From: Planctomycetota bacterium
GTDB taxonomy: Bacteria; Planctomycetota; UBA1135; GCA-002686595
NCBI GenBank assembly: GCA_014238415.1
Contig: JABABA010000002.1
Coordinates: 1 to 64,000 of the forward strand
Direction of reading: 5' to 3'
DNA length: 64,000 nucleotides
Shown here: piece after piece, positions 1-64,000 of the stretch
How positions within the stretch are numbered: the stretch's first letter is position 1
How the letters are laid out: each line of letters begins with the position of its first letter
Position numbers and translations under genes: made by a program
The notes under the pieces: generated by a model
What the model saw: only the letters and a program-made list of their open reading frames with translations
Told to the model about the DNA's origin: nothing
The model's database searches: none

Positions 1-408
1 GGCCAGATCCCGGCCCTCACCCAATGAGTAGACCCCAAGGTCCGGCGCGTGCTGAGCCTCAAGAGCAATCAGACGAGCCCATTCGCGGTTTTCGGGGATG
101 TCCGGAGCCTCGCTGCTGAACGGCTCGGCGCGCACAGACGCATCGTTCTGAAAGTAGCGCGCCATCAAGGACACCCCTTCCACCTTATACAAGTCCTCAC
201 GATCAGTCTGGCCTGCAGGCAGACGCAGCTGAATGTCCGGGACCGCGCGATCCGCCGCAGGTCCGCTGAGCCCGATGATCGTGTTGAAGTCCAACACAAT
301 CACACCCACCACCGTGGCGACTCCCAGAGCAATACCGAGGGTCGAAAACAGGGTGCGCCCGGGCCGAGAAGACAGGCCACGCCAGGCAAGGGTCCGAGCC
401 AACCCCAT
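1..408 (-). CDS. ABC transporter permease, MacB/LolC-E type (N-terminal part, cut by window edge)
   Basis: The minus-strand frame is open from an ATG at 406-408 to the window edge (136 codons). Residues about 15-40 form one hydrophobic segment (TLFSTLGIALGVATVVGVIV) preceded by Arg-rich residues, the usual start of an FtsX/MacB-type permease. A soluble periplasmic region follows, as expected between TM1 and TM2. The start codon overlaps the stop of the upstream ATPase (TGATG), so the two are translationally coupled and almost certainly form one exporter or lipoprotein-releasing transporter. Substrate is unknown. The C-terminal three membrane segments lie outside the window. Confidence 0.8.
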   Translation of the reverse strand, partial: MGLARTLAWRGLSSRPGRTLFSTLGIALGVATVVGVIVLDFNTIIGLSGPAADRAVPDIQLRLPAGQTDREDLYKVEGVSLMARYFQNDASVRAEPFSSEAPDIPENREWARLIALEAQHAPDLGVYSLGEGRDLA

Positions 409-1154
409 CAGATACTCAAGTCCTTGAGCGCCTCGTGGATCTCATCAACGGTAAGGCCAGGCCCTCGGAGTTCCGCATCCTGAGCCAACTCCCCATCCAC
501 CAGGAACAGCACACGATCTGCAAAGGCCGCGTCCCGCGGATTGTGAGTCACGAGCAGGACGCTACGCCCATCTTCGTCGCAACAACTGCGCAGGATCTCC
601 ATCACCTGGGCCCCCGCCTTTTGGGACAAGTTGCCCGTGGGCTCATCGCACAGAAGCAGAGGCTGCTCGCCCATCAGTGCGCGAGCGATCGAGGTGCGCT
701 GCATCTCGCCACCGGAAAGTTGATGGGGCAGGGCGTCGAGGCGAGCGGCGAGTCCCAGGCGTTCGGCCAGAGTTGTCACCCGTGTACGAGCTGCGTCGGC
801 CATGCCGTGCCCAGCGATGGCCAGCGGCAGCGCGATGTTCTCCTGTACGCTCAGGTTGGGCATCAGGTTGAAGAACTGAAACACATAGCCCACCTGCTCG
901 CGTCGCTGCAACGTGCACCGCCTTTCTGACAACTGGGCGAGGTCCTGCCCCGCCAACTGCACTGTCCCCGCGGATGGCTTATCCAGCCCACTAAGCAAGT
1001 GCAACAAGGTGGATTTGCCTGAGCCGCTGGGTCCCATGACGCAGACGAACTCCCCGGACTGAACGCTGAAGGATATCTCCCGCAGAATGGGAACGCGCTC
1101 GCTCCCTTGACCATGGAACTTGTAAACGCCTTGGGCTTCGACTGCTACGGACAT
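408..1154 (-). CDS. ABC transporter ATP-binding protein, LolD/MacB family
   Basis: This 248-residue protein has a complete ABC ATPase set: Walker A GPSGSGKST (41-49), Q-loop at FQFFNLMP (about 93-99), signature LSGGE (146-150), Walker B LLLCDE (166-171) and the switch His in LLVTHN (about 204). FNLMPNLSVQEN is characteristic of the LolD/MacB/FtsE branch, which powers MacB-fold mechanotransmission or lipoprotein release rather than channel transport. It overlaps the start of the permease and begins 25 nt after the stop of the redox FG-GAP gene, so all three are probably co-transcribed. Length is normal for the family. The substrate cannot be deduced. Confidence 0.88.
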   Translation of the reverse strand: MSVAVEAQGVYKFHGQGSERVPILREISFSVQSGEFVCVMGPSGSGKSTLLHLLSGLDKPSAGTVQLAGQDLAQLSERRCTLQRREQVGYVFQFFNLMPNLSVQENIALPLAIAGHGMADAARTRVTTLAERLGLAARLDALPHQLSGGEMQRTSIARALMGEQPLLLCDEPTGNLSQKAGAQVMEILRSCCDEDGRSVLLVTHNPRDAAFADRVLFLVDGELAQDAELRGPGLTVDEIHEALKDLSI

Positions 1155-1179
1155 GAAGAAATGCTAACGCATCAAACCC

Positions 1180-2889
1180 CTAGTCCAATGACACCTCTGA
1201 AGAATGCACTGGCAGACACATCTCGTCGTCGCAGGCCTGAAAATGCATGGAAACCTTGAGCCCTGGCGTAGATGCCTCCAGCAAGCGCACTTCGCAGGTA
1301 AACTTCGCCTGATCTACATACCAACTGACCTGCGGATTGTTGAAATCGGGAACCGATACGGAACTGCACTTCCAGGGACTCACCATCTCGACCCCCGCAG
1401 GCAAGGTCAAGGCGGGATGCACCAGCGTGTACTCGCTTTCCTTGGGCAATTCAGCGTAGACGTGCCACCCCGAGTCGATGGTCAGACTGGCCTCAATTGA
1501 AAGGCGTCTGGGGTCCCCCTCGATGGGAGTCGAAACCACTTTGAGGATCGTGGGCCCGAACTCCTGCGTACCTTGACGCTGACTGCCAGCTTCTAGAGTG
1601 GAAGCGCCTGTCTTCTTGCCTGGGGCAATCCCCAAGCAAAGCCAAACCCAACCGTGCGTGACCGACTTCTTGCGATCAAAGCTCGACCAGGTCTTGGCAA
1701 CAGGACCGAGAGCCTTGCGTGCGGCCCCCATGGCATCGATCACCTCTTGTGGAATGCCGCCGGGCTTACCCACATACTTGTTGCGTTCCTTGACCGCAGC
1801 GGAATAGTCGTCATTCAAGCGATCGTAGGTTGGCTTGAGTGCACGCTTCTCGGCCTCCTGTTTTTCCGTCAATGGAGGTAGTTGCCTGTAGAGCCATTGC
1901 ACATCACCGATCAGAAGGTCCAGTTGGCCATCATTGTTCCAATCTGTGACGCTGACCTTGGTACGCGATCCCGGTGCCACGGGGCCGTCCTCCTCAGAAC
2001 GCTCTTCAAAAGGAGACTCAGGCACCAAGACCTCTTGTTCCCCGTAGATTGGGTGGTTGTTCTCACCCAAGTTGCGGTACCAGTATGCACCGCCATGCTC
2101 GGATCCCACGAGCAAGTCCTGGACTCCATCCCCGTCCCAATCCGCATGATGAGCGTTTGAGCCCTTGACCTTCTTCCCTGACACTGTGCGCAGGGGAGTG
2201 GTCTTCACGGCCCAGAGCGGCGCTTGCCTGGTACCCTCGTTGACCACCAACTGAACTCCGCTCATGCGCGTACCAATGACAAGATCCAGGTCGCCGTCGC
2301 CGTCATAGTCCACCGCCTCGGGGGTCACAGACATGCCCACTTCCAATGGGTCACCCTCGCGATTCAGCAAGAAACGCCCCTGGGCAAAAGACATCCCTCC
2401 GGCTCCCTCAAACAGATAGATCTCACCGGTATAGGAACCGGAGAGAATATCCAGGTCGCCATCACCATCGTAGTCCACAAACTGTGGAACAAAGGAGATG
2501 CATCAGGTGGTGGGGATGCTGGCGAATTCCTTTCCCGCTCGCAGGTATTCGAAGTCGCTGTATTCGGGAGCGCTGTTCGTCCCCAGGTTGCGGTAGATAC
2601 GCAACTTGCCCTCGGCAAAACCGGAGCTCCACTTCTTGCGCACGCCTGCGGGCAACCTCTCGGGGGAAAACTTGCCCCTGCCAAACTCTCCCACCAGCAG
2701 GTCTCGTCGGCCGTCCCCATCAAAATCCATCACCAGGGGCGCCGCATGCCCAACGGTCACATCGATCGCAGTATCCCCGCCGAGAATCCGTACAGGAGAA
2801 GCCAACCTTGGCCGAGCGTCTGCCGGCTCATCCTGTGGAAGAGGTGACAGTGAGAGTGCAGCTAGAGAGACCCAGATGAGGTTCGTCAT
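1180..2889 (-). CDS. Candidate selenoprotein: secreted FG-GAP/VCBS repeat protein with C-terminal DsbD-alpha-like domain (UGA readthrough at 2503-2505)
   Basis: One frame of 570 codons is interrupted only by TGA at 2505-2503. Translation stays in the same frame on both sides, reading ...FASIPTT-(UGA)-C-ISFVPQFVDYDGDGD. Read as selenocysteine, the product has a signal peptide (1 to about 22), five DxDGDG calcium-type FG-GAP repeats (one before and four after the UGA), a helical insertion (about 330-400) and a C-terminal domain (about 455-569) resembling the N-terminal domain of DsbD, with the Cys pair CDDEMC (553, 558). Sec would be residue 129, next to Cys130. A SECIS-like hairpin follows the UGA. 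The start chosen is ATG 2887-2889, 7 nt after a TAGTAT box; an in-frame ATG at 2898 is the alternative. TGA is an ordinary stop in neighbouring genes, so it is not generally reassigned. Alternatives are a nonsense mutation or a sequencing error from a Cys codon. Confidence 0.72.
2473..2490 (-). promoter_or_regulatory. Bacterial SECIS-like hairpin downstream of in-frame UGA
   Basis: Counting the U of the UGA as 1, G16-C33 and U17-A32 pair, U18 is bulged, bases 19-23 (CCACA) pair with 27-31 (UGUGG), and the apical loop is G24-U25-U26. The E. coli fdhF element has a bulged U at 17 or 18 and essential G23-U24 in the loop, so both geometry and spacing agree within one nucleotide. A G at the first loop position fits the published bacterial SECIS consensus. 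The hairpin lies in coding sequence, as is normal for bacteria. Confidence 0.65.
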
Positions 2890-2896
2890 GCATCGC

Positions 2897-2902
2897 ATAC
2901 TA
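2897..2902 (-). promoter_or_regulatory. -10-like box (TAGTAT) for the candidate selenoprotein gene
   Basis: TAGTAT on the minus strand ends 7 nt before the ATG at 2889, which would place the transcription start at or near the A of the start codon. No Shine-Dalgarno sequence precedes the ATG. No clear -35 is seen. Confidence 0.4.
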
Positions 2903-2961
2903 CCAGGACCTGAGACACCCCCCAGCCAGGGCTCCAGGAGCGGGTTCTCGGATAAAAGGAA

Positions 2962-2991
2962 GGCGGGGACCTGATTGCTCAGGTCCCCGCC
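2962..2991. terminator. Perfect 13-bp hairpin, terminator-like
   Basis: The arms 2962-2974 and 2979-2991 are perfect inverted complements with a TTGC loop. The minus-strand side is followed by TTCCTTTTATCC and the plus-strand side by a pyrimidine-rich tract with TTTTT at about 3008-3012, so it could stop transcription in both directions. Confidence 0.55.
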
Positions 2992-3277
2992 GTCTCCTTC
3001 TTCTGACTTTTTCTCTCCTCGGCATCCCTAGGGGGTCTCACTCCCCGGTCCGGCTCAATTCTCTCCTTCGATACTCGGCTTTGTCATCCAGCCATACGAA
3101 CTGGATGACACCGGCAGGAGCCAGAAGAAAGCCTGTCCCGAACTGAAATTCCGGAAGAATGAAGAACTGCTCCTCCCAGGGGCCTAAGGCAGGGGTTCCA
3201 GGGCCAAAAATGAGACACAGCCGTTGAATAGGGGCATTCTGGCGGGCGAGCACAGCATGAGCCCCTGAAATGAGGAT

Positions 3278-3305
3278 GGGCCCGCTGGTCCCCACCAGCG
3301 GGCCC
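3278..3305. terminator. Perfect 12-bp GC-rich hairpin, terminator-like
   Basis: The arms 3278-3289 and 3294-3305 are exact inverted complements with a CCCC loop. U-richness downstream is weak on both strands (best on minus, ATCCTCATTTC), so intrinsic termination is plausible but not certain. Confidence 0.45.
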
Positions 3306-3468
3306 TGATCGACTCCATTCGGAGTCAGGATCCCCAACGCAGCCTTGCGGCTACGGGGGACTCAGCCGAAGAAGCCAAAAGCCCGAACGGGGAAAAAAGA
3401 AAGAAACTTCGATCGCTGCCTGGAGGCCCCTGGAGGGTTTCTTGGAGCAAGGGCTCCCTCAAACGGAA

Positions 3469-3493
3469 GCGGGCCTCCCCAAAGGAAGGCCCG
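3469..3493 (-). terminator. GC-rich hairpin downstream of the lpoB-like gene
   Basis: The arms GCGGGCCTCC and GGAAGGCCCGC pair with one bulged base. The minus-strand side is followed by TTCCGTTTGAG. It lies 100 nt past the stop of the LpoB-like gene and is a likely transcript end for that operon. Confidence 0.45.
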
Positions 3494-3593
3494 CCGCCAG
3501 GATGGATTCGTCGTGATGATCGTCGCCACTTGTGCGACACCTCTCTCAGCGGCATACCGCCAAAAACCGAACATCACTTTCTTGAAGAGTGTC

Positions 3594-4211
3594 TCAACTG
3601 AAGATTCCAGAGCGCTGAGTCTTACGGATCTCGGACTCGTCGGCCCAGATGATCTCGCCAGACTCAATGTTGACACATTGCAGGACCAGCTGGAAGTAGA
3701 CGTCTTTGGTCTTGATGCCGGCGGTCTCAAGAGAGCGGCGCTTAGTCTTGGTGATGTCGCGCAGAGATCCAAAGACCACCACATCCGCACCGAGTTGCTT
3801 CCCAAAGGCCTTGGCCTGAGCAGGGTCAACTCTGCCTGAGCCTTGCTGGAAGCGAACCTGCTGTTCAATTTCCCCTTGACCCTGGTGCTCGGCCACGATC
3901 TTGAATTTCCTGGTACCCACCAATTGAGCGGTCATCTTGTCACGCAATCCCCCTAGATCAATGTGCTCGCCGGTCAGGTTCTGAAAGCCGCCCATATACA
4001 CAACAATGCGCTTGTCTGCGCCCTTGCCGGGGTGATCAAGGAATGCCAGTTGGGTGTCGGCTATCAAACTGTCGGTCATCTCCGCAGCAAAAGTCTGGAG
4101 GTCGGTGGAACCCCACTCTGCATTGACGGTCTCAGTAGCAGAAGCATCGCCATAGCCCGTCGAACCACAGCTGGCGAAAGTAAAGATAGATAGGATCAGA
4201 AGTGTTTTCAT
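3594..4211 (-). CDS. lpoB: LpoB-like penicillin-binding protein activator lipoprotein
   Basis: A lipoprotein signal (MKTLLILSIFTFASCGS, lipobox FASC) is followed by a roughly 170-residue domain with the LpoB/COG3417 pattern: a conserved ADKRIVVYMGGFQNLTGEHID strand-turn, a helix ending in LRDKMTAQLVGT, the LGADVVVFGSL strand and the C-terminal GEIIWADESEIRK. In proteobacteria LpoB is an outer-membrane lipoprotein that stimulates peptidoglycan synthesis by PBP1b. The ATG at 4211 has a GGAG Shine-Dalgarno 8 nt upstream, so it is preferred over the in-frame TTG at 4235. It follows a COG3014-like gene, a pairing also seen elsewhere. Function in this organism is inferred from the family. Confidence 0.8.
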   Translation of the reverse strand: MKTLLILSIFTFASCGSTGYGDASATETVNAEWGSTDLQTFAAEMTDSLIADTQLAFLDHPGKGADKRIVVYMGGFQNLTGEHIDLGGLRDKMTAQLVGTRKFKIVAEHQGQGEIEQQVRFQQGSGRVDPAQAKAFGKQLGADVVVFGSLRDITKTKRRSLETAGIKTKDVYFQLVLQCVNIESGEIIWADESEIRKTQRSGIFS

Positions 4212-4231
4212 GGATTGGACTCCGTAAGGGT

Positions 4232-5542
4232 TCAAGGGTTTGGCTTTTGCCCGGCTTGTGAGTTGACCTGCTGGCCTCCCACTTGCCGGGCGTGAATGTC
4301 ATGATTTATGGTTCGCGCAAAGACGAACATGGTCTCGCCAGGATCAAGATGCACGCGCCCAAGATCGGCCAAGCCGCCGCCAGGAACCTCCACAGCAAGG
4401 CTATGCTCGCCGCTGGGCACGAATATCCGGGCAGCAGCCCAGGATCCTGGCAGGGTGCTCCAGCAACGCAGGTCAGCGCGCTCGGTAGCCATATTGAACA
4501 AGTCTCCGATGATGGCTCCAGCCACGCCGATCTCATCGTCAAGCTCTTGACGCAACTCTCGCTTGATCACAGTGCGCACCAGTGAACGAGCAACCAGCCA
4601 GGCAATGCGATCCTTGAGACTCTCCGAAGCGAGACGCTCAATATCCTCCAGCTGAGCGCTGCGAACCGCATAATCGGACACATGCAGCGTAATTGGTGAA
4701 GCAGAATGCCGGCCATACACGATCTCAGGTAACGCGACGACCAAGAGCCCGTCATCAGTTGCCACCGTCAACCGCGCCTCTCTCTTCGTGGGTCCCATAC
4801 CCAGGCCGGCAATCAGGATCACCCGTGCACTTCCATCGGGAACGGGGCTGGCCGTTCCAAACTTCGCTTCCCATTGAGCTGTGTCCTCGGCCAGACCGAG
4901 GGAGCGGGAAATGCGCACCAAGGACGGACCGTGCAATGACTCCGCGACGCCCAACTGGGCTAGAGCCTTGTAGTCGATGTAGGCTTCGTCCAGCTGACCG
5001 GTGATCTCGTGCCCAATTGCTGAAAGAAAGGTCGCCAGACCTCCAGCACGATAATTGCTGCCGTGGAAACGCTCTTCGGCGGCAAGCAGCCGATTTGAAC
5101 GGCGCACCTCGACCATCATGTCTTCCACATTGCCGAGGCCAAGGTAGGCCAACCCCCAAAGCGCGTGCAACATGACCCGCTCGTAACCTTCGCCGACATA
5201 GTCGCTGAGTTCCTCACTCAAGGCCCAGGTGGACAAGCCTTTGCCAAGAGCCTTCGGATCCACAAGGGCGGCCTCTTCCAGGCTCCGCACCTTGCCAAAG
5301 GCCCGCTCAAAGTAAACCAAGGCTGTATCGAAGCGACCGTCGGTCAACGCCACCAGGCCAGCCTCGGTCCCGGAGAGAAAGGCCGAGTGAGTGTTGTCCC
5401 TATCAGCAAAGGTGATCTCTGCAGCGACGAAATTAGCCTCCCGAAAATCCCTCAGGGCCGCTCCCGTACGGTCCGAATAGGTCGCACAGGAGGCGAGCAG
5501 CAGGGCGAGGAGCGCTGCGGACCTGTATCTGTTAGGAGTCAT
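4232..5542 (-). CDS. COG3014-like lipoprotein with helical repeats
   Basis: This 436-residue protein starts with a lipoprotein signal (ALLALLLASCATYS, Cys about 19). Residues 30-220 are helical, TPR-like (EANFVAAEITFADRD, GRFDTALVYFERAFG, HALWGLAYLGLGNVEDMMVEVRRSN). The C-terminal half (about 240-420) is beta-rich and includes MATERADLRCWSTLPG and PGETMFVFARTINHDIHAR. This architecture matches the uncharacterised COG3014 lipoproteins commonly next to lpoB. It lies upstream of the LpoB-like gene with a 20-nt gap to the chosen start, so the two are probably one operon concerned with envelope or peptidoglycan. No enzymatic motif is visible. Confidence 0.7.
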   Translation of the reverse strand: MTPNRYRSAALLALLLASCATYSDRTGAALRDFREANFVAAEITFADRDNTHSAFLSGTEAGLVALTDGRFDTALVYFERAFGKVRSLEEAALVDPKALGKGLSTWALSEELSDYVGEGYERVMLHALWGLAYLGLGNVEDMMVEVRRSNRLLAAEERFHGSNYRAGGLATFLSAIGHEITGQLDEAYIDYKALAQLGVAESLHGPSLVRISRSLGLAEDTAQWEAKFGTASPVPDGSARVILIAGLGMGPTKREARLTVATDDGLLVVALPEIVYGRHSASPITLHVSDYAVRSAQLEDIERLASESLKDRIAWLVARSLVRTVIKRELRQELDDEIGVAGAIIGDLFNMATERADLRCWSTLPGSWAAARIFVPSGEHSLAVEVPGGGLADLGRVHLDPGETMFVFARTINHDIHARQVGGQQVNSQAGQKPNP

Positions 5543-5726
5543 GCTGTCTTCTAAAGGGGACTTGAAGAGGGCTTGCAGGGATTCTGAGGCACAAGGACCA
5601 GGACAGGTACAAGGACCATGCCAACCTCGAGGAGCCCATGCGTTGGGAGGTCACGATTATTGAGTGGATTGTAGCCGGAGGAACCATGGAACGGGGTTCA
5701 GGCCTTCGCACCGCGGGATCCCCCGC

Positions 5727-5732
5727 TAGAAT
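5727..5732 (+). promoter_or_regulatory. -10-like box (TAGAAT) upstream of mutS
   Basis: TAGAAT lies 11 nt before the mutS ATG with no Shine-Dalgarno sequence between them, predicting a 5' leader of only a few nucleotides. No clear -35 is present at 17 nt. Confidence 0.4.
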
Positions 5733-5743
5733 GAGGCGCTGCC

Positions 5744-8371
5744 ATGCGACAAGTTTCTGCGAAGAGCCGAGCCAAGGGCCAAAAGGCCACCATGATGGAC
5801 CAATTCCAGGCGGCCAAGCGTGAGCAACCGGATGCCCTGTTGTTCTTCCGCATGGGAGACTTTTATGAACTCTTCGGGGCCGACGCAGAAATCGCCTCTC
5901 GAGAACTCGGCATAACCCTTACCTCGCGCTCAAAGGGCACAAAGGACGCTCTGGCCATGGCCGGGATGCCGATCAAAGCCCACGAAGCGTACCTCATGAA
6001 GCTGGTCTCCAAGGGCTTCAAGGTGGCGATCTGCGAGCAGATGGAAGACCCCAAGACGGTCAAGGGAATCGTCAAGCGCAGCATCGTGAGAGTGGTCACG
6101 CCTGGCACGATCACAGAAGAGAACGCCCTCGACGCCCGAGCCAGCAACTACCTAGCTTGTGTCTCGGCACAAGCTGAAGGACTGGGCCTGGTCTGGACCG
6201 ACATCTCCACCGGACGCTTCATGGCAGAAGAGATCCCAGTGGATGTCCTGGAAGATGAATTGATTCGCATCAGTCCCGCAGAACTGGTCATGGCCGAGGG
6301 CTTAATCGATCAGTTTCCCGAAGTCTCTGCGATCATCGACCGAGTACAGGGGTCCCGCACAACGGAACGCCCCCCTTGGCGCTTCGAAAGCGGTGCGGCG
6401 ATGCGTGCCTGCCAGGATCACTTCAAGGTCAAGACGCTGGAGGGGTTTGGATTCGAAGATGACTCTCCGGCGATCCCGGCGGCTGGTGCTCTGATCGAAT
6501 ACCTGAACGAAACTCAGCGCGGATCTTGTGAGCATATCCTGAAACTAGAGCGGGTCGAGAACGGATCGCACCTGATCCTGGATGCAGCTACCCAAACTAC
6601 CCTGGAATTGGTCCTCACCCAACGCGACGCTCGCCGAGAAGGCACATTGCTGGAAGCCATTGACCGCACCCTGACCTCCATGGGTGGCCGCCTGCTGAGG
6701 GATTGGGTGCTTTCACCTCTGCGTGAAGTTGATGCCATCACTGCGCGACAGATGGGCCTCGAAGAATTCGTCGAGCAGCCCTTCCTGCGGGAGGAAGTGC
6801 GCGACCTGTTAAGAGATGTTCTGGATGTAGAACGTCTGGTGGCCAAGCTGGCAACTGGACGCGCCAACGCCCGAGATCTTCTGGCTCTGGCCCGTTCTCT
6901 GGCGGTTGTACAGCCCCTGCGCAAGATCCTGGACCGGGTCTATTCAAAAACCTTGGGCGACTTGCACACTGCTCTCGATCCGATCGAGACCGAAGTTCAG
7001 CGCGTACTGGATTCTCTGACGGACAATCCTCCGCACGGCCTGCGTGAGGGCGGATTGATCCGCGAAGGAGTCAATACCGAACTCGACCAACTGCGCTGTG
7101 ATGCGGGTGATGGCAAGGCCTGGATGGCGCGTTTCCAAAGCGAGGAAGCCGAGCGCTCGGGACTCCCAGGTCTCAAGATCGGCTACACCAGCGTTTTTGG
7201 CTATTACATCGAGATCCCACGGGCTCAGGCCAAGAACGCTCCGGTCAACTACACCCGCAAGCAGACCCTCAAGAACGCCGAGCGCTTCATCACTCCGGAA
7301 TTGAAGGAATACGAAGAAAGGGTGCTGGGCGCTGAGGAGCGCTCCCATGCCCTGGAGGAGAAGATCTTCGGAGAACTACGCGATTCCATGAGCACGGTCA
7401 TTCCGCGAATCCTGACCACAGCCCGTGCCCTGGCCAAGATCGATGTGCTTGCTGGACTTGCCCAGACCGCTGCGGAACAACACTACGTCAGACCAACCAT
7501 AGACAACGGTGAAAGTATCGTCATCCGGGATGGCCGGCATCCCGTGATCGAACAACACTTGGACGGAGAACCCTTCGTCCCAAACGACACCACCCTCAAT
7601 CGGGGCAACTGCTCCCTGGGGCTGATCACCGGTCCCAATATGTCGGGCAAGAGCACATATATCCGCCAGACCGCACTGATCGTCCTAATGGCCCAGATCG
7701 GGTCCTTCGTGCCAGCGGGCAAGGCACGGGTTGGCGTGGTGGACCGCATTTTCACCAGACTGGGTTCTGCCGATGATCTGTCCCGAGGCGCGTCTACATT
7801 CATGGTCGAGATGGTGGAAATCGCCAACATCATGAACAACGCCAGTCCACGCAGTCTGGTGGTACTCGACGAAGTGGGGCGCGGAACCAGCACCTATGAC
7901 GGACTCGCTCTGGCATGGGCGATCGTGGAACACTTATCCCAGGAGCTACAGGCACGGACGCTCTTTGCCACCCACTACCACCAGTTGACCTCCCTGGCAG
8001 ATTCGATAACAGGCGTTCACAACCTGAATGTTTCCGTACGCGAGTGGGGCGAAGAGATTGTCTTTCTGCACAAAATCGTGGAAGGCGGTACGGATCGCTC
8101 CTACGGGATCCATGTAGCGCGACTGGCGGGAGTGCCCGCTCTGCTTGTGGACCGTGCGCGCGATATCCTTCGCCAACTGGAAGCGGGTTCCAGTGAGGGG
8201 CCGAGAGTAACTTCTTCCCGAAACGGATCCGCAACGGAACCGGGGTCCCAGCTGGGCCTGTTCGATTTGGAACCAAGTCCCGTGGAGGTTGCTATCAGGA
8301 AGCTCGATTTGGACGAGTTGTCTCCAATTGATGCGCTCTTGGAGTTGCGAGGGTTGAAGGATCTTCTCTAG
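5744..8371 (+). CDS. mutS: DNA mismatch repair protein MutS
   Basis: At 875 residues this is a full-length MutS. The N-terminal mismatch-recognition domain carries the hallmark LLFFRMGDFYELFG (about 36-46), whose Phe and Glu contact the mismatch. Connector, lever and clamp domains follow, then the ATPase with Walker A GPNMSGKST (630-638), STFMVEM and the Walker B VVLDEVGRGTST, and the composite-site motif ATHYHQL. MutS recognises base mismatches and small loops and recruits MutL. The C-terminal tail (about 800-875) is variable. No mutL is in the window. The next gene, a TPR lipoprotein, begins 13 nt downstream, but a shared function is not evident. Confidence 0.97.
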   Translation: MRQVSAKSRAKGQKATMMDQFQAAKREQPDALLFFRMGDFYELFGADAEIASRELGITLTSRSKGTKDALAMAGMPIKAHEAYLMKLVSKGFKVAICEQMEDPKTVKGIVKRSIVRVVTPGTITEENALDARASNYLACVSAQAEGLGLVWTDISTGRFMAEEIPVDVLEDELIRISPAELVMAEGLIDQFPEVSAIIDRVQGSRTTERPPWRFESGAAMRACQDHFKVKTLEGFGFEDDSPAIPAAGALIEYLNETQRGSCEHILKLERVENGSHLILDAATQTTLELVLTQRDARREGTLLEAIDRTLTSMGGRLLRDWVLSPLREVDAITARQMGLEEFVEQPFLREEVRDLLRDVLDVERLVAKLATGRANARDLLALARSLAVVQPLRKILDRVYSKTLGDLHTALDPIETEVQRVLDSLTDNPPHGLREGGLIREGVNTELDQLRCDAGDGKAWMARFQSEEAERSGLPGLKIGYTSVFGYYIEIPRAQAKNAPVNYTRKQTLKNAERFITPELKEYEERVLGAEERSHALEEKIFGELRDSMSTVIPRILTTARALAKIDVLAGLAQTAAEQHYVRPTIDNGESIVIRDGRHPVIEQHLDGEPFVPNDTTLNRGNCSLGLITGPNMSGKSTYIRQTALIVLMAQIGSFVPAGKARVGVVDRIFTRLGSADDLSRGASTFMVEMVEIANIMNNASPRSLVVLDEVGRGTSTYDGLALAWAIVEHLSQELQARTLFATHYHQLTSLADSITGVHNLNVSVREWGEEIVFLHKIVEGGTDRSYGIHVARLAGVPALLVDRARDILRQLEAGSSEGPRVTSSRNGSATEPGSQLGLFDLEPSPVEVAIRKLDLDELSPIDALLELRGLKDLL

Positions 8372-8384
8372 TGTGGAGCGAACA

Positions 8385-9824
8385 ATGAACTCGTCTCCTT
8401 TCTATCTGGTCCTCGGTCTGGCTCTCCTGCACTTGGTTGCCGGATGCGGCGATGAGTACTCAACGCTCCCTGATCTCAGCGGTACGACCGTGGCGCCCGA
8501 TGTACTCGACCCAGCGGTTCAGGTTGTGATTCAAAAACGCCTCGAAGCCATCAAGAGGAATCCTGAATCCGCCACAGCCCAGCGCAGCCTCGGGCTTGCT
8601 TTTGAGGCGAATTCCGCCTGGCCCTGGGCAATTGGAGCCTACCGTCGAACTCTGGCCATCAACCCCGACGATAATGCAGCACGGTTGCATCTAGCCATCT
8701 GCCTTGGCCATGCGGGTGAGGATGTCGAGCATGTGGAGCAACTTGAGCGTGTAGTCAAAGCCGAGCCGACAATGGCTGCAGGGCTCAATCTTCTTGGTCT
8801 GGGCTACCTGAATGCGGGGCGATTCCAAGAAGCACAAGCTCAATTCCTTACCCTGCGCAATCTGTTCCCTAAGCATCCCCTGGGACACTTGGGCATGGGA
8901 CAGGTGCTGCTCGAAGAAGGTGAAGCTAAGGATGCGCTCGAACACCTGAAAAAAGCTCACGATCTGGCCCCTGACGACTTGTTCGTAGGATTCATGTTGG
9001 GGCAGTGCCTGGCAGACATGGGGCGCAGTTCCGAAGCACTGCCCTACCTGAGTCGCGCCAATGATCCCATACGCCCACATCTTGCGGACACCCTGACCAA
9101 TGAACTCGGCGGCTATGGCGTTAGCCTCACCGCCCAGATCGCACAGGCAAGCAGATACCTGGGAGTTGGCAACCGTACTGTTGCTCTCTCGATCCTTGAG
9201 GACCTGGAAGGTGACTACCCTGATGATCTGGCAGTACTGAACAACTTGGGGGCCGTCTACATTCAGGTTGGCCGGGACGAGGACGCCCTACGAGTGCTGC
9301 ACCACTTACTGACGATCAAGCCGGATCACCACAGAGCCTGGTTCAACATTTCAAGCATCCATTACGACCGTGGTGTAGCCCTCCTGAACACAGACCGAGC
9401 TGCTGCGCAGCCTCATCTGAGCAAGGCCCTTTCCGCGGCAGACAAAGCCGTGACTCATGGTAGACATGTGGCGATAATGCACAACCAAAGGGGTAATACC
9501 CTGATGGCGCTCAACAACCCAGAAGAAGCAATTGCAGAATTCCGCGAGGCCATTCGTCTGGGCAGCACGGATGAAACGGTCTACCTCAAGTGTTCTCAAT
9601 TGAGCTTCATCCAACAACGGCCGTCCGAGGGGTTTGAGGTGCTCATGAAGGCTGCCCAGTCACATCCTGACTGGTTCGAGGTGCGCATCCAGATTATCCC
9701 CTACTATGTTGGGCGAAAGGACAGCATAGGAGCGCGCAGCCTGATGGCCGAAATCGAAAACCTGGTGCCAGACGACCCACGCCTGACAGACATCCTCAAC
9801 CTCATCCTTGAAAGTGGGCTCTGA
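8385..9824 (+). CDS. TPR-repeat lipoprotein (first of a tandem paralogous pair)
   Basis: The ATG at 8385 has GGAG 7 nt upstream, so the in-frame GTG at 8373 is not used here. A lipoprotein signal with lipobox LVAGC leads into a protein of about 480 residues made almost wholly of tetratricopeptide repeats; typical units are SLGLAFEANSAWPWAIGAYRR, NLGAVYIQVGRDEDALRVL and NQRGNTLMALNNPEEAIAEF. The conserved entry DPAVQVVIQKRLEAI is shared with the next gene. TPR arrays mediate protein binding; here probably at the periplasmic face of a membrane. It lies 13 nt after mutS and upstream of its paralogue and a CRTAC1 protein. The partner protein is unknown. Confidence 0.82.
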   Translation: MNSSPFYLVLGLALLHLVAGCGDEYSTLPDLSGTTVAPDVLDPAVQVVIQKRLEAIKRNPESATAQRSLGLAFEANSAWPWAIGAYRRTLAINPDDNAARLHLAICLGHAGEDVEHVEQLERVVKAEPTMAAGLNLLGLGYLNAGRFQEAQAQFLTLRNLFPKHPLGHLGMGQVLLEEGEAKDALEHLKKAHDLAPDDLFVGFMLGQCLADMGRSSEALPYLSRANDPIRPHLADTLTNELGGYGVSLTAQIAQASRYLGVGNRTVALSILEDLEGDYPDDLAVLNNLGAVYIQVGRDEDALRVLHHLLTIKPDHHRAWFNISSIHYDRGVALLNTDRAAAQPHLSKALSAADKAVTHGRHVAIMHNQRGNTLMALNNPEEAIAEFREAIRLGSTDETVYLKCSQLSFIQQRPSEGFEVLMKAAQSHPDWFEVRIQIIPYYVGRKDSIGARSLMAEIENLVPDDPRLTDILNLILESGL

Positions 9825-10047
9825 ATCTACTCGCCCTGCTCATTGACGATCCGGCGCGGTCGTTGCAGCCAAGTCCGGCTTCAGGTCATGACCACGCAGT
9901 GTGTCAGCAATCGGAGGTCCTTCCACTCCAAAGCGCGCCCATAGCGTCAAGTTTTGGTGCCGAATTGGCGATTTCAAGGGCTGCAGGCCTGCTTTCGGGA
10001 TCATCCACCTAGGGCACCCTCAACCTTCAAAGGTAAGCTGTTCAACC

Positions 10048-11529
10048 GTGCGCGTTCCCAATCTCCTCTTTCTCTTCGCCATACTGCTGGCTGGATGCAG
10101 CGATGAAAGTCAGCAATCCACCGGGACCACGGGCTCTAGCACGGCAGGAGAATCTTCGGCTCGCACAACTCCAGGCGGAGTCGACGAACACTCCCAACAG
10201 GAAGAGGCGCTTGACCCGGCTGTTCAAGAAGTCATCGAGAGGCGTTTGCGTACAGTCACGCGTAACCCATCCGTCTCGACAACTCACCGTAGTCTTGGCT
10301 TGGCCTATCAAGCAAATGGCGCCTGGACGAGAGCCATCGCCGCCTTCCGCAAGACCTTGGAGCTGAATCCCAAAGACCACGCAGCTCGCCTGCACCTGGC
10401 AGTTTGTCTTTCACTGGCCGGAGGAAATCAGGAGAGCATTGAGCATCTTGAGCACGTTGTGAAAGCTCAACCTGATGGACCGGCAGGACTCTACCGCCTG
10501 GGAGTCGGCTACCTCAAGGCGGGACGCTTCTCCGAAGCACGCAAACGCTTTCTAGCCGTCAGCACGCTCATGCCTGATAATCCACATGGACATCTGGGCC
10601 TTGGTGAGGTGGCGATGGAGAATGGCAATGCAAAGGCCGCCCTGGTTCACCTGGAAAAAGCTCGCACGACTGGAAAAGGCAATGAGTTCGTGGACTTTGC
10701 CCTGGGCCAGTGCCTTGCCGAACTCGGCCGGGAGATGGAAGCTATGCCCCTGCTGAGCCAGGGCGCAGATGCAGCCCGTCCCCAGATAGGAGACAACCTG
10801 AGTCACGAAATGAGTCGCTATGGAGTAAGCCGCTCAGCACTCCTGGGGCGGGCTGCTGACCTGCACCAGGGAGGGGACCCCGCCTCCGCTATGGGGATCT
10901 TGAAACGCCTTGCAAAGGACTACCCAGAGGACTTGGTGGTACTCAACAACCTCGCGGCGGCCTACATGGCCCTCAAGCGAGAAGACCCCGCCTTGACAAC
11001 TCTGAACCAGGTGCTCGAGATCAAGTCGACCCAGCACTCGGCCTGGTTCAACATATCCAGTATCCACTTTGACCGTGCGATAGCGGTAATTGAAAGCAAC
11101 CCGCCAGCTGCACAGTCCCACCTGGTGAAAGCACTAGCTGCTGCCGACAATGCAGTGCGCCATGGAGGGCACCTGGCACGCATGCACACCATGAGGGGCA
11201 AGGTGCTGATGATGATGAACAGCCGCGCGGAAGCCATCGCAGAACTGGGTGAGTCAATCCGCCTGGGCACCAACAACGAAGATGTCTACCTGAATAGCGC
11301 CAAGCTGATGGTCGCAACCCAACGCCACGATGAAGCCTTCAGGCTCCTGCTCGGTGCCTTGCAAAAACACGCAGATTGGCTCGAAGTTCGCTTCCTCTGC
11401 ATGCCGTTTTTCATAAATCAGAAAGACACGATCAATGCACGTCGACTCCTGCATGAAATCACCAACCTCGCTCCCAATGACAAGCGCCTGCCACCACTGC
11501 GCGCTTTGCTTACACGAAACGGTCTCTGA
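10048..11529 (+). CDS. TPR-repeat lipoprotein (second paralogue)
   Basis: The likely start is GTG 10048, preceded by AAAGGTAAG and followed at once by a lipoprotein signal (RVPNLLFLFAILLAGC); the frame extends upstream but without a signal peptide. Its roughly 490 residues align end-to-end with the preceding TPR lipoprotein: DPAVQEVIERRL, the repeat LGLAYQANGAWTRAIAAFRK, the shared WFNISSIHFDRAI segment and the same C-terminal ending (INARRLLHEITNLAPNDKRL). A linker rich in Ser, Thr and Gly follows the lipid anchor. The gene is 5 nt from the CRTAC1 gene and probably co-transcribed with it. The pair looks like a tandem duplication. Confidence 0.82.
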   Translation: MRVPNLLFLFAILLAGCSDESQQSTGTTGSSTAGESSARTTPGGVDEHSQQEEALDPAVQEVIERRLRTVTRNPSVSTTHRSLGLAYQANGAWTRAIAAFRKTLELNPKDHAARLHLAVCLSLAGGNQESIEHLEHVVKAQPDGPAGLYRLGVGYLKAGRFSEARKRFLAVSTLMPDNPHGHLGLGEVAMENGNAKAALVHLEKARTTGKGNEFVDFALGQCLAELGREMEAMPLLSQGADAARPQIGDNLSHEMSRYGVSRSALLGRAADLHQGGDPASAMGILKRLAKDYPEDLVVLNNLAAAYMALKREDPALTTLNQVLEIKSTQHSAWFNISSIHFDRAIAVIESNPPAAQSHLVKALAAADNAVRHGGHLARMHTMRGKVLMMMNSRAEAIAELGESIRLGTNNEDVYLNSAKLMVATQRHDEAFRLLLGALQKHADWLEVRFLCMPFFINQKDTINARRLLHEITNLAPNDKRLPPLRALLTRNGL

Positions 11530-11534
11530 TTCCC

Positions 11535-13208
11535 ATGCACTCTTCTCAGCTGATCTGTAGCCTCGTGACTGTTCTCTACGTCACAAGCTGTTCCGATTCC
11601 CCATCCTCGACGCCGGTTCCAAAAACCCAACAGATCTGGTTCGAGGAAGTGCGAGAGGCCTCTGGAGTAGACTTTGTACACAGCCTGGGGTCCAAGCAAC
11701 GATTCTGGATCCCGGAAGTCACCGGCAGCGGTCTGGCGCTTTTCGATGCAGACGGAGATCAGGACCTGGATATGTTCCTTGTCCAAGGAGCTGACCTGAT
11801 CGGTGAAGGGGGGCCCGCAAGCAGTGACGAGTTATGGCTCAATCATGGGGACGGCACATTCACAAACGCCACCGAAGCTGCAGGCATCTCTGAGTCCAGC
11901 TTTGGCATGGGCTGCGCAGTTGGCGATTACGATGGAGACGGTGACCTGGACCTCTATGTAACCAACATGGGCCCGAATGTCCTCCTACGCAATCGAGGCG
12001 ACGCCACCTTCGAAGATGTCGCCAAGGAAGCAGGAGTCGCCCACAAATCCTGGGGAACAAGTGCTGCCTTTCTGGACTATGACGGGGACGGGGACCTTGA
12101 CCTCTTCGTGACCAACTACCTGCGCTGGAACAGCGACAGCGAAGTGCCCTGCAAAAGCAAACTCGGCTCTCCGGACTACTGCCATCCGAACAATTACGAC
12201 GCGCCTGATGCAGACGCCCTCTTCGAGAACCAAGGTGACGGAACGTTTCGCGACATCAGTGCCTCTTCGGGCGTGGCAGAGGTGTTCGGCAATGGGTTGG
12301 GCGTAGCGTGGGGAGACATGACCGGCGATGGCTTGATCGATATCTATGTGGCCAATGACGGCATGGCCAATCAACTATGGGTCAATCAAGGCCAGGGCAA
12401 GTTTCAAGATCGCGCCCTCCTCAAGGGTTGCGCCCTCTCTGGAGAAGGCAAGGCTGAAGCGGGTATGGGAGTGATTTTCGAAGATCTCAACGGAGACCTG
12501 AGACCCGATCTCTTCGTTACCCACCTGCGCGCTGAAACCAATACTTTCTACAGCAGCGGGAGGCGGCGGTTTTCCGATGACACGCGCAAGACCGGCACGG
12601 CACAAGCCAGCACTCTGGTGACTGGCTTCGGTACAGGTGCAGCAGACTTTGATCAGGATGGAGTGCTCGACATCTATGTGACCAACGGTCGCGTGGGGGA
12701 CGCCATGCCGCGTTTCTCTGATGAACGACCCCTGGCTGAACCCGACCAGGTGTTTGTAGGAACCGGAGGTGGCGTGTTTGAGGAACTGCAACCCCGTGGA
12801 GGCATTGCAAATGACTTCTTCTCCGTGGGTCGCGGAATGGCTCTGGGCGACATCGACGGGGACGGGGACATCGATGTGGTGCTACAAGACAACTCTGCCA
12901 GCGTACGGATCCTGCGCAACGTAGCCCCCAAGAAGGGAAGCTGGATCATGTACGACGTACGCACGGCCACCGGCGGTCAGGCTCTTGGCGCGAGGGTCAA
13001 GCTGACCCAAGGGGATCTTGTACAAGCACGCCAGGTGCAGAGCGCCTACAGCTACTGCTCCAGCGGTGACCCGAGGGTGCACTTTGGATTGGGGGCTGGT
13101 AGCGGCCCTCTTCAAGTGGAAGTCACCTGGCTGGATGGAACCCAAGAGCACTTCAACGGGTTGGCAGCGGAACAGGTCCACCAACTCATACGCGGCCAAG
13201 GGCAATAG
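11535..13208 (+). CDS. CRTAC1 family lipoprotein with FG-GAP repeats and ASPIC/UnbV domain
   Basis: A signal with lipobox YVTSC starts this 557-residue secreted protein. Seven calcium-loop FG-GAP/VCBS motifs are visible (DADGDQDLD, DYDGDGDLD twice, DMTGDGLID, DLNGDLRPD, DFDQDGVLD, DIDGDGDID), predicting a seven-bladed propeller. The C-terminal about 90 residues (GARVKLTQGDL...SAYSYCSSGDPRVHFGLG...VEVTWLDGTQEHF) match the ASPIC/UnbV domain. CRTAC1-type proteins are often encoded beside TPR proteins in planctomycetes and acidobacteria, as here. Their molecular role is not established; extracellular binding is the usual suggestion. Confidence 0.88.
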   Translation: MHSSQLICSLVTVLYVTSCSDSPSSTPVPKTQQIWFEEVREASGVDFVHSLGSKQRFWIPEVTGSGLALFDADGDQDLDMFLVQGADLIGEGGPASSDELWLNHGDGTFTNATEAAGISESSFGMGCAVGDYDGDGDLDLYVTNMGPNVLLRNRGDATFEDVAKEAGVAHKSWGTSAAFLDYDGDGDLDLFVTNYLRWNSDSEVPCKSKLGSPDYCHPNNYDAPDADALFENQGDGTFRDISASSGVAEVFGNGLGVAWGDMTGDGLIDIYVANDGMANQLWVNQGQGKFQDRALLKGCALSGEGKAEAGMGVIFEDLNGDLRPDLFVTHLRAETNTFYSSGRRRFSDDTRKTGTAQASTLVTGFGTGAADFDQDGVLDIYVTNGRVGDAMPRFSDERPLAEPDQVFVGTGGGVFEELQPRGGIANDFFSVGRGMALGDIDGDGDIDVVLQDNSASVRILRNVAPKKGSWIMYDVRTATGGQALGARVKLTQGDLVQARQVQSAYSYCSSGDPRVHFGLGAGSGPLQVEVTWLDGTQEHFNGLAAEQVHQLIRGQGQ

Positions 13209-13254
13209 ATCCGAGGTCGGGGAAGCCGGCCGGGTTTTTGGGGCGGGAAGGCGC

Positions 13255-13260
13255 TATCCT
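13255..13260 (+). promoter_or_regulatory. -10-like box (TATCCT) upstream of hemB
   Basis: TATCCT lies 11 nt before the hemB ATG. The same decamer GCGCTATCCT occurs upstream of the DinG-like gene at 29254-29263. No Shine-Dalgarno sequence intervenes. Confidence 0.4.
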
Positions 13261-13271
13261 TGAAGCCTGCC

Positions 13272-14270
13272 ATGAGTGATTTCCCTCTCGACCTTCCTCT
13301 GCGCCCCCGTCGCAACCGTAAATCTCCCGGCGTACGCGCCATGGTCCGCGAGACGCGGCTTACGCCCGAGCAACTCATCCTGCCCCTCTTCCTTCACGAA
13401 GGGTCAAGCGATCAAGAACTGGAATCCATGCCCGGTTGCATGCGCTGGGGCCTTGACGGAATGATGCGCGAAGCGGAAGCCGCACTTGAAGTGGGAATCA
13501 AAGCGGTGGTTCTCTTCCCCAAGGTCGAAGAGCAGGATAAGTCTCGCACAGGTGAAGGGGCCATTGACGACCAGGGGCTGATCCCCAATGCCCTGCGCCG
13601 TTTGAAAAAGGAGCTCCCCGAACTGGTGCTGATCACGGACGTGGCACTCGACCCATACAGCAGCGATGGACACGACGGAATCTTGGGAAATGATGGGCGC
13701 ATCCTGAACGACGAGACCGTCAACGTACTGGTACAACAATCCCTGATGCAGGCTGCCGCAGGAGCCGACATTGTTTCACCCAGCGATATGATGGATGGCA
13801 GGGTAGGCGCGATTCGAGATGGCCTCGACTGCGCCGGTCACACAGATGTTTCGATCCTTGCCTACACGGCCAAGTATTCCTCAGCGTTCTATGGTCCCTT
13901 TCGGGGTGCGCTGGATTCAGCACCGAAGAACGGGGACAAGAAGACCTACCAGATGGATCCCGCAAATGCTCGCGAGGCACTGCGCGAGCTGGCCTTGGAT
14001 GAAATGGAAGGAGCCGACATTGTAATGGTCAAACCTGCAGGACCATACTTGGATGTGATTGTGCACCTGCGCGAAGGCACAACCTTGCCGATTGCCGCTT
14101 ACCAGGTGTCCGGCGAGTACCTTGCGCTCAAAGCTGCCTCGGCTAGTGGTTGGCTGGATGAAAGAGACTCGGTCTTGGAGAGCTTGACCGGCATTGCCCG
14201 AGCTGGAGCCGACATGATCCTGACTTACTTCGCCAAGGACGCTGCGCGTTGGCTGCGCGAAGGTCGTTAG
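13272..14270 (+). CDS. hemB: Delta-aminolevulinic acid dehydratase (porphobilinogen synthase)
   Basis: HemB condenses two 5-aminolevulinate molecules to porphobilinogen in haem and corrin synthesis. The two active-site lysines are present: K201 in SILAYTAKYSSAFYGPFR and K254 in DIVMVKPAGPYLDV. The metal-site segment reads DVALDPYSSDGHDG, without the three cysteines of the zinc enzymes, so this is the cysteine-free Mg/Asp-type variant (as in Pseudomonas). Length (332 residues) is normal. ATG 13272 is preferred to an in-frame TTG 12 nt upstream. nagA starts 12 nt after the stop, suggesting an operon of unrelated functions. Confidence 0.96.
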   Translation: MSDFPLDLPLRPRRNRKSPGVRAMVRETRLTPEQLILPLFLHEGSSDQELESMPGCMRWGLDGMMREAEAALEVGIKAVVLFPKVEEQDKSRTGEGAIDDQGLIPNALRRLKKELPELVLITDVALDPYSSDGHDGILGNDGRILNDETVNVLVQQSLMQAAAGADIVSPSDMMDGRVGAIRDGLDCAGHTDVSILAYTAKYSSAFYGPFRGALDSAPKNGDKKTYQMDPANAREALRELALDEMEGADIVMVKPAGPYLDVIVHLREGTTLPIAAYQVSGEYLALKAASASGWLDERDSVLESLTGIARAGADMILTYFAKDAARWLREGR

Positions 14271-14282
14271 AACGGCCTAGGT

Positions 14283-15422
14283 ATGGGAACCCTTCTGATC
14301 CCCGACCGAATTGTGACCAGGGAAGGGTTGCAGACCGGTCAGGCCCTGCTCATCGAAGGCGGAATGATCGCCCGGCTGGGGCCAGTCGCTGATCTTCAGG
14401 GTCCTGAAAATAAAGAGGTCCATCTTCCCGACCAGACCCTCGCCCCTGGACTGGTGGATCTGCAGGTCAACGGAGGAGGCGGCTGCCTCTTGAACGACAA
14501 ACCGACTCTAGAGGGCGTGCGTTCTCTAATTGCTGCACACCAGCAATCTGGCAGTACGACCATTCTGCCCACACTGATATCCTGCGACCTGCCAACCATG
14601 GTCCAGGCAAGAGAAGCTGTGGAAGCAGGCTTGGAACAGAACCTCCCAGGTCTGGCGGGCTTGCACTTTGAAGGCCCCTTCCTTGATCAATCAAAGCGCG
14701 GCGCTCACGCGGCCGAGTCCCTGCGCGCGCCCGCCACCGAGGACATGGAACTGTTGGAGCAAGCGAGCCAGGGAACCTTGCTCTTGACCCTGGCTGCAAG
14801 TCATGCCAGCGATGACTTTTGTACACGCATGACACAAGCGGGAGTCGTGCTGTCCCTGGGCCATAGCGCAGCCAGCGCCGATGAAGCAAACGCCGCCTTC
14901 GACAAGGGGGTACGCCTGGTCACCCACCTCTACAACGCCATGTCCCCCCTGGCCCATCGGGATCCTGGAGTGGTGGGTGCTGCATTAGCTGACAAACGGG
15001 TCACTGTTGGACTGATCGCAGACGGTCAACATGTACATCCCACCGCCCTCCGCGCAGCCTGGGAAGCAAAAGGGGAAGAACGCTTCCTGTGCGTCAGTGA
15101 TGCTATCGGGCTTGCGGGTACGAACCTGCAAGAAGCACAGCTCGCCGGACAAACCGTACGAATCGAGGGCGGCCGCTGCGTCAACCAGGAGGGCCGACTG
15201 GCAGGATCCGCAATCGTGCTCAGCGACAGTTTGCCTATCCTGGTGAATGAGGTGGGGCTGACCCTGCCACAAGCGCTGGGCGCCTGCGCCACGGTGCCAG
15301 CAAGGGTGCTGGGCCTGAGCGATCGGGGCACAATTCACCCTGACCTGCGTGCGGACTTGATCGCCCTGGATCAAGACCTTGTGGTCAAGTCCGTGTGGGT
15401 CGCCGGACAGCGCCTGACCTAG
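14283..15422 (+). CDS. nagA: N-acetylglucosamine-6-phosphate deacetylase
   Basis: This 379-residue amidohydrolase removes acetate from GlcNAc-6-phosphate in amino-sugar and peptidoglycan recycling. Visible motifs are LAPGLVDLQVNGGGG near the N-terminus, the metal-ligand Glu in LHFEGPFLDQSKRGAH, His in LSLGHSAA and VTHLYNAMSPL, and the catalytic Asp in CVSDAIGLAGT. The C-terminus has the expected beta strand returning to the small domain (GTIHPDLRADLIALDQDL). No nagB or transporter lies nearby. It converges on topA with only 16 nt between the stops and no hairpin there. Confidence 0.94.
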   Translation: MGTLLIPDRIVTREGLQTGQALLIEGGMIARLGPVADLQGPENKEVHLPDQTLAPGLVDLQVNGGGGCLLNDKPTLEGVRSLIAAHQQSGSTTILPTLISCDLPTMVQAREAVEAGLEQNLPGLAGLHFEGPFLDQSKRGAHAAESLRAPATEDMELLEQASQGTLLLTLAASHASDDFCTRMTQAGVVLSLGHSAASADEANAAFDKGVRLVTHLYNAMSPLAHRDPGVVGAALADKRVTVGLIADGQHVHPTALRAAWEAKGEERFLCVSDAIGLAGTNLQEAQLAGQTVRIEGGRCVNQEGRLAGSAIVLSDSLPILVNEVGLTLPQALGACATVPARVLGLSDRGTIHPDLRADLIALDQDLVVKSVWVAGQRLT

Positions 15423-15438
15423 GGACTGCCCTACCCAC

Positions 15439-18198
15439 TCACTCGCTCGACTCTTCAGATTCGTCAACGGCCCCGCCCTTCTTGTTGGCGCTTTTCTTGG
15501 CCGTCTTCTTCTTAGCCGTCTTCTTTTTGGCCGTCTTCTTTTTGGCCGTCTTCTTCTTGCTGACTTTCTTCTTGGCAGCTTTCTTCTTCTTGGCCTTCTT
15601 CTTTGTTTTCTTGCGGCCCTTGCGTTCTTTGGCTGCGGCAAGCACATCCAGGGCTCGGTCCAGAGGAAAGTCCTTGGGCTCACCCGATTCCTTGGGCAAG
15701 GACCCATTGTTCTCGCCGTCGGTCACATAGGGGCCATATCGACCGTCCAAGATCCTGAGTTCCACACCATCGAGTTCCTTGACTTCTCCATAGGTATGCA
15801 GGACTTTTGGCTGCTGTCTGCCACGAGTCGCTCGTGGCTCGGCCAAGAGCTGCAAGGCACGGGCCAAATCGACGTCCAATACGCTGTCTGTGTCTTTCAG
15901 ACTGCGAGAATCCTTCAAGCGGGTAATGTAGGGGCCGTAACGACCGAGGCGCGCCACAACATCCTCTCCAGCCTCATCCTTGCCCAGAGTTCGTGGCAGG
16001 GACAGCAGGCGCAAGGCCAGCGGCAAGTCCACGTCCTCCATTTTCATGTCCTTCAGGAGGGAAACCATCTTGGGCTTCTCTTTGCTGCCTTCCTCCTGAT
16101 CCCCGAGACGCACATAGGGGCCAAAGCGGCCGGACTTCAAATAGACCGGTAGTTTGCTCTCAGGGTCAGTGCCAATGGGCTCGTCGCCAAGAGCCTTGTC
16201 ATCGATCAGTTTCAAGGCCATGGATACGGTCAGCTCATCTGGGCAAACACCGTCTGGGATCGATGCGGACATCTCACCGCACTGCACATAGGGGCCAAAC
16301 TTCCCCACCCGAGCGACAACGCCCTCGCCCTCATCATTGACACCAAGAGGAATCGTATTGATCTCTCTGGCATCAACCGTTTCCATGACATTCTCAAGCA
16401 ACTTCTTGAGGCCCGGACGACCATTTCCAAAGTAGAAAGACTTGAGATAGGGCACTCGCTTGGCTTCACCCCTGGAAATCGCATCCAGTTGGTCTTCAAG
16501 ATCCCGAGTGAATTTGAGATCAATCAGTTCTTTGAAGCTCTCCTCCATGAGCCTGACCACTGCAAAAGCGGTGAAAGTAGGCACCAGGGCAGAGCTTTTC
16601 TTGAAGACATATCCACGGTTCTGGATCGTATCGATGATTGAAGCGTAGGTGGAAGGACGACCGATGCCCTCTTCCTCCATGTACTTGACCAGACTGGCTT
16701 CGGTCAAGCGCGCCGGCGGCGTAGTGTGGTGCTCTTCAGCGGCAAGAGCGTCCAACCCAAGTGCCTGGCCGACCTTGACAGGGGGCAAGACAGTCTCTTT
16801 GTCGCTTAGCGCAGCGCTTGGATCATCCGTGCCTTCCACATAGGCACGCAGGAAACCCGGCTGATCCCAGACCGTGCCGGTAGCTTGAAATACAACCTCG
16901 GTGCTGTCTTTCACCTGGCCGCCTACCCTCAGGGTCATGCGACGTCCAACGGCGTCCTTCATCTGACTGGCCAGAGTTCTCTTCCAGATCAACTCATAGA
17001 GCCGCGCCTCATCACCACCAAGCTTGCTCTTGACTGCATCAGGATGTGGTGGGGGATCACCGGCGGGTCGGATGGCCTCGTGCGCCTCCTGAGCATTTTT
17101 CACCTTGCCCTTGTAGGTGCGCGGCTTGTCCGGCAGGAACTCCGCGCCAAAGGCCTCAGTAATGCGGGCTCGTGTCTGCTCAATTGCCAGATCGCTCAAC
17201 ATGACCGAATCGGTCCGCATGTATGTGATGAAACCGTTCTCGTAGAGCTTTTGAGCTGCACGCATGGTTCGACGAGCGTCAAAGCCGAGCTTACGGCTGC
17301 CTTCCTGCTGCAACGTGGAAGTAATGAACGGCGCGGCAGGCTTGCGCGAAACCGGCTTCTCGTCAGCCGACTGTATCTCGAACTTGGAAGAGCCCAACTG
17401 ACTCTCCAAATCCTTCGCACCTTCGGCAGACAGCAATGCAACCTTGCCCTTGGCATCCTCAGTCAATTGCCCCGTATCCGGGTCAAAATCCCTGCCAGCG
17501 GCTACCCGTTTGCCATCGAGACTATTAAGTTTTGCGGAGAAGGCACCTGAACCTGCGGTGAAGGTCGCGCTCAAGTCCCAAAATTCCGCTGAGCAGAATT
17601 TCATGCGGTCGCGCTCTCGCTCCACTACCATGCGCACCGCTATGGATTGAACACGCCCTGCGGAAAGCCTTGGTTTGATTTTTCGCCACAGAATTGGCGA
17701 AACCTCGTAACCATAGATCCTGTCAAGCACACGTCGAGTTTCCTGGGCATCAATAAGCGAGGTGTCAAGCTCACGAGTCTGAGAAAGGGCCTCGTTGATC
17801 GCACTCTTGGTGATCTCGTGAAACACCATCCGCTTGAAAGGCACCTTGGGATTGAGCAATTCCAAGAGATGCCAGGAAATCGCCTCGCCCTCGCGGTCTT
17901 CATCTGTAGCCAGCAGCAGCAAATCCACTTCCTTGAGTTTCTTCTTCAAGTCAGCGATACGCTTCTTGGCATCACCACGCACCACATAGAGAGGCTCAAA
18001 CTCCTCGTCGACCTTTACGCCCAAGCTGGCCCATTTCTCGCCCTTGTACTTGGCGGGGATCTCATCCGCCCCATGGGGCAGGTCCCGCACATGACCCACC
18101 GAGGACTCCACCGTGTACTTGTCAGGCAGCCCCTTGAGGAAGTTCCGCAGGGTCTTTGCCTTTGTGGGTGATTCGACAATTACGAGAATTCTTGACAT
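15439..18198 (-). CDS. topA: DNA topoisomerase I (type IA) with lysine-rich C-terminal tail
   Basis: A full type IA topoisomerase of 919 residues that relaxes negative supercoils. It has the TOPRIM motifs VIVESPTKAKTL (6-17) and ATDEDREGEAI, and the active-site Tyr326 in GFITYMRTDS. The C-terminal part contains no zinc-finger CxxC pairs; instead there are four repeats of the form GRFGPYVRLGD / GRYGPYITRLKD, the Topo C-terminal repeat seen in planctomycetes, cyanobacteria and others. The last 60 residues are a Lys/Ala tail with a KKTAK repeat, which probably binds DNA electrostatically. A TAGAAT box lies about 44 nt upstream of the start. Confidence 0.96.
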   Translation of the reverse strand: MSRILVIVESPTKAKTLRNFLKGLPDKYTVESSVGHVRDLPHGADEIPAKYKGEKWASLGVKVDEEFEPLYVVRGDAKKRIADLKKKLKEVDLLLLATDEDREGEAISWHLLELLNPKVPFKRMVFHEITKSAINEALSQTRELDTSLIDAQETRRVLDRIYGYEVSPILWRKIKPRLSAGRVQSIAVRMVVERERDRMKFCSAEFWDLSATFTAGSGAFSAKLNSLDGKRVAAGRDFDPDTGQLTEDAKGKVALLSAEGAKDLESQLGSSKFEIQSADEKPVSRKPAAPFITSTLQQEGSRKLGFDARRTMRAAQKLYENGFITYMRTDSVMLSDLAIEQTRARITEAFGAEFLPDKPRTYKGKVKNAQEAHEAIRPAGDPPPHPDAVKSKLGGDEARLYELIWKRTLASQMKDAVGRRMTLRVGGQVKDSTEVVFQATGTVWDQPGFLRAYVEGTDDPSAALSDKETVLPPVKVGQALGLDALAAEEHHTTPPARLTEASLVKYMEEEGIGRPSTYASIIDTIQNRGYVFKKSSALVPTFTAFAVVRLMEESFKELIDLKFTRDLEDQLDAISRGEAKRVPYLKSFYFGNGRPGLKKLLENVMETVDAREINTIPLGVNDEGEGVVARVGKFGPYVQCGEMSASIPDGVCPDELTVSMALKLIDDKALGDEPIGTDPESKLPVYLKSGRFGPYVRLGDQEEGSKEKPKMVSLLKDMKMEDVDLPLALRLLSLPRTLGKDEAGEDVVARLGRYGPYITRLKDSRSLKDTDSVLDVDLARALQLLAEPRATRGRQQPKVLHTYGEVKELDGVELRILDGRYGPYVTDGENNGSLPKESGEPKDFPLDRALDVLAAAKERKGRKKTKKKAKKKKAAKKKVSKKKTAKKKTAKKKTAKKKTAKKSANKKGGAVDESEESSE
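15497..15556. repeat. Four tandem 15-bp repeats within topA
   Basis: Units of the form TTGGCCGTCTTCTTY (plus strand) occur four times in succession with one substitution in the second. On the coding strand they give KKTAK-type pentapeptides in the TopA tail. Copy number could vary by slippage. Confidence 0.85.
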
Positions 18199-18241
18199 GA
18201 TGTTGCAGCCTCGGACTCCCAGCGTCGGGCTGAGGGCGCGG

Positions 18242-18247
18242 ATTCTA
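18242..18247 (-). promoter_or_regulatory. Possible -10 box (TAGAAT) of topA
   Basis: TAGAAT on the minus strand would give a transcript starting about 35-40 nt before the topA ATG. There is no good -35 at 17 nt, so this is tentative. The rest of 18199-18478 shows only an isolated TATATATA stretch at about 18456. Confidence 0.3.
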
Positions 18248-18478
18248 GGGGGACTCTAAGCATGTAGGGCAAGCCTGTACGCGGAAACCGCACTCTGAGC
18301 CCCATCTCGACGAGGACACAACCTCATGAGGAGCAAGGACTTAGAAGGAATCCAGAATTCTTGGAGCGAGACCGCCGCAAAAGCCGACCTGGGGGACCTC
18401 CCCGTCCCCACCCCTCTCCCACCTGCTCATGAATGCGTCCTTCCCTGTGGGCACTATATATAAGGTCCAGACTACGGA

Positions 18479-20161
18479 TCAGCTGCCCGCGGCAGCTCGT
18501 TCAGCCCTGTTCCTGGCGGAGGCTTCATGCATGCTACGCAGGATGCTCCTGCGGGCTGTGCGGTGGGCTGGCATGTGCTCGAGGAGTTCCACCATCTTGT
18601 CCGCCACGATGGGCCAGGCTGCCACCTCCCGGGCCCACAGATGAGCTGCCTCTTCCATGGTTGCCACCCGCATGGGATCGCGACATAACTCGGCCATGGC
18701 CGTAGCCAAGAGGGACACCTCGCCTTCCCCAATCGACACGCGCTTGACCGCCTCGTCTGGAAACTCCACCCATTCAGGCAGGTCCGAGATTATCAGCGCC
18801 CGCCCAACCCCCAATGCACGAGCCGCGCCTCCGCTTGTTCCCAAGGATGAGGGACCCCGCAAGTGCACGCAGAAGTCCGCCGCCTCCATCCAACGCACGG
18901 CATCATTCTCTTCAAGCCAGCCGGTGATTGTCACCAGATCCCCAATGCCGAGTTCTTGGATCAACGCCTCCACATCACATGATTCCGTCTTCAGAGCTCC
19001 GGCCAATACGAGTTGGGGCTTGTCCTGCCCAGCGGGGTCCTGTTGCAGGATCTGGGCAAATGCCCTCAGCAGGGGCTCGGGGCGTTTGTGTTCTTGAATC
19101 GCCCCGAAGCTCACAATCAAAGGTCCGGGCCTCGTCCAAGCCAGAGCCTGACGCGCCGCTGCCCTGGCTCCGTTGTCTATGGCCTGGGGTTGAACCCCGT
19201 GGGGAATCACCCCGATTGGTGTGGGCGCATTACGGTCAAGAGTAATTCGTCGACCGACTTCGGCAGAGTGCACGAAGAAACCATCAGCCCAACGAACGAT
19301 GGGCCTCTGAAATGGAAGGAGAAACCGCGCATCAGAAAGCTGGGGACCAGTCAGGGGCAGGAGAGCTGCGGCAGCAATATCAAGAGACTGCCATGCTCCG
19401 TTTACATGCCCACTAACCGAACGCACAAACACTCCGAGCTCACGCAAGTCGTTCACTACCGGCTTGCGCCCACGAACCCTGAGAGCAAGCTCTGGCTGCG
19501 CCTTGGGATCAAGGTCCAGGGTCTGTTCCCCATCCGATGGTCCCGTCAGTGAAAAGACCTCAGTCGCCCCCTGGGTGACGGTCAAATGATGGTTTCTAGG
19601 CAGGTACAGCCCGAGTCTCAGCCTCTCGGTTCCAGCCAGCACGCGCAAGCCCGCACGTCCGGCTGCCCAACGGCCGTCCTTCTCAACGGCATGCCAACCA
19701 TGCAACAACGCCCCCGCAGTCCCTGTTCCAACGGAATCAGCTCCGCGCTTGCGAGAATCGAGGGCCTCACGCCAGATCGCCCGTTGCCTCATACCACCGC
19801 AGCGCATGGCAGCGAGTTGACCACGCCAGCCTCCCCGCTCTAGCTGGGGATAAGCGGCGGTGATCAGATCAAATAGAACCCAATCATGCAAAGTCACTAC
19901 GCCGCCCAAGCGGCGTAGTGCAGGAATCATGAAGGCGTGAGACCGTTCGTTGCCCACCTGAAAGAGAATGCGCTCGGCACTCTTGGGGGTCAGCTTGGCA
20001 ATGGGCTGGGCTTCAAAACCACACCAGCTCTTGTCGCCGGAATCATCCGGCAGGAAAGGCAGCAGGGTGACGCGCTCGCCCAAGAACCTGCCCAGGGTCT
20101 GGGTGTAGTCGCCAATCCCCGAAGGTAGGGACTCGGACGTGGTAACCAGCGCGAGTCGCAT
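18479..20161 (-). CDS. Family 4-like glycosyltransferase with an inserted beta-rich domain
   Basis: The N-terminus (MRLALVTTSESLPSGIGDYT) and the C-terminal Rossmann half (PLIVSFGAIQEHKRPEPLLRAF, LVTITGWLEENDAVRWMEAADFCVHLR, SLGTSGGAARALGVGRALIIS) are typical of GT-B retaining glycosyltransferases. Unusually, residues about 155-250 form a beta-rich insertion beginning WHAVEKDGRWAAGRAGLRVL and containing alternating hydrophobic strands, so the protein (560 residues) is longer than the usual 370-420. The insertion resembles small beta-sandwich modules found in some cell-surface glycosyltransferases. It starts 6 nt after the MetAP stop and is probably co-transcribed. Donor and acceptor sugars are unknown. 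Confidence 0.8.
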   Translation of the reverse strand: MRLALVTTSESLPSGIGDYTQTLGRFLGERVTLLPFLPDDSGDKSWCGFEAQPIAKLTPKSAERILFQVGNERSHAFMIPALRRLGGVVTLHDWVLFDLITAAYPQLERGGWRGQLAAMRCGGMRQRAIWREALDSRKRGADSVGTGTAGALLHGWHAVEKDGRWAAGRAGLRVLAGTERLRLGLYLPRNHHLTVTQGATEVFSLTGPSDGEQTLDLDPKAQPELALRVRGRKPVVNDLRELGVFVRSVSGHVNGAWQSLDIAAAALLPLTGPQLSDARFLLPFQRPIVRWADGFFVHSAEVGRRITLDRNAPTPIGVIPHGVQPQAIDNGARAAARQALAWTRPGPLIVSFGAIQEHKRPEPLLRAFAQILQQDPAGQDKPQLVLAGALKTESCDVEALIQELGIGDLVTITGWLEENDAVRWMEAADFCVHLRGPSSLGTSGGAARALGVGRALIISDLPEWVEFPDEAVKRVSIGEGEVSLLATAMAELCRDPMRVATMEEAAHLWAREVAAWPIVADKMVELLEHMPAHRTARRSILRSMHEASARNRAERAAAGS

Positions 20162-20167
20162 GAATAT

Positions 20168-21064
20168 TCAACAGGTGGTCAGAATCTCTATGCCGTCATT
20201 GCCCACATACATGGAGTGTTCGGTCTGTGCGACCATCACACCATCTTCTTCCACCAAGGGAGGGTAACGCACAAGCGAACCCTGGCGCGCGAGCTTGCCA
20301 AAGGTCTCTTCAACAGCCTTTTCAGGGAAATCCCTGAAGTACCGACGGGCGAAGGGCAGACCACGCCAGGATTGAATTGCGCGCAAGACCCCCTTGTCGA
20401 GACCCTTGGCGCGCATAGGCGGGCGAGACATCATGAAGACCTCAGCCTTGCCCTTCTCATGGATATAGCCTCGACCCGTACTCGCGAAGGGTTCAATGGC
20501 AATTACAGATCCCACGGAAATGCGACCACCGCCGCGCTCCCCGTAGTTGGGAATCTGGGGCGCTGTATGCACCTTCCAACGAGCAAGGCCGTGCCCTGTC
20601 AGATTGCGCACGGGCTCGAAACCCGCAGCGTTGATCGTGCGTTCTACTGCAGCGCCGACTTCCCCAGCCTTGATTCCGGGTTCCATGGCCGCAATGGCCG
20701 CCGTCAGCGCATCAGAAGAGGCTTTGACCAGGGATGCCCAACGGCCATCAGTGGAGAGGTCGACCGTACAGGCGGTGTCCCCGATGTAGCCGTCCACATG
20801 CACACCAACATCAACCTTGACACAGTCGCCTTCCTCGTAGGAGGTCTCGTCATTGGGGGGCGAACAGTAGTGCGCGGCGATGGAATTTCGCGAAGACTGG
20901 GCGGGAAAGGCGGGCGCGGCCCCGGCCTTTGCGATGCGCTCTTCAACGCCCTCAAGCACATCGCGCATCAAGACCCCAGGCTTGATTGACTCGCGTGCCC
21001 ACTCACGGCACTCGGCTGCAATGCGACCTGCTCGTCGGTGACACTCCAATGCGTATGTCTCCAT
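20168..21064 (-). CDS. map: Methionine aminopeptidase, type II (archaeal-like)
   Basis: This 298-residue metalloprotease removes N-terminal Met. Five metal ligands are visible: D85, D96, H158, E191 and E282, and H65 sits in the position of a catalytic His. The order and spacing match archaeal type II MetAP (Pyrococcus: D82, D93, H153, E187, E280), including the type II helical insertion between H158 and E282 (about residues 200-265) and the ending LVEEDGVMVAQTEHSMYV. Most bacteria use type I enzymes of about 260 residues lacking this insertion, so horizontal acquisition from archaea is likely. A TACAAT box lies 6 nt before the ATG. A glycosyltransferase follows. Confidence 0.93.
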   Translation of the reverse strand: METYALECHRRAGRIAAECREWARESIKPGVLMRDVLEGVEERIAKAGAAPAFPAQSSRNSIAAHYCSPPNDETSYEEGDCVKVDVGVHVDGYIGDTACTVDLSTDGRWASLVKASSDALTAAIAAMEPGIKAGEVGAAVERTINAAGFEPVRNLTGHGLARWKVHTAPQIPNYGERGGGRISVGSVIAIEPFASTGRGYIHEKGKAEVFMMSRPPMRAKGLDKGVLRAIQSWRGLPFARRYFRDFPEKAVEETFGKLARQGSLVRYPPLVEEDGVMVAQTEHSMYVGNDGIEILTTC

Positions 21065-21070
21065 GGGCTG

Positions 21071-21076
21071 ATTGTA
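21071..21076 (-). promoter_or_regulatory. -10-like box (TACAAT) of the MetAP operon
   Basis: TACAAT ends 6 nt before the ATG, the normal -10 to +1 distance, so transcription would begin at the start codon. No Shine-Dalgarno sequence is present. Confidence 0.45.
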
Positions 21077-21182
21077 CCCCCCAAAGGCACGTCTCCTGGG
21101 AGCAGGCTCCTCTCAAAATGGGGCACAACCCCAGTTCCTACAAGCTGGAAGGGAACTGGAACTGCGCACGGCCGAAAACTCA

Positions 21183-21563
21183 ATGGTGAAGCAACTCCTC
21201 AGAATTGGCCGCCTGCTGCTCGCCAGCACCCTTCTCGCCAGCTGCGTGACGGAGTTGGAGTCCAGACCCTTTCATGGGGACGGAACACTGATCCAGAGGG
21301 CCGAGGCCACTCAGGTCTGGCGCGCGCGCTGTGCCGGGGAGTGGGTGGCCATCGTCCGCCAGTATCTTCTTCAGTCAGGGAACTCCCATGTGGTGGTACA
21401 GAACCGCTGGGGCCAGGACCTTGGTCTGGTGGATTCCCTGGGACGGGCCTGGGTCTATCGCGCGCATCAGGAGCCCGCCTGGGTGGGTTCGGGAACCGTG
21501 CTGCAGGGAATCAGCTGGATCCTCGACTGCGGCCCGATCGAGTTGGTCCCTGGACCGAAGTAG
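21183..21563 (+). CDS. Small putative lipoprotein of unknown function
   Basis: The ATG at 21183 begins a lipoprotein signal (MVKQLLRIGRLLLASTLLASC, lipobox LLASC at 18-21). The mature part of about 105 residues looks like small beta strands (WRARCAGEWVAIVRQYLL, HVVVQNRWGQDLGLVDSLGRAWVYRAH) and contains two further Cys. The upstream extension of the frame has no signal and is not used. It is divergent from the MetAP gene. I do not recognise the family. Confidence 0.6.
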   Translation: MVKQLLRIGRLLLASTLLASCVTELESRPFHGDGTLIQRAEATQVWRARCAGEWVAIVRQYLLQSGNSHVVVQNRWGQDLGLVDSLGRAWVYRAHQEPAWVGSGTVLQGISWILDCGPIELVPGPK

Positions 21564-21737
21564 CGCCCAATAAGCAACATCCTAACGGCCAGGGCACCCG
21601 CTTCCAGTGCGGCTGAAGAGGCCCTCAGCCTTCCTCGACTCCTTACTGGGGTTCCTAGGACCTTTTTTTGGCCCCACAAGACCGCTGAGCCACGGAATCG
21701 ACTTACAGGCCCGGTTCCCCTCAATCCAGGAGCGCAG

Positions 21738-21803
21738 ATGGCCGACACACTTGATGTAAGCACTCCCAGCGCACTTCTTCCCGCACCTGGACCCCCAAGA
21801 TGA
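21738..21803 (+). CDS. 21-residue leader ORF overlapping the kinase start
   Basis: ATG 21738 has a strong AGGAG Shine-Dalgarno 6 nt upstream and encodes MADTLDVSTPSALLPAPGPP plus Arg before TGA at 21801-21803. The TGA overlaps the kinase ATG (ATGA), and the kinase itself has no Shine-Dalgarno of its own. This arrangement suggests translational coupling: ribosomes load at the small ORF and reinitiate on the kinase. The Pro- and Leu-rich peptide might itself slow ribosomes. Alternatively, it is only a ribosome-loading device. Confidence 0.5.
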   Translation: MADTLDVSTPSALLPAPGPPR

Positions 21804-22726
21804 TCAAGCTTGAAATAGGCGAACGAGTCGGTTCCTACCGCATCGTGGACTTCATTGCCCGCGGCGGATTCGCCCTTGTATATCGCGCTGAGGACGAGAA
21901 CGGCGAACAGGTCGCACTCAAGATCGGCGACGTAGCTGGCGGCGGCAGGTATGTGACCCGCTTTCTGGAGATTACAGACGCGCGCCAGCCAGAAGGGATC
22001 AGCCCGGACGAAACCCCTGGCGAGGCAATCTTTTTCCGCCAGGACGGAGTACGCATCGACTTCTTGGATGTGCATGAAATCGACGACCTGATCAAAGCCG
22101 AGAGCAAGATCTTGCGCGACTGCAAGAGCCCCAATGTGGTCAAGGTACGCGAATGCTTGAAACACGAAGGCCGCCCGGTACTGGTCATGGACTTTGTGCG
22201 CGGCAAGACACTGCGCGAAAAAGTGCGCGCCCTTGAAGGCATTCGCTTGAACTGGTTCCTGACTGCTGTGCGCTCATTGAAGCGCCTCAAGGCCAAAGGC
22301 AGCCTGCCCTTCCACGGGGATCTCAAGCCCGAGAATATCCTCATCAAGCCCTCCGGATCAGTGGTCATGATCGACCCTGCCCTGCGCGGAGACGAGCGTG
22401 ATGTGATCACCACAACGCCACACTACAATCCGCTGCTCCTGCGAGACTCCAAAGCAGATGTGATGGGTATCGGCGTGATGCTCTACGAGATTCTGACAGG
22501 TGTCCTGCCCTTCGAGGAAGTCCCTTGGTCCTTTGCGGGCCGCGAGCAAGGGGGCGAGGTGGAACGCTTGTCACTGAGCTACTTCCTTTCCTACACGCCG
22601 CCCAAGGATCTCAACCCAAACACCCCTGAGCCCCTCGCTCAGATCGTGTTCCGCTGCCTTACCGTCACTGACTACGGACTCGACGAGCTAGAAGCCGATC
22701 TGGTGGACTTCCTGCGAAAGGAATGA
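21800..22726 (+). CDS. Serine/threonine protein kinase with altered DFG motif
   Basis: This 308-residue Hanks-type kinase has a glycine loop (ARGGFALVYRAED), the ATP Lys K41 in VALKIGD, the catalytic loop HGDLKPEN with D174, and a late lobe (LRDSKADVMGIGVMLYEILTGVLPF). The metal-binding DFG is replaced by DPA (D192), so the Asp is kept but the Phe-Gly hinge is not. Between strands 3 and 4 there is an insertion (about 50-90). It has no membrane segment, unlike most PknB-type kinases. It is followed by a bidirectional terminator hairpin. Substrates are unknown. Confidence 0.88.
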   Translation: MIKLEIGERVGSYRIVDFIARGGFALVYRAEDENGEQVALKIGDVAGGGRYVTRFLEITDARQPEGISPDETPGEAIFFRQDGVRIDFLDVHEIDDLIKAESKILRDCKSPNVVKVRECLKHEGRPVLVMDFVRGKTLREKVRALEGIRLNWFLTAVRSLKRLKAKGSLPFHGDLKPENILIKPSGSVVMIDPALRGDERDVITTTPHYNPLLLRDSKADVMGIGVMLYEILTGVLPFEEVPWSFAGREQGGEVERLSLSYFLSYTPPKDLNPNTPEPLAQIVFRCLTVTDYGLDELEADLVDFLRKE

Positions 22727-22748
22727 CACTACCGCCCCCCGGCACCTT

Positions 22749-22786
22749 CAAGGACCCCCACCGACTCACGTTGGCGGGGGTCCTTG
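22749..22786. terminator. Bidirectional terminator hairpin between convergent genes
   Basis: CAAGGACCCCC (22749-22759) pairs with GGGGGTCCTTG (22776-22786), with an inner CCGAC/GTTGG helix. It sits in the 83-nt gap between the kinase and the beta-propeller lipoprotein, which converge. Confidence 0.7.
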
Positions 22787-22809
22787 ACACTAATGGGTTA
22801 CCAACCAGC

Positions 22810-25065
22810 TCACTTCTCTGCCGGTTGCCACAAGTCTCCACGACAAGAATCGCGTCCTGTTACAACGAAGGTGCGGGACAGAGCCTGACCACTGCTCACC
22901 ACCTGGCCCCCATGAGAGAACAATCGGGCGTCGGCATCGGACCAACTCGCTCGCTGTGCCAGCAGGTTCCCCCGCTCCGGATCGATGAGAACCACCAGAC
23001 CTTCACGAATAGCTGCCATAGGAAGCTCGCTGTCAGGGGGCAGCAGATGGCTCATGGATTGATCGCAGGTTTTCAGGAGAGAGGGCGCTGCTTCCACCGA
23101 AAACAAGCGCGCGTCATGGGTCATGCCCCAAAGGGTCATGTATTTTCCCGAGCGATCAAAAGTCGGGAGCATGGAACTCGGATTCCCTCCATCTTCTTCA
23201 ATTGACCAGGCCAGCGCCCATTCATCACGCACCCGCCAGAGATAGGTCACAGCCCAATCTCCGGATGTAGCCACAAGTTTCTTGCCATCTGGAGACAGAC
23301 GCAAGACTCGCAGTTCACCGCCAAAAACAAAATCCCCTGGGCAATCCAGCACACGTCGTTGCTCAAGTTCCGGGCCTTCAAGGATCAACAGGCTGACTTT
23401 CGGATCTGAGGAGCCAAAGGGGCTTCCACATCCAATGCCAACCCAACTGCCAGTCGGCTCGACCAAGAGACTGGCGCCTCTCTGATCCGGAGGCAGACCA
23501 ACCTTGCTCATTGTTCCACGCCTGATCATTGTCACCTGCGCCTCTTGATCCAGCAGCAGAATGAGTGAACCGTCGCCCACAAGGGCTGCTCTTGTCACCG
23601 GCCCCAACGCAAGATCTACGGGGGGCTTGCCTGTTCCCGGAAGCCAAAGGTGTGCTCCGGATCCCTCGGACCCTGTCCTGCCCGGCCCCAACATGACCTT
23701 ACGAGTTCCGTGCAGGATGACCGCTCGTCCATCACCTGAGAAAGTTGCGCCAGCCCCACAAGGCTCATCTCCCAGTTGGCTCAGGTCTTTCAGGTCGTAA
23801 AGCAGCGCTCGACCGGCACGAGTCTCGCAAAGAACCCGGTCGCCTCCAGCGCTGGCCAACCGCAATCCAGATCCCAAGGTCACGCTCTTCTGCACTTGCA
23901 GAGTACGCGGATCCAATAACTCCAAGAGCCCATCCGCATGAGCGCACCAAAGAAGTCCGTCAGGTGTGCGGCCAATATTTATTGGCTTGGAGACACTTGG
24001 CCAAATGGCCGTATCTTTGCCGTCTCCGCGCAAGGTCAAGCGCCTCGCAAGCCCTCGCTGATCCACCCATGCAAGCGCATCGTCATTGGAGTCACCTGGA
24101 TCCCCACGACTGACCTGAACAGAATACCCATAACGCCTGAAATCAAATGCCCGCAGGGGCCGCTGGCTCCTTCGCCATAGTTCCTCTCCACTGTCAAGGT
24201 CAAGGGCTCGCGTATGTTCATGATCGCCAAGCAAGAGCACGCCCGATTGAGAATCCAGCCAAGCGAACTGATCGGTTGGATATTCCCTCACCGGCCTCAG
24301 GTCTGACAGCCTTAGGCTCTGTGCCTGTTCGTGATTGACCAGCAGCAGGAGATCGCGTTTGGAATCCACCCCCACCAAATTTGCCTGCTCGATTACTTTC
24401 CCTCGCGTCACGATCTTGCCCTCTGCAAGGTCAAGCAACAGGGCCTCACTGTTCTCCTTGCGACCCACAAGGGCCACAGCTTTGTCGCCCCTCGAAACAA
24501 CGCGAATGTGAGGATTCACACCAAGATCAACATCATGGCTCACTTCCCCCTGCGGCTTTGTCCATGTGTGTAATCTGCCGCCTTCCTGCCACACCAGAAC
24601 CTCGCCATGTGGATCCATGTGACAGGTCAATCCAAGGCGCGTACCTCGGGACTTGAAGAGCACCTCAAAGGAATCCCCGTCCAGCAATTGAAGTTGATCG
24701 TGAGTTACCTGCAAGACTCTTGCCAGGTTGTCAGAAACAGTCGTGCGGCAATAACCCTGTTGGATCATCGCAGGGTACCCCTTGATCCGCTCGCCCGTCA
24801 CAGCATCGTGCAGTGCAAGCTGACCGATGGAACTGGCAAACAAGCAGCGCGTGCCAGATTGATTGAACCAGGACGCGCTCCTTCCTGACGCACGGGAAAT
24901 CCCTACTGGCTCACCAGATTCCACATCAAACAGCCAATTGCCCTGCGCCGCCCTCTTCCCATCCGGCGAAAGACTGATCAGGCTGGCTCGCGGAGCTGGG
25001 GCATGTAGAAGAGGGACCGGCTCCTGCTGTGAACACGCCAATATCAAGATTGCTATCAAGTGCAT
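22810..25065 (-). CDS. Beta-propeller (WD40-like) lipoprotein
   Basis: A very short signal (MHLIAILILACS) with lipobox ILAC precedes about 740 residues of WD40/quinoprotein-like blades. Repeated strand patterns include ISLSPDGKRAAQGNWLFDVESG, LRLSPDGKKLVATSGDW and TLWGMTHDARLFSVEAA. At least seven blades are likely and the length allows two propellers. No catalytic residues or enzyme motif are seen. The protein probably acts as an envelope-anchored binding scaffold. It stands alone between a terminator hairpin and a 340-bp gap. Confidence 0.75.
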   Translation of the reverse strand: MHLIAILILACSQQEPVPLLHAPAPRASLISLSPDGKRAAQGNWLFDVESGEPVGISRASGRSASWFNQSGTRCLFASSIGQLALHDAVTGERIKGYPAMIQQGYCRTTVSDNLARVLQVTHDQLQLLDGDSFEVLFKSRGTRLGLTCHMDPHGEVLVWQEGGRLHTWTKPQGEVSHDVDLGVNPHIRVVSRGDKAVALVGRKENSEALLLDLAEGKIVTRGKVIEQANLVGVDSKRDLLLLVNHEQAQSLRLSDLRPVREYPTDQFAWLDSQSGVLLLGDHEHTRALDLDSGEELWRRSQRPLRAFDFRRYGYSVQVSRGDPGDSNDDALAWVDQRGLARRLTLRGDGKDTAIWPSVSKPINIGRTPDGLLWCAHADGLLELLDPRTLQVQKSVTLGSGLRLASAGGDRVLCETRAGRALLYDLKDLSQLGDEPCGAGATFSGDGRAVILHGTRKVMLGPGRTGSEGSGAHLWLPGTGKPPVDLALGPVTRAALVGDGSLILLLDQEAQVTMIRRGTMSKVGLPPDQRGASLLVEPTGSWVGIGCGSPFGSSDPKVSLLILEGPELEQRRVLDCPGDFVFGGELRVLRLSPDGKKLVATSGDWAVTYLWRVRDEWALAWSIEEDGGNPSSMLPTFDRSGKYMTLWGMTHDARLFSVEAAPSLLKTCDQSMSHLLPPDSELPMAAIREGLVVLIDPERGNLLAQRASWSDADARLFSHGGQVVSSGQALSRTFVVTGRDSCRGDLWQPAEK

Positions 25066-25404
25066 TGCTATTGCTGCTGACTTCAGTTCACAACTAAATG
25101 TTCAATATCCCGCGGTTCACTAAAAAATCAATGTGGAATGGCAGCCTACAGCATCCTTTCAATGTGACACTTGCAGATCCATAAGATTGTCGTGATCCTA
25201 TCTGGGGCAGCGAGTAACCGGCGGGAAATTGGACATGTATCAAAGCGTGACAATCTGGAGGGGATCAAGGTCCATTGACGCGTGGGCGGGGGATGGGTTC
25301 CCAATATGAGACTGAGCCTCTTCGCAGAACGGCAATTCTCCGCGGAAGACTTAGTGTCAGGGTGTCCTCTCATCCTGCCAACCCAAGCGCAATGCTCTCC
25401 GCTA
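25066..25404. other. Intergenic region, no gene recognised
   Basis: Divergent spacer between the beta-propeller lipoprotein and the FG-GAP gene. The frame of the FG-GAP gene stays open back to 25282 but carries no signal peptide before 25405. No strong hairpin, tRNA or clear promoter is visible. Confidence 0.4.
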
Positions 25405-27102
25405 ATGACTCCCTTCCGCTCTTCTTTCATTGGTTCTACCCTTCTGCCTGCCACGACAGCTCTCCTGCTCAGTAACCTCAGCGGAGCACAAGTCGAACTC
25501 AAATGCCTAGTCGGCGATACCCTGGGTGACACCCACGGTTGGTCCGTTTCTGGCGTTGGAGACATAAATGGTGACGGCCACGACGATGTAGTTGTTGGGG
25601 CACCTGGGGTTGGTACAGGCAGCATGGACTGGACAGGTGCCGCAATTGTCTACTGCGGCCTCTCCGGCACCGAAATTCTGACCATCGAAGGCGAAGCATC
25701 CATGGATTTCTTTGGCTTCTCGGTTGCTGGTCCCGGCGATCTCAATGGTGATGGCATACCGGATATCGCGGTGGGTGCCTACCGCTGCGATGCAGGCGCG
25801 GTGGACGCGGGCAAGGTTTCGGCCTATTCGGGATCCGATGGAGCATTACTCTATCAAGTGAGTGGCGATGCTGCTGGTGACCTACTGGGACACGACCTTG
25901 CCAGCCTGGGAGATGTGAACGGCGATGGCGTAAGCGACCTCGCGATTGGTGTGCCCGGTTCAAATTCAAATGGAAACGATGCAGGTCTTGCTCGAGTGAT
26001 TTCTGGAGCGAATGGCGCAGTGCTATTTGATGTGGCGGGCAATCACTCCAACGCACAACTTGGCTTTGGGATCGGCGCTGCAAAGGATGTAAACGGAGAT
26101 GGAATTCCCGATCTGATTGCAGGTGCTCCCTTCGAGTTGAATGGCGTCGACACTCCGGGTGCCGCTCATGTCTTCTCGGGTATCAACGGCGCCCTGCTCA
26201 TGAGTCTGACCTACGATGAAGACGGCGCCCAGTACGGCTTCTCCGTGGCAGGCCTGGGCGACCTTAATGGCGATGGTCGTAGCGAATTGATTGTAGGTGC
26301 CCCCAAGTCAAAGAACGAACGCGGCGAGGCCTTTGTCTACAACGGGGCGAATGGCTCGGAGATCCATGCCTTCGAGGGAGAAGCAAACCTGAACTGGCTA
26401 GGAGACGCAGTGGGAACACCAGGCGATGTGAACGGCGATGGAGTACCCGACATTATCTTCTCTTCAATCCGCGACTACACCAATGGTCTGGTCGCTGGGA
26501 AAGTCACTATCCACTCGGGTGCCAACGGTACCGAGTTGATGGCATACCACGGAGAAGTGGGCTCCTACACCGGAGAATCAGTGGCAGCTTGCGGCGATAC
26601 AAACGGTGATGGTGTGGACGACTTTATCGTGGGTAGTAGGCGTGGCGCCGGTAATCATGGCACTGCCCTGATCATGACCCTGACTGGATGCACAGCCCCT
26701 ACAAACTATTGCGACCCCCTTCCTAACTCGACCGGCGTTCCCGCTTCGATCAACTGGGAGGGCTCTACAAGTATCAGTGCCGGCAATTTCATCCTCAAAG
26801 CTGACAACGGGCCCATTGGACAAGCGGGAATCTTCTTCTACGGTCATGGTCAGGCGACTAACCCGTTTGGAGGGGGAATCGTCTGCATTGATGGCGCTGC
26901 GGGTCTTTGGCGAGTTACACCGGCCCTTGTTTTCAGTACCGGAGGAGGCTGTAGCCACGCGTTGGACTTCAGCAACCCCCCCGCTCCCGGGGGCCTGATC
27001 CAGCCGGGATCCAGTTGGAACTTCCAATTCTGGTACCGCGATCCCGCCAGCGGAAACGGCTTCAACTTTACCGATGCTCTCAGCGTGAACTTCTGTCCTT
27101 GA
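25405..27102 (+). CDS. Secreted FG-GAP repeat protein with planctomycete-type C-terminal domain
   Basis: ATG 25405 gives a signal peptide (FIGSTLLPATTALLLSNLSGAQ). Seven integrin-alpha-like FG-GAP blades follow, each with D-x-NGDG (DINGDGHDD, DLNGDGIPD, DVNGDGVSD, DVNGDGIPD, DLNGDGRSE, DVNGDGVPD, DTNGDGVDD) followed by VGAP-like strands. Residues about 425-565 form a separate beta domain with NYCDPLPNSTG at its start and WNFQFWYRDPA...GFNFTDALSVNF at its end; I associate it with marine planctomycete secreted proteins. Likely extracellular or surface bound. Function unknown. It converges on the next gene with 9 nt between stops. Confidence 0.85.
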   Translation: MTPFRSSFIGSTLLPATTALLLSNLSGAQVELKCLVGDTLGDTHGWSVSGVGDINGDGHDDVVVGAPGVGTGSMDWTGAAIVYCGLSGTEILTIEGEASMDFFGFSVAGPGDLNGDGIPDIAVGAYRCDAGAVDAGKVSAYSGSDGALLYQVSGDAAGDLLGHDLASLGDVNGDGVSDLAIGVPGSNSNGNDAGLARVISGANGAVLFDVAGNHSNAQLGFGIGAAKDVNGDGIPDLIAGAPFELNGVDTPGAAHVFSGINGALLMSLTYDEDGAQYGFSVAGLGDLNGDGRSELIVGAPKSKNERGEAFVYNGANGSEIHAFEGEANLNWLGDAVGTPGDVNGDGVPDIIFSSIRDYTNGLVAGKVTIHSGANGTELMAYHGEVGSYTGESVAACGDTNGDGVDDFIVGSRRGAGNHGTALIMTLTGCTAPTNYCDPLPNSTGVPASINWEGSTSISAGNFILKADNGPIGQAGIFFYGHGQATNPFGGGIVCIDGAAGLWRVTPALVFSTGGGCSHALDFSNPPAPGGLIQPGSSWNFQFWYRDPASGNGFNFTDALSVNFCP

Positions 27103-27111
27103 GGGCAGAAC

Positions 27112-27837
27112 TCATAGCTGGATGTGCTTCATTGTCTCGCCCACGGGAAGTTCCAAATCAAAGGAGACCACTCGCCCTCCATCCAAGGAGATGCTGACCC
27201 GTCCTTGCATCGGAGGCAGGCCGTCCAAGATCATCGGACTGCTCGAGAAACTCCTGGTCTGATCCAAGACTCGCGGAGAAAATCGCAGGAGCCCGGACTC
27301 TGCCCATTCCCCCGTTAGGCGAACCTCCGCATGACCCATGGGTGAACCGCCCTTCCCCAAGACCTTCAGCACCAGCACTGCTCCGAGTTGGAGGTCGAAA
27401 TCCACCTGCAAGCCACCCTCGATCAGTTCACCATCCGACCGCAAGAACCCCACATCCCGGGCCTGCCAGCGCCAAGACCCGCCACCAGCCCGCAATCGGT
27501 AGGACGCTTGTGTGGCAGGAGGAGCATCGAAGCGAAAAGATCCATACGGATCGGTCTGGACCTCGTGCGATACCCAGCTTGACGGCCCTGTTACCGACAG
27601 TTGCACCGTGTGATTCCCGATTGGCTGTCCCTCGTGGTCAAACACCCGTCCTTCGATCAAACCTCCAGGCTGATCGCCACGAGTCGCCGCGATCATCTGG
27701 CTGGAGGTCGAGAAGTTGATCGCCACAAGCAAGGGCAGGGTCAACATCATGAAGGCGAGCAATGCGACAAATGCACGCCGCGGGAGAGATCCCCGCTGTT
27801 TTGTTCCGGGTCCGAAATCCCCTGGAAGCGGTGCCAT
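27112..27837 (-). CDS. Membrane-anchored carboxypeptidase-regulatory-like domain protein
   Basis: This 241-residue protein has a single N-terminal membrane segment (RRAFVALLAFMMLTLPLLVAI, about 20-40) and an extracytoplasmic beta-sandwich (about 58-120) with the regulatory-domain pattern GLIEGRVFDHEGQPIGNHTVQL...TDPYGSFRFDAPP. A second beta region follows (LGAVLVLKVLGKGGSPMGHAEVRL). Such domains are common in planctomycete surface proteins and have no catalytic residues. It begins 6 nt after the stop of the leucine-dehydrogenase-like gene, so it shares that transcript. Confidence 0.7.
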   Translation of the reverse strand: MAPLPGDFGPGTKQRGSLPRRAFVALLAFMMLTLPLLVAINFSTSSQMIAATRGDQPGGLIEGRVFDHEGQPIGNHTVQLSVTGPSSWVSHEVQTDPYGSFRFDAPPATQASYRLRAGGGSWRWQARDVGFLRSDGELIEGGLQVDFDLQLGAVLVLKVLGKGGSPMGHAEVRLTGEWAESGLLRFSPRVLDQTRSFSSSPMILDGLPPMQGRVSISLDGGRVVSFDLELPVGETMKHIQL

Positions 27838-27843
27838 GGCCTA

Positions 27844-28899
27844 TCAGGCCTTTGCGGCTCTGCCCGCTTCAAGCCGACGCTCGGCCAAGAGGTCCGCTGC
27901 ATCGTGAGTTGGAACGTCTTCTGTGCGAGCGATCTCGAAGACCTGAGCAAGATTGTGCCGAATGCTCTCGATACGTTCCATGGCAGCCGATTCGTCATAG
28001 CCGCCGGGCAGCATTTCAACGGCCACATTGATAATGCCACCAGCATTGATCACATAGTCAGGCGCGTACAGGATGCCCCGGCCCTTGAGCATTTGGCCAT
28101 GGCGCGCTTCTGCCAGCTGATTATTAGCGCAACCAGCAACGACCTTGCAGGCCAGCTTGGGAATGGTCTCATCGTTCAAAGTTGCCCCGCGGGCACAGGG
28201 AGCGTAGACATCACAAGGAATCGCCTCATGCCCCTCGTCGCGAACCGATCTGAAGCCGTGTTCCCGAATCATGGCCTCCACTCGTTCTTCATTGATGTCA
28301 CAGATTATGACCTCGGCGCCGCGTGCACCCAGGTACTCAGCTAGGCGCCCACCAACTGCACCAATACCTTGAATCAGGATCGTACGCCCTTCACAGTCAG
28401 GAGATCCAAAGGCTTCTTGCAGAGTCGCCTCGATGCCGACCAAACAGCCATAGGCTGTGTAGGGGCTGGGATTGCCGGAACTCCCCGCCTCACGGGCAAG
28501 GCCCGTAACCCACTTGGTCTCCCGTTGCACTACTTCCAGATCCGCAATACGGATGTTCATGTCCTCGGCGGTTATGTAGGACCCGCCAAGCGAATCAACA
28601 AAGCGCCCCATAGCCAGGAAAAGCGCCTCTGGCTTGATTGCGGGATCGCCAATAATCACCGACTTGCCGCCACCCAGCCCAGTGTCCGCCACGGCTGACT
28701 TGTAGGTCATGCCGCGAGACAGGCGCAGGACATCAGTCAGGGCTTCATCCTCGCTGACATAGGGCAGCATGCGCATACCACCCAGGGCCGGGCCAAGGGT
28801 CGTGTCATGCACGGCGATCAAAGCGTGCAGACCGGAGTCCTCGTCACGACAGCGCACGACTTTCTCATAGCCGTCCACGGGGAGTTCAATGATGTCCAT
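27844..28899 (-). CDS. Glu/Leu/Phe/Val dehydrogenase, leucine-dehydrogenase-like
   Basis: This 351-residue enzyme has the family pattern LGPALGGMRMLPY, the catalytic Lys region LSRGMTYKSAVADTGLGGGKSVIIGDP and the nucleotide fold GIGAVGGRLAEYLGARGAEVIICDIN. Length and motifs match octameric Leu/Phe/Val dehydrogenases, which reversibly deaminate branched or aromatic amino acids using NAD+. Substrate specificity cannot be fixed from sequence alone. A TATCCT box lies 6 nt before the ATG with no Shine-Dalgarno. The C-terminus has the expected ARTEDVPTHDAADLLAERRLE helix. Confidence 0.93.
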   Translation of the reverse strand: MDIIELPVDGYEKVVRCRDEDSGLHALIAVHDTTLGPALGGMRMLPYVSEDEALTDVLRLSRGMTYKSAVADTGLGGGKSVIIGDPAIKPEALFLAMGRFVDSLGGSYITAEDMNIRIADLEVVQRETKWVTGLAREAGSSGNPSPYTAYGCLVGIEATLQEAFGSPDCEGRTILIQGIGAVGGRLAEYLGARGAEVIICDINEERVEAMIREHGFRSVRDEGHEAIPCDVYAPCARGATLNDETIPKLACKVVAGCANNQLAEARHGQMLKGRGILYAPDYVINAGGIINVAVEMLPGGYDESAAMERIESIRHNLAQVFEIARTEDVPTHDAADLLAERRLEAGRAAKA

Positions 28900-28905
28900 G
28901 GTCTA

Positions 28906-28911
28906 CAGGAT
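28906..28911 (-). promoter_or_regulatory. -10-like box (TATCCT) of the dehydrogenase operon
   Basis: The TATCCT box ends 6 nt before the ATG, so the transcript would begin at the start codon. No Shine-Dalgarno sequence is present. Confidence 0.45.
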
Positions 28912-29257
28912 AACTGAGATGCGCCTCCCGGTCGAGCGGGTGGGGTAGCTATAGCACTCGCTTATAGGGAAGATGGCCTTCAAATGCGGTTCAAAAGTAC
29001 CTCCTGGTGCCCCCCAAGGGTAGGTCCGGGTGCACCCCCGATTCTCAAGATTCAGCACTATTGCAAGGCACCTTCCCACAGGGTCGTAAATCATCTGACT
29101 GCACCGTGGAAAGAGGCCTATGTGGTCCATGGGTCAGGGGTACAGCTGAGCCACTGAAGCGAGTCACTGGGGACCTGTGAACAACTCTTCAACAGGCCGC
29201 GGGAGAGCGCCCACCAATCCTCTCACCACCGGAGCAAATCCCGAGGGGAACAGGCGC

Positions 29258-29263
29258 TATCCT
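29258..29263 (+). promoter_or_regulatory. -10-like box (TATCCT) of the DinG-like gene
   Basis: TATCCT lies 10 nt before the GTG start. The surrounding GCGCTATCCT is identical to that upstream of hemB. Confidence 0.4.
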
Positions 29264-29273
29264 CATCCCTCCC

Positions 29274-32200
29274 GTGGACACCTCCAACTCAAGCACCAGC
29301 CAGGCCCAGGACCTGGCCTTCAAGCACGAACCGCAAGTGGTGTTCTGCTGTCTTTGGACCACAGGTATGGAGCCAGGGCAAGATCATCTTGTGCGGATCC
29401 TGGCACTGGCGCGGCGCGCAGACTGTTGGGAGAGCCTGGACCGTCTGGTGGTGGACGAGGATCCGCAGGCGAGTGCAGCCCGAGCAAAGACCTTTGACAT
29501 TGGACAACTGGTCGATCCTCTGCCTCCAGCAGAGGCCCTGATGGAACTGCAGGAGTTCATCGGGGACTCGACAGCCATGACGCCGGAAGGATCGACCCTG
29601 GAACGCTGGCTGGAATGGGGCTCGAAGAAGACAACAGTGTGCGCGACGAGCGTGGCAGAGTTTGCCGCCCTGCTGACCCCCGGACGCCATGCCAACAGCA
29701 GCACCGAAGTGATCCGGGTGCTGCTGCCCGAGGGGGTGACCAAGTCGACGGACAAGACCACGCCCGCCGAGTTGATCTACGCCCTTGGTAGCTTGATGAA
29801 GTTGTTGCACAGCTCTTCCCCCCACGCCCTGCAACTGGCGGCGAGCGGTTATGCGCTGGCCCTTGACCGCCTGAGAGTCAGCGATCCGGGGGGAGCCAGA
29901 CGCCTGCAGTTGGCCTTGAGCATGGCAGATCATCCGAGCGCATGGAATCTGAAGCCTCCCGGATGCGACACCCCGGTACCTGAGCTGCAAGATGGTCTCT
30001 TGAGCCAATCAGTGTCCAAGAGCCTTGAAATGGGGGTCTTGGGTGGTGGAGCGCTTCCTCGTTGGCACGCGGAAGCATGCCAATTGGAGGAATCTGACCC
30101 GCTTCCCCCTCGCCCGCCCGATGAGCGTCCCCTGGATGAAGCCGAGCTCGAACTTGTCGATGACCTCTTCAAAGTGCACCTGCCAGCGTGCCTTGCTGAG
30201 GAGCACAAGATCGACCCATCGCTCTGCCAACGGCCCTCCCAGCACCAGGTCGCCCGGGCGGTGGCCGAGATGTTTGGCACAAAAAAACTCCTGCTTATCC
30301 ACGCCCCCACGGGAACCGGAAAGACCCTGGCGTATCTCCTGCCCGCCATGATCTGGGCGCGGGCCAATGGCATGCGCGTGGGACTCGCAACTTACACGCG
30401 AGCGCTCCAAGAGCAGGCCATGGACCAGGAAGTTCCGCGGGCCTTGGCCGCTCTGGCACGGGCGGGGGACCCAGGATCCTTCTCGGTCAGCCTGCTCAAG
30501 GGACGCAACAACTACATGTGCTGGCGCGCTCTGGAACAGCTGGAACCCGAGCCTGACGACGATCCCGAGCGCTGGCTGGCCTGGACAACACTTGCTCTTT
30601 TTGGATTGACCGACTTGTCCGGAGACCTGGATCGCTTTCCAAAAAGGGCCCCAGTGCGCCTGGGATCGGTCAGAGAGTACCGTCGCGCCCTGCAGCGTCT
30701 ACTGAGCAACGTACGGGCTCAAACCGGCTGCTGCAGGGGCAAGCACGCAGAACGCACATGCGCCGCCCAAGTGGCTCGACGGCGAGCTGAACGCAGCAAT
30801 GTGATCATCGTGAACCATTCCCTGATGCTGACTTCTCCGGAGTTCGTGCAGACAGCAATCTTTGATGAGTGCGAACACCTGCATGATAGCGCAGCCAGCG
30901 CTTGGGAACATCGCATCGACTTCCCCACAGCCCGCGCTCATCTGAACCGTCTGCACGGTGACCGTCGACCTGGGATCTTGAACCACCTTCGAAGCCGCGC
31001 TCTGAACTCCTCTGCCATCGGACATGATCTTGAAGCAGCCTGCACATCCGCAGCAAAGGCTGGTGACTGCCTGGTCTGGCTGGAAGAAGAAGCTGCCCGC
31101 TACACCAGATGGCGAGGCAAGGAGCTGGCCCAGCGCGGGGTACAGGAGGCGCATTCGCTGTTGCATGAATACCTCGCAAGCCAGGACTCGCAACTGGTTG
31201 GGGCCCGTACTGGGCTGATGGAGGCCCTGCTGAACCTGGATTCAGCCTGCGCGCTGCTGGCAGAGCGTCTGGCCGAGGCGGACCTGCCCGGTTCAGAGCG
31301 TTCCAAACGCCAACTGGAAGTGGCACGAGGAGATCTGAATACCTTGCGCAGTTCTCTTGGGGACTGGCTCCCAATGCGCGAGGATGCCATCGCCCTCGAC
31401 AGCAAGTGGTGGTACGAAGTGGAGACTGATCCCGCGGGAGAATCGGTCCTGGTGGCAACCCCCCTCCTACCCCATGAACTCCTGGGCGCGGACTACTACC
31501 CAAATCTGAACAGCGCCGCATTTTTGTCGGCAACCACGAGGCAACGTGGTTCCTTTGATGGAGCATTACGCTTCTTGGGCCTGCATTTTGTATCCCAACC
31601 ACAGGAGAATGAGGGCTGGGCCCCGCGCACGGTGGAAACATCTGCTGCGCCCGAGGTCTTCGACTACCGGCAGGTCTTCGTAGGTTTGATGCGCGATGCA
31701 CCGGATGTCCATGACAAGCAACGCTTCTTGGAATATGCGTCTCAACTGATCGAGTTCCTGACGGACCGCACGCGTGGACGAACCCTGGTCCTCTTCACAA
31801 GCCTGGCGGACTGCCGACAGGTCGGGGAAGCCCTGCAGGCATCCTTCGAAGAACGTCACCTTCCCCTTTGGTATCAAGGTATGCCGGGAATGGACAAGGA
31901 AGAACTGGCGACCCTTTTTCGTGAGCGCACCAACTCGGTGCTTCTTGGGGTTGACACCTTCTGGTACGGAGCTGACTTCCCAGGCGAAACTCTTGAGTAT
32001 CTGATCCTGGCGCGTCTCCCTTACGGGGTGCCAGATGCCTTCCACCACGCCCAATGCGCCCTGATGGGTACGGGAGTCCAGCGCGAAGCAATCTACATGC
32101 CCCGGGCCCTTGCCAAGTTCCGCCAGGGCTTTGGCCGTCTGATGCGCAGGACCACAGACCGAGGTTGCGTGCTGATTCTGGACAAGCGCATCACCAGCTC

Positions 32201-32489
32201 GCGCCACCGGGCATTCCTCAGGGACCTACCCCTCGCTGGCTTTCAAGATGACGATGGAGCCAGAATTCAGCAGGGCGAAACCAGCCGCATCCTGAAAGCC
32301 GCCTTCGAGCACATGGGGCTGACCGAGATCCTTCAGCAGAGTGGCCAAGGGATGGACTTCACGCCCCCTGGGACGCAGACAATGATCATGCCCGCCCCCG
32401 CACCCCTTGCGGTTCCTGCGCCCACGCCCAGACCCGACAGCCCTGACCCCAGCCCTCTGGCAATCGATCCCGAAGACATTCCCTGGTAG
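29274..32489 (+). CDS. dinG: DinG/XPD-family iron-sulfur helicase with degenerate exonuclease domain and SSB-like C-terminal tip
   Basis: A 1071-residue superfamily 2 helicase starting at GTG. Walker A is APTGTGKT (344-351) and motif II is DECEH. Cysteines C416, C486, C487 and C496 lie where DinG/XPD enzymes bind a 4Fe-4S cluster. The N-terminus (VVFCCLWTTGMEPGQDHLVRILAL) looks like the ExoI motif of a DnaQ-type exonuclease (DLETTGLxPxxD) but lacks the metal-binding acidic residues, so nuclease activity is probably lost. Motif VI is FGRLMRR. The last about 45 residues are Pro/Ala-rich and end in DPEDIPW, resembling the acidic tip of SSB. Probably unwinds DNA or RNA-DNA structures during repair. 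Confidence 0.88.
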   Translation: MDTSNSSTSQAQDLAFKHEPQVVFCCLWTTGMEPGQDHLVRILALARRADCWESLDRLVVDEDPQASAARAKTFDIGQLVDPLPPAEALMELQEFIGDSTAMTPEGSTLERWLEWGSKKTTVCATSVAEFAALLTPGRHANSSTEVIRVLLPEGVTKSTDKTTPAELIYALGSLMKLLHSSSPHALQLAASGYALALDRLRVSDPGGARRLQLALSMADHPSAWNLKPPGCDTPVPELQDGLLSQSVSKSLEMGVLGGGALPRWHAEACQLEESDPLPPRPPDERPLDEAELELVDDLFKVHLPACLAEEHKIDPSLCQRPSQHQVARAVAEMFGTKKLLLIHAPTGTGKTLAYLLPAMIWARANGMRVGLATYTRALQEQAMDQEVPRALAALARAGDPGSFSVSLLKGRNNYMCWRALEQLEPEPDDDPERWLAWTTLALFGLTDLSGDLDRFPKRAPVRLGSVREYRRALQRLLSNVRAQTGCCRGKHAERTCAAQVARRRAERSNVIIVNHSLMLTSPEFVQTAIFDECEHLHDSAASAWEHRIDFPTARAHLNRLHGDRRPGILNHLRSRALNSSAIGHDLEAACTSAAKAGDCLVWLEEEAARYTRWRGKELAQRGVQEAHSLLHEYLASQDSQLVGARTGLMEALLNLDSACALLAERLAEADLPGSERSKRQLEVARGDLNTLRSSLGDWLPMREDAIALDSKWWYEVETDPAGESVLVATPLLPHELLGADYYPNLNSAAFLSATTRQRGSFDGALRFLGLHFVSQPQENEGWAPRTVETSAAPEVFDYRQVFVGLMRDAPDVHDKQRFLEYASQLIEFLTDRTRGRTLVLFTSLADCRQVGEALQASFEERHLPLWYQGMPGMDKEELATLFRERTNSVLLGVDTFWYGADFPGETLEYLILARLPYGVPDAFHHAQCALMGTGVQREAIYMPRALAKFRQGFGRLMRRTTDRGCVLILDKRITSSRHRAFLRDLPLAGFQDDDGARIQQGETSRILKAAFEHMGLTEILQQSGQGMDFTPPGTQTMIMPAPAPLAVPAPTPRPDSPDPSPLAIDPEDIPW

Positions 32490-32567
32490 TTCCCCCGAAC
32501 CCGACGATTCCTCAACCAGAACAAAAAGGACCGGGAACTCGAAGGGCTCAGATGCGAAGATCCCCCC

Positions 32568-33725
32568 GTGAAGATCCTCTTCCTTGCCCAACGCGTGCCT
32601 TTCCCGCCAAACCGGGGAGACAAGATCACTACCTGGCGGTTGGTGGAACGCCTGGCTCGCAAGCATGAGGTCACAATCATTGCCTTCGCGCACGATGAAG
32701 CAGACATGCAAGGTGCCGCAGCCCTCAAGGCCAAGGGCTTTGAGACGATAGCCGTGCCACTTGATGTGCGCCAACAAAAGATCAAGGCGCTGCCAAAGGT
32801 CCTTGCCCAGACCCCTATGACCTTGGCGGTATTCGGTTCAAAACAAATGCAACGTGAAGTGGAAAGGCACATGCAAGAAATGGACGCTGCCTACGCCTAT
32901 TCCTCTTCCATGGGCGCCTTCCTTTTGCAACAAGACAAGCCATGGGTGATGCACTTCGCCGAACTTGATTCCGACAAGTGGCTGCAATACGCGGATCGCC
33001 ATCGTTGGCCCTTATCCGCCATCTACAAGCGCGAATGGCGCCTGCTGGAGAAATTTGAAGCCAAGGTTGCAGATGCCACCACACAAAATGTGTTCTGCAC
33101 TCCCCTTGAAGAGCGGATTTTCCAAGATCGCATCCCCGGCCGCAATTCAATGGTGCTGCGCAATGGAGTAGATCTCCAGCACTTCAGCCCCAGGCCGTCA
33201 GAAGCGCAACCCGAACACATGGTCTTTACTGGTGTAATGGACTATTACCCGAACATCGACGGCTGCAAGCACTTTGTGCGCGAAGTCCTACCTAGAGTGC
33301 GCAGCGAATTTCCCCATGCCCGCCTAAGCATAGTCGGCTCAAGACCCACGAAAGAGGTCTTGCGCCTGGGCAAAACCGACGGAATTGAGGTCACGGGCTT
33401 CGTGGACTCAACCGCAGATTGGATGGCCCAAGCGACAATTGGTGTAGCCCCCCTGCGCGTTGCTCGTGGTATCCAGAACAAGGTCCTGGAGGCCATGGCC
33501 ATGGGTTTGCCAGTTGTAGGCACTACGTCCGCAACCCAGGGGGTGGGGGCCGTGCACGGGCGACACTATTTTGTGGCGGACAGAGCCGAGGAACAGGGTC
33601 ACGCGATTCGCGGACTCCTTCGCGATCAGGCAGTACGAGACCGCGTCGGCCAGGCGGCACGCAATTTTGTAGAACAGCACCATGACTGGGAATCAGTCTT
33701 CGCTCCCCTTGACGATCTCTTCTAG
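32568..33725 (+). CDS. Glycosyltransferase of the TIGR03087 (PEP-CTERM/EpsH-associated) type
   Basis: A 385-residue GT-B glycosyltransferase starting at GTG 32568. The N-terminus MKILFLAQRVPFPPNRGDKI and the internal YSSSMGAFLLQ...MHFAELDSDKWLQYA are characteristic of the sugar transferase family associated with exosortase/EPS loci. The C-terminal half has the donor-binding fold (VFTGVMDYYPNIDGCKHFV, VTGFVDSTADWMAQATIGVAPLR, GIQNKVLEAMAMGLPVVGT). It probably builds exopolysaccharide at the cytoplasmic face. No other EPS gene or exosortase is adjacent. Confidence 0.85.
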   Translation: MKILFLAQRVPFPPNRGDKITTWRLVERLARKHEVTIIAFAHDEADMQGAAALKAKGFETIAVPLDVRQQKIKALPKVLAQTPMTLAVFGSKQMQREVERHMQEMDAAYAYSSSMGAFLLQQDKPWVMHFAELDSDKWLQYADRHRWPLSAIYKREWRLLEKFEAKVADATTQNVFCTPLEERIFQDRIPGRNSMVLRNGVDLQHFSPRPSEAQPEHMVFTGVMDYYPNIDGCKHFVREVLPRVRSEFPHARLSIVGSRPTKEVLRLGKTDGIEVTGFVDSTADWMAQATIGVAPLRVARGIQNKVLEAMAMGLPVVGTTSATQGVGAVHGRHYFVADRAEEQGHAIRGLLRDQAVRDRVGQAARNFVEQHHDWESVFAPLDDLF

Positions 33726-33755
33726 AGCATTTACTACAACCGCTCGCGGCCTCAC

Positions 33756-33761
33756 TACAAT
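33756..33761 (+). promoter_or_regulatory. -10-like box (TACAAT) of the methyltransferase gene
   Basis: TACAAT ends 6 nt before the ATG at 33768, predicting a leaderless transcript. No Shine-Dalgarno is present and no convincing -35 was found. Confidence 0.45.
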
Positions 33762-33767
33762 GACGCC

Positions 33768-34460
33768 ATGACACACCAAGCCATACAAGCGCTTTTCAAC
33801 GAATGGGCCGTCAGCGGCCGTGCGGATGAAATGGAGCCCCGGCATGAAAATGTGGCCCAGCAAGTAATTGCTGCCATGAACATCCGGCCCGGCATGCAGT
33901 CATTGGACTTGGGCTGCGGTACCGGTTGGGCAGCGCGCCTCCTCGGCAAGGCTGCGCCGGGAGCAACAGCGGTAGGGATTGACTGCAGCCCAGCCATGGT
34001 CAAGCGGGCTGAAGAGTTGCATGACCTCACCAGCCGTGCGCGCTATGTGGTCAGCAAGATGGAACAGATAGACTTCAAGGACGGCCGTTTTGATCGGATC
34101 TTTTCCATGGAAGCCATCAGCTATGCGCCTGATCTTGGGCGCATACTCCAGGAAGCCTTCCGACTGACCAAGGTCGGCGGTGTAGCCCACTTCCTGGTGG
34201 GGCGCTACACGGAGTGCGCGCCCTCGAGAGATTGGGCAGAAATAATCGGCCTGCCCATGGCCTGGCTTTCGGAAGAAGAGTGGCGCTCAGCCATGACCAC
34301 CGCTGGATTCGCAGAGGTGGAGTCCCAACGAGTCCGTGATTCCCGCGGTCCCGGAGAAGAGGCCTCGTTCACCCCTGACGAATCCACCCCCGACTGGGAA
34401 ACCCACCTTGAGATTCACGAGGCGGGGTACCTGTGGCTCAAAGGACAACACGCCCAATGA
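33768..34460 (+). CDS. Class I SAM-dependent methyltransferase
   Basis: This 230-residue cytosolic protein contains the SAM-binding motif LDLGCGTGWAARLLG (about 45-58), the acidic motif II region AVGIDCSPAMVKRAEEL and the post-motif MEQIDFKDGRFDRIFSMEAISYAPDL. It belongs to the UbiE/Methyltransf_11 group. The substrate is not indicated by context; its neighbours are a sugar transferase and an MscS channel. The end of the gene lies 58 nt before the chosen MscS start. Confidence 0.88.
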   Translation: MTHQAIQALFNEWAVSGRADEMEPRHENVAQQVIAAMNIRPGMQSLDLGCGTGWAARLLGKAAPGATAVGIDCSPAMVKRAEELHDLTSRARYVVSKMEQIDFKDGRFDRIFSMEAISYAPDLGRILQEAFRLTKVGGVAHFLVGRYTECAPSRDWAEIIGLPMAWLSEEEWRSAMTTAGFAEVESQRVRDSRGPGEEASFTPDESTPDWETHLEIHEAGYLWLKGQHAQ

Positions 34461-34518
34461 CCCCCTGACTCGGTGTGACCAACCCGCTAGCTTCCTGATC
34501 ACCCCAGCCCCTTGCACC

Positions 34519-35859
34519 ATGCTACTGCACTCCTCCAACACAACCGCCCTGACTGAAGAGGGCACAGCCCTAGCCAACATGATCCGCGACTGGATCCCCG
34601 CCGACTCAATCCTGCTGAGTGTGAATCTGCTGATTGAAAACTGGCAATGGATCGGCTTGTTGATCCTGCTGACAGTGGCCATGATCCTTGAGCGCATCAT
34701 CAGCGCAGTCCTGCGCAAGCTCGCCAAGGATTTCAGCAAGAGAAGTGGCTTAGGGCAGGACGCTACGTACCTGACCAAATTCGTAAAGCCTTTTGGCATT
34801 CTCGTGACCTGGTGGAGTTTCCTGGCCTTTTACCCAGTGCTCGGAATAAGCAACGAGACTCTCTCGAGCATCCTGGATGTGGGTGGTGGTTTGATCATCG
34901 CCTTTGCTGGGATCTTGGCTGCCTGGCGCTTTGTCGATGTGATGTGTGATTTTCTGCGTGCCCGCGCCGCCCTGTCTGAGAACAAGTTCGATGACATGCT
35001 TGTGCCCCTGCTACGCAGGACCCTCAAGATCTTCGTGATCCTGATCGGCGTGGCCTACTTTTCCTCGCGTGTAACAGAGGACTTCTACAAGGTAATCGCA
35101 GGCCTTTCGATTGGTAGTGCCGTCCTGCTGTTTGCTTTCAAGGACAGCCTGGAGAATGTCTTTGGCACTTTCACGGTTCTGATGGATCAGCCCTTCCAGC
35201 TGGGCGACTGGATCACGGTGGGGTCAGTTGACGGAACAGTCGAGAAAGTAGGCTTTCGCTCCACTCGAGTCCGTACCTTCTACAATTCAATCATCACGGT
35301 TCCCAACCGCGACTTCATCAGCGCCACCGTGGACAACCTGGGCGCCCGGCGATACCGACGCATCAAGACGACTCTCGGCCTGACCTACGATACGCCCCCT
35401 GAAAAGGTCGAGGCCTTTTGTGAAGGGGTTCGGGAACTCATTCGCGAACACCCCTACACGCGAAAGGACTACTATCATGTCTACTTCAACGGCTTCGGAT
35501 CGTCGTCGCTGGACATCCTTCTGTACTGCTTTGTTCAAGTACCCGACTGGTCCGTGGAACTTCGCGAGAAACACCGCCTGTTCGCAGATGTCCTGCGTGT
35601 CGCAGAGCAACTAGGCGTACAGTTCGCCTTCCCAACCACCAGCCTGCATGTGGTCAAGCCCGAAGACCTTGAACACCCGAACCGACCCGACAGCGACCGC
35701 AAGGGCACGGAAATCGGCAAGGAACTCGGTCACGCCATCGCACAGAAAACCCTGGCTCCCTTCGCCGGCGAGCTCCCCGGTCCAGTAGTGTTTGGTCAAT
35801 CCAGATCTCCTCAGATTGCCCCCGGCGGTGGGTCCGAGGACGGCGATGGGGATGGCTAG
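34519..35859 (+). CDS. MscS-family mechanosensitive ion channel
   Basis: From ATG 34519 the protein has about 446 residues. Membrane segments lie near residues 37-57 (WIGLLILLTVAMILERI), 85-105 (FGILVTWWSFLAFYPVL), 115-140 and 175-195, followed by the pore helix and beta domain signature VIAGLSIGSAVLLFAFKDSLENVFGTF and QPFQLGDWITVGSVDGTVEKVGFRSTRVRT. The C-terminal alpha/beta domain follows (TLGLTYDTPPEKVEAF). It would open under hypo-osmotic stress to release solutes. The frame extends 61 codons upstream, but that part overlaps the methyltransferase gene and has no family resemblance. Confidence 0.9.
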   Translation: MLLHSSNTTALTEEGTALANMIRDWIPADSILLSVNLLIENWQWIGLLILLTVAMILERIISAVLRKLAKDFSKRSGLGQDATYLTKFVKPFGILVTWWSFLAFYPVLGISNETLSSILDVGGGLIIAFAGILAAWRFVDVMCDFLRARAALSENKFDDMLVPLLRRTLKIFVILIGVAYFSSRVTEDFYKVIAGLSIGSAVLLFAFKDSLENVFGTFTVLMDQPFQLGDWITVGSVDGTVEKVGFRSTRVRTFYNSIITVPNRDFISATVDNLGARRYRRIKTTLGLTYDTPPEKVEAFCEGVRELIREHPYTRKDYYHVYFNGFGSSSLDILLYCFVQVPDWSVELREKHRLFADVLRVAEQLGVQFAFPTTSLHVVKPEDLEHPNRPDSDRKGTEIGKELGHAIAQKTLAPFAGELPGPVVFGQSRSPQIAPGGGSEDGDGDG

Positions 35860-36114
35860 AAGCCAGTTACATCCAGCTAACCTCTCTGCGAAGACCATTG
35901 CACAAAGGCTCAAAGCGGGAATAGGGGCTGCGCAGGGATGAATCCGCTGCGAAACGTGGGAAAACTCGTAACCTTTTGGATGCACTGTGTTTCGGATAAG
36001 CGAGTTGTGGGTCCCCCACAAGGAAGAACACACCTGATTCAGTTCAGCTGAATACCTCCCTGACCCTCCTCGTTGTAACCCCCACCCGTAAGCCCCTCTA
36101 ATGGTCCGCATCCC
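35860..36114. other. Intergenic region with two small hairpins
   Basis: A TTGTGGG/CCCACAA stem at about 36004-36021 and an ATTCAG/CTGAAT stem at about 36037-36055 lie between the MscS and beta-helix genes. Neither has a U-tract. A weak TCTAAT box sits 12 nt before the beta-helix ATG. Confidence 0.35.
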
Positions 36115-37455
36115 ATGAAAGCACACCTAGCCCTCCTCCTTGCAGGTTCACTCGTCGCAACAGTAGATGCTCAGACAACTTACCGAGTCGATGCCTCGGC
36201 CGCCCCGGGAGGCAATGGACATTCATGGGCCCAAGCCTTTGCAACACTGGACCATGCACTGGACGCCGCCCAGAACGGTGATGAGATCTGGGTAGCCGCT
36301 GGCAGCTACAAGCCCCGGCGCCGGACCATTCCCAATGATCCTCGATCAGTCTCCTTTACTCCACGAAACGGTGTCCGAATGTATGGAGGCTTTGCCGGTG
36401 ACGAGGCCACATTGGACGCCCGTGCTGGACTGTTTGCGGAAACGATTTTGGAGGGCGAAATCGGCCATCCGAGCACAATCAGCGATAACGCGCGGCACGT
36501 GGTACGCCTGGATGGTAACGGGTTCTTCCACACCTTCGATGGCTTCTGTGTCCAGAATGCAAATGCTGACGGTATCCAGCAAAACGGAACGGGCGCCGGG
36601 ATCTTTGTCCAATTGGGCACCAAGGAGATTCGGAACTGTATTTTTCGCAGAAACCGCGCAGTACGCGGAGGCGCGTTGTATGTAGAGGCCAGTAATTGCC
36701 GAATCCAAAACTGCCTGTTTGAAGAGAATCTGGCCAGTCGAGGCGGTGGCGTGTTCTCGACCATGCAATTGCAGATGGCCAACTGTGTCTTTCGCAGAAA
36801 CGCTGCCTTCAATAGGGGCGGAGCCATCTTCCTGACCCAGGGAGTGACCTATCCCTCCGGCCTGCCACGATCAGTCTTTCAAAACTGCCTCTTCTACGGC
36901 AACCGCGCGCGAACGGGCGGTGCGGTATCTTTCTCAGCTGGTGGCGTAACCAATACCCCTGGCAAGGCGGTGTTTACAGGCTGCACCCTGGTGGCCAATT
37001 TTGCCGCAATTCGGGGAGGCGGTATCGCCAGTCCTCCGGACTTCTTGCAACATTGTGATTGCCAGGTCTGGAACTCAATCCTCTGGAACAACGAAGCGCC
37101 GGAAGGGCCCCAATACAGCGGCAATGCAGACCATATGGAACTCTTGTACAGCGACTTCCAGGGGGGCTGGCCAGGCGTTGGCAACATCAACAGCAACCCG
37201 CGTTTCAAGAACGCCTTAGGGCACGACTACGAGCTGCGGTCCCTTTCTCCCTGCATCGATTCTGGTAGCAACCCACACATTACGGTCGATTTCTGGGATC
37301 TGGACAACGATAGCGTCTTCAACGAAACCGTACCCATCGACCTTCTCGGCAACCCACGTCGCGACGATGACCCCACCATGCCAGACACCGGTGCAGGCAA
37401 CGCTCCCATCACGGACATGGGCGCCCATGAACGCATAGGCGGCAGCGACGGCTAG
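36115..37455 (+). CDS. Secreted right-handed parallel beta-helix protein
   Basis: A 446-residue protein with a signal peptide (HLALLLAGSLVATVDA). The N-terminal segment YRVDASAAPGGNGHSWAQAFATLDHALDAAQNGDEIWVAAGSYKP is the classical start of a pectate-lyase-like/choice-of-anchor beta-helix. Repeating coils follow (NCIFRRNRAVRGGALYVEAS, NCLFEENLASRGGGVFS, NCVFRRNAAFNRGGAIF). The end (SPCIDSGSN, DLLGNPRRDD, TDMGAHE) is typical of such polymorphic-membrane-protein-like repeats. Probably cell surface; a carbohydrate substrate is possible but no catalytic triad is evident. Its stop shares the CTAG tetranucleotide with the stop of convergent nuoN. Confidence 0.85.
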   Translation: MKAHLALLLAGSLVATVDAQTTYRVDASAAPGGNGHSWAQAFATLDHALDAAQNGDEIWVAAGSYKPRRRTIPNDPRSVSFTPRNGVRMYGGFAGDEATLDARAGLFAETILEGEIGHPSTISDNARHVVRLDGNGFFHTFDGFCVQNANADGIQQNGTGAGIFVQLGTKEIRNCIFRRNRAVRGGALYVEASNCRIQNCLFEENLASRGGGVFSTMQLQMANCVFRRNAAFNRGGAIFLTQGVTYPSGLPRSVFQNCLFYGNRARTGGAVSFSAGGVTNTPGKAVFTGCTLVANFAAIRGGGIASPPDFLQHCDCQVWNSILWNNEAPEGPQYSGNADHMELLYSDFQGGWPGVGNINSNPRFKNALGHDYELRSLSPCIDSGSNPHITVDFWDLDNDSVFNETVPIDLLGNPRRDDDPTMPDTGAGNAPITDMGAHERIGGSDG

Positions 37456-38987
37456 CCTGCGACGATCAGCAGGTCCATCCCGGACCGCGCCAGATCAAGT
37501 AGAGGCGTGAAGAACAGCCCATACCAAACTGTCAGGAAAGCCATTAGGCACAGAAAGACCGCCATTGGCACTTGAGGCTCTGGTCGGGGCTCATCCGAAT
37601 CTTCCAGGAACAGGATGCGAACCACACGCATGTAGTAGTACAGGCTGATCACCGAATTGAGTCCCAGACAAACCGCCAACCAGCCCAGTTGCAGGCCCTC
37701 CGCCGGAGCCATGGCAGCGTAGAGCAACTGCAACTTGCCCGTGAAGCCCACCATAGGAGGAATTCCAGTCAAGCTCACAAGAAAGATCACCATGGGGACG
37801 GTGATCATCGGCGCCTTCGGCCCCATCCCCCGCAGGGATTCGAGCGTCTCGCGTCCGGTCACCCCGCTGAAGTACAGCAGGAACCCGAATGCGCCCAGGT
37901 TCATGAAGTAGTAAGCCGCAAGATAGAACAGCGAGGCCTCCATCCCGGCCTGGTTCATGGCCGCGATGCCCACGAGTACATAGCCCGCGTGAGCTACAGA
38001 CGAGTAAGCCAGCATACGCTTGAGACTCGTCTGTCGTAGAGCGGCGAGATTGCCCAGAGTCATGGTAGCGGCGGCAACGAGAGCCAGCACCATGCCTATC
38101 TCATTACGGTAGGCCGCAATCAACTCACCCACATTCGGAGCCACAAAGAGCACGCCGAAGAAACGCATCAAGGCTCCGAACCCACCAGCCTTGGAGGCCA
38201 CCGCCAGGAAGGTCGTCACCGGTGTCGGAGAGCCCTCGTACACATCCGGTGCCCAGAAATGGAAGGGCGCAGCAGAGATCTTGTAGGAGAACCCGCCCAA
38301 GATCAGGATCATGGCCAGAGCAACCATACCCGGGCTTTGCTCCAAAGCCACAGCCAGACTACGGGCCACACCCTCACCCACGGGATCGATCGCCAACGCA
38401 CCGGACATAACCCGCATGTCCAAGGTCCCCGTGACTGCATACAGCAGGCTTATTCCAAAGACCATCACCCCAGCTGACAGACCACCAAAGACCACATACT
38501 TCATGGCCGCTTCCGCCGAGCGCTTTTCACCCTTGTGGAAACCCGCAAGGCTGTAGCTGGAGAGACTGGCCAACTCAAGACCAAGAACCAACAACAACAG
38601 GTTGTAGGTCCCGACCATAAAGAAAATACCGATCGCAGCAGACAACAGCAGGAAGTAGTACTCACCAATACGGTGACGACGCTCCCGCCTGTCGAGCATC
38701 ACGAAGACTATGCAGACAGCAGTAGCCGCGCAGGTAAAGAGCTTGAAGAAGCCACCAAAGTTGTCGATCGAGACCAGGCCAAAGGCAGTCCCTTGGGTTC
38801 CGTGAGCGCTAACCAGCTGCAAAGCCGCCGCCCCAAGGCCCACCAGACCGATTGCACCCAAGCGCCAGGAGTCCCACTCTTTCCAGATGAGGTCCATCAT
38901 CAGGACGACGAGCGCCGTGGTCACGAGGGTAAGCTCGGGACTCAGCAGGCTGAGGCCTTGTAGGTGAAGATCTTGGAGAGCGAACAT
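37452..38987 (-). CDS. nuoN: NADH-quinone oxidoreductase subunit N
   Basis: This 511-residue Mrp-antiporter-like membrane subunit has about 14 hydrophobic segments and the conserved proton-channel regions FFMVGTYNLLLLVLGLELAS, GGFSYKISAAPFHFWAPDVYEG and LKRMLAYSSVAHAGYVLVG. It is one of three antiporter-like proton-pumping subunits of complex I. Last gene of the nuo operon, 25 nt after nuoM. No terminator hairpin follows because its stop overlaps the convergent beta-helix gene. Confidence 0.95.
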   Translation of the reverse strand: MFALQDLHLQGLSLLSPELTLVTTALVVLMMDLIWKEWDSWRLGAIGLVGLGAAALQLVSAHGTQGTAFGLVSIDNFGGFFKLFTCAATAVCIVFVMLDRRERRHRIGEYYFLLLSAAIGIFFMVGTYNLLLLVLGLELASLSSYSLAGFHKGEKRSAEAAMKYVVFGGLSAGVMVFGISLLYAVTGTLDMRVMSGALAIDPVGEGVARSLAVALEQSPGMVALAMILILGGFSYKISAAPFHFWAPDVYEGSPTPVTTFLAVASKAGGFGALMRFFGVLFVAPNVGELIAAYRNEIGMVLALVAAATMTLGNLAALRQTSLKRMLAYSSVAHAGYVLVGIAAMNQAGMEASLFYLAAYYFMNLGAFGFLLYFSGVTGRETLESLRGMGPKAPMITVPMVIFLVSLTGIPPMVGFTGKLQLLYAAMAPAEGLQLGWLAVCLGLNSVISLYYYMRVVRILFLEDSDEPRPEPQVPMAVFLCLMAFLTVWYGLFFTPLLDLARSGMDLLIVAG

Positions 38988-39012
38988 CGCGTATAAAACG
39001 AATTGAAAAGAG

Positions 39013-40587
39013 TCAGCCTGCGAAGGTCAGGATCTGCATCAAGTCAGCAACGCTGACTTCCATCCAATCAAGGACGAACCAGGGGAAGACGCCAAGCACA
39101 ATGCATAGAACCAGCAGGGGGGCCAGGCTGAAGATCTCACGGGCGGAAATGTCCTTGAAGTCCTGGTACTTCTCATTGAGAGTCCCAAGGAACACTCGCT
39201 GCAACGCCCACAAGATGTAGGCCGCGGTCATCACAATGCCAATGGTGGCTATCAGAGTCAGCCACTGGAACGGCCCCCACATCCAGCCAGACGCAATCGC
39301 CTCATCAGTCCAACCCACCTGGGATTGGAACGCGCCGACCATTGTCAGAGCCTCAGACACAAAGCCCGCCATCCCAGGCAATCCCAGGGAGGCAAAGAAA
39401 GCGATGGTCGCCAATGCCCAATAACGCGGCATTGGCTGGGCCAGGCCTCCAAAGGCATTCAGATCTCGGTGATGGGCCCTGTCATAGACCACACCGACCA
39501 CGAGGAAGCATGCGGCTGAGCTGATGCCGTGGGTGAACATCTGCAGGGCCGCGCCATTCATGCCCCACTCGGTCAAGGCCGCCATGCCAAGCAGCACAAA
39601 ACCCATGTGACTGACTGAACTATAAGCCACCATCTTCTTGAAGTCAGTCTGGCCGAGAGCCACATAGGCCCCATAGACGATGGCGATCACCCCGAGAATT
39701 CCCAACACATAGGCGAATTGGTAGAAGGCGTCGGGCACGATGGGGAAGCAGCCACGCAGGAGGCCGTAACCCCCGAGCTTGAGCAGAATACCAGCCAGAA
39801 TCACCGAGATCGGCGTAGGTGCCTGAACGTGGGCGTCGGGGAGCCAGGTATGGAAAGGGAAAGCCGGGATCTTGATCGCAAAAGCAACAAAGAGGAACCA
39901 GAACACCCAAGTAGTGAAGCTCATGCCCAAGAGCGCCGGACCGGTGAAGCCCCCGGCCTTACCAATAGCCACCAATTCGGGGATCGAAAAGGTTCCCGTA
40001 TCCAGACGCAACGCGATCACTGCAATCAGCATCAACACGGAACCGGCCAGGGTATACAGAAAGAACTTTATCGCCGCATACTCGCGCTGGGGACCGCCCC
40101 AGATGCCAATCAAGAAGTACATGGGCAGCAACATGATCTCCCAGTACACATAGAACAGGAAGAAGTCCAAGCTGACAAACACACCCAGCACTCCCAACTC
40201 CAATAGCAACAACAGCACAAAGTACGACTTGGACAATCGCGGAACTGTCTCGCTAGCTGGCACGGCGATGAAGAACAGGATCGCAGTCAGCCACAGCAAG
40301 GGCATGGACAAGCCATCGACCCCCACGGAGTAGTTGATACCAAGAGCCTTGATCCACTCAAAGTGATGAACCATCTGGTATCCACTGACCGTCTTGTCAA
40401 ACGCACCGAAGTACATTTGCGTAGCCAGAACCAAGGGAATAAAGGTGAAGAGCCCCGTAGCGATCTTGATGGCGCGTAGGTTTGACGCTGGGAGCATCAG
40501 GACCACACACGCACCGATCAAGGGCAGGAATGTGAGCCAGCTCAACAGAGTCGAGGCGTTTTCAGGGTTGAGGTTGAGTAGGTCCAT
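39013..40587 (-). CDS. nuoM: NADH-quinone oxidoreductase subunit M
   Basis: A 524-residue antiporter-like complex I subunit. Diagnostic segments include KALGINYSVGVDGLSMPLLW, YVYWEIMLLPMYFLIGIWGG, AFAIKIPAFPFHTWLPDAHVQAPTP and DFKKMVAYSSVSHMGFVLLG, which contain the conserved Glu and Lys of the proton path. About 14 membrane segments. It lies between nuoL and nuoN in the usual order. The predicted start has only a weak AAGG Shine-Dalgarno. Confidence 0.96.
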   Translation of the reverse strand: MDLLNLNPENASTLLSWLTFLPLIGACVVLMLPASNLRAIKIATGLFTFIPLVLATQMYFGAFDKTVSGYQMVHHFEWIKALGINYSVGVDGLSMPLLWLTAILFFIAVPASETVPRLSKSYFVLLLLLELGVLGVFVSLDFFLFYVYWEIMLLPMYFLIGIWGGPQREYAAIKFFLYTLAGSVLMLIAVIALRLDTGTFSIPELVAIGKAGGFTGPALLGMSFTTWVFWFLFVAFAIKIPAFPFHTWLPDAHVQAPTPISVILAGILLKLGGYGLLRGCFPIVPDAFYQFAYVLGILGVIAIVYGAYVALGQTDFKKMVAYSSVSHMGFVLLGMAALTEWGMNGAALQMFTHGISSAACFLVVGVVYDRAHHRDLNAFGGLAQPMPRYWALATIAFFASLGLPGMAGFVSEALTMVGAFQSQVGWTDEAIASGWMWGPFQWLTLIATIGIVMTAAYILWALQRVFLGTLNEKYQDFKDISAREIFSLAPLLVLCIVLGVFPWFVLDWMEVSVADLMQILTFAG

Positions 40588-40629
40588 GGCTATCGGCCTT
40601 GGAGGAGGATGCTCAGGGGTAAACGGGGA

Positions 40630-42825
40630 TCAGGTCAGAATGTGGAAGGCCGCCAGAAGAAGCGCCCCACCCACTGCAAAGGAGATGTACTGTTGAATGC
40701 GACCGGTTTGAAGCAAGCGCGCCACCGATCCAAGTGCTTGGGTTGTGTTGGCCAGCCAATTGACCGCACCATCGACGATGTGCTTGTCAATCCAGGCGCA
40801 AATGGTGCCCAGGCCTCGACCTATCCGGCCAACCCCCAAGACTGTGCCATCGACAATATTCTCATCGATCCACTTTTGACCCTTGGAAAGGCCCATGGTC
40901 CCGCGAACCACTGAAGCATTGACAGCTTCGTCGATGTAGTACTTGTCGCGGACAGTCTCGTAGATCAGCCCGAGCTTGCCGGTGATACGCGCAGGATCGA
41001 GCCTCTTCAAGCCATAGATCCAAAGGGCAGCAAGGAAACCTAGAGCCAGCACCGTCAAGGAGACGCCAATAGCCCAAATGTGCCCGGTGTGGGCAGCGTG
41101 CTCGCCCACAGCAACCATGTTCATTTGGGTCAGATCCAACGAACCGCCCCGCGAGGTGACATACATGTTCTGCCACTCGACCAGGTTCGTGAACCAGGTG
41201 CCACTGTTGGAAAGAGGATCACCCGCCAGCCAGAAGTGACCACCGAAAAGGCCCAATGCCGCAAGCCCCAGCAGCGCCCCTGTCATGGGCCAGGGAGACT
41301 CGTGAGCGTGCTCGTGAAGATGATGGTCCCGCGGTTCCCCAAAGAAGGTCAGGAATATCAAACGGAACATGTAGAAGGTGGTCAGCATGGCCGCCAGGGG
41401 CAGAGCCACCAGGGCAAATACATTTCCACCGCGCCACTGGGTCAAGGTGGAGTCGATCACAGAGGCGATGATCCGGTCCTTGGAATAGTAGCCAGAGAAG
41501 AGCGGCATGCCGGCAATCGCCAGAGTACAGATCAGCATGCACAAGAAGGTCAGGGGCATCTTCTTGCGCAACCCTCCCATCTTCTGCATGTCCTGCTCAT
41601 GGTGACAACCGTGAATGACCGAACCCGCTGATAGGAACAGGCAGGCCTTGAAGAATGCGTGCGTCACCATGTGGAACAGCCCCGCCACGAGGCCCAACCC
41701 ACCGGTACCGATAGCCGCAACCATGAACCCCAGCTGACTGATAGTGGAATAGGCCAGCACTCCCTTGATGTCGTTCACGGTACAACCGATGGTCGCGGCA
41801 AAAAGCGCAGTAAAGGCACCCACGGCGATCACGACCTGCAGGACTTCGGGAGACATCATGGGGAACATGCGTCCCAACAAGAACACGCCGGCCGCAACCA
41901 TTGTAGCCGCATGGATCATGGCGGACACGGGGGTCGGACCTTCCATGGCATCGGGCAGCCAGATGTGCAGAGGAAACTGCGCCGACTTGCCAACGGTGCC
42001 GCCAAAAGTAAAGAACCCCGCAACCGTCATCCACATGGGATATTCACCATGGTTGGCTTCAACAATCTGCCCACCCATGGTCCAAAGATCTGCGAAGCGG
42101 AAGCTGGAGAGCGCGCGCTCCCCTTCAATCAGGCCCTGCTCAAGTAGTTGGTTGTACTCCCTCGGCAAGAGGAAATAGAACATGGCCATGCCAAAGAAGA
42201 GGCAGGTATCTCCGACCCGTGTTGTCAAAAAGGCCTTCTTGCAAGCTGCGGCCGCATGGGTGATGCGAGGGCTGTCCGGGTCGTGCGAAAAGTGGCCGAT
42301 GAGCAGGTAGCTCATGAAACCCATCAGTTCCCAGAACACAAACAGGAACAGGATGTTGTCGCTCAGAATCAACCCCAGCATGGCGAAGGTAAAGAGCGAG
42401 ATATTTGCGAAGAAAATGTGATAGCGCCGATCCCCATGCATGTACGCGCTGGAGAAGAGGTGCACCAGGAACGAGACCACCCCCACGACCATCAACATGG
42501 ACGCTGCCAGCCCGTCATAGAGCAGGCCCGCAATCAGATTCTGATCACCGGGCACATTGGAAGTGTTGTACAGCCAACGAAAGACCGGGCCGCCGGGAGT
42601 GCGAGCCGACTCGTTCCAGAAGGGCTCAGAGCCTGTGTGCCCCATCGCATGCACAAAGAACATGTAGACGGTAATACACATCACCACAAACATACTCCCA
42701 ACCAACATCCAGTCGCCATTTCGAGGCAGGCTACGGCCAACGAAGATCTGAACCACATATCCCAACAGGGGAATCAGTAGCACTGACAACAGCAGCGTAT
42801 AGTCGTTTGGAGTGAGAGTGTTCAT
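40630..42825 (-). CDS. nuoL: NADH-quinone oxidoreductase subunit L
   Basis: A 731-residue subunit with about 16 membrane segments and the amphipathic lateral helix region at the C-terminus. Key segments are NILFLFVFWELMGFMSYLLIG, TVGKSAQFPLHIWLPDAMEGPTP and VNDIKGVLAYSTISQLGFMVAA. It is longer than E. coli NuoL (613) owing to extra loops, including a segment with two polar stretches between about residues 520 and 600 (DHHLHEHAHESPWP). Proton-pumping antiporter subunit at the distal end of the membrane arm. Confidence 0.96.
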   Translation of the reverse strand: MNTLTPNDYTLLLSVLLIPLLGYVVQIFVGRSLPRNGDWMLVGSMFVVMCITVYMFFVHAMGHTGSEPFWNESARTPGGPVFRWLYNTSNVPGDQNLIAGLLYDGLAASMLMVVGVVSFLVHLFSSAYMHGDRRYHIFFANISLFTFAMLGLILSDNILFLFVFWELMGFMSYLLIGHFSHDPDSPRITHAAAACKKAFLTTRVGDTCLFFGMAMFYFLLPREYNQLLEQGLIEGERALSSFRFADLWTMGGQIVEANHGEYPMWMTVAGFFTFGGTVGKSAQFPLHIWLPDAMEGPTPVSAMIHAATMVAAGVFLLGRMFPMMSPEVLQVVIAVGAFTALFAATIGCTVNDIKGVLAYSTISQLGFMVAAIGTGGLGLVAGLFHMVTHAFFKACLFLSAGSVIHGCHHEQDMQKMGGLRKKMPLTFLCMLICTLAIAGMPLFSGYYSKDRIIASVIDSTLTQWRGGNVFALVALPLAAMLTTFYMFRLIFLTFFGEPRDHHLHEHAHESPWPMTGALLGLAALGLFGGHFWLAGDPLSNSGTWFTNLVEWQNMYVTSRGGSLDLTQMNMVAVGEHAAHTGHIWAIGVSLTVLALGFLAALWIYGLKRLDPARITGKLGLIYETVRDKYYIDEAVNASVVRGTMGLSKGQKWIDENIVDGTVLGVGRIGRGLGTICAWIDKHIVDGAVNWLANTTQALGSVARLLQTGRIQQYISFAVGGALLLAAFHILT

Positions 42826-42830
42826 CGCGG

Positions 42831-43136
42831 CTAGTCGCGCAGCATGTCCGCATCGCTGGGGCGGACGCTTTGGAACAGGTGGAAGACGTTGAGAACGATC
42901 GCCAGAGCGACCGCTGCTTCAGCCGCCGCGAGAATGATCACGAAGATTGCAAACATGCGCCCTTCGATGCCTCCGTTGCCAAACCGGTTGCAGGCAACAA
43001 AGTTGATGTTGGCGGCATTCAGGATCATCTCGATGCCCATCAAGACATAGAGGATGTTACGGCGACTGATTATGCAGACGATTCCCAAGGCAAAAAGCAT
43101 CCCTGCGACAGCCATGTAAGCTTCAACGCCCATCAA
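42831..43136 (-). CDS. nuoK: NADH-quinone oxidoreductase subunit K
   Basis: 101 residues with three membrane helices and the conserved acidic residues in MGIEMILNAANINFVA and FVIILAAAEAAVALAIVL. MrpC-like subunit contributing to the central proton channel. Its start overlaps the nuoJ stop by 4 nt (ATGA). Confidence 0.95.
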   Translation of the reverse strand: MMGVEAYMAVAGMLFALGIVCIISRRNILYVLMGIEMILNAANINFVACNRFGNGGIEGRMFAIFVIILAAAEAAVALAIVLNVFHLFQSVRPSDADMLRD

Positions 43137-43750
43137 GCAGCCTCCTCAGGTTCGAAGTCGGCGGTACGGCGCCGCGCAATGTAGACCGCGGCCACGAGAG
43201 CAACGGTCAACAAGAACGCTGCCAGTTCAAAAGCCACCACATATTGTTCTGGATGCAAGAATGCCATGCCTACGGAGATGTCCTGACTGGTCATCTCAGC
43301 CAAATCCTCGGTCGGAACCACTGCGAGGGACTCCGTAGCGTCTGTGACGTGTTTCCAAACCAAGCCAGCGCCACCAACCACAAACACCATGGCACCAGCA
43401 ATGCGCGGCAGGCTCCGCTCTCCAAGATCTGGCGGCGTGAGCATCACACCAAAGAGTATCAGGGCCAAGATACCGCCCACATAAATCAAGATCTGGGCCA
43501 TGGCAAGGAAGTCGCTGCCCAAGAGAAGGAACAAGCCAGCGACACCCATGAAAGTAGCCATCAACGAAAATGCGCTGCGCACCACTGATCGCTCCCATAT
43601 GCACATCAGGGCACCAGCGATGGTGAAGGACGAGAAGAAAGCAAAAGCCAGACCCTCAGCCCCGTGGGACACAAGGCCATAGCCCAGACACCCAAGTATC
43701 GTCAGAGTCAAGAGACCATAGAAGGCGCGCTGCTGATGGAGAATGCTCAT
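43133..43750 (-). CDS. nuoJ: NADH-quinone oxidoreductase subunit J
   Basis: 205 residues with five hydrophobic segments, including AFFSSFTIAGALMCIWERSVVRSAFSL and DFLAMAQILIYVGGILALILFGVML, the hallmark of NuoJ. The last residues (RRRTADFEPEEAA) are charged and cytoplasmic. It overlaps both neighbours, indicating tight translational coupling. Confidence 0.95.
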   Translation of the reverse strand: MSILHQQRAFYGLLTLTILGCLGYGLVSHGAEGLAFAFFSSFTIAGALMCIWERSVVRSAFSLMATFMGVAGLFLLLGSDFLAMAQILIYVGGILALILFGVMLTPPDLGERSLPRIAGAMVFVVGGAGLVWKHVTDATESLAVVPTEDLAEMTSQDISVGMAFLHPEQYVVAFELAAFLLTVALVAAVYIARRRTADFEPEEAA

Positions 43751-44313
43751 CAGGCCTCATCACCTCCGTCACTGCCAGCGCTCTTATCACCGCTATTTTC
43801 AGCCGCTGCCTCTTCCGCCGCTTTGGCTGCCTTGGCAGCTTCCTTGATCTTCTTTTTCTCCTCTGCTTCGCGCATGCGCACCCGCGCATCAACAGCCATA
43901 CCCTTGAAGGACAGAAGGTCGTGGTTCAGCTCGCTGCGATCCTCGACCACCAGCGCGAACTCGGTTCCCATGTGGATGCAGTCCTTGGGACAGGGATAAA
44001 CGCACAACTCGCAGAACATGCACTTCTGGTAGTCCAGAGTGAAGGAGACCCATTCAAGCTCCTTGCCGTGGCGAATCGCGTCCATCTCGATGCAATCGAT
44101 AGGACAGGCCCGAGCACAAGCCAGGCAGTCGATGCATTTTTCCTGCTCCAAATAGTGAATGCCGCGATAACGATCAGGAATCGGCATGCGCTGATCGGGG
44201 TATTGCACCGTTATCGGCTTGCGGAGCAGATACTTGCCGGTGATACGCATGCCGATCATGGTCGACTTCAGAGTATCCCAGATGTCTTGAAAGTATCGGT
44301 TTGCACGAACCAT
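43750..44313 (-). CDS. nuoI: NADH-quinone oxidoreductase subunit I (two 4Fe-4S ferredoxin)
   Basis: 187 residues with two complete 4Fe-4S motifs, CIDCLACARACPIDC and CMFCELCVYPCPKDC, that carry electrons to NuoB. The C-terminal about 40 residues form a Lys/Ala/Glu-rich, probably coiled or disordered extension (MREAEEKKKIKEAAKAAKAA...), absent from E. coli NuoI. It sits at the junction of the hydrophilic and membrane arms. Confidence 0.96.
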   Translation of the reverse strand: MVRANRYFQDIWDTLKSTMIGMRITGKYLLRKPITVQYPDQRMPIPDRYRGIHYLEQEKCIDCLACARACPIDCIEMDAIRHGKELEWVSFTLDYQKCMFCELCVYPCPKDCIHMGTEFALVVEDRSELNHDLLSFKGMAVDARVRMREAEEKKKIKEAAKAAKAAEEAAAENSGDKSAGSDGGDEA

Positions 44314-44314
44314 A

Positions 44315-45466
44315 TCAGGAGAAAATCAGGTGTTGCAGCGCCTCCCAACAGGCGGCGCCTAGGACACAGAACAGGGCCAGTGGTGTGAGGTACTTGTACC
44401 CCATGGTCATCACTTGATCGATACGCACGCGAGGCAGGGTCCAGCGCAACCACATCATGAGGAAAATTCCCACGAACCCCTTGATCATCACCGTGCCGAA
44501 GCAAACCACGCTGAACAGCAGGGAGGTCTCTTCCACACCTGATGCTCTCAGGGCACCGGTAAGGGGACTCTCAAAGCCACCGAACCAGAAGAACGCAGCA
44601 AGGACGCTCATAAGCAACATGGCTGCGTACTCCTCAAAAAAGAAGAACGACCAACGAATGCCAGAGTACTCGGTCAGGAAACCAGCCACGAGTTCGGACT
44701 CGGCTTCGGGCAAATCAAAGGGCGCGCGCTTGGTCTCGGCCAGGGCGGCAATCCAATAGATCAGAAAAGCCGGAACCAGGAAGGGGTTGGTGAAGATCGC
44801 CCACTTCATTCCAAACCAGCCAGACTGCATGGCGCTGGCTTCATTCAGACTGAAGGTCCCCAGCACAAAGAGTGGTGCCAGCAAGGCCAGGCCAAGGGGA
44901 ATCTCATAGGCCACTACCTGAGCCGCCTCGCGCATTGCGCCGTAGAGCGACCACTTGGAGTTGGATGCCCAGCCCGCCATGACCACGCCGATAGTGGTAG
45001 TGGAGGACAAGGCCAGAATCGCAAACACACCCAAGTCCATGCGGCCGAACCACCAGTCATAGGACAGAGGCATAGCAACCATGGCCCCAAAGATGGAACC
45101 CAACACGATCGCCGGAGCAATCCAGAACAGGGCCCTGTCTGCATCTTTGGGAATTGTGTCCTCCTTGAGCAGCAACTTGACACCGTCGGCGATGGACTGA
45201 GCCCATCCGTGCCATCCGCCAGCATACATGGGACCGGTACGGCACTGAATATGACCTGAGACCTTGCGCTCGAGCCATACGCAGAACATGACGATCAAGG
45301 ACATCACTGCAAGGAAAATCGACATGCCCATCACAACGCCGCCCAGGATGATCACCCAGCCGGGGACCCACTCGGGCAGGGGCAGCCATTCAAGAATGCG
45401 AACAAAGACATTGCTGCCCGGATGGACCGAGTGGCTCAATGCCTGCTGTGCCTGCTCTTGAATCAT
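44315..45466 (-). CDS. nuoH: NADH-quinone oxidoreductase subunit H
   Basis: 383 residues with about eight membrane segments. The quinone-pocket motifs CVWLERKVSGHIQCRTGPMY, RAPFDLPEAESELVAGFLTEYSGIRWSFFFFEEYA and DQVMTMGYKYLTPLAL are present. It directly follows nuoD, where nuoE, nuoF and nuoG would normally intervene. Its start overlaps the nuoD stop by 4 nt. Confidence 0.96.
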   Translation of the reverse strand: MIQEQAQQALSHSVHPGSNVFVRILEWLPLPEWVPGWVIILGGVVMGMSIFLAVMSLIVMFCVWLERKVSGHIQCRTGPMYAGGWHGWAQSIADGVKLLLKEDTIPKDADRALFWIAPAIVLGSIFGAMVAMPLSYDWWFGRMDLGVFAILALSSTTTIGVVMAGWASNSKWSLYGAMREAAQVVAYEIPLGLALLAPLFVLGTFSLNEASAMQSGWFGMKWAIFTNPFLVPAFLIYWIAALAETKRAPFDLPEAESELVAGFLTEYSGIRWSFFFFEEYAAMLLMSVLAAFFWFGGFESPLTGALRASGVEETSLLFSVVCFGTVMIKGFVGIFLMMWLRWTLPRVRIDQVMTMGYKYLTPLALFCVLGAACWEALQHLIFS

Positions 45467-46665
45467 CGGTCTGTCTCCCCGACTACGATGTCCGTGGACC
45501 CGATGATCGCCACTGAGTCAGCGAGCAGGGTTCCAACCATCAACTCTTCAATCACGGCCAAGTTGGTGAAAGAGGGGCCTCGTACGCGGCAACGCACAGC
45601 AATCTTGCCTCCGTCAGAATGAACATAGTGCCCCAGTTCCCCGCGAGGGTTCTCGATACCCACATAGGCCTCGCCCGGGGGCACTTTGAGGACCTTTGGA
45701 ACATCGCCGATGATCGGCCCATCCTCGATCATCTCCAAACACCAGCGCACAAGCTTGATGGACTCCATCATCTCCTGCACACGCACTGAGAAACGGTCCC
45801 AGCAGTCCCCCAGTTCCCCCTTCTCCCCTTCGCCCACCGGCACATCAAACGCACCCGCCTCATGGGCTTCCCCATAGGCCATATAAGGTATGTCCCGGCG
45901 CAAATCGAAGTCCACGCCGCTGCCGCGCAACATAGGGCCAGTCAGGCCAAAGTCGATGGCCATGTCCTTGGGAATCACGCCCACATTAGCGGTCCGCTTG
46001 ATGAAGATGTGGTTCAACGCCAAGAGATCGCGGTACTCCTTCCACTTCTCCTCAAACACGTCACAGAAGTGACCAACCTCGGTCAACCAGCCCGGTGGCG
46101 CGTCATTGAACACACCACCGATACGGATGTAGGAGTAGGTCAGGCGTGCACCGCAAATTTTTTCGAACAAGGCCTGGATCCACTCACGCTCCCGAAAAGC
46201 GTAGAGAAACGGGGTGATCGCACCGATGTCCAAACCATAGGTCCCATAAGCAACCAGGTGCGAGGCAATACGATTGAGCTCCACACAAATCGTACGCAAC
46301 ATGACCGCACGACGCGGGACCTCGAAGCCTGGCATCAGGGCTTCAACGGCCATGCTGTAGCCCAGGTTGTTGTTCATCGCCGCCAAGTAGTCGTAACGAT
46401 CGGTGTAGGGCAGGTACTGAAGCCACTCCACATTCTCGCCGATTTTCTCAGCGCACCTATGCAAGTACCCCAAGTGCGCCTGAGCGCCAGTAACCAGCTC
46501 GCCATCGCAGCGGATCAGAACACGCATCACTCCGTGGGTAGCGGGATGCTGGGGCCCCATGTTGACTTCAAGGTCCGACGTCTTCACATCGAAGAAGAAC
46601 TCCTCCTCACCGCTGGGGAGAGTGCGTCGCTCTTCCATGCTGTAAGAAGGCTCGTGCCCCTTCAT
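45463..46665 (-). CDS. nuoD: NADH-quinone oxidoreductase subunit D (49-kDa)
   Basis: About 400 residues containing NMGPQHPATHGVMRV, HLGYLHRCAEKIGENVEW, YDYLAAMNNNLGYSMAVE and the C-terminal DIVVGETDR, all diagnostic. The NuoD His and Tyr of the quinone site lie in the first block. The start is uncertain: ATG 46665 (chosen), ATG 46638 or a GTG at 46692 overlapping nuoC; none has a good Shine-Dalgarno. The frame extends further upstream to 46848 only as an overlap with nuoC. Confidence 0.94.
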   Translation of the reverse strand: MKGHEPSYSMEERRTLPSGEEEFFFDVKTSDLEVNMGPQHPATHGVMRVLIRCDGELVTGAQAHLGYLHRCAEKIGENVEWLQYLPYTDRYDYLAAMNNNLGYSMAVEALMPGFEVPRRAVMLRTICVELNRIASHLVAYGTYGLDIGAITPFLYAFREREWIQALFEKICGARLTYSYIRIGGVFNDAPPGWLTEVGHFCDVFEEKWKEYRDLLALNHIFIKRTANVGVIPKDMAIDFGLTGPMLRGSGVDFDLRRDIPYMAYGEAHEAGAFDVPVGEGEKGELGDCWDRFSVRVQEMMESIKLVRWCLEMIEDGPIIGDVPKVLKVPPGEAYVGIENPRGELGHYVHSDGGKIAVRCRVRGPSFTNLAVIEELMVGTLLADSVAIIGSTDIVVGETDR

Positions 46666-46684
46666 GGCTTGATCTGAAGTAGAA

Positions 46685-47200
46685 TTACTCACAAGAGATG
46701 CCGTGGTACTCGGTGGGGAATTCGTAATCCTTACGCAGGGGATAGCCATCCCAGTCATCAGGCAGAAGAATCTTGCGGGGGTCGGGGTGCCCCTCGAAAG
46801 TGATGCCGAACATTTCGGAACACTCGCGCTCATGCCAGTTCGCAGCACGGTACACGGCAGTGGCGGAAGACATGATCAAAGCGCTCTTTGGCAAGCAGGC
46901 CTTGATCGCCAAACGGTGACGATGCTTCAGGGAAAGAAGCTGGATCAAGACCCAAAGGTCCTCCCCATCTGCCGCAGGATCCGCAGCGGACAAGTCGATC
47001 AGTAGGTCGAACTGCAGCAAGGGCATATCCCGGCAAGCGGTGAGTAGCGGGACGATCTCAGCGGGATCGACCATGAGAAACGGCAAGCCTGAACGGCCTG
47101 GGTCCTTCTCCTTCTTGTTGGACGGCCGCGGCTCATCACAACCAAGCAAGCCTGCTACTTTGGCGGCCGTCAAGGTGTCGTAGATCGCTTGGAGTTCCAT
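46685..47200 (-). CDS. nuoC: NADH-quinone oxidoreductase subunit C (30-kDa)
   Basis: About 171 residues from ATG 47200. The signature AANWHERECSEMFGITFEGHPDPRKILLPDDWDGYPLRKDY is complete. It is a separate gene, not fused to nuoD as in E. coli. The frame stays open upstream into nuoB, but those residues have no family match. Confidence 0.94.
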   Translation of the reverse strand: MELQAIYDTLTAAKVAGLLGCDEPRPSNKKEKDPGRSGLPFLMVDPAEIVPLLTACRDMPLLQFDLLIDLSAADPAADGEDLWVLIQLLSLKHRHRLAIKACLPKSALIMSSATAVYRAANWHERECSEMFGITFEGHPDPRKILLPDDWDGYPLRKDYEFPTEYHGISCE

Positions 47201-47229
47201 GCTAGTGGTCTTGATATTTGCCTGAGCGA

Positions 47230-47730
47230 TCAAATGGTGTTGGCCGGACGACGAACAACCGGGGTGCGCTTGATCTTTTCCTGGAGCTTCATCAAGCCCT
47301 CCAACAGGGCTTCCGGGCGCGGAGGACAACCAGCGATGTAGACATCCACGGGAATGATGCGGTCAACCCCCTTCATCACGCTGTAGCCGTACTTGAAGTA
47401 GGGGCCGCCACCGGTGGCACAGGCGCCCATGGCAATCACATACTTGGGAAAGGGCATCTGGTCATAGAGACGCTTGACCCGCTCGCCCATCTTGTAGTTC
47501 ACCGTTCCCGCCACGATCATCAGATCCGCCTGACGAGGTGAGGCACGAAAAGCCCCGGCTCCAAAGCGGTCCAGGTCATGATGCGCGGCCCCTACCGCCA
47601 TCATTTCAATGGCGCAGCAGGCCAACCCAAAGGTCATGGGCCAGATACTGTTCAGTCGAGCCCAGTTGAGCAACCAGTCGACCTTGGTGGTCAGGACATT
47701 GTCGTCCAGGGATTCTTCAAGTAAACCCAT
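47230..47730 (-). CDS. nuoB: NADH-quinone oxidoreductase subunit B (N2 cluster)
   Basis: 166 residues. Ligands for the terminal N2 4Fe-4S cluster are C38 and C39 ([10 protein letters not shown]), C104 (MGACATGG) and C135 ([14 protein letters not shown]), with normal spacing. This subunit passes electrons to quinone together with NuoD. Confidence 0.96.
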
Positions 47731-47756
47731 ATGTGTTCCTGTTGTCGTTGTGGGCC

Positions 47757-48263
47757 CTAGGCGGCGTCCTCATCGGAGTCTGGACCCGATCCATCAGCAT
47801 CCTCTTCGTCATCTTCAAGCGTGGTCAGGTCGGGGATGGAAGTTGCCTCGCGCTTGCCCATTGGCACATAGGCCTCCTTCGACCAGGTAAGGATCCAGTC
47901 CAGATCACCCTTGGCCCAAACCGCAACGAGGCCAAAGAAGAGAATGGTCACAAACATGAACCCTTTGGCCAAAGCCCAGAGGCCTATCTCTGGATTCTCG
48001 AAGGCGCGGTTCAAAACCATGGCCCAAGGAAAAAGAAAGGCGATCTCCACGGCGAAGATCACATAGATCAAGGCCACGGTGTAGTAACGAATGTCGAACT
48101 GAATCCATGAATCACCGATGGTCTCCTCGCCACACTCGTAGGTCTCAAGCCCATCTGTGCCCTTTCGCTTAGGACGAATCAGCGAACCCAGTGCCAGATT
48201 GACGAGGACAAACAGAAAGCCAACCACAAGGAAGACCAGAACATTCAGGTAGTCGAAATGCAT
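47757..48263 (-). CDS. nuoA: NADH-quinone oxidoreductase subunit A
   Basis: 168 residues with three membrane helices and motifs [50 protein letters not shown] typical of NuoA. The C-terminal about 45 residues ([17 protein letters not shown] at the end) are an acidic extension not found in E. coli NuoA. First gene of the operon, about 190 nt downstream of a predicted promoter. Confidence 0.94.
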
Positions 48264-48456
48264 GGCGTGTTCGGGTTGGGGTTTGTGGGGATCGGGGGTT
48301 TTCGCTCAGCGCTGCCACGAGCCGCTTCCCCTTGAAACACAAGGGGCTGCGGCACATTGTCGCACCACTCTGGCGTGCTTTCGTACAGGCCTATGTCGTG
48401 GGGCAGAAGGCTGAGTTCCGACTCGGACTCAACGGGGATTGGAGAACTCGCGCGAG

Positions 48457-48485
48457 AGTCTAGAGGGGTGCTCCTGAACGGTCAA
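48457..48485 (-). promoter_or_regulatory. Sigma70-type promoter of the nuo operon
   Basis: TTGACC (-35, 48485-48480) and TAGACT (-10, 48462-48457) on the minus strand are separated by exactly 17 nt. Transcription would begin near 48450, giving a nuoA leader of about 185 nt. Confidence 0.5.
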
Positions 48486-48614
48486 GCAGAGGCGCTCTTT
48501 CGGGTTCAGTTGTTGCCCATTTTTCGCCAGTTGAAACCTCCGGACTCCTGGGAGGGTCCCCCTGGCGGGAGCCCGAAGAGTCATCCAAATATGACCGCCG
48601 CCCCCCTCTGACCA

Positions 48615-48917
48615 ATGAACAAACAGGCACCCCACACCCAGGACCCAAGCCAGAGCGCCCTGGGCGTACCTCTTGAGATCGAGCCCCAGATTTCCGCCCT
48701 CAAGCAAACACGCCCAAGCCGGGCTGCAGGCCTCGCCCTGCCCGCATTCCTTGCCGCTGCAGGAGCCCATGTGGGCCTTCCCGCGCTGCTCTCCCTGATC
48801 TCATCCGAGAGTATGGGGAAAATGTCTTGGCCCTTGGCTTGGCTTGAGTGCATACGGGATACGGGTTGGCGATCCACTCTGGCCATTTTCTTCATACTGG
48901 TGGCACTAGGCAGATGA
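48615..48917 (+). CDS. Possible small membrane protein, hypothetical
   Basis: A 100-residue open frame with two hydrophobic stretches (AAGLALPAFLAAAGAHVGLPALLSL and STLAIFFILVALG). It has no Shine-Dalgarno and no recognisable family, and long frames also occur on the opposite strand. It lies in an 800-bp gap between divergent genes that otherwise contains only predicted promoters. Doubtful. Confidence 0.3.
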   Translation: MNKQAPHTQDPSQSALGVPLEIEPQISALKQTRPSRAAGLALPAFLAAAGAHVGLPALLSLISSESMGKMSWPLAWLECIRDTGWRSTLAIFFILVALGR

Positions 48918-48946
48918 CAGAATGTGCAACCGAGGGATTACCCCAA

Positions 48947-48975
48947 TAGACGAAATCCGGCTCCTGGGCTATCAT
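48947..48975 (+). promoter_or_regulatory. Possible promoter of the radical-SAM-like gene
   Basis: TAGACG (48947-48952) and TATCAT (48970-48975) are 17 nt apart, giving a leader of about 85 nt before the ATG at 49067. Confidence 0.35.
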
Positions 48976-49066
48976 ATCAGCCTCCGTGGGCTTCTAGAGA
49001 CCGCCGTACCCCTCACCTAGCCAAGCCTCAAACTGGCCTTTCCGCCTGCACGGAGCATTCGACCAC

Positions 49067-49810
49067 ATGACCACTACAGCTACCGTCGCACCCATTGTCT
49101 ATGGGCCATTCACCACCCAGCGCCTGACCAGAACCCTGGCCATTGACCTTTGCGCTGCTCGCAACCACATGGTTGTCTCTTCTGACAGCACTCTGCCCAG
49201 GTCATCCCTGGTGGTGACCACTGTCGCCACACGCATGATCGAACTCTCAAAGGCAGGAGAGAAAATCAAGAGCGTGGTGATTATCGGCTCGAGCGCCGAC
49301 CCTACCGAACACCCGAACCTGCGCGAAGCCACCGAGAACTTCCGCACCCTTTGCAACAAGTGGTTCCCCCGGGCCAAGCTCTACCTTCAAAGCAACTGCG
49401 CCAACATCGGATCTCATGATGTGCGTGCCGCTCTCTCAATCTACGACCGCGTTCTGGCTCGATTTGAGTGGGGTACCACCAAGACATTCACTGCCTTGAC
49501 CGGTGCTCAATCCAAAGACCTCGCTGTGCTGGTCAAGGACCTGCACTACTACGACAACTTGATTGTCCTGGCCAGTATCTATCGCGGTAGCCAAGACAAC
49601 TCCAAGAGCAATGAAGTAAAGGCCTGGATCAAACGCCTGACTGAGATCAAACCCACCTCAATTCAAATCCTGAAGGGCTTGCCCTATAACCCAAAGGATC
49701 GCAAACTCCGCGCCGCCCCGGCCAGTGTGATCAGCAAGATTGCCGAGCAGGTTGGGGAAGAAACCGGCTTTGCAGTAACGGTGCATGAAGACGAGCCCCT
49801 GATGCGATAG
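49067..49810 (+). CDS. Radical-SAM-fold protein without the 4Fe-4S motif (COG0731-like)
   Basis: This 247-residue protein follows the layout of COG0731 Fe-S oxidoreductases: an entry YGPFTTQRLTRTLAIDL corresponding to YGPvpSRRLGxSLGVD, a strand KSVVIIGSSADPTEHPNL corresponding to the (S/G)xGEPTxHP motif, KLYLQSNCANI, a helix-strand unit ending in ASIYRG corresponding to vRGxND, and IKPTSIQILKGLPYNP. The expected CxxxCxxC that binds the SAM cluster should follow LAIDL but is missing, so it is unlikely to do radical chemistry. It may be a non-catalytic relative. A long palindrome follows the stop. Confidence 0.6.
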   Translation: MTTTATVAPIVYGPFTTQRLTRTLAIDLCAARNHMVVSSDSTLPRSSLVVTTVATRMIELSKAGEKIKSVVIIGSSADPTEHPNLREATENFRTLCNKWFPRAKLYLQSNCANIGSHDVRAALSIYDRVLARFEWGTTKTFTALTGAQSKDLAVLVKDLHYYDNLIVLASIYRGSQDNSKSNEVKAWIKRLTEIKPTSIQILKGLPYNPKDRKLRAAPASVISKIAEQVGEETGFAVTVHEDEPLMR

Positions 49811-49852
49811 AGCCACAGCGAAAACGCTCCAATAGCCCCACCCCAATTCCCC

Positions 49853-49890
49853 CGCGCGGGAGCTTTCAGTGCACTGAAAGCTCCCGCGCG
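49853..49890. terminator. Perfect 38-nt palindrome, terminator-like
   Basis: Positions 49853-49890 form an exact palindrome with 19-nt arms. In RNA it gives a long hairpin with a small loop at its centre. Downstream is TCTTAGTTTC on the plus strand, a poor U-tract. It follows the radical-SAM-like gene by 43 nt. Confidence 0.6.
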
Positions 49891-50046
49891 TCTTAGTTTC
49901 TGAGCATCTACAGGTCCGCCGAGCACCCCACCGGGAACATCCAGCAACCCGGGCCAACGAAATCAAGCAAGACCCCTTCCTGCGGCGCCGATAACCCCCT
50001 AGGAGGGGAAGTAAACGGTCTTCCCGAACCTCACCCGGCACTCATC

Positions 50047-50661
50047 ATGATCTTGATCCTGCTCGCCTCCCTCAGCGCCTCCCCTGTCCTGCAGCCTTCA
50101 CTCACAGACCCCAGCAGACTGCAGGCTCCGGGCAGCAACTTCCGCTACGACTTCATTGACATCGGCACAGGGCGCGAGGACTACAGCGGTCTCAATGTGG
50201 AGGCCGATATTCTCCAATTCAACGCTTCACTGGAACTCAACGATACCTGGTTCACCCGCTTTGGCTACGGAATGAACTCGTACGAGGTGCTCCCGCTCAG
50301 TGTGGATCAAACTGCCCTTCAAGTGGGATTGGGAATACACTCGATGATGGCCAGACAGATCGACATCTACGGAGTGGTGTCATATGTGGAGTACGACTTC
50401 GAAACCACGATCGGCGGCGTGGATCAGAACACTCCCGGCATCGACGGCATCAGCTACACAGTCGGCACACGGATGCACGCTTCATCTTGGCTCGAACTCG
50501 ATTTCAACTACACGAGCATTGAAGTCGACAACCTGGAATATGACCCGCGTATCGGCCTGACGGCCCTGATCGGAGTCTCTTCCGCAGTCTCCCTAGGGGC
50601 CACCTACAGCACCAGTGACGACAGCGACATTCTGGGCATCGGTCTACGCATCTATTTTTGA
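50047..50661 (+). CDS. Outer-membrane beta-barrel-like protein
   Basis: 204 residues with a short N-terminal signal (MILILLASLSASPVLQ) followed by alternating amphipathic strands rich in Tyr, Asp and Gly, for example NFRYDFIDIGTG, WFTRFGYGMNSYEV, IYGVVSYVEYDFE and WLELDFNYTSIEV. It ends in the aromatic LGIGLRIYF, the Phe-terminated strand used for barrel insertion. The size fits an 8-stranded barrel similar to OmpA-like or OprF-like outer-membrane proteins. Function unknown. Confidence 0.75.
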   Translation: MILILLASLSASPVLQPSLTDPSRLQAPGSNFRYDFIDIGTGREDYSGLNVEADILQFNASLELNDTWFTRFGYGMNSYEVLPLSVDQTALQVGLGIHSMMARQIDIYGVVSYVEYDFETTIGGVDQNTPGIDGISYTVGTRMHASSWLELDFNYTSIEVDNLEYDPRIGLTALIGVSSAVSLGATYSTSDDSDILGIGLRIYF

Positions 50662-50746
50662 GTCCATCAGTTGCCGGTCATCTCTCGGCACCAGTCTCAA
50701 CGATCAAGGCTGCACAAATTGAGGCCGGGTGGCCAAGACCATCGGA

Positions 50747-51847
50747 TTACTGGTCCCCTCCTGTTCCAACCAGCAGACGCACCAAGGCATCAATGTCAAT
50801 TACGCTGGGAATATCGGGATCATTCGAATTGAGGGTTACGGACTGGAAGCTCAGGTTTTCAGCTGCGTCGCGTGCTTGCAGGATACGACCACCGATGGTG
50901 TCTAGTGCTTCGTTCTTCAACTCGTCACGCAGGGCTTCGGCCTTGGTGACAGCAAGATTGCCATCTGCCACCAACACCTCGTATTCCGCGTCAGCTGTAG
51001 AGCGTTCACGGAGGTCGTACTCATTTGATTCACCAAGCACCTGAGCGACCTTGACATTGTTGTCGGATTGGGCCTCCTGAAGACGCTTGTCCCAAGTAGC
51101 GACAAGTTCCTTCACATCGGCCTCGGTGACCTTTTCGATTTTGCCGGTCTTGGCCAAGGCTTCTTCCACACGTTGCTTGCTCTTTTCGAGCAAAGCCAAC
51201 TGTTGTTTTAGCTGCCTATCTTGCAGTTTGCGCTCATATGTCTGGGGAAAGCGCACCGCGCGGATCATGAGACGGTCGGGCATGATGTGGAACTTCCGAA
51301 GGGCCTCGCGCAGCACTGGCATGGTGTCAGTTGCCCGAGCCAGGCGCGTTTCGGTCTGCACAAAGTCCTCCGGCGAGAGTTGAGCCAGTTCTTCGCGCAG
51401 AACACTCTGCACCGTTGATACCACACGGTCGCGATATGAGGTCTGCAGACCCTCGGCAACCAGTAGATTGGCTTCACCCTCGATGATGCGGTAAGTCACC
51501 GTCACATCTATGGCCGCGGTGTTGTTGTCCTTGGTACGGATATCAAGAGGCGGCCTGCGTTGAGAGTTCTCTGCGCCAACCACAAACATCCCACGACCTG
51601 ACTGATGAGAATCAGTGCCACTGAAAGTCAAGAAGTGTGAGCGTCGATCGAGGCGGTGCCACTTGTGCACACCCACAACCCCCAGATGCAACCCTGGCTT
51701 GAAGTCAGTCTCTTCCACGCCCGAACCCCAGGCGTTGGCGCGCACGCCGATCTCACCGGGATTGATCTTGATGGTCAAGCCCGAGCACAGGAGGACCGTA
51801 AGAATGGCTAGAACAAAAAGGCCGATGAAGAGCTTGATGGATTTCAT
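50747..51847 (-). CDS. SPFH/band 7 domain protein (second of a pair)
   Basis: 366 residues with one N-terminal membrane helix (KLFIGLFVLAILTVLLCSGLTI), an SPFH domain (IKINPGEIGVRANAWGSGVEETDFKPGLHLG... TAAIDVTVTYRIIEGEANLL) and a long Glu/Lys-rich coiled coil (about 215-300), as in HflC/HflK, stomatin and prohibitin. Such proteins oligomerise on membranes and regulate proteases or lipid domains. It overlaps its neighbour by 4 nt, so the two are presumably made and assembled together. Confidence 0.88.
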   Translation of the reverse strand: MKSIKLFIGLFVLAILTVLLCSGLTIKINPGEIGVRANAWGSGVEETDFKPGLHLGVVGVHKWHRLDRRSHFLTFSGTDSHQSGRGMFVVGAENSQRRPPLDIRTKDNNTAAIDVTVTYRIIEGEANLLVAEGLQTSYRDRVVSTVQSVLREELAQLSPEDFVQTETRLARATDTMPVLREALRKFHIMPDRLMIRAVRFPQTYERKLQDRQLKQQLALLEKSKQRVEEALAKTGKIEKVTEADVKELVATWDKRLQEAQSDNNVKVAQVLGESNEYDLRERSTADAEYEVLVADGNLAVTKAEALRDELKNEALDTIGGRILQARDAAENLSFQSVTLNSNDPDIPSVIDIDALVRLLVGTGGDQ

Positions 51848-53022
51848 TGGTTGCCCCCTGCGCGGTCTACGGACAGGCTCTTGACGCTTGCTTCGCGTAA
51901 GTCAGTGTGTTCAAGCCGTTTCGGCCCAGGATCTCGGCTGTACGGCACGAGCGTAAAGGTAATGTTCTTGAGTTTCTCGATCAGGGCCGCGCGCACCACC
52001 ACTTCGCCGCGCTCCTCAAGCGCGGTTGCCCGAGCAAGGATGCCCTCGGCCTCCTTGGTGTACTTGGCGGTCATACCCCGGGCGGACTGCACAAGTTGGG
52101 CATTCACCGCCTTGGCATCAAATTCCCGACTGACCACGTATGCATCGGCTCCCTTTTGAATCTTGATCTGGGCCTGCTCGGCGTTGAGAAGGTCCTTGAC
52201 CAGAACTCCCTTCAAGCTCTGCCACTCGATCTCCTTATCCTTTGTGGCTCCGGCCAGCAAACGTGCCCGCTCATTCAGGAGACGCTTTTCCTCTTCGCGC
52301 AACTTCTCGACTTCTTGGTCTGCTTCCTTGCGGTCTTCAATAGCCTGCTCATAGGCCGGGTCGAAACGCGGCTTGGGACAGATCACCTGAATCAACTGCA
52401 ACCCGTGTTCCTCTAACATCAGGCTCAAACGCTCTTCACTTGCGATTCGCGCGGCTTGATAAACGGTAGGGTCTGCCACCTCCACCGCAGAGTACTTGCC
52501 AAACTCATCCCGCAGAACCGAGCGGGCAAAAGCGCGAATCCATTCCCGCTTGAATCCATCCCCTGGGCCAGAGTCGTCCAACAGGCCCCCTGCCATTCCA
52601 GGAAGAATCGAATACTGAATCTCCAGGTCATCAAAGGAGAAGTTCGATCCGTCTTTGGCGCGCACTGTAAGAAAAGGAACATGGTTGTTGCCCAGTGCCC
52701 GGTCCCCTGCCATCAAGAACTTCTGCGGCGTACGATCAAGTTTGAATACATCCTCGATAAAGGGAATGTAGATCTGAAACCCTGGATTGGTGACCACTGT
52801 ACGCGTGCCGCTGATGTAGTTGATCTTAACGGCCACTTCTTCAGCTGTAACGCTGGTAACACCCAACTTGCCCATTGTGCCAAGAATGCCCAAGACAACC
52901 ATGATCAAGCCAACCCCTAGGGCTATGACCAACCGGGGACCATTAAATTTCGGCGTTGAGCCTCCGGGGTGAAGCTCAAAAGTCTTGCCGCCCGAAGGCG
53001 GATCGTCGTCAATTGTCTGCAT
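51844..53022 (-). CDS. SPFH/band 7 domain protein (first of a pair)
   Basis: ATG 53022 has an AGGAG Shine-Dalgarno 7 nt upstream and is preferred over the longer frame. The protein (392 residues) has a membrane helix at about 32-54 (VIALGVGLIMVVLGILGTMG), an SPFH domain (EEVAVKINYISGTRTVVTNPGFQIYIPF), and a coiled coil with REEEKRLLNERARLLAGATKDKE. It resembles HflK-type proteins. FtsH is not nearby. Ends with ATGA overlapping the second SPFH gene. Confidence 0.88.
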   Translation of the reverse strand: MQTIDDDPPSGGKTFELHPGGSTPKFNGPRLVIALGVGLIMVVLGILGTMGKLGVTSVTAEEVAVKINYISGTRTVVTNPGFQIYIPFIEDVFKLDRTPQKFLMAGDRALGNNHVPFLTVRAKDGSNFSFDDLEIQYSILPGMAGGLLDDSGPGDGFKREWIRAFARSVLRDEFGKYSAVEVADPTVYQAARIASEERLSLMLEEHGLQLIQVICPKPRFDPAYEQAIEDRKEADQEVEKLREEEKRLLNERARLLAGATKDKEIEWQSLKGVLVKDLLNAEQAQIKIQKGADAYVVSREFDAKAVNAQLVQSARGMTAKYTKEAEGILARATALEERGEVVVRAALIEKLKNITFTLVPYSRDPGPKRLEHTDLREASVKSLSVDRAGGNQ

Positions 53023-53133
53023 GAATGTCTCCTGAGTATTGAAGGAGCCGGATGCTACCCTATTGGTACCCCGAGCCGATGAGTGCCTACGCAATGCCCC
53101 TGAAGCTATTCACTTGGGTATCCTGAGACATCC

Positions 53134-55809
53134 ATGCGAACCCCCACCTTGATTCTTCTGGGCTTCCTGGTGCTGTGCACGGCGGTTTTCTACCTGCTCA
53201 ACTCGTCCAATAATCCGGAACTGCCTCCCCGGATGGGGCTGGGGACCGAGGGCAACTCCACAGTTCCCGCAGATGAGGAACGCACTCCAGTACCCGTAAG
53301 GACCACGCCCAAAGTCAATCAACGGAACGAAGCGCTGGCCACTGACTCAGCCCGTGCCATCTCTGTGATCAATGCCGAAACCAACCAACCAACTCCCGGT
53401 GCAGAGGTATTCGCGGTCGACCTGCCAGACGAGAGTCTTTCCCGCTGGCTCTATTACGATGAACCGACGCAAGAATGTCTGGAAATGGTGATAAGAGAAG
53501 GCTTGCGCTCAGTTTCAAATTCCGTCGGCCTGGCCTGGATTGCGCAACCCGCGGGCCTTGGCGTCGTCGTGGCCCGCACCGATTCCCACTTCGGCGTAGA
53601 GCTGCTCAATGAAGAAAAAGAGCATCCGTGGCAAGTCAGGATTCGCCCCGATCCGAGCTGGACAGTGTCGGTGAAGGACTCGCGCGGCGAGCCATTAGTC
53701 GGCCTTCCCATGAGGTTGATGGGAGTCCAGAATTTCGTGAGCGAAAATCACCTCGATAAGAGAGCAGGGAGAAAATACGAATACGACCGCGTCAACACAG
53801 ATGACGAAGGAAAAATCCAGCTCTTACATCTGAATACCCTGATGGTCCGCTGGAAACGCAATCAACTCCTAATTGAGCCAGTAGCACTCCTGAGTGAACC
53901 CGTTTCGATTCCGTTTGGTCCAGACAACCCACAACCCTTGACTATAACCCTGCCAAACCTGGGCAAGACTGAAGTCAAGCTGAAGATGGTCAACGGAGAA
54001 CCACTACAGCAATACCCTCTCAGAAATGTACAAGTCACCATCCACTTGGACGGAGGGCAGAAGGAGGCGGGGCATGGAAATAAAACGCAGGGCGGACTAG
54101 TCATCCACCCGGACCCCACTGAGCGCTACACAGCATTCGTCGAAACTCACCAAACCGTGTATGGAGCCTTGAAACTGAGGGGCCATGGAGAAAATAAAGC
54201 GGCGGCCGAAGGCACGGGGCCCGGGCCCAGCAAACCAGGTGAGAAAACCGATCTTCACCTGCAGATGACGAACAAAGCCCTGTTCCTCCGCATGAGGATC
54301 ATGCAATCGCCCGACAATCCCGTCGCAAACAAGACTATCCACATCTGGCAACGCTCCTTGAACTTCCTGGGATCCGGACGTCGGACTAATCGGACCCCAA
54401 GAGAAATCACAACCAACGCCAGCGGCGTGTTGTTCGTTCCATCCAAGCGCCCAAAAAACGAACAAGTTTCAACTCTGACGCTGCGTGTACCCTCAATACC
54501 GGACCATGAGGCCATTGCACGAATTCCTCTGAACCCCGCTAGATCTTTGATCGACCTGGGGGACATCTGGCTAGAAGAAATGCCCATTCTCCTAGCCGGC
54601 CGGATTGTGAACGCCGAGGGCAAACCACTCGCCTCCGCCGCCCTCGAAATCCAATGCCAGCCCATAGAGGAGGACCGCCCCACCCTTGACGCCAGGGTGG
54701 AGGAACATATCCAAGCACATGGATCAACATCCATAGACCATCTGCGTGAGGTGTGGGAGAGAGACCGTCTCAATAACAGCTACGAGCTGGGCCCGAGCTT
54801 CAAACTCAAATCCGATGAAGCAGGTAGGTTCTCGGTAACATCTGCCGAACGGATAGCCTCGGTGCGGGCACGCGTATCCTACGGAGGAACAATGGCTGGA
54901 GCTTGGCAGGTGTTTCCCCCGGGTACAAAAGGGATCGAAATCACCATGGAGTCACCAGCAAGCTTGTCTGGTTCGATACTCCTTCCCAAGGGGCTGTCAA
55001 GCAGCCGGCTTGGACTATCTATCAAACTCAGTGACAGCGGTAGAAGATCCTCAGAAAACACCCGGGCTATCAAGCTGACCCAAGAGGGGGAAGTTGCCTA
55101 CTGGAAAGCACAGGAGCTACTCCCAGGAACTTGGACTGTTTCAATAACACTATTGAATGCGTTCAGCTGGACATCTCTAGTCCCCTCGATCAAGGTAACA
55201 CTGACCGCAGGAGAAAATCATGAATTGCCGCAAATCAACCTGGCCAACATGGTCAGTCATGTCAATGTCAGTGTGCTCGACGAATCCGGCGCACCAATAG
55301 AAGGCACTTTGGGAACTCATAACTACCCCGACAGCGTCGACATAAACGTCACTGATGGCAAGGCATCCTTCCTCGTACGCAAGCAGACCGATACAGCCTG
55401 GTTTGGAGCCAATGGCTACGTGGCCCAGTCCTTGAAGAATCCCAAAGATGGAGACTCGGTAATCCTCAAGAGGGGTTTTCAAGTACGAATACGACTCACC
55501 AACCCTGAAGCCTTGGATGCCACAGACCTTCCCCTTACAGCACAACTAAATGGATGGGTGGGCGACCATTGGGTGCGGCATCAAATGCTACAAGGAACCC
55601 GCGAAGAGTTTGACGAGGATGGAGTGGTCACGGTAAGGACATCTAAGCACGGGAACCTCCATCTGAGCACGGTTCTGGGCAAAGGGTCCAATGTGAAATG
55701 CACTCCTGACGAACTCCACATCAAAGAGCAGAATACAATTCAGGAATTCTCGATAACCCTGGATCCGCAAAGCACCCAGGACTTGATTCTGAAACTCAAT
55801 GACCGCTGA
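53134..55809 (+). CDS. Large secreted carboxypeptidase-regulatory-like domain protein
   Basis: 891 residues with a membrane-anchoring N-terminal helix (TLILLGFLVLCTAVFYLL). The rest is outside the membrane and largely beta-sandwich: AISVINAETNQPTPGAEVFAVD near the N-terminus, LAGRIVNAEGKPLASAALEIQ about residues 488-508, and several further strands (VNVSVLDESGAPIEGTLGTH). These are regulatory-like or prealbumin-like domains common in planctomycete surface proteins. No enzyme motif is visible. It is divergent from the SPFH pair. Confidence 0.72.
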   Translation: MRTPTLILLGFLVLCTAVFYLLNSSNNPELPPRMGLGTEGNSTVPADEERTPVPVRTTPKVNQRNEALATDSARAISVINAETNQPTPGAEVFAVDLPDESLSRWLYYDEPTQECLEMVIREGLRSVSNSVGLAWIAQPAGLGVVVARTDSHFGVELLNEEKEHPWQVRIRPDPSWTVSVKDSRGEPLVGLPMRLMGVQNFVSENHLDKRAGRKYEYDRVNTDDEGKIQLLHLNTLMVRWKRNQLLIEPVALLSEPVSIPFGPDNPQPLTITLPNLGKTEVKLKMVNGEPLQQYPLRNVQVTIHLDGGQKEAGHGNKTQGGLVIHPDPTERYTAFVETHQTVYGALKLRGHGENKAAAEGTGPGPSKPGEKTDLHLQMTNKALFLRMRIMQSPDNPVANKTIHIWQRSLNFLGSGRRTNRTPREITTNASGVLFVPSKRPKNEQVSTLTLRVPSIPDHEAIARIPLNPARSLIDLGDIWLEEMPILLAGRIVNAEGKPLASAALEIQCQPIEEDRPTLDARVEEHIQAHGSTSIDHLREVWERDRLNNSYELGPSFKLKSDEAGRFSVTSAERIASVRARVSYGGTMAGAWQVFPPGTKGIEITMESPASLSGSILLPKGLSSSRLGLSIKLSDSGRRSSENTRAIKLTQEGEVAYWKAQELLPGTWTVSITLLNAFSWTSLVPSIKVTLTAGENHELPQINLANMVSHVNVSVLDESGAPIEGTLGTHNYPDSVDINVTDGKASFLVRKQTDTAWFGANGYVAQSLKNPKDGDSVILKRGFQVRIRLTNPEALDATDLPLTAQLNGWVGDHWVRHQMLQGTREEFDEDGVVTVRTSKHGNLHLSTVLGKGSNVKCTPDELHIKEQNTIQEFSITLDPQSTQDLILKLNDR

Positions 55810-55889
55810 CATATCAGAATCATGGTGAGAACTCTCGTAGGAACGCTCCTACAGACTAAGCTGTATCCGTCCACGCCCGAACCCACAGA

Positions 55890-56696
55890 ATGAAAGCTCC
55901 TGACCCCAACACGCCCCTGCTGGAAGTCAGGAATCTAACCCACTCGTTTGGGAAGCGTCTTGCAGTCAACAGGTTGTCATTTCAGGTGTTCCCCGGACAG
56001 GTTGTAGGCCTCCTCGGTCCGAACGGCGCTGGCAAGACCACAACTGTGCGAGCTCTTTGCGGCTTGCTGGCCCCCGACAAGGGAGAGATTCTAGTGGGTG
56101 GAGTGAATCTGGCCGACGATCCCCTCGAAGCCAAACGCAGGCTGGCTTTGATCCCTGATGGAGCGCCCCTCTATCCAAACTTGAGTCTGCGGCAGCACTT
56201 GGACCTTACGACCGGATTACGCGGTATTGATCTTGGCGTTCAGGCCCAAGACCTGATCGATGGCCTGGGCTTGGGAGGGCGCGAGAACGAACCCATTGGT
56301 GGGTTCTCACGGGGCATGCGCCAACGAGCGGCGTTGGTACTGGCCCTCTCGGCGAACGCGCCTTTGCTGATTTTAGACGAGCCCCTGACCGGACTCGATG
56401 CATCAGGAACCGCTCTGATAAAAGAGGTCCTGCGTCAATGGGCCAATCATGGGGGCGCGGTGCTCTACACCTCACACCTTTTGGATGTGGTCGAACGGGT
56501 TTGCGACTCCATGTTGATCCTGTCCGAAGGATCCCTGGTTGCCGAAGGAGACCTTGCAAGCTTGACCGCCACTGCTGGAGGTGGAGGGACTTTAGAGGAG
56601 GTCTTCACCTCCCTTGCCCACAGCGAGGACCCTACCCTGGCTGCGAAGAAATTGCTCGAGTCCATTGGACGCGGTGCCGCCCAGGAAAAGCAATAG
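55890..56696 (+). CDS. ABC-2-type transporter ATP-binding protein
   Basis: 268 residues with Walker A GPNGAGKTT (about 40-48), signature FSRGMRQRA, Walker B LLILDEPLTGLD and the switch His in LYTSHLLD. The YPNLSLRQHLDL and SRGMRQR patterns are those of the CcmA/NatA/GldA group that drive ABC-2 exporters. The probable membrane partner is the gene at 57838, separated by two genes on the other strand. Substrate unknown. Confidence 0.9.
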   Translation: MKAPDPNTPLLEVRNLTHSFGKRLAVNRLSFQVFPGQVVGLLGPNGAGKTTTVRALCGLLAPDKGEILVGGVNLADDPLEAKRRLALIPDGAPLYPNLSLRQHLDLTTGLRGIDLGVQAQDLIDGLGLGGRENEPIGGFSRGMRQRAALVLALSANAPLLILDEPLTGLDASGTALIKEVLRQWANHGGAVLYTSHLLDVVERVCDSMLILSEGSLVAEGDLASLTATAGGGGTLEEVFTSLAHSEDPTLAAKKLLESIGRGAAQEKQ

Positions 56697-56716
56697 GGCT
56701 GAATCGTCGCCAGCGC

Positions 56717-57115
56717 TCAACTGAGTGGAACCACTGGAATCGGCTTCATGTCGTTGTCCACAGCAACCATGGTCACCACGGCCTCGGTCACATGTTTCAT
56801 GTCAGACCCTCCGAATCTGCGCTGAGCCCAGACATCCACCCGCACGGTAATCGAAGTACGGCCCACGCGCTCGGGCGTGGCGTAGAAGGAAACCAGATCT
56901 CCCACATAGACCGGCGCCTTGAAATCGATCTTGTCCATTGACGCCGTCACCACACGACCCGTGTGCTTTTCGGAGGCTCCAATCGCAGCGGCCAAGTCAA
57001 CCTCGGACAAGATCACACCTCCAAAAATCGTGCCCACGGCGTTGGTGTCCCGGGGCAGCATCAAACGCCGAATGGAAGGACAAGATTCTGGGGGAATATG
57101 AGAAGGTTCAGTCAT
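56717..57115 (-). CDS. Acyl-CoA thioesterase, hotdog fold (YciA-like)
   Basis: From ATG 57115 the protein has about 132 residues. The hotdog motif MLPRDTNAVGTIFGGVILSEVDLAAAI contains the Asn and Gly of the YciA/BACH active site, and KIDFKAPVYVGDLVSFYA matches the second conserved block. It hydrolyses acyl-CoA to free acid and CoA; chain-length preference cannot be judged. It begins 10 nt after the stop of the hydrolase gene, so the two are probably co-transcribed. Confidence 0.9.
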   Translation of the reverse strand: MTEPSHIPPESCPSIRRLMLPRDTNAVGTIFGGVILSEVDLAAAIGASEKHTGRVVTASMDKIDFKAPVYVGDLVSFYATPERVGRTSITVRVDVWAQRRFGGSDMKHVTEAVVTMVAVDNDMKPIPVVPLS

Positions 57116-57125
57116 GGGTCGCTCT

Positions 57126-57764
57126 TCAGTCGATGGGACAGCCAGCCCAGTCTCGGACTTTCCTCTGCACAAGCGCTAGCTGCCCCTTGAAAAAATGGTC
57201 TGCGCCTCTGATTTCCTCAACGGAAATGTGCCCTGCCAGGTCCGGGAACTGATCTACCAAGTCCCGCCGCGTGCCGAATTCATCCTCTTCCGCCATCAAC
57301 ACCAGAGTAGGTGACTGAACAGCGGCGAGACAAGGGCAAGCGAAAACCCGCGCGGGCAAAGCCACCAGCAGGAGCTGCTTGAGATCCCGCCTGTGACTTC
57401 CCACACGGCAGGCCGCACGAGCCCCAAAGGAAAAACCTCCTGCCCAGAGGGGCAGGCCCGGACGCTGCTCGCCCAAGAAATCCAATGCTGCACCAAGATC
57501 CTCATCAGCTCCGGTGGAATCGTCGCCGGATCCTCTCCCCGCAACCTCTCCTGCGCTGCGCCCCACGCCTCGGAAATTGAATCGCAATACACTCACGCCC
57601 GCCTCTTGCAAGCCACGTGCTGCGCGATAAACCACGCTGTTGTGCATGCTTCCCCCGTAACCGGGATGGGGGTGACAAAAAACCATGGCCGCACGAGCAG
57701 AAGTGGGCGGATCCCACAGGACCCCCTCGAGCCGCCCCTCGGGTCCTTCGAAATCCAAGTGCAT
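57126..57764 (-). CDS. Alpha/beta hydrolase (COG2945-like)
   Basis: 212 residues with VFCHPHPGYGGSMHNSVVYRAARGL, FNFRGVGRSAGE and the nucleophile elbow GGFSFGARAA (GxSxG). The acid and His lie in LVLMAEEDEFG and GADHFFKG. These patterns match the COG2945 hydrolases, which are predicted serine esterases of unknown substrate. A TATGGT box lies 6 nt before the ATG. Confidence 0.85.
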   Translation of the reverse strand: MHLDFEGPEGRLEGVLWDPPTSARAAMVFCHPHPGYGGSMHNSVVYRAARGLQEAGVSVLRFNFRGVGRSAGEVAGRGSGDDSTGADEDLGAALDFLGEQRPGLPLWAGGFSFGARAACRVGSHRRDLKQLLLVALPARVFACPCLAAVQSPTLVLMAEEDEFGTRRDLVDQFPDLAGHISVEEIRGADHFFKGQLALVQRKVRDWAGCPID

Positions 57765-57770
57765 GGAATG

Positions 57771-57776
57771 ACCATA
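57771..57776 (-). promoter_or_regulatory. -10-like box (TATGGT) of the hydrolase-thioesterase operon
   Basis: TATGGT ends 6 nt before the ATG, giving a predicted leaderless transcript. No Shine-Dalgarno is present. Confidence 0.35.
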
Positions 57777-57821
57777 ACGACCCCAGCCCCAAGAGCTCGA
57801 GGGAATGTGCCCTTACGATGC

Positions 57822-57827
57822 TAGGAT
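57822..57827 (+). promoter_or_regulatory. -10-like box (TAGGAT) of the membrane protein gene
   Basis: TAGGAT lies 10 nt before the ATG at 57838, with no clear Shine-Dalgarno between. Confidence 0.3.
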
Positions 57828-57837
57828 CAAAACGCTC

Positions 57838-59283
57838 ATGGAGACCATCAGCGCACAGCATCGGGGCCGCGTCCGGCTTCTTGCCCGGGCCCGCTTCAGT
57901 CAAGCACTGCCCGAAGGCGGTTGGCTGCCAGTGGCAGGGATCTTGATCCATGGTGGACTTCTAACGATCTGCGCCTTGATCTTGGGCGGCCAATTGATGC
58001 CGGAGCTGTTCGGGACGTTGACCCTGGGCCTTTCCGGAATTCTATGCGGCGTGGCGCTCCTGGGAGATCTCGCGCCCCTTCTCGCCCGCGATCATGCTGA
58101 TGACTGGATTGAATCCCAACCGAGCACACCGGCCGATCACGCTCGCGCGCGTACCCTGGTATTGACTGTGGTGCTTGGCTCACTCGGAGCGGGTGGCATG
58201 ATCCCTGTGGCGCTGCTCGGACCAGAAGGTCCCGCAACCTGGATGCTGCCCATTCTAGGGGCACTACAGGCTCTGGCCATCGCCACGGTCTTGCTGCTCA
58301 TCGAACGCTTCGCTGGCCGCCATGGAGCTGGGCTCTTGATTGGCTTGCAAACCCTGTTGTTGGCACTGCTCTTCGCCGGCTCCTTTCTGGTGTTGGATCG
58401 CTTGCCGCAGTTGGCAGCTATGACCGAGATCCCCGGATACTGGCACATGTTCCCATCCAGCGGCCTCGGCGGGCTCCTCGGAGAAGCGCCCAACTGGCTC
58501 CTTGCAGCACCAGCCTTGGCCCTTGCACTCGCCCTGCCTTTCGTACCGGCTTCTGAAACTGAAGTACCCCACAGCACGGACACTCCCTTGGCGCGCTTGC
58601 TGGCCCCGATAGCGCGCATGATCGAGAAGGTGTTCCTGGCTCCGGCCCAAAAGGCCCCCTTCCGCTTCATCCAAAAGGCGTTGCCAGCCGAAAAGGACTT
58701 CGCCATTCGCGCCTGGCCTCTGGGCATCGCACCCCTGGCCCTATTGGGCATAGGCGCAGATCCCAGTACGCTCCATGGCCGGGGCCTCTTTGCTCTGGTC
58801 GCATTTGCACCCGCAGCCTACTTGCCCGTATTCCTGATGTTCGTGCCCACCACGCGCACGCCTGAAGCCCGCTGGCTCTTGGACTCTGCGCCCCTGCACC
58901 CTCATCACGAAGCAATCGCAGGCCGCTGGGCAGTTGCCCTGCGGGTGGTTCTGCCTCTACAGGTGGTAATTGGCCTGGCTCTCTTCACAGCGCTGCCGGG
59001 TACACAGGTCCTCACCTGGTGCCTGGCGTCACTTTTATCAGCAGGCTTGGTCTTGACCATGAGTTGGCACTCCAACGTGAGCTTCGCGCCCCTTTCCAGC
59101 GAAGCAGCTGACTTGGGAGGGGCCTTTGAAGGGGGAGGAGGAACTCTCTTGATCAACAGCTTGATGGTGGGGGCCATCGCGCTCGGGGTCTGGCATTGGA
59201 ACCCCCCGCTGATCACGATCTTGGTAGCCCTCTTGGTTTTCCTGGTAGTGGCACGAAGACTCGCCCTTCACTCGGCGCCCTGA
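57838..59283 (+). CDS. Polytopic membrane protein, possible ABC-2 permease
   Basis: About 481 residues with roughly 12 hydrophobic segments (for example LPVAGILIHGGLLTICALILGG, LVLTVVLGSLGAGGMIPVALLG, LLIGLQTLLLALLFAGSFLVL, TILVALLVFLVVARRLAL). The charged stretch ARMIEKVFLAPAQKAPFRFIQKALP lies mid-protein. Its proximity to an ABC-2-type ATPase suggests it is the permease, but I see no decisive motif. The 57805 in-frame GTG is not used because ATG 57838 better fits the -10-like box. Confidence 0.6.
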   Translation: METISAQHRGRVRLLARARFSQALPEGGWLPVAGILIHGGLLTICALILGGQLMPELFGTLTLGLSGILCGVALLGDLAPLLARDHADDWIESQPSTPADHARARTLVLTVVLGSLGAGGMIPVALLGPEGPATWMLPILGALQALAIATVLLLIERFAGRHGAGLLIGLQTLLLALLFAGSFLVLDRLPQLAAMTEIPGYWHMFPSSGLGGLLGEAPNWLLAAPALALALALPFVPASETEVPHSTDTPLARLLAPIARMIEKVFLAPAQKAPFRFIQKALPAEKDFAIRAWPLGIAPLALLGIGADPSTLHGRGLFALVAFAPAAYLPVFLMFVPTTRTPEARWLLDSAPLHPHHEAIAGRWAVALRVVLPLQVVIGLALFTALPGTQVLTWCLASLLSAGLVLTMSWHSNVSFAPLSSEAADLGGAFEGGGGTLLINSLMVGAIALGVWHWNPPLITILVALLVFLVVARRLALHSAP

Positions 59284-59286
59284 CGC

Positions 59287-60345
59287 CTAGCGTTTGCTCT
59301 CAAAAAACAAACGCAGATCTTCAGGCAGAGGACTTACCACTCGAATGCGCTCTCCGCTTTGGGGATGATTGAAAGTTATTGCATGGTGATGCAGGGCATG
59401 CCGAGGGAGTTCGAGCACCTCGTGGTCCTCATTGCTCAACCTTCCCTCCGCTGAGCGAATGAACAACTGCTCATCGGGGCCATAGAGTTTGTCACCCACA
59501 AGCGGCATGCCTATTGAAGCCAAGTGCAATCGAATCTGATGCTGTCGTCCTGAGAAGAGCCTGCACTCCAACAGGGAATAGGGGCCCACCTGCTCCAAGA
59601 TGCGCCAGTCCGTGCGCGACTTTAGACCGTCTTCTGCCACCGTCATCTTGATTCGCACGGAACTCGCGTGGGACTCGCGGATCGGGCGTCTGATCGAGCC
59701 ACTTTCCCCAGGCGCCGGTCCACGCACAATCGTCAGATAGAGTTTTTCATTGCTGCCCTCTTCAAACTGCCGACGCAAATCCAAATGAGAACTGGCCTGC
59801 AAACCAGCCATCACGATACCGCTGGTTTCACGATCGAGCCGATGGGCCAACCGCGGCAGCCCCTTGGTGGAACTCGATCGATCCGCATAGTGAGCATGAA
59901 TCCGTTGGATCAAGGTGTCGTTCACATGGCGGCCACTGGGATGCACGGCAACCCCCGCAGGCTTTTCCACCAGCAGAACATGTTCATCCTCATGCAGGAT
60001 CTGGAGGGCAGACAGGGGCCCTGCGGGAGCCGGGATACGCAGGTCAGCAGGGATCTCCACACGCACTTGGGTCCCGTGCCGCAGATGCCGCCCGGGGCGG
60101 CGCTCGGTGGCCCAGCTACCACTACCCTCAGAAACGCCCGGCATGGAGGGATCAAGGGACACAAAACCATCCTTGATCAACTTCTGAATCGAAGAACGCG
60201 AACGCCAGGTCAAATGAGCGCTGAGGAATTGGTCCAAGCGCATGTTCAGCTCTTCCTTGGGCAGACGAAAGAAACTCCCGTCCACTTGCAGCAAGACCTG
60301 CTCAAGGGGCCGGTTGAGGTCACGATCTTTGGGTAGGAGTCCCAC
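59287..60345 (-). CDS. RluA-family pseudouridine synthase
   Basis: 352 residues from GTG 60345. An N-terminal S4 RNA-binding domain (EELNMRLDQFLSAHLTWRSRSSIQKLIKDGFVSLD, about 30-65) is followed by the catalytic domain with the conserved Asp in AHRLDRETSGIVMAG and the later RQHQIRLHLASIGMPLVGDKLYG. RluA/RluD enzymes convert uridine to pseudouridine in 23S rRNA or tRNA. The exact target site cannot be assigned. A TATCCT box lies 10 nt before the GTG. Confidence 0.92.
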   Translation of the reverse strand: MGLLPKDRDLNRPLEQVLLQVDGSFFRLPKEELNMRLDQFLSAHLTWRSRSSIQKLIKDGFVSLDPSMPGVSEGSGSWATERRPGRHLRHGTQVRVEIPADLRIPAPAGPLSALQILHEDEHVLLVEKPAGVAVHPSGRHVNDTLIQRIHAHYADRSSSTKGLPRLAHRLDRETSGIVMAGLQASSHLDLRRQFEEGSNEKLYLTIVRGPAPGESGSIRRPIRESHASSVRIKMTVAEDGLKSRTDWRILEQVGPYSLLECRLFSGRQHQIRLHLASIGMPLVGDKLYGPDEQLFIRSAEGRLSNEDHEVLELPRHALHHHAITFNHPQSGERIRVVSPLPEDLRLFFESKR

Positions 60346-60355
60346 GATGACCTAT

Positions 60356-60361
60356 AGGATA
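60356..60361 (-). promoter_or_regulatory. -10-like box (TATCCT) of the RluA-family gene
   Basis: TATCCT on the minus strand lies 10 nt before the GTG start codon. No Shine-Dalgarno is present. Confidence 0.35.
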
Positions 60362-60404
60362 ACGAAGCACCCGGACGACCGCGGGATCCTGCCCCTGGAA
60401 GCGT

Positions 60405-60440
60405 CAGAGGCCGCTTGATCGTGCGATCAAGCGGCCTCTG
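60405..60440 (-). terminator. Perfect 16-bp hairpin downstream of rpsU
   Basis: Arms 60405-60420 and 60425-60440 are exact complements around a GTGC loop. It lies 28 nt after the rpsU stop. There is no U-tract on the minus side. Confidence 0.6.
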
Positions 60441-60467
60441 GCGTAGTAGGGTTCCCGTTCTGCTGAA

Positions 60468-60692
60468 TCAGCTGCGACGACGACGAATCCGACGATTCGG
60501 GTCATTCTTGCGAGTTGCTTTTTGAATGGTACGCAAGCGCTCCCGACGCTCACGACGGCGCTCATCAGAACGCTTTTCGTGGAAGGAGTTGGCCTTGGCG
60601 GCCTTGAAAATACCCCCGAAGTTGCACTGGCGCTTGAAACGGCGCAGGGCGGCCTCGAGAGACTCGTTGGATCGAACGGTGACCTTGATCAC
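60468..60692 (-). CDS. rpsU: 30S ribosomal protein bS21
   Basis: 74 residues from GTG 60692 with the family pattern VTVRSNESLEAALRRFKRQC and a strongly basic C-terminal tail (RRRERRERLRTIQKATRKNDPNRRIRRRRS). bS21 aids translation initiation near the anti-Shine-Dalgarno region of 16S rRNA. The C-terminal tail is longer and more basic than in E. coli. A long hairpin follows. Confidence 0.95.
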   Translation of the reverse strand: MIKVTVRSNESLEAALRRFKRQCNFGGIFKAAKANSFHEKRSDERRRERRERLRTIQKATRKNDPNRRIRRRRS

Positions 60693-60788
60693 GATTGGGT
60701 TCGCTTGAATGGGGGTGCAAAGGTGCTCACCGATCCCAGCGGGGATCGATGCGGGCGAGCAAGATAGCGATCAGGAGGGGATTCCGCC

Positions 60789-60926
60789 ATGATTCGCCCT
60801 GGAAAAGGTGCCAAAAGGCTGCCATTCTTCGATTGTGTCGCAGCACCCCAACTCATCAAGCCCCTCCAATGGAGACCAGACAAGCGCTCTGCAGGGGGTC
60901 GTGGAGCGGATCACTTACCACGATGA
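60789..60926 (+). CDS. Possible 45-residue ORF with a strong Shine-Dalgarno overlapping recD2
   Basis: ATG 60789 has AGGAGG 9 nt upstream and encodes 45 residues (MIRPGKGAKRLPFFD...) in a different frame from RecD2. It could load ribosomes for RecD2 by coupling, or indicate a frame error near the RecD2 start. There is no recognisable product. Confidence 0.25.
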   Translation: MIRPGKGAKRLPFFDCVAAPQLIKPLQWRPDKRSAGGRGADHLPR

Positions 60927-63093
60927 GGACTCCCTCTACACAGTGCTGAGGGTTCTGCCGGAGAGCGGTTTCTCGGCCTCTGGAGGCACTGGGAGTCTGT
61001 TCGCCCCGGTTCGGGTAACCGCGGTAGGGCGCATGCTGGAGCCTATTGAGGGCCAACGGGTACGCCTGGAAGGTACCTGGGGCCGCCATGCCACCCACGG
61101 TGATCAGTTCGAGTTCAACTCAAACCTGCCTCTGGATCCGGGGGACGAAGAAGGGCTCATACGCTACCTGTCCTCCAAAGCTTTTGATGGCATCGGCGAG
61201 ACTATCGCTCAGCGCATCGTCGAGAAGCTGGGCACGGGAACCCTGGACATTATTCGCGATCACCCGGAATCTCTGGAGGCGGTCAGCGGCCTACGGGCCA
61301 CCGTACGAAAGCGCCTCGTGGCTGCGGTGCAGGCTCGTCATGCCCAGCACCAGACAGCAGCATTCCTGATGAGCCTGGGTCTGGGACCAGTGCGAACCCA
61401 GACGATCATGGCGACCCTTGGAAGCAATTGCGAAAGCCAGGTACGCGAAGATCCCTACGTGTTGATCAGCGTGCGTGGCATGGCATTCAGGTCCACGGAC
61501 AAGGTGGCCCTTGAGTTGGGTCTGGAACTCGACGATCCACGCCGGTTGGTGGCTGGCATTGAGCAGAGCCTCAAGCAAGCTGCCGATGACGGCCACAGCT
61601 TGTTGCGTCAAGGGGACCTTATGACAGCTGCACATGATCTACTCGGAAGCAAGGCAACGACCGAGGGTCTGGAGTCCGCGCTACAGGACCTGATTCGACA
61701 AGACCGCGCCTGGATCGATCGCTCCCTTTTGCCGGACGAAGAAGCAAACCACGCGTTGCATCCGGTTTACCTGCCCTACCTGGGAACCTCCGAGCGTGAG
61801 CTGGCCAAGAACATCGGGCGTTTGTTGAATGTGAACAAGGTGGAAGCCCTGGCAAGCAGGGACCAGTTACAGAAACTGGAGAAACGCACTGGGATCGAGC
61901 TGCACGAAGATCAGCGGGCGGCGGTGCTGGGACTCCTGGCCTCGCCGGTGGCGTTGCTTACGGGAGGTCCAGGAGTGGGCAAGACCACCATCGTGCGATG
62001 GATCGCGGATCTTGCCACCGCTGCGGGCTACAAGGTCAAACTCGCCTCGCCCACAGGCCGAGCAGCAAAGCGTCTCAGCGAGGCAACACAGCGACCCGCA
62101 TCAACCATTCATCGCCTGCTCAAGATGCAGCCCCCAGACGGCTTCGAGCACAACGCCCGAAAACCTCTGGAGGCGGGCATCGTGCTGGTGGACGAGATCT
62201 CCATGCTCGATGTGGTCCTGGCCCACCATCTGGTCTCTGCCATCGCCGCACCTACGCGCCTGATCCTTGTGGGGGATCCCGATCAGCTGCCTTCGGTGGG
62301 CGCAGGCAACGTGCTGGCTGACCTCTTGGCATCCGGGGTGATTCCCACTCATCGCCTGACCCAGGTCTTTCGCCAGGATGAACAGAGCCTGATCGTCTCC
62401 AACGCCCACCGGGTCCTGGCAGGAGAAATGCCTGAGCTCCCCGCCCCTGGTGTACGTCAGGCAAGCTTCTACTTCTTCCGTGCAGAAGACCCGGTCATGA
62501 TCGAAGACCGCTTGATCGAAGTGGTGTCCAAACGCATCCCCGAGAAGTTTGGTTTGGACTGGACTGAGGATGTACAGGTGATCGCTCCCATGTACAAGGG
62601 CGATGCAGGAGTAGATGCCCTGAACAGCCGCTTACGCGATGCTGCAAACTACGGAGGTCGTGAGGTCGAACGCAACGGTCACGTCTGGCGCACTGGTGAT
62701 CGCGTGATTCAAACCCGCAACGACTACGAGAAGAACGTATTCAATGGAGATATGGGGCGCATCAGCCAGGTCTCCGCTGATGGCGTAATTACGGTCAAGT
62801 TCTCCGATCAAATCCAATCCTACTCCAAGGGTGAACTCAATGACTTGCGCCCCGCTTTCGCCATCACCGTGCACCGCAGTCAGGGTGGAGAATATCCCTG
62901 CGTTGTGATGCCGCTTGTGCGTGGCCATCGAGTCATGCTCCAACGCAACCTGCTGTACACGGCTATCACGCGCGCCAAACAGTTGGTGGTACTTGTGGGT
63001 TCTGAGATTGCCCTGCGCTGGGCGGTGGAAACCGCCGAGCAGGCCCAACGCATGAGCATGCTCAAGGAGCGCCTGATCGAAGCCCGCAAATAG
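60808..63093 (+). CDS. recD2: ATP-dependent RecD2-like helicase
   Basis: Up to 761 residues. The N-terminal OB-like segment (LQGVVERITYHDEDSLYTVLRVLPESGF) and tandem helix-hairpin-helix region (LSSKAFDGIGETIAQRIVEKLG, SLEAVSGLRATVRKRLVAAV) are typical of RecD2. The motor has Walker A GGPGVGKTT (about 387), SPTGRAAKRLSEAT, DEISMLD, GDPDQLPSVGAGNVL and VHRSQGGEYP. RecD2 is a 5'-3' helicase acting without RecB/C. The start is uncertain: GTG 60808 or GTG 60835; the only strong Shine-Dalgarno precedes an out-of-frame ATG at 60789. Confidence 0.93.
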   Translation: MPKGCHSSIVSQHPNSSSPSNGDQTSALQGVVERITYHDEDSLYTVLRVLPESGFSASGGTGSLFAPVRVTAVGRMLEPIEGQRVRLEGTWGRHATHGDQFEFNSNLPLDPGDEEGLIRYLSSKAFDGIGETIAQRIVEKLGTGTLDIIRDHPESLEAVSGLRATVRKRLVAAVQARHAQHQTAAFLMSLGLGPVRTQTIMATLGSNCESQVREDPYVLISVRGMAFRSTDKVALELGLELDDPRRLVAGIEQSLKQAADDGHSLLRQGDLMTAAHDLLGSKATTEGLESALQDLIRQDRAWIDRSLLPDEEANHALHPVYLPYLGTSERELAKNIGRLLNVNKVEALASRDQLQKLEKRTGIELHEDQRAAVLGLLASPVALLTGGPGVGKTTIVRWIADLATAAGYKVKLASPTGRAAKRLSEATQRPASTIHRLLKMQPPDGFEHNARKPLEAGIVLVDEISMLDVVLAHHLVSAIAAPTRLILVGDPDQLPSVGAGNVLADLLASGVIPTHRLTQVFRQDEQSLIVSNAHRVLAGEMPELPAPGVRQASFYFFRAEDPVMIEDRLIEVVSKRIPEKFGLDWTEDVQVIAPMYKGDAGVDALNSRLRDAANYGGREVERNGHVWRTGDRVIQTRNDYEKNVFNGDMGRISQVSADGVITVKFSDQIQSYSKGELNDLRPAFAITVHRSQGGEYPCVVMPLVRGHRVMLQRNLLYTAITRAKQLVVLVGSEIALRWAVETAEQAQRMSMLKERLIEARK

Positions 63094-63313
63094 CTCGTGA
63101 AGCCCGACACCAAAAAGTCCCAGAGCCGCCCAGCTTGCGCTGACCGGCTCCGAGGTGCGTTACAGTTGGTTCGAAAGTGTCGCTCAAACCCCCAGAACTG
63201 AGGGCCAATCGACCGAACGGGGCTATTTCTAGGTAGCTCAGGCCTGAGTGGCAAGTACAAAGCGATGGGATTCTCACCTGAACTTGCGCTGGATTGGCCG
63301 TAGGCCCTCGAAA

Positions 63314-64000
63314 TCAGCGTTTCTTGGGTGGCAACGGAGGGAAGTACTCACGTCCTTCGAGGCCCTCGGGCAGACAGGGCATTCCCTCACGGGCCCCCTC
63401 ATCCGAGTGCGCGTTGCGGTAGCCCTCACCGTAACCCGCTTGCTTCATCAGGGCAGTCGCAGCGTTGCGCAGGTGCTTGGGAACCGGTTCAGCCGCAGTC
63501 TGCTCCACATCCTGCTCAGCCTGAGAGAGTGCCAAGTAGACCGAGTTGTCCTTGCGCGTACGAGCGAGATAGACCGCCGCCTGGGCCAGGGCGAGCTTGG
63601 CCTCGGGATAGCCCAAACGGTGAAAAGCGTCCCCTGCGTCCAAAGCGATGCGCAAGGCGAAAGGATCAGCAAGGCCAATGTCCTCCGTAGCAGCGCGAAT
63701 CAAACGCCGAGCAATGAAGTTACCGTCTTCACCTGCACTCATCATGCGCGTGACCCAGTAAAGGGCCGCGTCTTGATCGCTGTTGCGAATGGACTTGTGC
63801 AGTGCACTGATCAGGTTGTAGTGCTCTTCTCCACCCTTGTCGTAGAGCACGAGTTTACGCTGCAGGGCTTCTTCCACCAATTCAAGAGTCAGCTCGCCTC
63901 CCTCTGTCTGCAGTGCAGCGCAGGTCTCAAGAGCGGTCAGAGCCCGACGTGCGTCTCCATCTGTACCATTGGCAATGCGCTCAAGGACTTGTGAGTCTGC
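63314..64000 (-). CDS. rarA: Replication-associated recombination protein RarA (MgsA), C-terminal part
   Basis: The frame is open to the window edge and ends at 63314. It reads ADSQVLERIANGTDGDARRA followed by LTALE, the sensor-2 region of an AAA+ clamp-loader-like ATPase, then the lid and tetramerisation domain KGGEEHYNLISALHKSIRNSD, YWVTRMMSAGEDGNFIARRL, IRAATEDIGLADPFAL and the terminal GYGEGYRNAHSDEGA. These are diagnostic of RarA. The Walker A and B motifs lie outside the window. RarA acts at stalled replication forks. The 220-nt gap before it shows no clear element. Confidence 0.93.
   Translation of the reverse strand, partial: ADSQVLERIANGTDGDARRALTALETCAALQTEGGELTLELVEEALQRKLVLYDKGGEEHYNLISALHKSIRNSDQDAALYWVTRMMSAGEDGNFIARRLIRAATEDIGLADPFALRIALDAGDAFHRLGYPEAKLALAQAAVYLARTRKDNSVYLALSQAEQDVEQTAAEPVPKHLRNAATALMKQAGYGEGYRNAHSDEGAREGMPCLPEGLEGREYFPPLPPKKR

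Follow-up and report, generated by a model that had tools for sequence, protein, structure and literature searches.

The window, by which we mean the whole 64,000-nucleotide stretch analysed, corresponds to contig C22 of a 3.74 Mb assembly that is 88.9% complete and whose relatives are Planctomycetota. On its minus strand lies a frame (2889-1180) whose sole internal stop is a TGA at 2505-2503, at residue 129, followed by TGC; around this codon the frame reads ...FASIPTT-U-C-ISFVPQFVDYDGDGD... The features of the gene are collected in Table 1, and an alternative upstream ATG, at 2898, is possible as its start. A sequence-only reading of this DNA had described a frame interrupted only by the TGA, with FG-GAP coding on either side and a DsbD-like domain. 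Both points were borne out: the same frame runs through, Pfam repeats flank the TGA, and Pfam places a DsbD_N match at residues 464-566. The hydrophobic stretch at the N-terminus is, by its sequence, a probable signal peptide. Two more FG-GAP proteins are encoded in the window (11535-13208 and 25282-27102), both without the Sec-Cys motif.

Table 1. Features of the predicted selenoprotein gene, in window coordinates.
Feature	Position	Strand	Evidence or remark
Predicted selenoprotein gene	1180..2889	-	569 residues, Sec at 129; first ATG taken as start
N-terminal hydrophobic stretch, probable signal peptide	2830..2889	-	Sequence MTNLIWVSLAALSLSPLPQDEP; homologues start similarly
FG-GAP beta-propeller, five FG-GAP motifs, helical hairpin ahead of closing strand	1630..2808	-	Pfam, AlphaFold2, PDB matches
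UGA codon, predicted to be read as selenocysteine (Sec129), Cys130 directly after	2503..2505	-	Homologue conservation
Bacterial SECIS hairpin	2473..2490	-	Covariation, slide test, synonymous codon skew, folds, PMC13188914 Fig. 2 rules
DsbD_N-like domain, residues 464-566	1192..1500	-	PF11412, Foldseek
Cys553-x4-Cys558 (CDDEMC) in DsbD_N-like domain	1216..1233	-	C-x4-C kept in alignment A3

The larger part of the protein is a propeller. FG-GAP_3 is matched with an E-value of 1.6e-23 (83.5 bits, against a Pfam cut-off of 26.9), and an AlphaFold2 model built with 40 sequences has a mean pLDDT of 90.2. The PDB entries matched by the propeller body are integrin alpha, BBS/BBSome propellers and ITFG2, with integrin alpha V and BBS propellers at the top in Foldseek. 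The tail domain scores 25.7 bits against PF11412, for which the cut-off is 25, and matches the N-terminal domain of Neisseria DsbD (6dps) in Foldseek. The C-x4-C of this domain is present in the window protein and kept in the orthologues that bear DsbD_N; in E. coli DsbD the corresponding cysteines are spaced C-x5-C. In the model, residues 129-130 fall between strands 125-127 and 136-138, in a loop that would lead into the second blade. The active site of propeller enzymes usually lies on one particular face, and the Sec129/Cys130 loop is probably on that face. His48, Arg309 and Lys311 looked like active-site partners in the window's subfamily, an idea that was rejected, as the NW-UC and VW-UC subfamilies do not retain His48.

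We found that the TGA is widely conserved. When 61 relatives were searched, two congeneric orthologues came up at 93% identity, along with three at 55-57% and more distant genes at 38-43%; each of these genes has one TGA, and in every one of the 30 loci of this search except L031 the TGA stands at the motif U-C-[ITV]-[GS]-x-x-[PSL]-Q-x-[VA]-D. Altogether, a TGA in the same column occurs in about 124 distinct homologous gene stretches that share the motif U-C-x5-[PS]-Q-x-[VA]-D. Retention of TGA at the residue-129 column over 38-93% identity is far beyond chance. The assemblies are independent of one another and include a complete genome, that of Pla163 (CP036290.1); because the codon recurs in so many distinct stretches of independent assemblies, it is not a sequencing error. 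A profile of the UC-motif region (A1, E ≤ 1e-10), run over 392 Planctomycetota genomes, matched 114 of them, at least 92 with TGA.

Counting the best domains above 60 bits, the residue pair at this site is Sec-Cys in 144, Cys-Cys in nine, Sec-Asp in one and something else in five; these counts are redundant, being taken over all loci fetched, and the distinct UC stretches number 124. The five others carry neither Sec-x nor Cys-Cys. Homologues without Sec mostly have Cys at residue 129, as in the nine Cys-Cys genes. The earlier suggestion that related planctomycete proteins often have Cys-Cys here therefore stands in part: such homologues exist, but they are a minority, and most relatives have Sec-Cys. 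The Sec-Asp gene (L074, TGA at locus position 6115) has an intact SECIS, which indicates that Cys130 is not strictly required.

The hairpin with a bulged U that had been proposed just downstream of the TGA folds, covaries and is under strong synonymous-codon selection. Numbering the U of UGA as 0, the element at 2490-2473 consists of a G15-C32 pair, a bulged U16 and a UCCAC/GUGGA stem around an AGUUU loop. Across the family, positions 16-21 pair with 27-32 around a loop AGUUN, and 92.3% of stem cells pair in 112 distinct elements, as against 29-47% after sliding the partner. At column pair 20-28, 83 elements have A-U, 21 have G-C, five G-U and three C-U, and none of 10,000 shuffles was as good; p-values for the SECIS ignore relatedness, and the argument rests on how large the effect is and how many lineages show it. 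Column 20 falls on the third base of a Pro/Ser codon and column 28 on the second base of a Val/Ala codon, and a Val-to-Ala replacement in the protein is accordingly accompanied by a synonymous switch from CCA to CCG.

Codon choice within the stem is equally skewed. The Val codon is GTG in 103 of 103 cases, compared with 37% elsewhere in the same genes, and the Val/Ala codon is mixed in the other blades of these genes. The stem Pro codon is CCA in 81 of 109 (against 8%), and the codon preceding it ends in T for 32 of 34 Gly, 27 of 30 Thr and 19 of 22 Ser, where 8-13% would be expected. Published rules for bSECIS elements give a stem of 4-16 bp, a loop of 3-9 nt that has a G among its first two nucleotides, a spacing of 16-37 nt and an MFE ≤ -7.5 (PMC13188914 Fig. 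2). The element here falls within them, with a stem of 5-6 bp, the loop AGUUN, 19 nt from the UGA to the loop, and a folding energy of -7.6 kcal/mol (39 nt) or -13.2 kcal/mol (45 nt), with z = -2.4.

The selenocysteine machinery, which the sequence-only reading had named as a check, is complete in the window's own genome. A tRNA-Sec (73.7 bits; anticodon TCA by ARAGORN), selA (449.6 bits) and selD (331.9 bits) lie within about 5.5 kb of one another on contig C17, and selB (344.5 bits) is on contig C20. The selD gene of this genome (L173:7903-8967, contig C17) is a selenoprotein gene itself, with one in-frame TGA. SelA exceeds the cut-off in 239 of the 392 sampled Planctomycetota genomes. Of the 92 TGA hosts, 89 have the selA gene, as against 150 of the 300 remaining genomes (Fisher p = 5e-19, relatedness ignored); the three TGA hosts in which selA was not detected are MAGs with a completeness of 77-82%. 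All 13 further hosts of the Sec form, from Verrucomicrobia, Armatimonadota, Bacteroidales and planctomycetes, have selA.

The Cys forms show the opposite association, with eight of the nine Cys-Cys genes found in genomes without SelA over the cut-off. Six come from one genus, whose genomes are mostly single-contig and give weak SelA-like matches far below the cut-off; the host genomes of two others, L069 and L103, likewise have no SelA over it. One gene (L144, genome G241) has the Cys-Cys form in a genome with selA. To explain the Cys label on a gene tree of 131 rows takes at least four changes, every one of them imposed by branches with good support, from which it follows that the Cys forms arose separately. 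Repeated Sec/Cys exchange is a classical mark of a selenoprotein site, and that, read from the gene sequences, is the pattern of the Cys label on this tree. The Cys forms mostly have GTC or GTT at the SECIS Val codon, which breaks the stem, and the hairpin is lost. One Cys-Cys group (L158-L163) carries an additional Cys-Cys (KHCCPVVADW) at the corresponding site of a different blade, where some Sec relatives have HC or CA; it is possibly a second ligand site.

Taken together, the conservation of the TGA, the covariation of the SECIS, the Sec machinery and its co-occurrence with the gene, and the appearance of Cys forms where selA is mostly missing argue that the TGA at 2505-2503 almost certainly encodes selenocysteine, as had been proposed. 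We considered that the codon might be a real stop, resulting from a nonsense mutation or an assembly error or separating two proteins, since a mechanical frame of 432 aa does begin at GTG 2478. A protein restarted there would be without the signal peptide and the first blade, and the TGA recurs across independent assemblies and subfamilies together with a covarying SECIS and the Sec machinery. As far as sequence can show, a stop, pseudogene or assembly error is ruled out by this recurrence and covariation, and we give it next to no probability. Just as negligible is the chance that TGA is read as another amino acid through a general code change or a suppressor tRNA, a reading that has the open frame in its favour and nothing more. 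Read-through is confined to one position, a tRNA-Sec (TCA) is present, and TGA is the true terminator of many homologues; as the same genes also use TGA as a stop, a code change is ruled out.

The family is spread broadly over Planctomycetota, and members are also found in Verrucomicrobia (L064, L067, L068, L070), Armatimonadota (L073, L076, L082) and one Bacteroidales MAG that carries eight genes or more (loci L086, L092, L093, L095, L101 and L105). Pla163, which we take to be Rohdeia mirabilis, has two or more UC genes next to each other, besides other matches; as it is cultured and its complete genome has several copies, selenium labelling is directly feasible. A search of the plasmid collection gave one distant match only, covering half of the query.

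Several members carry additional domains. The DsbD_N-like domain with C-x4-C is found in the window protein and its orthologues, and L005, L007 and L053 have an extra C-terminal peroxiredoxin of the BCP/AhpC-TSA type with a TGA at the peroxidatic position (STPG/GTPG-U-TAQ). The peroxiredoxin Sec would be U670 in L007 and U665 in L005 and L053, making these double selenoproteins. L006:271-3186 (minus strand) encodes a tandem double propeller of 972 residues, with Sec-Cys at U130 and U653 and a DsbD_N between; L048 is a tandem double propeller of the same kind. Among 90 flanking proteins from about 37 loci we found no recurrent partner gene; three of the proteins, outside the 18 that were inspected individually, match DsbD_N. 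Four of the 90 match pyridoxamine-phosphate oxidase; they come from flanks of the L051-L058 clade, where they are probably encoded directly upstream of the UC genes in L051, L054, L057 and L058.

What might the selenocysteine do? We think it probable that the gene product is a selenoprotein, secreted or periplasmic, in which Sec is decoded via the hairpin and Sec129-Cys130 forms a redox pair re-reduced by a DsbD-type relay. SelB and tRNA-Sec would decode the UGA through the downstream hairpin, and the exported product would present Sec129 and Cys130 in the loop entering the second propeller blade. There the two residues would act as a selenol/selenenylsulfide pair that reduces an oxidised substrate (a peroxide, disulfide or sulfoxide) and would then be re-reduced by the DsbD-type relay; in the window orthologue the electrons are probably carried by the DsbD_N-like domain fused to the propeller, which has the C-x4-C. 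We infer the catalysis, the substrate and the electron path from domain fusions and conservation, and the redox role in particular mainly from the fusions to DsbD_N and the Sec-peroxiredoxin.

Two non-catalytic roles would leave the protein a true selenoprotein. Vicinal disulfides lie close to the active site in the propeller methanol dehydrogenases, and FG-GAP propellers of solved structure (integrins, PVL lectin) mostly bind; both points would suit a substrate-binding or structural role, with a vicinal selenenylsulfide stiffening the mouth loop of a binding propeller. Such a role has difficulty explaining why costly Sec and the constraint of a SECIS are borne by more than 100 genes, and in L074 Sec is retained while Cys130 is lost; we consider it quite improbable. 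Alternatively, the pair might coordinate soft metals or metalloids (Cu, Hg, As, Cd) at the mouth of the propeller, which could serve to bind, sense or detoxify them. Adjacent Cys-Sec pairs are known in proposed metal-binding selenoproteins (PMC13188914), and the planctomycete Cys-Cys group has its second Cys-Cys in another blade, but the fusion partners, DsbD_N and Sec-peroxiredoxin, are redox rather than metal domains, and no metal-resistance genes stood out among the flanking proteins. This reading has some plausibility but is unlikely. On balance we favour a catalytic redox centre: the Sec-Cys at the mouth of the FG-GAP propeller would probably be that of a new propeller selenoenzyme superfamily, expanded in Planctomycetota and with members in Verrucomicrobiota, Armatimonadota and Bacteroidota as well.

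A selenoprotein family of this architecture is very likely undescribed. Among the 119 prokaryotic selenoprotein families and subfamilies tabulated in a 2026 review (PMC13188914 Table 1, with sources that include Haft & Gwadz 2023, Haft & Tolstoy 2025 and Deng et al. 2026), we found no FG-GAP/VCBS propeller entry. No NCBIfam model (r20, June 2026) scored above its cut-off, with sub-threshold noise only. We found no paper linking selenoproteins to FG-GAP/VCBS propellers in substance, and the literature on selenocysteine and beta-propellers concerned unrelated topics only, among the matches listed. Gene callers end a frame at TGA, so that databases probably contain the members as broken FG-GAP/VCBS fragments, and many such annotations would need correcting. 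If our reading is right, a Sec active site would here be described for the first time on a secreted FG-GAP beta-propeller, and some members would be double selenoproteins with propeller and peroxiredoxin Sec centres in one chain. The family would also help to account for the retention of the Sec machinery in Planctomycetota. Catalogued bacterial selenoproteins with a known role are mostly thioredoxin-fold or metalloenzyme proteins, and a large secreted propeller family would broaden the known uses of selenocysteine.

Compared with known systems, the window protein shares with other FG-GAP/VCBS propellers (integrin alpha, CRTAC1, ITFG2, PVL lectin; PF13517, PF01839) the D-x-[DN]-x-DG repeat and the predicted fold. 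It differs from them in having about five FG-GAP motifs and a nearly invariant Sec-Cys ahead of the second; Sec is not known in those propellers. With the catalogued selenoproteins it has in common a UGA with an in-frame bSECIS, the Sec machinery and Cys homologues, and the closest motifs among them are CU and GxUC, which occur in small Fe-S or metal proteins (PMC13188914 Table 1). The tail resembles the N-terminal domain of DsbD (PF11412), its Cys pair kept as C-x4-C, but is fused to a propeller and comes without the membrane and thioredoxin parts of DsbD. The Sec-peroxiredoxins (BCP/AhpC-TSA, T-x-x-U) correspond to the fused C-terminal domain of L005, L007 and L053, with Sec at the peroxidatic position; in these orthologues, however, that domain sits behind the propeller Sec site, whereas the window protein has the propeller site without a peroxiredoxin.
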